Shown here: positions 1 to 33,471 of the stretch, piece by piece | Numbering within the stretch: the first letter of the stretch is position 1 | Layout of the letters: every line of letters begins with the position of its first letter | Assembly (NCBI GenBank): GCA_938023075.1 | Contig: CALHDG010000199.1 | Span: forward strand, 1 to 33,471 | Origin: an uncultured Chitinophagales bacterium | Lineage (GTDB): Bacteria; Bacteroidota; Bacteroidia; Chitinophagales; JAHDHT01 | DNA: 33,471 nucleotides | Reading direction: 5' to 3' | Made by a program: the position numbers and the translations under genes | Notes under the pieces: model-generated | Database searches by the model: none | Seen by the model: only the letters and a program-made list of their open reading frames with translations | Told to the model about the DNA's origin: nothing

Positions 1-249
1 AAAAGTCAGTTTCATATTTTAAAAATCGGCTTATTTGGAAGCTATGCCAATGACACGAATACCGTTGATAGTGATTTGGATTTAATTTTCGAATTGGAAG
101 AAGGCAAGTATTTAGGTTTGAAAGCGTTTTATGATTTAGAGCAGTTTATCCAAAATCTATTTGACATTAAGCAAGTTGACTTGGTGAATCAAAAATATCT
201 CAATCCAATTGTTGCTACAGAAGTAGAGCAATCAGTCATTTATGTTTGA
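1..249 (+). CDS. MNT-type nucleotidyltransferase, 5'-truncated by window edge
   Basis: The reading frame is open from base 1 to a TGA at 247-249, giving the last 82 residues. It shows the nucleotidyltransferase (MntA/KNTase) signature GSYAN followed by DSDLDL, in which the two Asp residues normally bind metal. In known MNT-HEPN modules this protein is the antitoxin: it AMPylates and silences a HEPN RNase encoded just downstream. Here the next ORF starts inside this gene (ATG at 242, overlapping the stop), the usual arrangement, and it begins like a HEPN protein but is cut short. The antitoxin may therefore be an orphan relic. The family assignment is clear from the motif; activity cannot be judged because the start is outside the window. 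Confidence 0.8.
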   Translation, partial: KSQFHILKIGLFGSYANDTNTVDSDLDLIFELEEGKYLGLKAFYDLEQFIQNLFDIKQVDLVNQKYLNPIVATEVEQSVIYV

Positions 250-337
250 GCAAGGTAATCTAACTTATGTTTTAACTATTTTAGAAGCTATTGAGAAAAT
301 ATGGATTTACACCAAGGATACCAAGTTTAAGTTTTGA
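242..337 (+). pseudogene. HEPN (HepT/DUF86-like) toxin fragment
   Basis: Translation from the ATG at 242 gives 31 residues (MFEQGNLTYVLTILEAIEKI, then WIYTKDTKFKF) before a TGA. This resembles the first helix of HepT/DUF86 HEPN ribonucleases, which are normally about 110-120 residues and carry the RNase motif R-x4-6-H far downstream. The catalytic part is absent, so this is a remnant. The overlap with the upstream MNT stop codon supports the original bicistronic toxin-antitoxin layout. The similarity seems to end near base 310-320, where the next toxin-antitoxin remnant begins, so this is probably a recombination or deletion junction. Confidence 0.6.
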
Positions 338-345
338 CCAAAATA

Positions 346-608
346 TGGTAACTATGATAAAAATCTTCATTGACTACATTTTGGATGTTTACATAGCACA
401 ACCCAATACCAACGAACAAGCAAAGGCTTTAAAGGCTTTTATGGAAGCGCTTGAGATTGACTTTCAAGTTTCAAAACCCAATGGTGAAAAAAACCCTTAT
501 GACCCGGAGTTTATAGCGAAAATTTTGAAAAGTAAGCAGGAATATGAAGTTGGAAATTTCGTAAGTGTAAAAAAGAAAGATCCTCCAAAATTTCTGAGCT
601 TAGAATGA
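346..608 (+). CDS. DUF2683-like antitoxin
   Basis: An 87-residue protein starting at ATG 346 (a second in-frame ATG is at 355; an earlier one at 291 lies in the presumed junction and is less likely). It has the layout of small Bacteroidota antitoxins of the DUF2683-like type: an N-terminal beta strand (MIKIFIDYI), a helix with KALKAFMEALEIDF, and a tail NPYDPEFIAKILKSKQEYE. Such tails bind the toxin partner. The stop codon overlaps the ATG of the next ORF (ATGA at 605-608), typical of an antitoxin-toxin pair. The partner is broken, so this gene may now be an orphan. Confidence 0.6.
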
Positions 609-769
609 TTTATCGGTTAGACTTTACAGCAGGGGCTCAAAAAGACATTGAGTTTGAAACTCGAATAGTTAAAAAAAAATTTGATGAATTGTTGAAAACT
701 TTTTCGCAAAAATTTAGTTTAAAGATAATTAGCGTCTATTTTTGGTTTGAGTGCAACACATTTTATTAA
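605..769 (+). pseudogene. RelE/ParE-family (Txe/YoeB-like) toxin remnant
   Basis: The 54-residue ORF overlaps the antitoxin stop by four bases. Its first ~35 residues (MIYRLDFTAGAQKDIEF, then VKKKFDELLKTF) look like the N-terminal strand and helical hairpin of RelE/YoeB mRNA interferases, which run to about 85-95 residues. From about base 710 the sequence no longer resembles the family, and the arginine/histidine-rich catalytic strands and C-terminal HYDDK-type end are missing. It is read as a toxin cut off at its 3' side where the restriction-modification operon was joined. The family call rests on pattern recognition of a short stretch. Confidence 0.5.
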
Positions 770-787
770 GTTGTGCTATAACAAACA

Positions 788-1930
788 ATGACAGAATTAA
801 ACATACTGGAAAATATTGATTGGGATTTTGCTGAGGCATCAACAAATTCTACGACAAATTCTATGCATCCGTATCCTGCAAAGTTTATTCCGCAGATTCC
901 AAACCATCTTATTCAACAGCTAACAAAAGTGGGAGACACTGTTTACGAACCATTTTTAGGTAGTGGAACAACTGCAGTTGAAGCAAATGTTCTGGGTCGA
1001 AACGCTATTGGAAATGATGTAAATGAATTAGCCGTTTTAATTTCAAAAGTAAAGACAACACCTGTTTCAAATAAAAGGCTTCAAAACCTTGATAGTTTAT
1101 TAAATAAAATTTATAAACATATTGAGTTGTTATATTCGGAAAAGAAAAATAATATTGAAATACCCGATATTACTAACCTTAACTTGTGGTTTATTGATTT
1201 TGTAATTCATGAAATTGTAATCATCAAACAAGAGATTGAAAAACTTGCAGATGAGGATATTAAAGATTTTTGTTTAGTTGCATTATCTGGTATTTTAGTA
1301 AACGTATCACGGCAAGACAGCGATACAAGGTACGTAAGGGTAACTAAAAACATAAATCATTTTGATACCTTCAACAAATTTTCAAAGCAGTTGAACAAAT
1401 TGAGAAAAATTATGATTGCATCGTCTGAAAATATTAAAAATGGAACATCTGTTTTTAAAGTTGAAGACAGTCGGACAGAACATATTTTTGAAGAAAACGT
1501 TGCTGATATTGCCATAACTTCTCCGCCATATCCCAATGCATATGATTATCATTTGTACCATAAATATCGTTTGTTTTGGTTAGGTATGGACCCACTTAAA
1601 TTGAGGAAATTAGAAATAGGAGCTCACGCAGACTATTCAAAGAAAAATGGACCGAATGAATTTGATTTTATGAGAGATATGGAAAAGTGTATGTTAAATA
1701 CAAGTAAAATTTTGAAGAAAGGAAGCTTCTTTATTTTGGTAATTGGAAATTCTATCTTGAAGGGAAGACATATTGAAAACAACAAAATACTTCAACAAGC
1801 GGCTGAAGCAACACCTTTCAATTTTGTAACAGAATTTACTCGAAATATAAAATTAAACAGAAAATCATTTAATCCTAAAATTGGGAATATTAAGCAAGAA
1901 AAAATTCTAATTTTTGAAAACCTAAAGTAG
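788..1930 (+). CDS. DNA amino-methyltransferase (N4-cytosine/N6-adenine), first of a pair
   Basis: A 380-residue SAM-dependent DNA methyltransferase of the N6_N4_Mtase group. Visible motifs: HPYPAKFIPQIP at residues 27-38, the SAM-binding motif EPFLGSGTT at 54-62, an acidic ND after the next strand, and the catalytic TSPPY at 244-248 followed by an aromatic-rich stretch. The order, SAM motif before catalytic motif, is that of a subset of this group. TSPPY points to N4-cytosine or N6-adenine rather than C5 methylation. It is followed after five bases by a second, clearly different methyltransferase and then a PLD-family endonuclease. It therefore most likely protects one strand of an asymmetric restriction site. 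Base composition is AT-rich, as expected for a transferred defence gene. Methylated base and site cannot be read from sequence. Confidence 0.88.
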   Translation: MTELNILENIDWDFAEASTNSTTNSMHPYPAKFIPQIPNHLIQQLTKVGDTVYEPFLGSGTTAVEANVLGRNAIGNDVNELAVLISKVKTTPVSNKRLQNLDSLLNKIYKHIELLYSEKKNNIEIPDITNLNLWFIDFVIHEIVIIKQEIEKLADEDIKDFCLVALSGILVNVSRQDSDTRYVRVTKNINHFDTFNKFSKQLNKLRKIMIASSENIKNGTSVFKVEDSRTEHIFEENVADIAITSPPYPNAYDYHLYHKYRLFWLGMDPLKLRKLEIGAHADYSKKNGPNEFDFMRDMEKCMLNTSKILKKGSFFILVIGNSILKGRHIENNKILQQAAEATPFNFVTEFTRNIKLNRKSFNPKIGNIKQEKILIFENLK

Positions 1931-1935
1931 CAGCC

Positions 1936-3507
1936 ATGTATAAATATCAAATCTATTTTTCGAGGTACAAACTAAGAGATTATGAAAAAAAACTTGCCTT
2001 AAAAGAATTTGAAAATCAGTTTCCTTCAGTTAAAAACAAAATTGTTGAAGAAAAAGGAATTTCATTTTCAACAAATAAGTTGATTGATGAAACTAAATTA
2101 AGAAAGTTAACTTTTTATAGTGAGATTAATTATAGAAATTCAAAGTTAGAAAAATCAAATGTTTTGACAGATCAAGCTTTAATTGAAAATTATCATAATT
2201 TCAAGCCAAATCTTTTTGGTGATTTAAAACCAAACAAATCTAGGGAGATTAGATATTTAACGCATTCCTTACACGAATACAAAGGTAGATTCTATCCACA
2301 GCTTGCAAAAGCACTTATGAATTATGCGGGTATCAAAAAAAGTGATACAGTTTTAGATCCATTTTGCGGTAGTGGAACAACCTTAGTAGAAAGTTTATTA
2401 TTTGGTGCAAATGCAGTTGGTGTTGACATTAATCCTATTGCTTATTTACTTGCAAAATCTAAAGTTAATAGTATCCTGTTAAAACAAAAAGACTTATTAA
2501 AAATCAAGCAAAAAATTGACTCAATCAATGAAGATTCAGGTTGGAAAAAAATAAGTACTAAAGATTACAGCAGTACACTTGACATTGAATATTTACAAAA
2601 TTGGTTCCCCGATTCTAATTTGAGAAAAATTATTGTAATCTTGGAAATTATAAATACAATGTCAAATGAAACTGCGCAGCTTTTATCTAAAGTTGTTTTA
2701 AGTAACCTGCTACGCTCCTTTTCTTTTCAAGATCCAACACAATTAAGAATCAGGCGTAGAAATGACTTGCCGCCTGAAAACCTGATTGAGACATTTAAAA
2801 AAACACTTCTTGAAAAAATTACATGTATCGAAAAATTTATTACGCTCAACCACTTTAACTTACAGTCTGATGTAAAGAATTACTTAGGTGATATTAGAAC
2901 CCTAATGAAAAGTACTAATCTTAAAAAAAATTCAATTGATGTTGTGATTACATCACCACCATATGCAACAGCACTGCCTTATGTTGACACAGACCGCCTT
3001 TCTCTATTTGCATTTGGCTACACCAATAAAAAAAGTTTTAAAAGGTTAGAAAATAGTTTAATCGGCAATAGAGAAATTACAAAATCAAAACGAGTAATAC
3101 TGGATCAAGAGCTTGAAAAAAACTTTGAAAGGTCTATCTTGTCTGAAGAAATTATTACAAAATTGAAAAAGATTTATTTGTTGAATAAAAGTGCTAATGT
3201 TGGTTTTAGAAGAAAAAACAAAGCAGCTTTATTGTATAAATATTTTGTGGATATGGATCAGGGTATAAATCAAGTGTCACAAGTATTAAAGAAAAATAAG
3301 TTTGCTTTTTTTGTGGTAGGTAACAATAGAACAATAGCTGGATCTGAAAGTATTGATATACCAACCGACGATTTCGTTGCCTTAATTGCAGAACAAAATA
3401 ACTTTAAACTAGTTGAAAAAATTTGCATGAGTGTACAAAAGTCATATATGATTCATTCAAAAAATTCTATTAGCAAAGAGTCAATTTTGGTATTAAAAAA
3501 GAAATAA
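1936..3507 (+). CDS. DNA amino-methyltransferase, second of a pair
   Basis: A 523-residue SAM-dependent DNA methyltransferase. The N-terminal ~110 residues are of unknown fold and may hold target recognition. Then come THSLHEYKGRFYPQLAKAL, the SAM-binding motif DPFCGSGTT at 141-149, VDINPIAY after the next strand, and catalytic TSPPY at 339-343. It is longer than its upstream neighbour and not a simple duplicate, although both use the unusual pair of a Pro/Lys/Phe motif before the SAM motif and a late TSPPY. The five-base gap upstream and one-base gap downstream show an operon. Two methyltransferases with one nuclease is the pattern of systems with an asymmetric recognition sequence, where each strand needs its own enzyme. 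Confidence 0.88.
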   Translation: MYKYQIYFSRYKLRDYEKKLALKEFENQFPSVKNKIVEEKGISFSTNKLIDETKLRKLTFYSEINYRNSKLEKSNVLTDQALIENYHNFKPNLFGDLKPNKSREIRYLTHSLHEYKGRFYPQLAKALMNYAGIKKSDTVLDPFCGSGTTLVESLLFGANAVGVDINPIAYLLAKSKVNSILLKQKDLLKIKQKIDSINEDSGWKKISTKDYSSTLDIEYLQNWFPDSNLRKIIVILEIINTMSNETAQLLSKVVLSNLLRSFSFQDPTQLRIRRRNDLPPENLIETFKKTLLEKITCIEKFITLNHFNLQSDVKNYLGDIRTLMKSTNLKKNSIDVVITSPPYATALPYVDTDRLSLFAFGYTNKKSFKRLENSLIGNREITKSKRVILDQELEKNFERSILSEEIITKLKKIYLLNKSANVGFRRKNKAALLYKYFVDMDQGINQVSQVLKKNKFAFFVVGNNRTIAGSESIDIPTDDFVALIAEQNNFKLVEKICMSVQKSYMIHSKNSISKESILVLKKK

Positions 3508-3508
3508 T

Positions 3509-4606
3509 TTGGAACTAACACTTTTAACGCATACTAATACTATAGGTAAAGAAATTACCGAAAATTTAAAGTGTGGTAAATACTCTGATTTTAAAGTTGC
3601 TGTTGCCTACTCAAGGAACTCAGGTATTAGCAGGATTTATAGGGAGCTTTCAAATTTCTCTAATAATGGAGGTAAAACATCTGTTATAGCTGGAATTGAT
3701 CAAAGCAATACATCATATCAAGCATTGGTAAACCTTAAAACTTTTGCAAAAGAAAATCTCTTTGTTCATCACGATAAGAATTTCGACATTACATTTCATC
3801 CTAAGGTTTATATGTTTGGCAATAAAAAAATTGAAAAAATAATTATTGGATCATCCAATCTTACCGCAGGCGGTCTTTTTCTAAATTACGAAGCAAATAT
3901 TGGAGTTACATTTGACAATTCTGAGACCTCAATAACTTTTGAGAGACAAGTTTCAGATTATTGGGAAAGCCTATTAAATGACCAAAATACAATAAAATGT
4001 GAATTAACACTACTCGAGAAATTGTTGCAAAGTGGTTCAGTAGTTGATGAGCAAAAGCAAAAACCTTTTAAAAGCATAATTGAGAAAATCTCAAACGATT
4101 TACCGTTTAAAAAGAAGAAAACATCAAAAATTTTACCACCAATTTCACCTAATTCTACGGTTGTTGTACCTCCAATTAAATCAAAGTTTTTAATGACACT
4201 TTCGGGTTTTGATGTCAGCGCAAAAAGTCAAGACCCAGTTATCCTCATTCCTATAAAAGCGTTAAGAGCAATGCCAGTGTTCTGGAATTTCCCAACTTTA
4301 TATACCGATTCGGGAGCAGGATATCCTCAACTATATGCATCTGCTAACATTCATATTGATGGAAAACTCATGAGTGGTCAGCACATTCGAATATATTATT
4401 ACGATAAGAAAAAAGAATTTCGCTTGCAATGTGAGCCAATTAAACGCAACGGAAATAAAGGTGATATCATTTCAATATACAAGCACCCAAATAAACCATT
4501 GGAATTTGATATTGAATTAATTAGAACTGGTACTAAAGGATTCAAAAAAAATAAACTACTATTGACAAACAAGGTAAGTACACAAAAGTTCTTTAATTAT
4601 TTTTGA
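3509..4606 (+). CDS. PLD-family restriction endonuclease (BfiI/NgoFVII type)
   Basis: A 365-residue protein. Residues 1-160 form a phospholipase-D-like nuclease domain with a single catalytic set: H97-x-K99 (FHPKVYMFG) and GSSNLT at 114-119, followed by E128 in NYEANI. Enzymes of this family dimerise to build one metal-independent active site. After a Lys-rich linker (about 185-210), residues 218-360 look like the B3-like DNA-recognition domain found at the C-terminus of BfiI and NgoFVII. The start is probably TTG at 3509, one base after the stop of the second methyltransferase, which suggests translational coupling and keeps nuclease output low. No in-frame ATG exists early enough to keep the N-terminal strand. 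Catalytic residues are intact, so the enzyme may be active. The B3 call is by resemblance. Confidence 0.82.
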   Translation: MELTLLTHTNTIGKEITENLKCGKYSDFKVAVAYSRNSGISRIYRELSNFSNNGGKTSVIAGIDQSNTSYQALVNLKTFAKENLFVHHDKNFDITFHPKVYMFGNKKIEKIIIGSSNLTAGGLFLNYEANIGVTFDNSETSITFERQVSDYWESLLNDQNTIKCELTLLEKLLQSGSVVDEQKQKPFKSIIEKISNDLPFKKKKTSKILPPISPNSTVVVPPIKSKFLMTLSGFDVSAKSQDPVILIPIKALRAMPVFWNFPTLYTDSGAGYPQLYASANIHIDGKLMSGQHIRIYYYDKKKEFRLQCEPIKRNGNKGDIISIYKHPNKPLEFDIELIRTGTKGFKKNKLLLTNKVSTQKFFNYF

Positions 4607-4772
4607 ACAATCTTCTGTCTTAATCTAAGTTTCTGATTAAAAATTACTATGTTAAATATAAAAGTCTGCGCTTTCCTTGCAATTCGATGGCAACACAAAA
4701 TGAAACGGTTAAATGTATGATGCTTTACTAAGTTATTATATAGGCATCTTAATTAAAAATATACTTTAAGTA

Positions 4773-5975
4773 CTACCAAAATTTAAAGACCGCATTAACG
4801 GAGCGAAGCGAAAGCAATACCGTAATTAAAATAACCGCTATGCCGAAAATATTAGATAGTAAACCATTTGTTTGATGTCCTAATATTTTTTGACTATTAC
4901 CTATATACAATAAATAGCTGGCTATAAAAGGCAATAAAATGGCATTGGTAATTTGTGCGAATTGAATAACACTAACCGGTTTGATGTTGGCAATTGAAAT
5001 TAGCACACCTATTATTAAGATCAACATCCAAACCGCTCTAAATTTAATATGGCTTTCCCCAACCTGCCAAGCAAACAAACCTTTGGCGGCATAGGCAGCC
5101 GCAAGTGGTGCCGTTAATGCCGAGCTAATACCGGCAGCCATTAAACCTAAGCCCATTAGCCAATTCGAAGTTTTGCCAAATAAAGGCTCCAATTGTATTG
5201 CCAAATCTTTTGCTGACTGTACGGCTTCCAACTGCCCGCGAGAGGCTGCGGCGGTAATAATAATTAATATAGAAATCATCCCACCCAACATAATAGAAAC
5301 TGCATTTTCTATTCGTAAGTCTTTTAAGGCATGGTGACTTTTCCATTTTTTGGAAACGGTAGAGGCGTGTAAAAATAAATTATATGGTACTACAGTTGTA
5401 CCAATTAATGCTATCACTAATAAAAAATTAGTATCGGCATTTGCTTTGGGAATAAAGCCTTTGAGTATTTCGATGAAGTTGGGTTTTACCAAAATGGCAG
5501 TTAGTAAAAAGCAAATGCTCATAAGTAAAACTAAAGCAATCAGTATGCGTTCAACCCATTTGTATCGGCCAATGTACAATAACAAAAAACAAACGCTACC
5601 TATTATAAGAGGCCACACTTTACTTTCGCCAATCAACAAATCGAAACCTAACATACCGCCGGCAATGTTGCCAGCTTCATAAGCGGCATTACCCACTACT
5701 ATTGCCCCAAGTACCAAAAAGAAAACTACATAGCGAACCACACCTTTTGGAAATTGCTTGTTTAAGGCTTCGCCCAAGCCTTGTTGTGTTACATAACCTA
5801 AGCGTGCCGACATTTCCTGCAAAACAATAGTAGCGAACATCGCAAATAGCATAGCCCATAATAAATCATAAGCCGATTGTACCCCCGCCAGTGTGCATGT
5901 AGTTAAAGTACCCGGACCAATAAAGGCAGCAGCAATTAAAGTACTCGGTCCAAAATAGCGTTTGAGTTTGTTCAT
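4773..5975 (-). CDS. Nramp/SLC11-family transporter with altered metal site
   Basis: A 400-residue, mostly hydrophobic protein with about 11 membrane segments and the Nramp layout. The first segment carries FIGPGTLTTCTLAG, where the family normally has DPGN, and the sixth carries VVPYNLFLHAS, where the family normally has MPHN. The four positions that usually hold or line the divalent metal (Asp, Asn, Met, His) are thus Gly20, Thr23, Val196 and Tyr198. The fold is recognisable but Mn/Fe transport cannot be assumed; a different ion or substrate, or a distinct subclade, is likely. ATG at 5975 is preferred because the protein then begins MNKLKRYFGPS, like its relatives; the TTG at 6020 is an alternative. 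It is transcribed toward the restriction operon. Confidence 0.85.
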   Translation of the reverse strand: MNKLKRYFGPSTLIAAAFIGPGTLTTCTLAGVQSAYDLLWAMLFAMFATIVLQEMSARLGYVTQQGLGEALNKQFPKGVVRYVVFFLVLGAIVVGNAAYEAGNIAGGMLGFDLLIGESKVWPLIIGSVCFLLLYIGRYKWVERILIALVLLMSICFLLTAILVKPNFIEILKGFIPKANADTNFLLVIALIGTTVVPYNLFLHASTVSKKWKSHHALKDLRIENAVSIMLGGMISILIIITAAASRGQLEAVQSAKDLAIQLEPLFGKTSNWLMGLGLMAAGISSALTAPLAAAYAAKGLFAWQVGESHIKFRAVWMLILIIGVLISIANIKPVSVIQFAQITNAILLPFIASYLLYIGNSQKILGHQTNGLLSNIFGIAVILITVLLSLRSVNAVFKFW

Positions 5976-6050
5976 TGCTTTTGTGTTTAAAATCAATTTA
6001 TACGTAATAAGATATTCCAAAAAATTTAATGCTTAAATATACGAGATTTG

Positions 6051-6293
6051 ATGGAAGTTAATTCAACAATTCAACAAGTTTATCTATTTGATTTTAAAGC
6101 CATTCAAGCTGAACGAAGCAAAATGGAACATGCAATAAAAGATGTAACCGTCGATTTAACCATGCAAACCATCAAAAAAGGTTCGCCCCATACTTTACGA
6201 CTTACCAAAACCCAAAGTGCCTACAAACGAAAATTGAAAGATTGGGAAACTGATGTAAAGTTGCTGGAGGAATTGAATGAGGTTTTAGTATAA
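6051..6293 (+). CDS. Hypothetical 80-residue protein
   Basis: The ORF starts with ATG at 6051, divergent from the Nramp gene with a 75-base gap between starts. The protein is charged and probably all-helical, ending in a Lys/Glu/Leu-rich helix (KRKLKDWETDVKLLEELNEV). No signal peptide, membrane segment or known motif is seen. It ends 30 bases before the 3' end of the convergent helicase gene. Codon use resembles the neighbouring cellular genes, and the ORF fills the gap cleanly, so I think it is real. I do not recognise the family. Confidence 0.55.
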   Translation: MEVNSTIQQVYLFDFKAIQAERSKMEHAIKDVTVDLTMQTIKKGSPHTLRLTKTQSAYKRKLKDWETDVKLLEELNEVLV

Positions 6294-6322
6294 TCTATAG
6301 TGAAGATAAAGTAAGAACCCTG

Positions 6323-8230
6323 CTACATAAACTCCCAAACCGAATGATAGGCATTAATCGCTTCAAAGTAATTTAAAACCTGCTTGTAAAATGGATCATT
6401 AGCAATCGTACCACTGTCGCCAACTACAACTAATTTTTTGCGAGCACGGGTAACGGCAACATTCATCCGGCGGTAATCTTGTAGAAAACCAATTTGATTT
6501 TTAGCATTGGAACGCACCATCGAAATATAAATTAAATCTTTTTCTTGCCCTTGAAAGGCATCAACAGTATCTGCTTGTATTTGAGTAATTTCTTCGGGTT
6601 GAAAATGATCGCTTAGATGCGCTTTAATATATTCAACCTGCTCGCGATAAGGCGTAATAATGGCGATGCTCGGCATTTGCAAGGGTTGTTGTTGCAACAG
6701 CTGAGTTAAATGGATGCCAATGGTTTTGTACTCGCCGGGGTTGTAATAACTTAAGGAGTTTGGGTTGCGCAATTCTTCATAACCGCTGCCGGCGGTATCA
6801 ATAAATTCAACGGGTTTGCTGGGTCCGGCTTGCAGCTCCATTTTTTGAAACTCCACCGTTTTATGAGCTTTTAATAAACCTTTGTAAAAATAGGCATTGG
6901 TAATGCCCATAATGTTTTGGTTCATCCGGTATTGGGTATCTAACAAATGAACCCCCTCATTTTGTTGTACCAATTTTTCCATTAAAGTAATTGCCAAACC
7001 TTGTTTAGCAGCTTTTTGTGATTTTATAGTGGGCGGTAACTGAAAAGGATCGCCTGCCATAATTACCCGGTTACAGCGGCAAAGGGGAATCCAGCAAGCA
7101 GGTTCTAAGGCTTGGGCGGCTTCATCAATCACGGCAGTTTCAAAATGTATTTTTTCGAGATACCGGTTTTCTACACCAACCAAAGTAGTAGCAATTACAT
7201 CGGCTTGGTTAATTAACTTGTGTATCAAATAATCTTCTGCTAATCTAATTTGAGTAGATAGATCTTTGGCTTCGGCGAATAATTGTTTGCGCTGTTGTCG
7301 TTCTTCATTGCCAAAATTGCGTTTAAATTTTCTTGCTTTTCGCCTTAGTTCGCTGGCATCTTTTTTCATTTTTTTAATGGTCGCCGTATCCGGATGGGCT
7401 TCAATACGGGCAGTTAAAGTTTGCTCCCATATTTCGTTTTTCATTTTAGATAAGTTGCCTACCCGAATTACATTTAAACCCAACTCCGTTAACTTCATTA
7501 CTAAATGATCGACTGCAGCATTGCTGGGCGCGCAAACCAACACCGGTAAAGTGTTTAAAGGAATTTGTTTAATGGCATTTACTAAGGTAGTAGTTTTTCC
7601 GGTACCCGGCGGACCGTGTATCACCATAAAATCTTGGGCAGCTAAGGCTTTTTCAATCGCTTTATTTTGCGATTCGTTTAAATGTTCATCATACTTAAAT
7701 TGATGATCATGATAAAATTGAGGAGCCGATTTTAAAATTAAATAATCCCTCAATTCGGCTGTCCGGCAATTTTTGGAGCCTTTGATGATCTCCAATGCAC
7801 GTCGCATCACTTTGTAACTGCGTTCATCAAAATAGCTGTTTAAGCCAATTGATTTTTTAAAGACCCAATCGGGCAAACGATCGATACTAAACAAAATTTC
7901 CATCAGGTTTTTATCGACCCAATTGACCATGCCTTTTAGTTGTTCTCCTTGTGCTTCTTCTAATTGATAAAGCTGAACCTGGCTTCCGGCTTTAAATTGA
8001 TGGGGAATGTCGCGCCCTTTAGTCCGGGCAACTTTTAAAGTAGGTATTTGACCAAGACTGTAGGATTGCTTTACAATTTCTAAAGGAAACCATGCATATC
8101 CATTAGCTCTTCGTTGCGCGGGTTTCATTTTAGCCAACTGTTGAAAATAGCGATCTTTTTCGGCTTGATATTCTAAATCTAACAACTGTTCTAACTGCTC
8201 AAAATAGTGTTGTGCTGATATTTTTTCCAT
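6323..8230 (-). CDS. SF1B Upf1/IGHMBP2-like helicase
   Basis: A 635-residue superfamily-1 helicase of the Upf1-like group, as in eukaryotic SMUBP-2/IGHMBP2. An N-terminal beta-rich region (about residues 40-125) precedes the motor. Motor motifs are complete: Walker A GPPGTGKTTT at about 206, CAPSNAAVD (Ia), VIDEAAQALEP (Walker B), GDPFQLPPT (III), TQYRMN (IV region), VDAFQGQEKD (V) and NVAVTRARKKLVVVGD (VI). It should unwind or translocate on RNA or DNA using ATP, 5' to 3' by family precedent. A Lys/Arg-rich helical insertion (about 285-330) matches the stalk of this family. The ATG at 8230 is chosen; a TTG four codons upstream is possible. It has no obvious operon partner. Confidence 0.9.
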   Translation of the reverse strand: MEKISAQHYFEQLEQLLDLEYQAEKDRYFQQLAKMKPAQRRANGYAWFPLEIVKQSYSLGQIPTLKVARTKGRDIPHQFKAGSQVQLYQLEEAQGEQLKGMVNWVDKNLMEILFSIDRLPDWVFKKSIGLNSYFDERSYKVMRRALEIIKGSKNCRTAELRDYLILKSAPQFYHDHQFKYDEHLNESQNKAIEKALAAQDFMVIHGPPGTGKTTTLVNAIKQIPLNTLPVLVCAPSNAAVDHLVMKLTELGLNVIRVGNLSKMKNEIWEQTLTARIEAHPDTATIKKMKKDASELRRKARKFKRNFGNEERQQRKQLFAEAKDLSTQIRLAEDYLIHKLINQADVIATTLVGVENRYLEKIHFETAVIDEAAQALEPACWIPLCRCNRVIMAGDPFQLPPTIKSQKAAKQGLAITLMEKLVQQNEGVHLLDTQYRMNQNIMGITNAYFYKGLLKAHKTVEFQKMELQAGPSKPVEFIDTAGSGYEELRNPNSLSYYNPGEYKTIGIHLTQLLQQQPLQMPSIAIITPYREQVEYIKAHLSDHFQPEEITQIQADTVDAFQGQEKDLIYISMVRSNAKNQIGFLQDYRRMNVAVTRARKKLVVVGDSGTIANDPFYKQVLNYFEAINAYHSVWEFM

Positions 8231-8305
8231 AAGCCGATGCAAGAAACCGATTTTTAAGGTCGTTTAAAAACATAGGTCAACAATTATGTGGTTTAAATTA
8301 AATCG

Positions 8306-8452
8306 CTTTTTTGCCAAAGTGAAGTTGGAAGTTTAGCCCCGATTGCAGTGGTTATGCTGCTGAAGCGTTAGCAGTTGTCGCCAAGCTGCAGCATTTGAAC
8401 GGAAAGCGGGGAGCCCGTTTCCAAATAGCCTTTCTGTTTCGCTTCTAAAAAA
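8306..8452 (-). repeat. Interspersed structured repeat, copy A
   Basis: This is one of four related spacer elements (others near 13289, 23525 and 26341). Read on the minus strand it has a T-run, GAAGCGAA, CCCCGCTTTCCGTTCAA, a central hairpin closed by ATGCTGC/GCAGCAT, AACCACTGCAATCGGGGCTA, and a poorly conserved 3' end. It lies between the 5' end of the helicase gene and the 3' end of the M3 peptidase gene. It is the most diverged copy at its 3' edge. It contains no protein-coding signal. Confidence 0.8.
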
Positions 8453-8462
8453 TTACTTGTAG

Positions 8463-10157
8463 CTAAAACTTAGTATCATCAATACTATTTAAATGGCTGA
8501 TAATATCGCCGGTTATACTTTTTACGGTGCCGGCTTCAAAGGGAGATTTTAGATTGGCTAATTTGACCAAGTCTAAAAAAGAGGCGGTGCCACCGGCTTT
8601 GCATAAACGCAAATAATCTGTCCAAGCTTCTTCGCGATTGTTGTTGGCTTTTTGCCAAAATTGAAAGGCGCAAATTTGAGCTAACACATAATCAATATAG
8701 TAAAAAGGATCTTCAAAAATATGCCCTTGCTTATGCCAAAACCTTCCGCTTGCTAAATTGGGGGTTAAATCGGTAGATAGATTGGGTACATATAAGGCTT
8801 CCATTTCTTTCCATGCAGCTGCTCTATCATCAGCAGAAAATTCGGGATTTTCATAAATAATATGTTGAAAATGATCAACGGCACAACCATAGGGCAAAAA
8901 CAAAATGCTGCTGTTAAGATGCGAAAAGAAATATTTTTCGACATCTTTTTCAAAAAAGCTTTCCATCCAAGGGTAGGTTAAAAACTCCATAGCCATAGAG
9001 TGAATTTCGGCTGATTCTGAAGAGGGGCTTCGATATTCCTTAATCTGGTAGTTTCTGCTTTCGTAGTATTGAAAAGCATGCCCTGCCTCGTGTGTTAATA
9101 CATCAATATCACCTGCAGTGCCATTAAAATTGGCAAAAATAAAAGGATGCTTAAACTTACTTAAGCACCAGCAATATCCGGCATCTGCTTTGCCCGGTCT
9201 GTTTTCAATATCCATCAAATTGTTGGCTAACATATAGTTGAAGAACTCCTCAGTTTCGCTGCTAAGCTCTTTGTACATTACTTTAGCCTTACCTAAAATT
9301 TCTTTAGGCGTGCCCTTTGGTTTGGGGTTTCCGCTGGTAAAATGAAAGTCTAAATCATGAAATGCTAATTTGTTATAGCCTAAACGAATGCGCTGCCTTT
9401 CGCGCAATTGTGTTGCGATAGGTACAATCTCATCCACAATTTGTTGTCTGAAATTTTGAACCATATCTTGGGTATAGTCCATTCTCCACATCCAATTATA
9501 GCCTAATTCAATAAAGTTTTTGAAGCCCATTTTTTTGCCCATTTCATGCCTAAGCTTTACTTGCTTGTCAAAAATGGTATCTAACTCTTCCTGTTTTTCA
9601 GCAAAGAAATTCCAATGAGCTAAATGGGCACTTTTTCTAACCGCTCTGTCCTCATTTTTCATATAAGCCCTAATACCTGGCAGATTTAGTTTTTCGCCCT
9701 TGTAATCAATTGCTGCACTACCTTTAACTTTGGTGTATTTGGTTGAAAGTTTTGCTTCCTCTTTCATATCTTCTAAAATTACCGGATCAAAACCCCTCAC
9801 TCGATAGGCAGCAATGTTTAAGATATGTTCGCCCCACTTTTTGCTTAGTGCGTCTTTAAATTTTGAGGCATTTAACACTTTATAATACTGGCTGAATAAT
9901 TTTTCAATAACCGGCATCGCTTCGTCATAATACTCCACTTCTTTTTCGAAAGTTTCATTATTGGTGTCCATTGTGTATTTGATGTTGCCCAACTCGTACA
10001 TGGTATTAAACTCATCATTCAATTTGTACATATGAGTTAGCGCTTCATTTTGAACTTCAAAAGTATCGGCTGATTCTAATTTTGTAAGGATAGCTTTAAA
10101 TTCCGATTCAAATTGTTGAATGGAGGGTCTTGTATATGGTATTTCGTTAAATTTCAT
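8463..10157 (-). CDS. M3-family oligoendopeptidase (PepF-like)
   Basis: A 564-residue zinc metallopeptidase of family M3. The zinc motif HEAGH is at 356-360, and the third ligand is most likely E384 in SSESAEIHSMAMEF, about 24 residues on, as the family requires. The N-terminal half is helical, typical of the M3 clamp that limits substrates to short peptides. No signal peptide is seen, so it should act in the cytoplasm on peptides. Full length matches the shorter M3 oligoendopeptidases. The start ATG at 10157 gives MKFNEIPYTRPS, a typical beginning. It is transcribed alone. No oddities are seen. Confidence 0.93.
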   Translation of the reverse strand: MKFNEIPYTRPSIQQFESEFKAILTKLESADTFEVQNEALTHMYKLNDEFNTMYELGNIKYTMDTNNETFEKEVEYYDEAMPVIEKLFSQYYKVLNASKFKDALSKKWGEHILNIAAYRVRGFDPVILEDMKEEAKLSTKYTKVKGSAAIDYKGEKLNLPGIRAYMKNEDRAVRKSAHLAHWNFFAEKQEELDTIFDKQVKLRHEMGKKMGFKNFIELGYNWMWRMDYTQDMVQNFRQQIVDEIVPIATQLRERQRIRLGYNKLAFHDLDFHFTSGNPKPKGTPKEILGKAKVMYKELSSETEEFFNYMLANNLMDIENRPGKADAGYCWCLSKFKHPFIFANFNGTAGDIDVLTHEAGHAFQYYESRNYQIKEYRSPSSESAEIHSMAMEFLTYPWMESFFEKDVEKYFFSHLNSSILFLPYGCAVDHFQHIIYENPEFSADDRAAAWKEMEALYVPNLSTDLTPNLASGRFWHKQGHIFEDPFYYIDYVLAQICAFQFWQKANNNREEAWTDYLRLCKAGGTASFLDLVKLANLKSPFEAGTVKSITGDIISHLNSIDDTKF

Positions 10158-10234
10158 AAAGTTTAAAGTTTAAATGCAAGATAATATAAAAAAATAAAGA
10201 CGTGTACTATGATAACTTAATTATGTATAAAATA

Positions 10235-10462
10235 CTATATATTATATTGGGAACGATAAAAAATAAATTGACCATCTGACTTTTGCCATTTTCCGATATA
10301 CTTTCTTGAAAAGCCTCGTCTTAGTTCCCCACTAAGTCTACGTTTTTCAACTCGTCTATCAAAAAATGACTTTATCAGAGTTGATAAATTTATTTTCTCA
10401 TCGTTCCTTGCAGGAAATATGACTAAGTTTTTCGATAAAAAAAATGGCATCTTTTTTTGCAT
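10235..10462 (-). CDS. Hypothetical 75-residue basic protein, member of a local repeat family
   Basis: The ORF begins at ATG 10462 (a second Met four codons later) and is divergent from the small secreted protein at 10509. The protein is basic, with RNDEKINLSTLIKSFFDRR followed by VEKRRLSGELRRGFSRK and IGKWQKSDGQFIFYR. A plus-strand stretch at about 23312-23490 encodes a clearly related peptide (RNDEKINVQILAKRFFDIH, then VKKRRLS) before a frameshift and stops. Differences between the two copies include third-position changes (CGT/CGC, AGA/AGG), which supports coding origin. I do not recognise the family. It could be a tail of a larger decayed gene rather than a working small protein. Confidence 0.4.
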   Translation of the reverse strand: MQKKMPFFLSKNLVIFPARNDEKINLSTLIKSFFDRRVEKRRLSGELRRGFSRKYIGKWQKSDGQFIFYRSQYNI

Positions 10463-10508
10463 TTAAGTTATTTCCATTTATTTTTACAAAAAATTAAATA
10501 GTCACAAG

Positions 10509-10745
10509 ATGAAAAAAATAGTTTCTTTAGTTTTTACAGTTGTGCTGTCGCTTGCTGTATTAAACGTAATGGCAACCGATAAGAATAATAAAAAATCCAA
10601 AGCAAGTAAAAAGGTTAAAACAACTGTTGTTAAAAAAGCGATTGGTATACAATATGCCACTTCGCCAGATGGTAAAGTAACCAAACATAAAGCAATTACA
10701 ATTGCAGACCTTAAAAAGATAAAGCAAAAAGCCGCTCAAAAATAA
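10509..10745 (+). CDS. Small secreted Lys-rich protein
   Basis: A 78-residue protein. Residues 1-22 form a signal peptide (MKKIVSLVFTVVLSLAVLNV, cleavage probably after MA). The mature part is very rich in Lys (KNNKKSKASKKVKTTVVKK) and ends in a short helical stretch (IADLKKIKQKAAQK). No known domain. Its own strong terminator follows at 10773, so it is a single-gene unit. The signal peptide and terminator make it a credible gene. Role unknown; a basic periplasmic protein of this kind could bind nucleic acid or envelope polymers, but nothing here shows it. Confidence 0.7.
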   Translation: MKKIVSLVFTVVLSLAVLNVMATDKNNKKSKASKKVKTTVVKKAIGIQYATSPDGKVTKHKAITIADLKKIKQKAAQK

Positions 10746-10772
10746 TTTATCAGGTTAAAGATTATGTGTGTA

Positions 10773-10804
10773 AATGCCGGTACGCTCGTATCGGCATTTT
10801 TTTT
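10773..10804 (+). terminator. Rho-independent terminator after the small secreted protein
   Basis: A stem AAATGCCGgTAC / GTAtCGGCATTT with a GCTC-type loop is followed by a run of eight or more T. It ends the 10509 transcript and insulates the orphan methyltransferase that starts at 10838. Confidence 0.85.
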
Positions 10805-10837
10805 GAATAGTATTAACATGTTGTATTTATAAGATAA

Positions 10838-11887
10838 GTGGAATTGATAAAACAAATTGAAGCCTTACTAAGTTTTACCACTACCAAAACCCTTCGCCCT
10901 GCTGTATTAGATTTAGTTGCTGAACTTAACGAAAACAAATCTACAACCATTCAACCGAATACAGAAAGTGATCTTACAGTAAAAAAAAGTCATCTAATTA
11001 AAGACTTAGAACAGATTTACGAATCGTACACCATTGAACGGGCACATCACTATTGCACACAACTAATTAAAGGCTTATCTAAAACTAAATACAGTAATTA
11101 TAATGATATTAATTTAAACAGATGGAAAGAATACGAAGATATTGAAACGGATAGTCTGTGGATTTTTAAAAACCGGGATAGAAGCGGAGCACATAATAGT
11201 AAATATTGGGGTAACTATATTCCACAAATTCCCAACCAATTATTGAGGCGTTATACTAAACCAAACCATTGGGTATTAGACCCTTTTTTGGGTAGTGGCA
11301 CTACTTTAATTGAATGTAAAAAATTGGGCAGAAATGGTATGGGTATCGAACTACAAAAAGAAGTAGCTGATATTGCCGAAAAAAATATAGATAGTCAGTT
11401 CGATTTAGTTACAAAAGAAATTCAAACCGAAATAATTCATGCGAATAGTGCCACTGTTGATTTAAAACCAATGATGGAAAAACTACAAATCCCTAACTTT
11501 CATTTTAATATCTATCATCCTCCCTATTGGGATATTATTCAATTTAGTGATTCTGAAAATGATCTTTCTAATGCGGCAACTTTAGATGAATTTCTAAACC
11601 AATTTAAAGCAGTGTTAAATAATACGCTTCCTCATCTTGAAAAAAACCGCTTTTTTGCTATTGTAATTAGCGACAAGTATGAAAAAGGGGAATGGATACC
11701 ACTTGGTTTTAAAACCATGGAAATGGTTCAACAATTGGGGCATCTGTTAAAATCAATTATTGTAAAAAATTTTGATACTACCAAGGGCAAACAAAACCAA
11801 GAAGGCTTGTGGCGATACCGAGCACTCGCCGGAGGCTTTTATATTTTTAAACATGAATATATTTTTTTATTTCAAAAGAAAAACTAA
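10838..11887 (+). CDS. Orphan DNA methyltransferase with HPPY motif
   Basis: A 349-residue DNA methyltransferase of the N4/N6 amino group. It has KYWGNYIPQIPNQLLRRYT, the SAM motif DPFLGSGTT at 148-156, GIELQKEVADIAEKN after the next strand, and a catalytic HPPYWD at 227-232. HPPY is a less common form of the (D/N/S)PP(Y/F/W) motif. The N-terminal ~100 residues are helical and may read DNA. The start is GTG at 10838. There is no nuclease gene beside it, unlike the pair at 788-3507, so it is either a regulatory/orphan enzyme or what remains of a lost system. The layout resembles the first methyltransferase of the left island, but the sequences differ widely. Confidence 0.8.
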   Translation: MELIKQIEALLSFTTTKTLRPAVLDLVAELNENKSTTIQPNTESDLTVKKSHLIKDLEQIYESYTIERAHHYCTQLIKGLSKTKYSNYNDINLNRWKEYEDIETDSLWIFKNRDRSGAHNSKYWGNYIPQIPNQLLRRYTKPNHWVLDPFLGSGTTLIECKKLGRNGMGIELQKEVADIAEKNIDSQFDLVTKEIQTEIIHANSATVDLKPMMEKLQIPNFHFNIYHPPYWDIIQFSDSENDLSNAATLDEFLNQFKAVLNNTLPHLEKNRFFAIVISDKYEKGEWIPLGFKTMEMVQQLGHLLKSIIVKNFDTTKGKQNQEGLWRYRALAGGFYIFKHEYIFLFQKKN

Positions 11888-12028
11888 ATCATTTTTTGCA
11901 TCTTTGCGATTCAAGGATTAACCCTATCAACTGAGCTTCACTTAAAAGCCTATACTGTCCTGCGCCTTACACAAGTTCAACCGATCTCTATACTGTAAAT
12001 TTTAACCATAAATCAGTCGATTAGAATT

Positions 12029-13207
12029 ATGAAATACATAATTACACTATTGCTATGTGTAAAGCTAAACCTATTATTGGCTCAATGTGAAAGAGCTACT
12101 GCAGTAAATGATTATTTAACCAACTATATGGCTAACGATTTTAGTGTTGCCGAATTAAATTGGAGCGGCTCTCCATATAGCTGTAACACCGGTAGTTATA
12201 ATCAAGCAGTAAACAATAAAATATTAGCCCGCATTAATTATTTTAGAAGAATTACCGGCTTAAATGATAACGTAACTTTTGATGGCAACTTAAACCAAAT
12301 TTGCCAACAAGCGGCAGTTATGTTAGAAGTGAATGAATCGCTAAGCCATTGTAACGGAACCAACAACTATCCTTGTAATACTTGGCCCTGTAATACTACC
12401 GATGCTATTTATGCCTCGCAACGTTCGGTGTTAGCATCCGGACATTGGTCATATTACGATCCGGTTACTTTGTATATTGAAGATCCGGGTTCTAAAAATC
12501 AACCTGTAGGACATAGAAGGTGGTTACTTTATCCAAAAGCACAAACCTTTGGCAATGGGGTCACTAATTCTAAAAATGTTATTTATGTATCTGATAATTT
12601 TTTTAATCAAGCTCAAAACAGTAAACCCTATGTAGCTTACCCACCGGAAGGATATGTACCGGCTCCCATCGTTTTTGAGCGTTGGTCTTTTAGTATGGCA
12701 AATGCCGATTTTTCGAATGCCTATGTTACTATGTCCGATCCAAATGGCTTTGCAGTTCCCCTACATATTATTTATTATAATGGAGCTTATGGTGATCCGG
12801 CAATTGTTTGGGTGCCGCAAAATATTTCATTAAATAGCCCCTATGATGCAACTTACACGGTTACTATTGGTGGCATCCGAAATGTATCGCAAAGTATATA
12901 TACGTATCAAACTACTATTGTGCAACCCAATCATCCACCGGCATGCCCTAACAATATGCAATGGGATAATGCCTATTGTGCGTGCCGGCAAGTAGTTACT
13001 AACAATTGTTTAGACGATATTAACTTAAATGCCCCTACCATTTTTACAGGCTTATATTCTGCCAATAAGAAAGTTGTTTCAAGTGGTGCCGTGCATAACC
13101 AAGCTACGGTTTGGTTTTATGCGGAAGATAGAATTACCCTAAATGCTAATTTTAAAGTAAAAAAAGGAGCAACATTTAAAGCCAAAATTAATGCTTGTGG
13201 TTATTAG
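12029..13207 (+). CDS. Secreted CAP-domain (SCP/PR1-like) protein
   Basis: A 392-residue exported protein. A signal peptide (MKYIITLLLCVKLNLLLAQ, residues 1-19) precedes a CAP domain: ILARINYFRRITGLND, NLNQICQQAAVMLEVN, SLSHCNGTNN, and GHRRWLLYP, which is the GHxRWLL-type strand of this family. Many Cys residues suggest disulfides. Residues ~340-392 (GLYSANKKVVSSGAV, AEDRITLNANFKVKKGATFKA) match a beta-stack tail common in secreted Bacteroidota proteins before or in place of a sorting signal. No canonical type IX CTD is apparent. CAP proteins act outside the cell, as proteases or lipid binders in different cases; the activity here is not readable. Confidence 0.85.
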   Translation: MKYIITLLLCVKLNLLLAQCERATAVNDYLTNYMANDFSVAELNWSGSPYSCNTGSYNQAVNNKILARINYFRRITGLNDNVTFDGNLNQICQQAAVMLEVNESLSHCNGTNNYPCNTWPCNTTDAIYASQRSVLASGHWSYYDPVTLYIEDPGSKNQPVGHRRWLLYPKAQTFGNGVTNSKNVIYVSDNFFNQAQNSKPYVAYPPEGYVPAPIVFERWSFSMANADFSNAYVTMSDPNGFAVPLHIIYYNGAYGDPAIVWVPQNISLNSPYDATYTVTIGGIRNVSQSIYTYQTTIVQPNHPPACPNNMQWDNAYCACRQVVTNNCLDDINLNAPTIFTGLYSANKKVVSSGAVHNQATVWFYAEDRITLNANFKVKKGATFKAKINACGY

Positions 13208-13288
13208 TATATATGTTTAATTAATCCAAATTGACCATAAAATGGAAAAGTTTATCTAAACCATAAAGTATTGACACTTTCTTTTTGA

Positions 13289-13431
13289 TTTTTTTTGAAG
13301 CGAACCATTTAGCTTTATAATAACACCTCTCCCGCTTTCCGCTCAAATGCCATTTTTGCCAACGCTGCAAGGCTGCTCAAAATGGCATAACCGCTGCAAT
13401 CGGGGCTATATTAGTAAGTTTGCTCCTTCGT
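13289..13431 (+). repeat. Interspersed structured repeat, copy B
   Basis: The copy begins with a T-run and GAAGCGAA (13297-13304). It then has CCCGCTTTCCGCTCAA, a hairpin with arms ATGCCATTTT / AAAATGGCAT, AACCGCTGCAATCGGGGCTA, and ends near TTTGCTCCTTCG. It sits between the convergent ends of the CAP protein gene and the DUF4837 gene, in a 380-base spacer that holds nothing else I can support. Confidence 0.85.
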
Positions 13432-13587
13432 TAGCTAGCTTTTTTTTTATGCGTTACAAACGCACTTCTCGGGCATCCTCGTTGCAAACGATGATGAGTT
13501 AGATGAAAAATAATGACACTCAAAAATAGAAAAGTTTCAACCACTTTGATAAACTCGTCGAATATATTTATCAAAACTAATATAAAA

Positions 13588-14628
13588 TCAAATTTTGATG
13601 CTGTTCATCAGTACTTCCATTTGACGCATAATTTGCCTTTTTTTGTTAGCCGGTGCCATTACGAAGGCATCCATCACAATGGTGCGATTTTTACTACTAT
13701 CGGATATGCAATAATTTAGAAATGGACCACCCAAGAAATCAGCGGACATTTTCCATAACCCTCTCGATTCAATTCTTTCATTGCCATCAGCCCTAGTTTT
13801 GGTTTGAAAATAATCAATCAAATCTTCAGTGGTCATATGCGACCCCGGTGTACTACCTGTCACAAAGGTTCTACCAAATTGGTTTCTTCGGGTTACTCCA
13901 AAATCATCTTTTTCTGTAGTGGTTTCAAAATTTTGAATCCATAAATTAGCGGTGTATTTTTCCGTATCAAACCTAAGCCAAACCATATCCGCTTTATCGG
14001 CTGCTATTTGATAACCTTTGGGCACTGCCATATCAATATTCAATTTTTCGCTGACCGCTTTAGATAGGGTTTTATCTTCTCCACCAAGATAAACCGTATT
14101 TCTTAACTTTCTAATTTCATTATTAGCCACTTGATTAATTAAACTTTGATTGTTTTGATGGATATAATCAATTAGTTCTTCATGATTTTTTGCATAGATA
14201 TATAAAATTTGTTGTCCTTTCGCGAAATGATTAGCCTTACCTAATACATTTTCTTTAACATTAATATTATCTCTTCCAAATAAGTCAATCGCCAACTTAG
14301 TACATCTGTCTTGATTGATCACATCAAAAATAACCACATTGCGCGCGGCTGTTAATAAGCTGGTAAATCCTTCTGGTTTTAAATAACGCACATCAAAAAT
14401 AGGTTCATATTGTGGCAACAGATCGTAAGATTGCGTAAAATAGTAACGGACCGTGTCGCCCAAACTGCCTTTCCAATCTTGCGGATCCATAATAACTATA
14501 ATTTCATCAATGGTTCCGGTAGCTTCTGATGCGGGAATGCTGGTATCTAAATTACAAGCAGTGTTTAAAAGCAAAGCTATTAAAGTAAGCAGTGCTAGTT
14601 TATTAAAATTTGCAAAAATTGTATTCAT
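13588..14628 (-). CDS. DUF4837-family lipoprotein
   Basis: A 346-residue envelope lipoprotein. Residues 1-25 are a type II signal peptide ending LLNTAC, so Cys25 should be lipidated. The mature part begins with a short linker and TGTIDEIIVIMDPQDWKGSLG, LLPQYEPIFDVRYLKPEGF and later SRGLWKMSADFLGGPF, the pattern of DUF4837 proteins, which are conserved in Bacteroidota and of unknown function. Length fits the family. Its promoter should lie in the 835-base spacer to its right, shared divergently with the exporter locus. No co-transcribed gene is seen. Confidence 0.85.
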   Translation of the reverse strand: MNTIFANFNKLALLTLIALLLNTACNLDTSIPASEATGTIDEIIVIMDPQDWKGSLGDTVRYYFTQSYDLLPQYEPIFDVRYLKPEGFTSLLTAARNVVIFDVINQDRCTKLAIDLFGRDNINVKENVLGKANHFAKGQQILYIYAKNHEELIDYIHQNNQSLINQVANNEIRKLRNTVYLGGEDKTLSKAVSEKLNIDMAVPKGYQIAADKADMVWLRFDTEKYTANLWIQNFETTTEKDDFGVTRRNQFGRTFVTGSTPGSHMTTEDLIDYFQTKTRADGNERIESRGLWKMSADFLGGPFLNYCISDSSKNRTIVMDAFVMAPANKKRQIMRQMEVLMNSIKI

Positions 14629-14936
14629 AATCTATTAACTATTTCTTAAAGGTAAAAGATATGATAAATTAGTCATCTTTTCATCATAAAATTAAAAAGT
14701 GGGCTCGAAAAGCCCGACAGAAATGAAATGATTCAATTATTGGATGTAGTCAAACTTCAAAATTCATTATTAATCAATAACTGAAGATTCGGTAGTAGCT
14801 ATCAGCACCTTCTCAGAATGATGGTTTTTGTCTAGTGTTAGAGAATTAATATTATGGTAAATTTAATGGTTTCGTTTTAATAACCGAGCAGGGAAAAGTT
14901 TTTTACAAAAAATTAATAAAAATTTTAGCCACATAC
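14629..14936. other. Non-coding spacer with possible structured elements
   Basis: About 310 bases without a credible gene, upstream of the DUF4837 gene. It contains an imperfect palindrome around 14655-14681 (AAAAGAT...ATCTTTT) near the DUF4837 start, which could be a promoter or operator. A short hairpin GGGCT/AGCCC lies at about 14701-14715 with no adjacent T-run on the plus strand. The rest is AT-rich. Nothing more can be supported. Confidence 0.4.
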
Positions 14937-14967
14937 TTGCATCTCTCAAATAATCAAAATACTTTTG
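14937..14967 (+). promoter_or_regulatory. Bacteroidota-type promoter
   Basis: The -7 box TACTTTTG at 14960-14967 fits the Bacteroidota consensus TAnnTTTG exactly. A TTG at 14937-14939 sits 20 bases upstream, where the -33 box is expected. Transcription would start near 14973 and run through the 31-codon ORF at 15019 to the terminator at 15145, then possibly on to the ABC genes. Confidence 0.6.
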
Positions 14968-15018
14968 CATTATAAATAAATCAGATAACAACAAACCAAA
15001 AATAGAACAAGAAATAAT

Positions 15019-15114
15019 ATGAATCAAATTACAAAATATACAACAAGATTATTCTGCGGAATCAACTTAGGTTCTGTATCAATATTCTTGCGGCGAAAAC
15101 GAACGTTTTTATAA
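15019..15114 (+). CDS. 31-codon ORF, possible leader peptide
   Basis: The ORF runs from ATG 15019 to TAA 15112-15114. Its product starts MNQITKYTTRLFCGINLGS and ends with the basic stretch FLRRKRTFL. It lies about 45 bases downstream of a good promoter and 30 bases upstream of a strong terminator, so the promoter-ORF-terminator unit looks deliberate. It could be a leader peptide that controls read-through into the exporter genes, a small secreted peptide, or a chance ORF in a small RNA. No run of one amino acid typical of a classical attenuator is present. Confidence 0.35.
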   Translation: MNQITKYTTRLFCGINLGSVSIFLRRKRTFL

Positions 15115-15144
15115 TGTTTAATTTGATTTTAAGATATCAATTAG

Positions 15145-15176
15145 AGCCGCAGGAATTTAACCTTGCGGCTTTTTTT
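15145..15176 (+). terminator. Rho-independent terminator upstream of the exporter genes
   Basis: A nine-pair stem, AGCCGCAgG with CcTTGCGGCT (one G-U pair), has a loop of about eight bases and is followed by seven T. It stands about 290 bases before the first ABC gene and directly after the 31-codon ORF. It could be a transcription attenuator or simply the end of a small transcript. Confidence 0.85.
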
Positions 15177-15312
15177 ATGCCCTTAAACGAACAAAGAAGA
15201 AAAAAGCAATAAAATGAAACTGCCTTATGCCTTCAAAACATTTAACCCAAATTGGCAAGAAGAGAGCTAGCAAGGTTTTTTTAAAAGATTAACTAACGTA
15301 AAAACAACGAAA

Positions 15313-15453
15313 ATGAAAAGTAAGACATTAGTGAACACAAGGTTAACCACCTATTACAAAAAGCCCGCATCTTTTTCCCCACAAATTGATAATGGTTTTT
15401 ATGTAAGAAATGAGTTAAAGCAAAGCACTCAGATCATAATTATTAATCAATAA
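15313..15453 (+). CDS. 46-codon ORF directly upstream of the exporter
   Basis: The ORF runs from ATG 15313 to TAA 15451-15453, ten bases before the ABC gene start. The product is basic and polar (MKSKTLVNTRLTTYYKKPAS, then QSTQIIIINQ at the end) with no signal peptide or membrane segment. It follows the AT-rich leader AACAACGAAA, which is a plausible bacteroidetal initiation context. Position suggests a peptide co-expressed with, and conceivably exported by, the transporter. No cysteine or known leader motif supports a bacteriocin call. It could be non-functional. Confidence 0.3.
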   Translation: MKSKTLVNTRLTTYYKKPASFSPQIDNGFYVRNELKQSTQIIIINQ

Positions 15454-15463
15454 TTTAAAAAAC

Positions 15464-17290
15464 ATGAACACAGTTAAAAACTTAAAACGTATATTTAGAA
15501 TATTGCATAAATGGCAGGCTTATTATTGGGCAGCTTCTATATTATTGATTTTTTCGATGTTTATAAGAATGCTGCAACCCAAAATATTGCAAGTCACCAT
15601 TGATGGAGTAGTCTTGTTTTTCATCAACAAAAAGTTACCGTATAATATCAGCAAAGATCCGGTAGCCAATTGGATATATGATATTTTACCCAACATTACT
15701 TTAGATAATTTGACATGGGTATTAATATGTATCGGTTTAATTTATTTGTTGGTAGCCAGCTTGCGTTCGGCTAGCCAAATTGCAAGTTCTGCCTTAACCG
15801 CTTCTTCTACGGAAAAATCGATTAAATATTTACGAGATTATTTGTTTGCCCATATTCAAAAATTACCGGTTCATTTTATTAGTGAAACTAATACTGGCGA
15901 GCTAATTCAACGTTGCACCGGCGATGTGGAAACCATTAGACGATTTATTTTAAATCAGGTGGTAGAAGTCATTCGCTTATCTGCCGTTTTTTTGTTTGCT
16001 TTTATTATGATGTATATGGTCAATCCTTCCTATGCATTGGTAGCGGTTGCTTTAACTCCGTTTATTTTAATTACTTCTTATTTATTCTTTAAAAAAGAAG
16101 GAAAAGTTTGGGCAGAGCACGAAGATGAAGCCGATAAACTCACCTCGATTGTCAATGAAAATTTAAACGGAATTAGAGTAGTAAAAGCATTTGCCAATGA
16201 ACAGTTTGAAATTGATCGATTCGACAAACAAAATAGAGTAAAGAGAAAAGTTGGTTTGAAACAAGCCAAATTACATACTATTTTTTGGCCCATCTCCGAT
16301 TTTTTCATTCACTTGCAAATTGCGATCTCTATTTTTTTCGGTGGCTATCTTTCTTTAAAAGGAATGATAACCGTTGGAGAATTTACCAGCTTTTTCACTT
16401 ATGGCATTATGGTTACCTGGCCCATGCGCCAAGTAGGTAGAATTGTTTCGCAAATGGGTATGGCAGTGGTAGCAATGGACCGGCTTTCAAAAATTATTGA
16501 TGCCCCTGAAGAAGATTATGCCGGCGATATTTTAGAGGGAATCTTTAAGGGGGAAACTGAGTTTCGTAAGGTTAGTTTTAAATATCCCAATGCTAAAACC
16601 GATTCATTGAAAAATGTATCGTTTACGATAAAAGCCGGTCAACAAACGGCAATTATTGGAGCTACCGGAGCCGGAAAGTCAACAATAATCGCTCTGCTGT
16701 TGCGCTTTTACGAACCCGATGAAGGCGAAATTGTATTAGATGGCACGCCTATTCAACAACTATCAAAAAGTTTTTTGCGTAGTAAAATTGGAGCCGTGTT
16801 GCAAAAGCCATTTTTGTTTTCTACTACTATACACAACAACATCAGTTATGCCGCACCAAAAATGGAAGCGCATTTGGTGATTGAAGCAGCCAAAGCATCC
16901 AGCATTCATGAGATCAGTCATATTTTTTCAGATGGTTACCAAACGATGGTTGGTGAAAAAGGGGTCACGCTTTCTGGAGGACAAAAGCAGCGGGTAACCT
17001 TAGCGCGCACCTTATTAGAAGACCCGAAAATTTTGATTTTAGATGATGCAACTTCCGCAGTAGATACCGAAACGGAGTTTAAAATTCAACATGCTTTATC
17101 AGATGCCTTGGCAGGTAAAACCTCCATAGTTATTGCCCATAGAGCAACTTCTATTCAACATGCCGATTATATTATTGTGTTAGAAGAAGGACAGGTCATC
17201 CAAAATGGAACACCCGGTGAATTGAAACATGAAGAAGGATTTTATAAGACGATGCTGACGTTACAAACTAAGGTGGAGGTGGAATTGTAA
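15464..17290 (+). CDS. ABC exporter half-transporter with degenerate catalytic site
   Basis: A 608-residue type IV ABC exporter: six membrane helices (residues ~20-330) then an ATPase domain. Nucleotide-binding motifs are Walker A GATGAGKST at 399-407, signature LSGGQ at 503-507 (canonical), Walker B ending D527, and H559. The catalytic Glu that should follow Walker B is Asp528 (LILDDATSAVD), which lowers hydrolysis in this family. The second half-transporter at 17870 has the mirror-image defect. The two should form a heterodimer with one active and one degenerate ATP site, as in BmrCD, LmrCD and TM287/288. Substrate unknown; lipids, drugs or peptides are all precedented. Confidence 0.92.
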   Translation: MNTVKNLKRIFRILHKWQAYYWAASILLIFSMFIRMLQPKILQVTIDGVVLFFINKKLPYNISKDPVANWIYDILPNITLDNLTWVLICIGLIYLLVASLRSASQIASSALTASSTEKSIKYLRDYLFAHIQKLPVHFISETNTGELIQRCTGDVETIRRFILNQVVEVIRLSAVFLFAFIMMYMVNPSYALVAVALTPFILITSYLFFKKEGKVWAEHEDEADKLTSIVNENLNGIRVVKAFANEQFEIDRFDKQNRVKRKVGLKQAKLHTIFWPISDFFIHLQIAISIFFGGYLSLKGMITVGEFTSFFTYGIMVTWPMRQVGRIVSQMGMAVVAMDRLSKIIDAPEEDYAGDILEGIFKGETEFRKVSFKYPNAKTDSLKNVSFTIKAGQQTAIIGATGAGKSTIIALLLRFYEPDEGEIVLDGTPIQQLSKSFLRSKIGAVLQKPFLFSTTIHNNISYAAPKMEAHLVIEAAKASSIHEISHIFSDGYQTMVGEKGVTLSGGQKQRVTLARTLLEDPKILILDDATSAVDTETEFKIQHALSDALAGKTSIVIAHRATSIQHADYIIVLEEGQVIQNGTPGELKHEEGFYKTMLTLQTKVEVEL

Positions 17291-17314
17291 AACTTCGAAA
17301 TTCAAAAATCAGTG

Positions 17315-17331
17315 TTCGACATTCGATATTC
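17315..17331 (+). repeat. Short repeat left of the four-helix cassette
   Basis: TTCGACATTCGATATTC at this site recurs in inverted orientation at 17802-17831, where the two halves TCGACATTC and CGATATTC are separated by 13 bases. A more diverged direct copy (TTCAACATTAAATATTAA) occurs just after the cassette, near 17760. Such motifs flank the four-helix-bundle gene on both sides. Confidence 0.5.
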
Positions 17332-17360
17332 ACAAGTAAGCATCAATGTATTTAAAATAA

Positions 17361-17738
17361 ATGACAATGAAAAAATTTGATTTAGAAGACTGGCTAATAG
17401 ATTTTTCAGTTATGATTATCAAAATTTCAATAAATATGCTCAAATCAAAAACGGGAAATCATTTGTCAGGTCAAGTTGTTCGTTCGGGAGCTTCGGTTGC
17501 TTTGAATTATGGTGAGGCTCAAAGTGCTGAATCTAGAAAGGATTTCATTCATAAGATGAAAATTGTTTTAAAAGAATTAAGAGAAACCTATGTTTGTTTG
17601 AAGATTATTGATAAAAGTCAATTGTTTAAAGATACAAACTTACTTAATAAAGTAAAGGTTGAAAATAATGAATTAATATCCATTTTTGTAAAAAGCGTTG
17701 CTACGGCAGAAGCTAATTACAGTAAACAGAAAAGTTAA
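17361..17738 (+). CDS. Four-helix-bundle protein (23S rRNA IVS / Avd-like)
   Basis: A 125-residue all-helical protein of the family first found in 23S rRNA intervening sequences, related in fold to the Avd accessory protein of diversity-generating retroelements. Typical features are a first helix with DLIDFSV-like residues, SGQVVRSGASVALNYGEAQSAES at about 35-57 (the helix-2 signature, here RSGASVALNYGEA), KMKIVLKELRETYVCLKII, and a charged end. The gene lies between the two halves of one exporter and is bordered by related short repeats, so it looks like an inserted cassette. No reverse transcriptase is nearby, so a DGR role is unlikely. Function in this setting is unknown. ATG at 17361 or 17367 may be the start. 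Confidence 0.85.
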   Translation: MTMKKFDLEDWLIDFSVMIIKISINMLKSKTGNHLSGQVVRSGASVALNYGEAQSAESRKDFIHKMKIVLKELRETYVCLKIIDKSQLFKDTNLLNKVKVENNELISIFVKSVATAEANYSKQKS

Positions 17739-17801
17739 ACAAGAATCAAAAAAAATGTATTCAACATTAAATATTAAATAGGAGATTTTTTAATGAATAA
17801 T

Positions 17802-17831
17802 GAATATCGATTAACGAATGATGAATGTCGA
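17802..17831 (-). repeat. Short repeat right of the four-helix cassette
   Basis: On the minus strand this reads TCGACATTC, 13 bases, CGATATTC, matching the left-hand motif at 17315 with an insertion. It also falls within a 21-codon ORF (17793-17858) preceded by GGAG, which I regard as a by-product of the repeat. The pair frames the four-helix gene. Confidence 0.5.
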
Positions 17832-17869
17832 TTTATGCAAATGATTAAAAAATTATAAAACACATAAAC

Positions 17870-19732
17870 ATGCAAAATAACTATTTACAAGATACAAAAT
17901 TTAAAGGCAAAGGTGCTTTAGGTCCTTTTTTAAAACGGATTTTTGGCTACAGCTTTCGGTATAGAGGCGCGAGTTTGGGCTTTATCGGAGCCACCGTTTT
18001 GGTTGGTTTAAGCGATGCCATATGGCCCATTATCTGGATGTATTTTTTAGATTTGGTCATTGTACCATTGGTGAACGAATACCAAACCTTAAAGCAACAG
18101 GGCTTACCCGTCCAATTAGATTACAGCCGCTTGTGGGAATACTTTGCTTATTTCCTCGGCAATGGGGTAGTGCAGGTAATTGGGGTATTCATATTTATTT
18201 GGTTTGGAGGCAAAATACAAGAAAATGTATTGTTCGATTTGCGAGATGAAATGTTTAGAAAGCTACAAAAACTGTCTTATTCTTTTTATGATAAATCGGC
18301 AATGGGCTGGTTACTTTCGCGCTTAACTTCTGATGCCGACCGGGTTGCCGAACTGATTAGTTGGGGCTTTTTAGATTGTGTTTGGGGCATCACCATGATT
18401 TTCATTACCACCATTATTATGTTTTTTTACAGTTGGAAATTAGCTTTGATCGTTTTCCTCAGTTTACCCTTACTATTTTTAATGTCGATTAAAATCAGAG
18501 CTTTAATTTTAAAATATTCCAGAGCCTCCAGAAAAATCAACTCTGAAATAACTGCCAACTTCAGCGAACATATTAATGGGGTAGAAGTGAATAAAATTAC
18601 CGCACAAGAAAACCGGGTGAGTGAAGATTTTAAACAGTTGAGCAAGCAAATGCAACGCACTACTTTTAAGTCTACCTTTTATACCGCCATGTATTTACCC
18701 ATTGTTATTTTTATTGGAGCGGTTACGGCAATATTGGTGATTAATGCCGGTGGACGGATGGCTATTAGTTTACCGCCCGGTATTTCGGTAGGCTTGTTGG
18801 CTGCTTTTTTTGGGGTAGCTACCCGTATTTTTGAACCCATTATGGATATTACCCGTTTTTACGCCATGGCACAAAACAGCATTTCTGCCGGTGAGCGTAT
18901 TTTCGGTTTGATTGACGAAAAGGTGGAGATTCAGGATGCTGAAAATGCAAGGGCAGTTGAACACATTAAGGGACATGTAACATTTAATCTAGTTGATTTT
19001 GAATATGTAAAAGGCAAACCCGTATTACAAAATTTCAATTTGACCATTGAAGCCGGGCAATCGGTTGCCTTGGTTGGGGCTACCGGCGATGGTAAAACCA
19101 CCATCTCTAATTTAGTAGGCAGATTTTACGAACCAACTAATGGCAACATTTTGATTGACGGAATGGATTACAAAAACATCACGCTGCAATCTTTACGAAA
19201 CCATATGGGTATTGTTTTGCAGACGCCACATTTGTTTAAAGGCACAGTAAAAGAGAACATAAAATATGGCAATCAACAAGCAACTGATGATGAAGTCGTC
19301 AACGCTTTAAACATGGTGGGTGCCACTCAGTTTGTAAATCGATTAGAAGAAGAGGTTGGTGAAAGTGGTGATAATTTGTCTTTAGGTGAAAAACAGTTGG
19401 TTTCTTTTGCGCGGGCTATTTTGGCAAACCCTTCTATTTTAATTATGGATGAAGCGACCTCTTCGGTGGATACGCTAACGGAAATGACGATTCAACAAGG
19501 CGTAGAACAATTGATAAGTGGCAGAACTTCTATAATTATAGCGCATCGCTTAAGTACCATAAAAAATTGCGACCGGATTTTAGTAATTCAAAAAGGCAAC
19601 ATTATTGAAGATGGTAGTCATCAAGAACTGATGAAACAACGGGGACACTATTTTAATTTGTATACAAAGCAAATTCGGAAGAAGACGGAAGATAAGGAAC
19701 TTGTTAAAGAACGAGAAGTAACCTCAATTTAG
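17870..19732 (+). CDS. ABC exporter half-transporter with degenerate signature
   Basis: A 620-residue ABC exporter half. Six membrane helices lie in residues ~25-320, with an unusually long first periplasmic loop (NEYQTLKQQGLPVQLDYSRL). The ATPase domain has Walker A GATGDGKTT at 403-411, Walker B ending D527 with the catalytic E528 present (LIMDEATSSVD), and H559. The signature is LSLGE at 503-507 instead of LSGGQ. In a dimer each ATP site uses Walker motifs of one subunit and the signature of the other. This subunit's weak signature therefore faces the Asp528 site of the first subunit, giving one degenerate site, while its own Walker motifs meet the good LSGGQ of the partner. That complementarity is strong evidence for pairing. 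Confidence 0.92.
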   Translation: MQNNYLQDTKFKGKGALGPFLKRIFGYSFRYRGASLGFIGATVLVGLSDAIWPIIWMYFLDLVIVPLVNEYQTLKQQGLPVQLDYSRLWEYFAYFLGNGVVQVIGVFIFIWFGGKIQENVLFDLRDEMFRKLQKLSYSFYDKSAMGWLLSRLTSDADRVAELISWGFLDCVWGITMIFITTIIMFFYSWKLALIVFLSLPLLFLMSIKIRALILKYSRASRKINSEITANFSEHINGVEVNKITAQENRVSEDFKQLSKQMQRTTFKSTFYTAMYLPIVIFIGAVTAILVINAGGRMAISLPPGISVGLLAAFFGVATRIFEPIMDITRFYAMAQNSISAGERIFGLIDEKVEIQDAENARAVEHIKGHVTFNLVDFEYVKGKPVLQNFNLTIEAGQSVALVGATGDGKTTISNLVGRFYEPTNGNILIDGMDYKNITLQSLRNHMGIVLQTPHLFKGTVKENIKYGNQQATDDEVVNALNMVGATQFVNRLEEEVGESGDNLSLGEKQLVSFARAILANPSILIMDEATSSVDTLTEMTIQQGVEQLISGRTSIIIAHRLSTIKNCDRILVIQKGNIIEDGSHQELMKQRGHYFNLYTKQIRKKTEDKELVKEREVTSI

Positions 19733-19764
19733 TAGGTCTAAAAAACTTGGTTTTCATTACTAAT

Positions 19765-19797
19765 AAATATCTTCTATTTTTACAGAGATATTTTTTT
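19765..19797 (+). terminator. Weak AT-rich terminator-like hairpin
   Basis: AAATATCT and AGATATTT form an eight-pair stem around a 13-base loop, followed by a T-run. The stem has only one G-C pair, so termination would be inefficient. It lies between the exporter gene and the ATPase module. The AT-rich loop (TATTTTTA) could instead be part of the promoter for the module. Confidence 0.3.
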
Positions 19798-19811
19798 AAA
19801 ACGAAGTTTTA

Positions 19812-21167
19812 ATGAAGGAACCAAATGTAAAATTTATAGTTAAAGATTTTAGGGCTGTTGCCAATGCCGAAATTGCTTTAGATGGGATTTCGGTATTGAC
19901 CGGGGAGAATGGCTGTGGGAAGAGTACGATTTCGAAGTTACTATACAGTGTTTTATATAACTTATTCAACTTTGATGTGATTATCGATCTTAGTGTTCCG
20001 TATTCAAATTTGAATGAAAAGTTAATTAATAGCACAAGAAAATTATATAAAGAATTTCCAGATTCAATAAGTCCTGAAATCAATATTTATGAAAATCTAA
20101 CAAATAAAGAAATACAAATAGTATTAACATACTTAGTCAAATATTTAGGAGAAAATCAAAAATTTCAAGATAATAATAGATTAAAGGGAATGTTGATAGA
20201 GAGCTTTTCTAAAATGCTAAATAGTGCAGAAGAAGTTTTATTAAATATTGTTGGTGAGACTCCTAACGAAAAATTAAAAAATGATTCCTTAGAAAATATC
20301 TCTCAAAATATCCTTAAAACTTATATTAACATCGATATTGTTGAAAAAAAGATTAGGAAATTGAAGCCGGCAAAACTTTTATATGAAGATCTTAGCTTTA
20401 TTTATTCAGATAATGATATTGAACAGAAACTAGAATTGATCGAATTTAAAGAAAAAATCATTAATAAAATTGACAATAAAATTTTAGATCTGCTGACGAT
20501 AGAAAATACATTTTATTATGACACTCCTTATGCTCTTTCTGGAAATGAAGATGACCAATATTTTCATTGGACAAGTTTAAACGACTCTTTCCTAAACAAA
20601 AAAGATTCAAGAAATAAAAAAGAAGTCCCCAGCTTTATTAATAAGTTAAGTAAAGAAATATTAAATGGAGGAGTTGACTTTGAATATTTTGAAAAAATCA
20701 ATGGGCATCCGCTAACACACTCAAAACGGGCTAATTTTTTGTATAATAGAATTGATGGACAAGTATTTGATTTGTTAGATTCTGCGACAGGTTTAAGATC
20801 GTTTGCTATACTTCAGTTACTTTTACAAAAAGGACTTCTTTCAGAAAAAACCCTTTTAATCATAGACGAACCCGAAGCCCACCTCCACCCTCAATGGATA
20901 GTAGAATATGCCCGATTAATTGTTTTGTTAAATAAAGAATTGGGGGTTAAATTTTTAATCTCCAGCCATAATCCGGATATGATTAGTGCTATAAAATACA
21001 TTGCCGAAAAAGAACAAGTGGATGAAAAGTTAAATTTCTATTTGGCTGAAAAAACAGCAGAAGCATTTAAGTATAATTTTGTAAACCTTCATACCAATAT
21101 TGAACCCATTTTCAAATCGTTCAATATTGCTTTAGATAGAATTGATGAATATGGTGCAGTTGAATAG
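19812..21167 (+). CDS. AAA/ABC-type ATPase of a two-gene module
   Basis: A 451-residue cytoplasmic ATPase of the SMC/ABC-like AAA class used in OLD-, RloA- and Septu-type systems. Walker A GENGCGKST is at 31-39, a long helical and acidic middle section (about 70-260) takes the place of a coiled coil, a signature-like DSATGLRSFA begins at 323, Walker B LLIIDEPEAHLHP has D352-E353, and the switch histidine is H386 (SSHNPD). The C-terminus ends NIEPIFKSFNIALDRIDEYG. No TOPRIM or HNH domain is fused to it. The next gene overlaps its 3' end by 23 bases, so the two are translated together. By analogy the ATPase would sense and the partner act. AT-rich composition suggests transfer. The exact subfamily is not recognised. 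Confidence 0.8.
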   Translation: MKEPNVKFIVKDFRAVANAEIALDGISVLTGENGCGKSTISKLLYSVLYNLFNFDVIIDLSVPYSNLNEKLINSTRKLYKEFPDSISPEINIYENLTNKEIQIVLTYLVKYLGENQKFQDNNRLKGMLIESFSKMLNSAEEVLLNIVGETPNEKLKNDSLENISQNILKTYINIDIVEKKIRKLKPAKLLYEDLSFIYSDNDIEQKLELIEFKEKIINKIDNKILDLLTIENTFYYDTPYALSGNEDDQYFHWTSLNDSFLNKKDSRNKKEVPSFINKLSKEILNGGVDFEYFEKINGHPLTHSKRANFLYNRIDGQVFDLLDSATGLRSFAILQLLLQKGLLSEKTLLIIDEPEAHLHPQWIVEYARLIVLLNKELGVKFLISSHNPDMISAIKYIAEKEQVDEKLNFYLAEKTAEAFKYNFVNLHTNIEPIFKSFNIALDRIDEYGAVE

Positions 21168-21705
21168 TTGGCAATATTGTGAAGCTTCTACCAAATCGCA
21201 TCCTTTAGCCAAAGTGTATACCAAACATCTTCAAAGCATAAATGAAATACTGTTTAAAGAAGGAGTTAAAACGGAACCTTTCAAAAATGAAGTGGCATTG
21301 AATTTGGATGAGGTAGAAAAAACAAAAGCTTCAAATGAGAAAAGATCGAAAAGAAAAACGGTTGATCTGTCTTTTTGTGTTACTAAATTATTAAAAAACG
21401 AACGAGCTTCTAAACCTAAAACTGTTCTTACAGAATTGAAGTTGAATTTAAAAAGTAGAAATAACATAAACGTAGATGCTAAGGATTTAGACGATAAGGT
21501 AAATCACTCCATTGCTTTGTTAAGCAGAGAAATTCCAATTTTTAGAAAATATTTATTAGTGATAAATGATACATTATCTTCTCAATCAGAAAATAGACTC
21601 AAACGAAAACTATCCAACAATCCAAAATACAAAGTGTTGAGTGTTAAAGAATTTCATCAAAGCTATTTTAAATATAATAGACAATCTATTGAAAATACAG
21701 CTTAA
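21145..21705 (+). CDS. Partner of the ATPase, possible PD-(D/E)XK nuclease
   Basis: A 186-residue protein with ATG at 21145 (or 21151), starting inside the ATPase gene. An N-terminal helical part (YTKHLQSINEILFKEG) leads to a Lys/Arg-rich stretch, then D74 in TVDLSF and E97-x-K99 in VLTELKLN, then helix KVNHSIALLS and strand RKYLLVIND. The order D ... ExK within strand-strand-helix-strand fits a PD-(D/E)XK nuclease core; this is inference from a weak motif, not a recognised family. No HNH, TOPRIM (DUF4435/RloB) or HEPN motif is visible, which separates it from Septu, PARIS and Rlo/AbiL partners. Its 3' end overlaps the convergent S41 peptidase gene by 20 bases. Confidence 0.7.
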   Translation: MNMVQLNSWQYCEASTKSHPLAKVYTKHLQSINEILFKEGVKTEPFKNEVALNLDEVEKTKASNEKRSKRKTVDLSFCVTKLLKNERASKPKTVLTELKLNLKSRNNINVDAKDLDDKVNHSIALLSREIPIFRKYLLVINDTLSSQSENRLKRKLSNNPKYKVLSVKEFHQSYFKYNRQSIENTA

Positions 21706-23275
21706 GCTTCCCAAAAGAACCATCGGTAAAAGCCATTTTACTTCTATGGATTAATGGATCTCGGGTATTCATCATATAATAATATGCAGCATTGCCCCAA
21801 AGTTGGTTCGCAATAAAGGCTTTCGTTTCCGTAATAATATCATCAGTAATGCTTGCAGGAACTAAGCGGAAGTCAAACTGTTTCTCTTTTACTTCTTGTT
21901 GAATGAACTCCCACAGTTGTTGTTTTAAAGTGGCTTCTAAAGTGTTATCTGCTTCAAAGCTCTCTACACTTGAATATTTTTTAGACAATGGCTGCCGGTT
22001 GTTAAACATATAATGATAAGCAAAAGTACTTAACAAATGTTGTCCTTTTAACAGCATCAATTCTTTAGTATTGGCGGCTTTGGCATCTATATAAATATCG
22101 GGTACAATACCTTTAGGAGAAGCTACAATTTTTCTTTTACTTAAAGTAGTATGCATCAAACTATCGGGCACCTGCATGTTAATTGTATACTCCTCCTCAA
22201 TGGATTCATTCCAGATCAATTTAGTAAAGCCTTTATTTTCATAAGCCATCTGATCGAAATATCTGCCGGTTGGGGTATAATATTTTCCAACGGTAAAACG
22301 AACAGCCGAGCTATCGTTAAAATAATAAGAACGTTGAATTAAGCCTTTACCATAACTTTCTTTACCGATAATTAGGGCGCGGTCGTAATCTTGCATGGCA
22401 CCGGCAAACATTTCAGAGGCAGACATACTCAGCTCATCAATTAAAATAGTTAAGGAAATATCTTTCATCAAATAGTTATCTGTCGATAGATAATCATAAC
22501 GGTCTAAATTAATTCCTTTAGAATAACTGATCACTTTTCCCGCAGGTAAAAATTCATCACAAAGCGCAATAGCACCCGTAACCGATCCACCATAATTGCC
22601 TCTTAAATCAATCATAATATTTTGCATACCTTGCTGCAACAGCGGCTTGACCGCATTAATAAATTCAGTGCCCGTTTTATCATTAAAACTGCTGATTTTT
22701 ACGTAAGCCGTTTTTGTATTGTCCATATAAGCAGCATCTACACTAAGCAAAGGGAGCTTGGCTTTTTTTAGCGTAAAGGGTTTAGTAAATTCATTGGGCC
22801 TGTTAATCGTCAATTGAAGTATACTATCTTCATTATGAAGTTGCATTTTTACCGAAGCATAATTCGTTAGATTGGCAGGCGTTTCATTAACACGCACAAT
22901 ACGGTCGTTCACTTGCAGTCCGGCAATATCGGCAGGTCCACCCTTGTTTAAATAAACAATCATTAAACTATCTCCTATCCAAAAATAATTAAACCCATAG
23001 GCAGCATCGCTGTAACCGCTGTAGGCATTATGCAAATCTTCCACCTCCTTAGCCGTTTGGTAGCGCGACCAAGGGTCTAAGGTTTTCATCATACTTTTAA
23101 TGGCTACTTCTGTAAGGTGTGTGCTGTTAACAGAATCTACATAATGATGATTTAAAAAATACAATGCCCAGTCCAATTTTTCACCATTGGTGCCTCCATA
23201 ATACTTTTCGGGCTGTGCCTTAAGGCTTATTGAACTAACAACGATCAACAAAAATAAAAACGACTTTATGTCCAT
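21686..23275 (-). CDS. S41-family C-terminal processing peptidase
   Basis: A 529-residue exported serine protease. Residues 1-20 are a signal peptide (MDIKSFLFLLIVVSSISLKA). Next come a helical N-terminal region (DWALYFLNHHYVDSVN, TLDPWSRYQT), a PDZ domain (about 90-175; GGPADIAGLQVNDRIVRVN), and the protease core with DLRGNYGGSV, the nucleophile Ser in ELSMSASEMFAGA and the general-base Lys in GKESYGKGLIQ. This is the catalytic dyad of CtpA/Tsp enzymes, which trim proteins in the periplasm. The long C-terminal part (after about 370) is variable in the family. ATG 23275 is preferred to an upstream start at 23362 because it puts the signal peptide at the N-terminus. Confidence 0.9.
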   Translation of the reverse strand: MDIKSFLFLLIVVSSISLKAQPEKYYGGTNGEKLDWALYFLNHHYVDSVNSTHLTEVAIKSMMKTLDPWSRYQTAKEVEDLHNAYSGYSDAAYGFNYFWIGDSLMIVYLNKGGPADIAGLQVNDRIVRVNETPANLTNYASVKMQLHNEDSILQLTINRPNEFTKPFTLKKAKLPLLSVDAAYMDNTKTAYVKISSFNDKTGTEFINAVKPLLQQGMQNIMIDLRGNYGGSVTGAIALCDEFLPAGKVISYSKGINLDRYDYLSTDNYLMKDISLTILIDELSMSASEMFAGAMQDYDRALIIGKESYGKGLIQRSYYFNDSSAVRFTVGKYYTPTGRYFDQMAYENKGFTKLIWNESIEEEYTINMQVPDSLMHTTLSKRKIVASPKGIVPDIYIDAKAANTKELMLLKGQHLLSTFAYHYMFNNRQPLSKKYSSVESFEADNTLEATLKQQLWEFIQQEVKEKQFDFRLVPASITDDIITETKAFIANQLWGNAAYYYMMNTRDPLIHRSKMAFTDGSFGKLKLYFQ

Positions 23276-23311
23276 ATAAAAAATAGATTCAACGCCGCGA
23301 AAGTAGTTTAA

Positions 23312-23490
23312 AATTATGATAGATTTAGACAAGTTAGGAATGATGAAAAAATAAATGTTCAAATTTTAGCAAAGAGATTTTTTGATATACACGTTAAAAA
23401 ACGCAGGCTTAGTGATGCTAAGACGAGTATTTTTAATAAAATAGATCGGAAAATCTCAAAGGTAAAAATGGACAGTTATTTTTGAATTAT
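23312..23490 (+). pseudogene. Broken copy of the 10235-10462 protein family
   Basis: In one frame this stretch encodes YDRFRQVRNDEKINVQILAK then RFFDIHVKKRRLS, closely matching the 75-residue ORF at 10235-10462. Then a one- or two-base shift moves to a frame reading LRRVFLIK, stop, IGKSQR, stop, KWTVIF, again matching the other copy (LRRGFSRK, IGKWQK). The frameshift and two stops make it a pseudogene. DNA identity extends over roughly 160 bases. It lies in the promoter-side spacer of the S41 peptidase gene, next to structured repeat copy C. Confidence 0.65.
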
Positions 23491-23524
23491 TCTTTATCTA
23501 AACAAAAAAAACTAGTCAATCTCA

Positions 23525-23672
23525 TTTTTTTGAAGCGAAACTTTGAAGCATTATAAGAACTTAGGTCCCGCTTTCCGCTCAAATGCTATTGCTATGCTTC
23601 AGAATCTGCGCTGCAAAATAGCATAACCGCTGCAATCGGGGCTAGTTTGCAAACTTCGGTTCTTCGTAAAAT
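23525..23672 (+). repeat. Interspersed structured repeat, copy C
   Basis: A T-run, GAAGCGAA (23532-23539), GTCCCGCTTTCCGCTCAA, hairpin arms ATGCTATT / AATAGCAT, AACCGCTGCAATCGGGGCTA, and a 3' end TTCTTCGTAAAAT. Unlike copy B it lies between two divergent genes, about 60 bases before the AhpD-like gene, so it cannot be only a shared terminator. Confidence 0.85.
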
Positions 23673-23707
23673 AAAACAATAAACAAACATGAAGTTAATA
23701 AACTTGT

Positions 23708-23715
23708 TAATTTTG
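23708..23715 (+). promoter_or_regulatory. Possible -7 box for the AhpD-like gene
   Basis: TAATTTTG matches the Bacteroidota TAnnTTTG consensus and lies 17 bases before the start codon, giving a very short leader. No good TTTG box is found about 20 bases upstream, so this is tentative. Confidence 0.35.
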
Positions 23716-23732
23716 AAACCAAACAAAAAACA

Positions 23733-24401
23733 ATGGAAACCATAGCTTCTGCCAGTGATCAGCAATTAAAATCAGTACAATTTCTGTTAGACTCCGTTAA
23801 AAATAATATGGGCTTTGTACCCAATTCATTAAAAACGATGGCAATAGAACCAGCAATTCTTGCCAACTTTTCATTATTAACAGGTATATTAATTGGTAAC
23901 CCTAAAAAAGTGAATCCATTTATGGCATTTTGGTTAAATATTAAAAATATGTTTTGGTCGCTCCGGTTTATAAAACGGAAAGATCGATTGCCCTTATATT
24001 TAAAAAATTTAGTGTCGCATGTTACCAGCAATGCAGCCGGTTGCCGCTATTGTCAGGCACATACTATCCACGTAGCAGCCAAAAACGGGGTTTCTAAAGA
24101 GAAAATGGAAGCCGTTTGGAATTTTGAAAACAGCCCGCATTTTGATGCCAAAGAAAAAGCAGCTTTGCATTTTGCCTTCGCAGCCGGCAGCACACCCAAT
24201 GCCGTAACTAATCAACATTTTAAAACGCTGAAACAACATTTTAGTGAAGCTCAAATTATTGAATTAGGAGCCATTGTTGCTTTATTTGGTTTTTTAAATC
24301 GGTGGAATGACAGCTTTGCAACTCAATTAGAAAGTGAACCCTCAAAAGCAGGAAAAAAGTATTTAAATAAATCAGGTTGGGAAGCAGGAAAGCACTCCTA
24401 A
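23733..24401 (+). CDS. Carboxymuconolactone decarboxylase / AhpD-like protein
   Basis: A 222-residue helical cytoplasmic protein of the CMD/AhpD family, peroxidase-related branch. The active-site motif C104-RY-C107-QAH110 (CxxCxxH) is intact, so thiol-based peroxide or disulfide chemistry is likely. The flanking helices ([44 protein letters not shown]) fit this branch. The protein is longer than AhpD itself and resembles two-helix-bundle versions common in Bacteroidota. It is probably a single-gene unit, followed after 136 bases by tatA. Physiological substrate unknown. Confidence 0.88.
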
Positions 24402-24537
24402 TCCATCAAACATCAATTCAAAAACCCCTGTTATTGGTCTCTTTAGCCATGTTTATTGTTTAAAATTGTTACTTTTTAGGCTAAGATCATACACAACTCA
24501 AAGAGATCATGTATTTTTACACAAAAATAAGAACAAT

Positions 24538-24756
24538 ATGTTAGCATTTATAGGCATACCAGGCGGTTCTGAATGGCTGATAATTTTAGTAGTAGTTTTA
24601 TTATTATTCGGGGGTAAAAAAATACCCGAATTGATGCGAGGTTTGGGTAAAGGTATTAGAGAGTTTAATACGGCAAAAGACTCCATTACCAAAGAATTAG
24701 AAGAAGGGATGAGAGAACCGGCAAGCAATGAAAATGCGGCTGAAAAGGTAAATTAA
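24538..24756 (+). CDS. tatA: Sec-independent translocase subunit TatA
   Basis: A 72-residue protein with the TatA/TatE plan: one N-terminal membrane helix ([21 protein letters not shown]), the hinge FGGKKIPEL, an amphipathic helix ([20 protein letters not shown]) and a charged tail. It forms the pore-like component that moves folded twin-arginine proteins across the inner membrane. ATG 24538 is the correct start, since earlier in-frame codons add residues that do not belong to the family. tatC is not in the window. The gene precedes gatA and the lytic transglycosylase gene, an order seen often in Bacteroidota by my recollection. Confidence 0.93.
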
Positions 24757-24812
24757 CGCAGCTATAAACATCCGTTAAAAATAGAACTTCATTATAAAAA
24801 TAATACAGTATT

Positions 24813-26243
24813 CTGGAATTATCAATTGCTGAAATACAGGCTGAAGTGCTTTCAGGGAAGCGGTCTGTAGTAGAAGTCGTTCAATATTTTATCAAATCAA
24901 TTGAAAGTAGATCATCTTTAAATGCTTTTCTCGAAGTATTTGAAGAAGATGCATTAGCACAAGCCAAACAACAAGATGAGCAATTGCAAGCCGGTAAAAC
25001 ATTAGGCAAGTTGTTTGGAGTAGTAGTGGGTATTAAAGATGTATTATGTTACAAAGGTAAAACAACTACCGCCGGTTCTACCATGTTAGCCAATTTTAAA
25101 TCCATTTATAATGCAACTGCCGTACAAAAATTATTAGATGAAGATGCCATCATCATCGGTCGTTTAAATTGCGACGAATTTGCGATGGGTTCTACAGGTG
25201 AAAATTCAGCTTTTGGTCCAGCAAAAAATGCCGCTGATGAAAGCCGGGTTTCAGGCGGTTCTTCAGGTGGTTCTGCTGTTGCGGTGCAGGCAGGCTTATG
25301 CCATGTTTCGTTGGGGTCAGATACGGGCGGTTCGGTAAGGATGCCCGCCAGCTATTGTGGCGTAATCGGTATTAAACCAACTTATGGAAGAGTGTCAAGA
25401 CACGGCTTAATTGCTTATGCCTCTTCGTTCGATCAAATTGGGGTAATGGCAAATCATATTGACGATGCTGCTTTAGTTACCGAAATTATTGCAGGACAAG
25501 ATGACTTCGACAGCACCCTTGCGGATGTGGAGGAACTTAATTTATCTAACTTAAAAGAAGACTATTCGCCAAAAAAAATAGCCGTATTTAAAGAGGTGAT
25601 TGAAAGTGAGGTAATTGATATGGAAATCAAAGCCCAATTTTTGCAAAGCTTAGACAAGTTAAAGGCTGCAGGGCACATAATTAAGGAAGTTTCATTTCCT
25701 TATTTAAATCAGATAGTTGCCACTTATTATATCCTTACCACTGCCGAAGCCTCTAGCAATTTAGCCCGCTACGATGGTATTCATTACGGCTATCGGTCGC
25801 CCAATGCTAAAAACTTAGATGAAACTTATGTTAAATCAAGATCGGAAGCCTTTGGTAAAGAAGTACAAAAACGAATAATGCTGGGCACCTTTGTGTTGAG
25901 CTCTGAAAACTATGATGCCTATTATACCAAAGCCCAAAAAGTCCGCAGATTAATAGATGAGACAACCCAAAAAATATTTGAAGAGCACGACTTTATTATT
26001 AGTCCAACCACGGTTGGGGTAGCTTTTCCTATTGGTTATAAAATTACCAATCCATTAGAGCTGTATTTGTCTGATATTTTTACTGTTCAAGCAAATTTGG
26101 CGGGCGGCATTCCAGCAATTAGTCTACCAATTTTTATTCACCCTAAAAATAACTTACCTTGTGGGCTTCAATTGATTGCCAATAAATTTCAAGAAGCCAA
26201 TTTAATAGCTTTTTCAAAATATTTGTTCAATCAATATCAATAA
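24813..26243 (+). CDS. gatA: Glutamyl/aspartyl-tRNA amidotransferase subunit A
   Basis: The amidase subunit of GatCAB, which converts Glu-tRNA(Gln) (and often Asp-tRNA(Asn)) by supplying ammonia from glutamine. The amidase signature is complete: VGIKDVLCYKG (catalytic Lys), SGGSSGGSAVAV (cis-Ser) and SDTGGSVRMPA (nucleophile Ser). Conserved sequence starts LELSIAEIQAEVLSGK, upstream of the first usual start codon (GTG 24846). The only in-frame codons after the preceding stop (24801-24803) that could initiate it are CTG 24813 or ATT 24810. I place the start at CTG. A start at GTG 24846 would remove the first helix. The gene follows tatA by about 55 bases. Function confident, start unsure. Confidence 0.88.
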   Translation: MELSIAEIQAEVLSGKRSVVEVVQYFIKSIESRSSLNAFLEVFEEDALAQAKQQDEQLQAGKTLGKLFGVVVGIKDVLCYKGKTTTAGSTMLANFKSIYNATAVQKLLDEDAIIIGRLNCDEFAMGSTGENSAFGPAKNAADESRVSGGSSGGSAVAVQAGLCHVSLGSDTGGSVRMPASYCGVIGIKPTYGRVSRHGLIAYASSFDQIGVMANHIDDAALVTEIIAGQDDFDSTLADVEELNLSNLKEDYSPKKIAVFKEVIESEVIDMEIKAQFLQSLDKLKAAGHIIKEVSFPYLNQIVATYYILTTAEASSNLARYDGIHYGYRSPNAKNLDETYVKSRSEAFGKEVQKRIMLGTFVLSSENYDAYYTKAQKVRRLIDETTQKIFEEHDFIISPTTVGVAFPIGYKITNPLELYLSDIFTVQANLAGGIPAISLPIFIHPKNNLPCGLQLIANKFQEANLIAFSKYLFNQYQ

Positions 26244-26340
26244 TCATCAGTTAATTAGAAATGCGGATAAAATAAATTTTCCAACTTTAACAAAGTCAGA
26301 TATTAAATCTATTTTTTTCTCATTCCTTAATAATAAGTAA

Positions 26341-26471
26341 TTTTTTTTGAAGCGAAAGAGCAATTATGGTGGTCACTTTGGGTCCCGCCATCCGCTCAAA
26401 TGCCGTCACTATGTGAACGGCATAACCGCTACTGTCGGGGCTATTCTTTTAAGTTCGCTCCTTCGTAAAAA
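26341..26471 (+). repeat. Interspersed structured repeat, copy D
   Basis: A run of eight T, GAAGCGAA, GTCCCGCCATCCGCTCAA, a hairpin ATGCCGTCAC / GTGaACGGCAT with loop TAT and one bulge, AACCGCTACTGTCGGGGCTA, and AAGTTCGCTCCTTCGTAAAAA. The outer ends are inverted repeats (TTTTTGAAGCGAA against TTCGCTccTTCgtAAAAA). It is the shortest copy and has the best-preserved ends. It lies between gatA and the transglycosylase gene. Confidence 0.87.
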
Positions 26472-26577
26472 GTTACTTTATTTCTACTGATTAAAGTCAA
26501 TATACTTGTCGATTGAATATTATATATAGATGAATTTACGTAAAATTAATTGTGCACTACTGCGTTACTGTTTCGAT

Positions 26578-28221
26578 ATGAAGAAAAATGTTTACTTATT
26601 TGTACTATCAGGTTTAGTGCTTTTCATGAGCATAGCTGCTGGATTTGCTCAAAACCAGGAGAAAAAACCGGCTGAGCTAACACAAAAAAACGTGGCAACA
26701 GAACCAGAGCCTGTTAAAACCATGGTTGAAGCGATAAAAGGTTTTTTTAACAAAAACAAAGCTACTCTACAAAAAACAAATTCTAAAAATACAGATTCCG
26801 AAAAGCAACCTCCAAATAGGAAACTCCTAAAAACAAACCCCAAAAAGCAAACTTCAAAAAACAAAATCCCAAAAACAAAACTCAACAAACAAATTGCAAA
26901 AGAAGCAAACGCTAAAAAGACAAAATCCGAAAAACAAGCCATTACTAAAACTAAAAAAGGAACGAAAGAAAAAAAAGTTAAGCTAACATCAATCAAAAAT
27001 GAGCGAGGGCAATTGTACATTGACACCTTATATTATATACAACCTATACCTGCTCAAATTAATTATTCCACTATGGTTTATGAAACTTTGAAAGACCCCA
27101 TCAGCATTGATGAGTCGAGCGGAAAAGAAAGAGAGGTAGAAATTGGCGAACATCAAGATCATTTTTATTTTAATACTTGGGAAATTCCACATCAACCCGA
27201 TGAATTTGTAAAAGAAAAAATTGAAAATTTCAATAGCATTTTACCCTTGGTGTTTAACGATGATGTGAAGTTGGCAATTAAAGAATTTACACAAAGTAAG
27301 GTAAACCGCCGTTGGTTAGAAGATGTATTGGGCAGAACCCAAATGTATTTTCCGTTGTATGAAAAGGTGTTTGACCAATACGGCATTCCGGTTGAAATGA
27401 AATATTTGTCGGTTATTGAAAGTGGTTTAAATCCAAAAGCTACCTCACCAATGGGAGCTAAAGGTTTATGGCAATTTATACCGGAAACCGCGTTTCATTA
27501 CGGTTTAAAAAACAACAGTGTTATTGATGAAGCACGCGATCCTAAAAAAGCAACAAGAGCAGCTGCTAAATATTTAAATAAAATGTACACGGAGTTTGGC
27601 GATTGGTTTTTATCTATGTGTGCCTACAATTGTGGACCAGGCAATGTTCGCAAAGCCCTGCGCCGTTCAAAAGATGGCAGTCGCGATTTTTGGTCCATTA
27701 AAAAATATTTGCCCCGCGAAACCAGAAGATATATTCCTAAATTTATTGCCATGGTATATGTACTCAACAATTACCAAGCGTATAACCTAAAGCCAAAAGA
27801 ATTAGATTACGACTTACAAAAAATTGACACTATTCATCTACACCAAAAAATAAATACCAACGATTTGGTTAAATATTGTGGTATTAAAAAAGATCACATC
27901 CGCTTGTTAAATCCTATTTTAAAAACCAGCGAAACGCCTCAACCGAATCCAACTTTTGTATTTAACATTCCCTACTCAAAATTAGAAAACGTGCTCAATT
28001 ACCGCGATGAACATATGTACAAAGCGCAGCCCAAAAGCAAAGCTGCACCAGAATATGGTTCTGGCAATTTATCCGGCGAGTTTAAACACAAAGTAAGAGC
28101 AGGCGAAAATTTAGATGTCATCTCAAAAAAATATGGCGTAACTATTGGTGATTTAAAACGTTGGAATGGCTTGAGTAGCCATATTATTCGGGTTGGGCAG
28201 CATTTGGTTGTTTATAAATAG
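26578..28221 (+). CDS. LysM lytic transglycosylase (MltD-like)
   Basis: A 547-residue exported peptidoglycan lytic transglycosylase. The signal peptide (MKKNVYLFVLSGLVLFMSIA) ends at about AQ25; ATG 26578 is chosen because an upstream Met would add a non-signal extension. Residues ~35-135 are a low-complexity Lys/Asn/Thr linker. The SLT domain has catalytic E281 in SVIESGLNP, SPMGAKGLWQF, and the MCAYNCGPGNVRKAL motif of the MltD group. One C-terminal LysM (HKVRAGENLDVISKKYGV to VGQHLVVYK) binds glycan. It cleaves glycan strands at MurNAc-GlcNAc bonds, releasing 1,6-anhydro ends. Its last 38 bases overlap the convergent methyltransferase gene. Confidence 0.92.
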   Translation: MKKNVYLFVLSGLVLFMSIAAGFAQNQEKKPAELTQKNVATEPEPVKTMVEAIKGFFNKNKATLQKTNSKNTDSEKQPPNRKLLKTNPKKQTSKNKIPKTKLNKQIAKEANAKKTKSEKQAITKTKKGTKEKKVKLTSIKNERGQLYIDTLYYIQPIPAQINYSTMVYETLKDPISIDESSGKEREVEIGEHQDHFYFNTWEIPHQPDEFVKEKIENFNSILPLVFNDDVKLAIKEFTQSKVNRRWLEDVLGRTQMYFPLYEKVFDQYGIPVEMKYLSVIESGLNPKATSPMGAKGLWQFIPETAFHYGLKNNSVIDEARDPKKATRAAAKYLNKMYTEFGDWFLSMCAYNCGPGNVRKALRRSKDGSRDFWSIKKYLPRETRRYIPKFIAMVYVLNNYQAYNLKPKELDYDLQKIDTIHLHQKINTNDLVKYCGIKKDHIRLLNPILKTSETPQPNPTFVFNIPYSKLENVLNYRDEHMYKAQPKSKAAPEYGSGNLSGEFKHKVRAGENLDVISKKYGVTIGDLKRWNGLSSHIIRVGQHLVVYK

Positions 28222-29176
28222 ACTCGTCTTGTTGTAAAGTAGGGTCTTGTTGTAAATTGGTAAACAGATAGCCGTGAATAATTGCCAGTTGTTCTTTAGA
28301 AAAAGTACAAAACGGTTTTTTTATATCTAAGTTCAACAATGCATCGGTATCTCCCATTCTTTCTAAACCTGTTTCAAACGGAATGTTTAATTGATGATAC
28401 ATTTGCTGATACTGATGGAACCGCAAACGGTTTTGCGGTTGAATCGAATTGTCAATCCATCTCCACTGTTTTTCTGTAAATTTCAAAAAATTGTACATTG
28501 ATATACCCCGGTCAAGATGAGCAAAGTGATCACTCATATCAATTAAGTGACTCATATAGCCTGCTGGTTTTAGCAATCGTTTAAATTCTAACAAAATTCC
28601 CTTTAAAACTTCTTGATAGATATGCTCGAAGGTATTGTTAGAACAGACAAAATCTACAGACTGTTTAGGTAAGTTGATGTGGCGGGCATCTCCAATAATG
28701 GATTCAATATGCAAGTTTGACAATAGCGTTTCTAAGCTGTGTTCGTGTTGGTTTTTATAAACCAATTGCAGTTGTTGCCAACGTTGCTCGTTTTTTTGAG
28801 GTATAAATGCTGTTAACTGACCACTTGCATCCCATTCAAAATATTTTTTGATGGCTATAAGTAAAAATTTTTTGCTCAGATGTGCATTTAAATCAATCGT
28901 ATAAATTTGTTGAACCCCATTCAAATAAAAATAAAGTGGTACTATCGGATACCAACCTGTACCCAACTCTAAACACCTAACCTGGTTTATGGTTGTATGT
29001 TGTTGCAAATAAGTTAGGTGCGCTTTGGCAGAACTTATTTTGTTGTTGAAGCGCAAATCGGTTAGCTCAATACCTTTCGTAACATATTTTTGAAAAAAAT
29101 AATTAATGTTATTTTTATACGGTAAAAAGGATATTGATTTTTGTACAATCGCTTTTAGCACCCACTTTCTAATCAT
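28184..29176 (-). CDS. Class I SAM-dependent methyltransferase
   Basis: A 330-residue protein with the Rossmann methyltransferase core: motif I CLELGTGWYPIVPLYF, acidic YTIDLN after the second strand, IIGDARHINLP and the motif IV-like VDFVCSNNTFEHIYQ, then LKPAGYMSHLIDMSD. The N-terminal ~60 residues are helical, and the C-terminal part is Gln/Pro-rich. It belongs to the Methyltransf_11-like group. The substrate cannot be told; conserved proteins of this layout are often near glycan or lipid synthesis genes, but none is here. It begins with ATG 29176 (MIRKWVLKAIV) and ends inside the 3' end of the transglycosylase gene. Confidence 0.75.
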   Translation of the reverse strand: MIRKWVLKAIVQKSISFLPYKNNINYFFQKYVTKGIELTDLRFNNKISSAKAHLTYLQQHTTINQVRCLELGTGWYPIVPLYFYLNGVQQIYTIDLNAHLSKKFLLIAIKKYFEWDASGQLTAFIPQKNEQRWQQLQLVYKNQHEHSLETLLSNLHIESIIGDARHINLPKQSVDFVCSNNTFEHIYQEVLKGILLEFKRLLKPAGYMSHLIDMSDHFAHLDRGISMYNFLKFTEKQWRWIDNSIQPQNRLRFHQYQQMYHQLNIPFETGLERMGDTDALLNLDIKKPFCTFSKEQLAIIHGYLFTNLQQDPTLQQDESIYKQPNAAQPE

Positions 29177-29360
29177 ATTTTTATTTTAATAAAACAGCAG
29201 GTTAAAATTAGCGATTTTAGCTTAACCTTTTCTCTATTAATAACTTAAGTTTAGGCAGTAGTATTTATTTCATAATAACTTGAATATAAATTATTTATGG
29301 AAATTGAAGTACTCAATAGGCTTAAGTAAACTTAATTCAACATATAAAGCATAAAATCAT

Positions 29361-29382
29361 ACAAGTGAACCTGTTCACTTGT
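29361..29382. promoter_or_regulatory. Perfect operator-like palindrome
   Basis: ACAAGTGAAC, CT, GTTCACTTGT: ten-base arms without a mismatch around a two-base centre, no T-run after it. This shape fits a dimeric repressor site, such as for TetR-type regulators, which favour GTGAACnnGTTCAC-like sites. No regulator gene is in the window. It is about 185 bases upstream of the methyltransferase start. Confidence 0.45.
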
Positions 29383-29469
29383 TGTTGTAAAGTGGTTAAG
29401 CTTTTGTTGACACAATGGAACAGGTTCTATTGGAATAGCAATTATTTTACTACCGAAACTTAAGTTAAT

Positions 29470-29502
29470 AAAAAAAGCCTGAACTATACCATCCAGGCTT
29501 AG
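29470..29502 (-). terminator. Rho-independent terminator of the histidine-rich lipoprotein
   Basis: On the minus strand AAGCCTG and CAGGCTT form a seven-pair stem with a 12-base loop, followed by six or seven T. It lies about 40 bases after the lipoprotein stop codon. Confidence 0.8.
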
Positions 29503-29540
29503 TAATAAGTTATATTATTTCAACTATTGTTCCAATCTAT

Positions 29541-29972
29541 CTATTCCGGATGAACGTGAAATTCCAGCGTTTTGATTACTTCTGCTTCGCCGGCATCGTG
29601 TCCCCAAACTTTAGCTTCTAAAATGTAATTACTATGTCCGGTAATTTTATTGGTGGCACTTAACTCAAAATCGTCGTGATGTTCGTGTTTCGCCGAATTG
29701 CCTGAATGGTCTAAATGACTGTCCACAGGTTTATTATACACTTCTTCGTTAGTTTCTTTATTAAAAATACGCACATTAACATGATGCACCTCTTCACCAG
29801 TTTTACTTTCAAAATCTACATGGATATGCATGGACTCACCCATTTTTTTGTCTTCCGCATCAGGTTTATGAACGTGTATATGGTAATCATACTTTTCTGA
29901 AACGTTTTCTTTACACGAATTCAATAAACAAATACTTAAACTACCAATTAGTACTAAAATCAATCTATTCAT
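29541..29972 (-). CDS. Histidine-rich lipoprotein
   Basis: A 143-residue lipoprotein. The type II signal peptide ends LLNSC at about residue 20. The mature domain is beta-sandwich-like with regularly spaced His-x-His pairs: YDYHIHVHKP, SMHIHVDFES, VHHVNVRIF, HLDHSGNSAKHEHHDD and EFHVHPE at the C-terminus. This density of His at strand ends points to binding of Zn, Cu or Ni in the periplasm or at the surface. I do not know a named family; the ending YILEAKVWGHD resembles small DUF4625-like lipoproteins of Bacteroidota. It has its own terminator and no partner gene, so its role (metal storage, supply or resistance) is open. Confidence 0.7.
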   Translation of the reverse strand: MNRLILVLIGSLSICLLNSCKENVSEKYDYHIHVHKPDAEDKKMGESMHIHVDFESKTGEEVHHVNVRIFNKETNEEVYNKPVDSHLDHSGNSAKHEHHDDFELSATNKITGHSNYILEAKVWGHDAGEAEVIKTLEFHVHPE

Positions 29973-30128
29973 TAATCAAATTTTATTTTTATAAAATACT
30001 TAATATCTAAGTTAAAATAAAACGCGAAAATAGAACATTATTGTGTAATATACAATTTCACTTTACTGCTCAATTTCTTACCAAACATTTATGAACAATT
30101 ATTACATTTGGATAAATACATGACTATT

Positions 30129-30824
30129 ATGAAACAAAGTGTTATTATAGGCAGTCTACTACTCGTTTGTGGTGCATGTGCGCCAGATACGAAGCCAACC
30201 AACCGGCAAACCACCGATTATATTATTAATGAGCCGGACTTTGAAGAGTTGGAAAGAATAAAAGCAGAACGCTTAGGCTATGCCACACCAGGCAACAAAA
30301 ACCAAGCACCAAAGCTATCGTTTGAAGACTCTATTGAGCAATATCTAAAAAAAATGACCCACGATTTTAGGTTGCAGGAAAAGCAGTACAAAGCACTATC
30401 TTACATATACACCAAGTACCGCCCCAAAGAAGCCCAAGCCATAGCCAACAACGACACCGCCACACTCGCAGAATACAAAAGAGAAAAAGAACGGAGTATT
30501 GAAGTGGTTTTGGGCGAGCAATTGTATGCCAAGAAGGCGGGTTTTGATGAGCAGTATGTAAATCAAATGCCTACTTCAGAAGAAATAGAAACATTGCCTA
30601 TTTATTTTAGAAAACTTACTGCAGATTTAGGTTTAAGTTTAAAACAGATAAATGAAGTACATAGAATTAACAGAAACTTCAACAAGAAGCTTGCAAAAAA
30701 CCGCAACAATATTGCGGCTACTAAAGCATTAAAAGAGCAGAACGCAAAAAACTTAAAAATAGCTTTAGGTGATTCTTTATACAATAAAAAGATACTTTTT
30801 GATAAAGTATATTACCAAAAATAA
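30129..30824 (+). CDS. Hypothetical helical lipoprotein
   Basis: A 231-residue protein. A signal peptide (MKQSVIIGSLLLVCGAC) ends in a lipobox-like VCGAC; ATG 30129 gives the best signal, though ATG 30120 and TTG 30108 are in frame. The mature part is charged and mainly helical and contains two similar units: LRLQEKQYKALSYIYTKYR-like then VVLGEQLYAKKAGFDEQYV, and LGLSLKQINEVHRINRNF then IALGDSLYNKKILFDKVYY. The repeated (V/A)LG(E/D)xLYxKKxxFDxxY suggests an internal duplication of an ~85-residue unit. I do not recognise a family. It ends just before a terminator shared with the convergent IPTL gene. Confidence 0.7.
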   Translation: MKQSVIIGSLLLVCGACAPDTKPTNRQTTDYIINEPDFEELERIKAERLGYATPGNKNQAPKLSFEDSIEQYLKKMTHDFRLQEKQYKALSYIYTKYRPKEAQAIANNDTATLAEYKREKERSIEVVLGEQLYAKKAGFDEQYVNQMPTSEEIETLPIYFRKLTADLGLSLKQINEVHRINRNFNKKLAKNRNNIAATKALKEQNAKNLKIALGDSLYNKKILFDKVYYQK

Positions 30825-30825
30825 A

Positions 30826-30855
30826 AAAGAGAGATACATTTACTTATCTCTCTTT
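30826..30855. terminator. Bidirectional terminator
   Basis: AAAGAGAGATA and TATCTCTCTTT form an 11-pair stem with an eight-base loop between two convergent genes. The A-run on the left and T-rich right flank let it work in both directions. Confidence 0.8.
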
Positions 30856-30880
30856 CATTTATATTTTAAGCAGTTTGATA

Positions 30881-32182
30881 TTAAACTAACTCTTCCTCTT
30901 CTCTTCTTTTGAAAAGAGTAGCCAATTCACCAAAATTGCTCATTGCAACAGCACCATAACTCATTAAAGCCAACATTAAAGTAATTAAACCCCACTGGCT
31001 TAAAGTTGGAATATCAGTTGTAGGTGGTGGTTCAACACCACCACATGCGGCACTTTCATTGGTTGCTTCTCCAACGCTAATGCAACTGTCAGCCGCAGTT
31101 GCTTCTGCAATTGCAGTTTCAATTGAACATTGTTGATAGCCACTACCAGAACAAGTAATTGTACCATCTCCATTGCAAGTTAAAGTAACCCAACCATTGA
31201 AAGTTTCGCCACCGGATTCAAATTGAACTGCAACAGCAGTTATCGGATTAGTTCCACCTGTAGCAAGTACACTTGAACCATAGTAAGGTCCTGCTAATAA
31301 ATAAGGACCTGGAAGGGTTGCATCAGGTTGAGGAGGAACAGACGCAGTAGCCATTGCACTTAGTGTTAAATATGGTCCGGCAACAAAATAACCACCATAA
31401 ACACTGGCAGTACTAGTAGAACAAGTTATACCACTAACAACAGTAGAGGCGGTAGCCATAGCTGTAACAGTAGTTGTAGGGAAATCATACCGAACACCAC
31501 CAACAGCCTGTATAGCGTAGGCACTTACTATAGCATAATTTGAACCAACAAATGACGAAGTACCGACACCTGTTACGCCTGGTGCAGAGTCAATAACACC
31601 GCATACACCAGTACCAGTTGCCGATAGACCAACAATTTGGTTTGAACCCAAACCAGTAACAAAACAATAATTAACTACAGCATAAGTGGCATAATAAACA
31701 TTAGTAAAAGCACTAACATAACTAATCATAGCACTTGCCGCAGCAGTGGCTGAAGTTACAAGAGGACCTATCGTTAGCATTGAGCCACCTGCAAATACAA
31801 CAGTACCTCCAGCACCATCAGAAAGGGCAAACAATGAGCAACCGTAATATGGAATTGCCGTAAAAGCTTGCGAAGGAATAGACGCTTGAGCATACGCATA
31901 CGCAACAGGTGCTGTACCAACCGGTATAGTACCTATAGGAATCATAGTGGATCCAGTACCTAAGGTGGAAATGAAGGATCCCCCAAAAATTTGAACATCA
32001 TCCGTACCGTCACCGTCAATATCTAAACCTACCGGCGCACCTGGGGCGGCTGTTTCACCTGCACATTGAGCAGCAGTTTCTGGTGTATTTGCTAAGAACG
32101 CCGCTGCTAAAGCACCGTAAGAAAGTAACTTTGCACTTTTATTATCAACTATCTTATCTTTTATGTATTTCTTTATTTTCAT
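30881..32182 (-). CDS. Surface protein with IPTL-CTERM-like sorting signal
   Basis: A 433-residue exported protein. An extended N-terminus (about 40 residues, with LLSYGALAAAFLANT) ends at a probable cleavage AAQC. Near the mature start, DIDGDGTDDVQI is a calcium-binding loop of dockerin/EF-hand type. The long middle is Ala/Ser/Thr/Gly/Val-rich with aromatic repeats (YFVAGPYLTLSAMATAS, YLLAGPYYGSSVLATG). The C-terminus has PPPTTDIPTLSQWGLITLML, a membrane helix, then a long tail ending KRREEEELV. IPTLSQWG is the IPTL-CTERM sorting motif, cleaved by exosortase-type enzymes. The tail of about 24 residues after the helix is longer than the usual few basic residues. It is co-transcribed with the upstream 145-residue gene (15-base gap). 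Confidence 0.82.
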   Translation of the reverse strand: MKIKKYIKDKIVDNKSAKLLSYGALAAAFLANTPETAAQCAGETAAPGAPVGLDIDGDGTDDVQIFGGSFISTLGTGSTMIPIGTIPVGTAPVAYAYAQASIPSQAFTAIPYYGCSLFALSDGAGGTVVFAGGSMLTIGPLVTSATAAASAMISYVSAFTNVYYATYAVVNYCFVTGLGSNQIVGLSATGTGVCGVIDSAPGVTGVGTSSFVGSNYAIVSAYAIQAVGGVRYDFPTTTVTAMATASTVVSGITCSTSTASVYGGYFVAGPYLTLSAMATASVPPQPDATLPGPYLLAGPYYGSSVLATGGTNPITAVAVQFESGGETFNGWVTLTCNGDGTITCSGSGYQQCSIETAIAEATAADSCISVGEATNESAACGGVEPPPTTDIPTLSQWGLITLMLALMSYGAVAMSNFGELATLFKRREEEELV

Positions 32183-32197
32183 AATAACTAGTTTTTA

Positions 32198-32635
32198 TTA
32201 GTTGCCAGATTTTTTCTCCAATATTAAGTTACGTATTTCCTGTTGAGTGGGTATAACCCTATTTAAAGCTGCATTGGCTTTAACATTTTCAATAGCCTGT
32301 TGATTAATACTAACATTGGTGGTAACATTTGGTTTCATAGGTGGTTTATTTGCCTTTTTTACGTTCGCAGTAAAAGTATTTGGTAATTGAGTAATTTCTA
32401 CATTATCCCTCGTATTTGGACGATTTAAAGGGGTAGCTTGCGTAGAAACTGTAACTTGATTCGTAGTTATAGTAGGGGTTGTATCTACAGTTCGAATAAC
32501 ATCATCCCAACTATCAGCTAATGTCATTTTGTCTTTAGCAACTTGTGCATCGTTTTGAGCCTTACTTTCGGTGGTAAAGGCTATTAAACAAACAACAACA
32601 ATAGCTAATAAATAGACTATTTTTTTTTCTTTCAT
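32198..32635 (-). CDS. Secreted protein, operon partner of the IPTL protein
   Basis: A 145-residue exported protein. The signal peptide MKEKKIVYLLAIVVVCLIAF is cleaved at about SKAQ26. The mature part is polar, Asn/Thr/Val/Gln-rich and probably extended (VDTTPTITTNQVTVSTQATP, ANVKKANKPPMKPNV), ending in a helix (TQQEIRNLILEKKSG). There is no Cys, so it is not a lipoprotein. It is the first gene of a two-gene operon with the IPTL-CTERM protein and may assist its export or assembly; this is inference from position. No known family is recognised. Confidence 0.65.
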   Translation of the reverse strand: MKEKKIVYLLAIVVVCLIAFTTESKAQNDAQVAKDKMTLADSWDDVIRTVDTTPTITTNQVTVSTQATPLNRPNTRDNVEITQLPNTFTANVKKANKPPMKPNVTTNVSINQQAIENVKANAALNRVIPTQQEIRNLILEKKSGN

Positions 32636-32820
32636 AATGAAATATTATTTATAATAAAATTATTTAATTTTTTTATTTGTACTTTAAAAAAAATAAAAAT
32701 AAAGAAACATGGTAGATTTACAAACAAATATTATCTTTTTTTTAGATTTTGTTATTTTCCAACATTTTTACAAACAATAATGCTTCTTAAAAAGGATATT
32801 TATTGCAAAAATGAGCACAT

Positions 32821-33471
32821 ATGTTATTTCATTATAAAATAAGTGAGCTAATAACTTCAATCTGCTTTATTGTATTTTTTCTCCTAGCTTCTTGTATAGA
32901 GGAAGAAGAAAGTATAAAAAATACGCAGGAAACTCAAAGCTTATACAAACAGATTTTTAAAAAGGCTACTGAAAATCATACAAAAATAAATTTTATCAAC
33001 ATAAATGAAGATACTGATGACATCAATGTAATTCAATTTGAGTACTTTTATAATGGAGGTGGCGTTTCCATTGCCGACATTAATAACGATGATTTACCCG
33101 ACATTTTTTTTACCGGCAATTTGGTTTCTAACCGTTTATACCTCAATAAAGGCAATTTTCAATTTGAAGATATTACGGAAAGCAGCGGCTTATTAAACAA
33201 AAAAGATTGGAGCAACAGTGCCACTTTTTTAGATATCAATAACGATGGTTGGTTGGATATTTATGTGGCAAATGGTGGCATGTTAGCGAAATACCCGAAT
33301 CCTGCAGACCAACTTTTTATCAATAATCAAAACAACACCTTTACCGAATCAGCCAAAAAATATGGTTTATTAAACAACAGTTTGAGTTCACAAATTACTT
33401 CAATTGACTATGATTTAGATGGCGATTTAGATTTGTTTTTAATGAAACATACCGACTTTCAAAACCGTTTT
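32821..33471 (+). CDS. FG-GAP/VCBS repeat lipoprotein, 3'-truncated by window edge
   Basis: The frame is open from ATG 32821 to the window end, giving 217 residues. The signal peptide ends FFLLASC at about residue 25, so the protein is a lipoprotein. From ~70 it shows FG-GAP/VCBS-type blade repeats with calcium loops: VSIADINNDDLPDIFFTGN, ATFLDINNDGWLDIYVANGG and SIDYDLDGDLDLFLMKH. These are typical of the long CRTAC1/ASPIC-UnbV beta-propeller lipoproteins of Bacteroidota, which usually exceed 1000 residues. They are exposed on the surface and often sit near SusCD-type genes. The rest of the gene lies outside the window. It is divergent from the IPTL operon, sharing a 185-base AT-rich spacer. 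Confidence 0.85.
   Translation, partial: MLFHYKISELITSICFIVFFLLASCIEEEESIKNTQETQSLYKQIFKKATENHTKINFININEDTDDINVIQFEYFYNGGGVSIADINNDDLPDIFFTGNLVSNRLYLNKGNFQFEDITESSGLLNKKDWSNSATFLDINNDGWLDIYVANGGMLAKYPNPADQLFINNQNNTFTESAKKYGLLNNSLSSQITSIDYDLDGDLDLFLMKHTDFQNRF

Follow-up and report, generated by a model that had tools for sequence, protein, structure and literature searches.

The window, a 33,471-nucleotide stretch from an uncultured Chitinophagales bacterium (contig CALHDG010000199.1), carries two overlapping genes that likely make up a complete module, in which an OLD/SMC-like ABC ATPase is paired with a PD-(D/E)XK nuclease. The module is broadly WonAB-like, has a nuclease family of its own, and probably works by the general mechanism proposed below. 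WonAB, the WASA OLD-ABC ATPase nuclease of the V. cholerae WASA-1 prophage, was described in 2025 (PMC12137116). Our analysis shows that the two genes form a conserved, co-evolving pair and that the small partner protein carries a catalytic residue pattern, and it provides predicted folds for both proteins. An antiphage function of the pair in the window organism is held with less confidence than the module and its general mechanism.

Both open reading frames lie where a preliminary description of this DNA had placed them, including the 23-base overlap and the 186-residue length of the partner (Table 1). An alternative TTG start at 21142 would lengthen the partner by one residue. The pair is flanked by an ABC exporter pair on one side and an S41 peptidase gene on the other, again as described before, and the end of the peptidase gene overlaps the end of the partner gene, tail to tail. 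Several paralogues of this peptidase were noted. At a GC content of 0.29, the pair lies below the window as a whole (0.34), the peptidase gene (0.37), and the exporter gene (0.39), which bears out the AT-richness remarked on earlier. Elsewhere in the window, two type II-like DNA methyltransferases (PADLOC E 1e-76 and 2e-69) are found in the likely restriction-modification island, together with a DUF2683 protein and a PLD-domain relative of NgoFVII-type restriction enzymes, and the gene of the Ala/Thr/Gly-rich protein adjoins that of a small, probably secreted protein.

Table 1. Coordinates of the gene pair and of other features in the window.
Feature	Position	Strand	Basis and remarks
OLD/SMC-like ABC ATPase gene	19812..21167	+	ATG start, 451 aa; presumed sensor/licensing subunit
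PD-(D/E)XK nuclease-like effector (partner) gene	21145..21705	+	ATG start, 186 aa; D55, E58, D74, E97, K99, K118
ATPase/partner gene overlap	21145..21167	+	23 bases
Likely restriction-modification island	291-4606	+	Pfam, PADLOC
DNA methyltransferase gene	10838-11887	+	PADLOC type II, 2e-133; no obvious restriction gene adjoining
Four-helix 23S rRNA-intervening-sequence-type protein	17361-17738	+	PF05635, 1.6e-12; between two ABC exporter genes
433-residue Ala/Thr/Gly-rich protein, probably secreted	30881-32182	-	C-terminal tail sorting-signal-like (DIPTLSQWGLI...)

The ATPase, an OLD/SMC-type enzyme, carries a Walker A motif (GENGCGKST, with K37), a Walker B motif (LLIIDEPE, with E353), and an H-loop histidine (H386), while its signature motif is degenerate and reads ATGLRS instead of LSGG. 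Such a degenerate signature is a trait of OLD/RecF-type ATPases. The earlier statement that all motifs are present thus holds for Walker A, Walker B, and the H-loop and was slightly generous with respect to the signature. In Pfam, the protein matches AAA_15 (7e-15) and AAA_21 (1.5e-12); its best PADLOC match is HEC-02A (3.4e-23), and PD-T4-4_A is matched as well (3.2e-12). The same breadth is seen throughout the family, since the PADLOC models HEC-02A, AriA, PtuA, PD-T4-4_A, and Old match all 15 family ATPases scanned. In the predicted structure (pTM 0.73, with residues 63-156 largely poorly predicted), the best solved-structure matches are the heads of SMC, cohesin, and Rad50 (Z 16.3 for an SMC head), and PtuA of Septu and retron Ec78 follow with Z 13.6-13.7.

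The partner is not findable by its own sequence. A single-sequence search of 395 genomes returned, besides the partner itself, only chance-level matches (E 0.02-0.1), and the search of plasmids, phages, and viral contigs returned no matches. The search was therefore made with the ATPase, and the neighboring gene was then read. Its seed was G347, a relative of the same phylum with a 43% identical ATPase, located on a contig of Parabacteroides acidifaciens (L022 and L030, which are the same contig). A two-sequence profile of the window and G347 ATPases retrieved from public genomes 16 relatives that cover the greater part of the ATPase (L027-L042), including two incomplete ones, L034 at a contig end and the frameshifted L039. 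Apart from one cyanobacterial bin and one planctomycete bin, all hosts are Bacteroidota. The ATPases of the window-pair clade are distinguished by a conserved C-terminal tail, IFxSFNIAxDRIxxYG.

A partner homologue lies directly downstream of the ATPase gene in 15 of these 16 relatives, the sole exception being the planctomycete bin (L041). Hosts of the partner include Aureispira, Flavobacterium, and Algibacter species, Chitinophagaceae, Bacteroidales, Xylanibacter, Parabacteroides, Porphyromonadaceae, and the cyanobacterial bin, where the partner gene is frameshifted; L033 is the locus of Flavobacterium denitrificans. The homologues of the two genes thus occur together, as the preliminary description had supposed. 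Moreover, searches with the full-length ATPase and with the partner profile hit the same 2 of the 395 genomes of the phylum, side by side. Pairwise distances of ATPases and partners across 12 loci are correlated (Mantel r 0.77), a value reached in 1 of 20,000 permutations. In the relatives, 11-20 bases are shared by the two genes or 1-3 bases separate them, and this overlap or near-abutment suggests translational coupling. Some loci are damaged. L030 and L031 contain a disrupted small gene beside an intact ATPase gene. In P. acidifaciens (L022:2801-3025, on the L030 contig), the whole nuclease core is lost internally next to an open ATPase gene, leaving a 74-aa remnant (P0006) whose middle is gone and which still matches the family profile (3e-9); judged by its sequence, this locus is a natural knock-out of the partner. 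In L039, a bin in which an assembly error is possible, a partner that is mostly open follows a broken ATPase frame.

The genes around the pair vary from genome to genome and are often housekeeping genes, such as the NusA/IF2 operon beside L030 and the thrS-infC-rplT region around L039 (gene names assigned by eye). Tyrosine integrases occur within ~3 kb of L036, L037, and L042. L042 also adjoins Mrr-type and type III restriction genes, an AbiLi/AbiLii pair adjoins L035, and a FRG-domain defense candidate adjoins L029, while only a handful of the 103 flanking proteins strongly match defense models. Varied flanks, integrases, and few defense neighbors point to a portable cassette that resides in defense islands only sometimes. 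The portable two-gene module proposed earlier is thereby upheld by conserved co-occurrence, varied flanks, and three integrase-associated loci; defense genes lie near L029, L035, and L042, but the usual surroundings are housekeeping genes rather than clear defense islands, which counts against a defense role. These surroundings, together with the resemblance of the ATPase head to SMC, cohesin, and Rad50, would also suit an SbcCD- or RecF-type machine that repairs or processes damaged or replicating chromosomal DNA and has no immune role. We regard such a repair pair as unlikely, since the distribution within the phylum is very patchy yet reaches distant phyla, integrases and low GC accompany the genes, and P. 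acidifaciens has naturally lost the nuclease core.

The tight gene overlap and the disruption of the small gene beside an intact ATPase gene in L030 and L031 could likewise be expected if a nuclease toxin were neutralized by the ATPase and the pair served mainly its own maintenance, in the manner of a toxin-antitoxin system. This arrangement is improbable: WonB is toxic only in the presence of active WonA, upon which translation stops and genomic DNA is left intact, and simple sequestration of WonB by WonA is ruled out (PMC12137116); further, the possibly misassembled L039 combines a broken ATPase frame with a mostly open partner.

Evidence for the nature of the partner comes from an alignment of 14 partners (profile A3). 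Only D55, E58, D74, E97, and K118 are conserved in at least 13 of the 14 sequences. D74 and E97 are invariant in all 14, position 99 is lysine in seven and arginine in seven, and D55, D74, E97, and K118 are invariant in the family. The other partners are 22-41% identical to the window copy, and conservation confined to catalytic positions amid such divergence argues for an active enzyme. Read from the alignment, D55, E58, D74, E97, and K118 together with K/R99 correspond to the PD-(D/E)XK active-site set, and the arrangement of D74, E97, and K99, given its conservation across 14 homologues, is not a chance pattern. The preliminary description had located D74 and E97-x-K99 exactly. In three loci (L036:7298-8080, L037:7298-8128, and L040:4363-5145), the partners are longer, with ~260-276 residues, and have a C-terminal extension of ~90 residues in common.

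The AlphaFold model of the partner is confident (mean pLDDT 88.6, pTM 0.85). D74 opens strand 75-82, E97 and K99 close strand 92-99, K118 lies within helix 112-126, and D55 and E58 lie within helix 54-64. Nearly all top solved structures matched by VIA-align are PD-(D/E)XK enzymes with low Z scores (at most 5.1): Card1 (5.1), EcoO109I (4.8), Cdn1 (4.7), FokI and BspD6I (both 4.6), the XisH family (4.5), and Can2 (4.3), with PaqCI, BstEII, MunI, EcoRII, Mus81-Eme1, Cap4, and HamA among the further rows. Foldseek yields no significant match (best E 0.25). Consequently, the fold evidence backs the motif evidence and is insufficient by itself. Among viral proteins, no structure matched significantly, and profile A3 gave only a chance match to PDB sequences. 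No match of the partner lies above the Pfam cut-off, none was accepted in NCBIfam, PHROGs, PADLOC, or PDB sequences, and a Pfam match to CTD11 with an E-value of 0.043 falls below the cut-off and was set aside. Taken together, the catalytic-only conservation and the predicted structure support the reading of the partner as PD-(D/E)XK nuclease-like that the preliminary description had offered.

The substitution of arginine for the classical catalytic lysine in half of the homologues speaks against a nuclease. Arginine at position 99 in half of the family together with an invariant K118 suggests that K118 is able to supply the catalytic lysine. That the partner instead retains a nuclease fold without cleavage and serves the ATPase as an adaptor that binds nucleic acid, as the arginine in 7 of the 14 homologues and the distant pair L051 with its patternless partner might indicate, has little probability in view of this possible substitute lysine and of D55, D74, E97, and K118 staying invariant despite the divergence of the family. 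Within the nuclease reading, the workings of the active site can be tested clearly through the alternation of lysine and arginine beside an invariant helix lysine. Tentatively, we propose that the partner may found a new PD-(D/E)XK family in which the lysine has moved to K118 in the helix and position 99 is free for lysine or arginine, and that it might be the effector of an unnamed, Bacteroidota-centered antiphage system that has a trigger or nucleic-acid target of its own.

More distant ATPases, found in prophages, an Acinetobacter plasmid, and a phage scaffold, are accompanied by a different partner of 190-215 residues with the pattern KSxDxLF...YFIEFKxG...K. The profile of the nuclease partner of these distant, prophage-borne pairs (A5) aligns with A3 (probability 81, E 1.2e-5), with D55 facing D47, D74 facing D66, E97 facing E79, K99 facing K81, and K118 facing K93. 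The partner of L023 is HEC-02B according to PADLOC and carries a D...ExK stretch, while HNH partners of the Septu type stand beside other distant relatives (L065, L067, and others). This variety of partners among ATPase relatives indicates that the ATPase superfamily exchanges effectors. The small partner at L051:6313-6888 has no recognizable D and ExK pattern and is possibly inactive or a different effector.

By analogy with WonAB, the pair probably acts by abortive infection, with the ATPase as sensor of the infection and the nuclease as the effector that it licenses. The ATPase would dimerize via its head and carry the nuclease on its C-terminal extension. Sensing of phage infection, or of foreign or damaged DNA, would license the nuclease, which would then cut nucleic acid (DNA or, in line with the proposal for WonB, RNA); this cutting would shut down the cell and thereby stop the infection. 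The features that we infer from WonAB are the sensing and licensing steps, the place where the nuclease docks, the abortive end of the infection, and the possible RNA target. In the literature, we found no report of an antiphage test for the window-pair clade.

Several known systems likewise pair or fuse a member of the ABC ATPase superfamily with a small effector, namely Septu (PtuAB), PARIS (AriAB), AbiL/RloAB, and Gabija. Their effectors are HNH, DUF4435/TOPRIM, RloB, and TOPRIM proteins, respectively, whereas the window partner is PD-(D/E)XK-like. The partner shows no HNH match or motif (Pfam, PADLOC, sequence), no DUF4435/AriB match (Pfam, PADLOC), and no AbiLii match (PADLOC). It thus differs from the effectors of Septu, PARIS, and AbiL/RloAB, as the preliminary description had judged by eye. 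More generally, Pfam and PADLOC contain no confident match of the partner to the effector family of a named system. The PADLOC candidate system HEC-02 is closer, as HEC-02A is the best match of the ATPase and the HEC-02B-type partner of L023 has the D...ExK stretch, but the partners of the window, L027, L028, L036, and L040 have no HEC-02B match at E 1. In PD-T4-4, PD-T4-4_A matches the ATPase and the operon organization is similar (PMC12137116), and some PD-T4-4-like operons have a distinct nuclease (PMC12137116). The partner has no PADLOC match at E 1, in outputs from which the PD-T4-4_B model itself is absent. Neither HEC-02 nor PD-T4-4 was adopted as a name, because only the ATPase fits and the partner is without a match.

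The predicted operon of an OLD-ABC ATPase and a novel REase (Krishnan et al, 2020, cited in PMC12137116), with Anaerovibrio lipolyticus as the named example, resembles the window pair, as far as its description there goes, in gene layout and in the predicted fold type of both parts. WonAB is related to this operon and to PD-T4-4 (PMC12137116). In view of these three layouts, the preliminary label of a candidate undescribed module is only partly right: the architecture has been described, and it is the nuclease family and the Bacteroidota-centered clade that lie outside current models, although the 2020 survey may already include this clade. The effector is missed by present defense databases, and current surveys thus undercount such systems; profiles A3 and A4 could be converted directly into a detection model.

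In WonAB, the OLD-type ABC ATPase is modeled as a dimer with the PD-(D/E)xK nuclease predicted on its C-terminal extensions, both the ATPase residues of WonA and K71 of WonB are required for defense against ICP1, and RNA is the proposed target of WonB (PMC12137116). The window pair shares the two-gene operon with an OLD-type ABC ATPase gene ahead of that for a small PD-(D/E)xK nuclease, the deviating ABC motifs, the C-terminal extension on the ATPase, and an H-loop histidine 33 residues past the Walker B glutamate (E300/H333 in WonA, E353/H386 in the window). It differs in the distance between Walker A lysine and Walker B glutamate (266 residues in WonA, 316 in the window ATPase) and in the effector, as WonB has 16.1 kDa and the motif lysine K71, whereas the window partner has 186 aa, K/R99, and the invariant K118. 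Viral scans for WonAB returned no locus with the published K34-E300-H333 spacing and a PD-(D/E)XK partner. Compared with the published description of WonAB, the window pair is WonAB-like by anatomy, and we do not apply the name. WonAB has been placed in an uncharacterized family of ABC-ATPase sensors with nuclease effectors (PMC12137116), and the clade described here extends this family to Bacteroidota and beyond.
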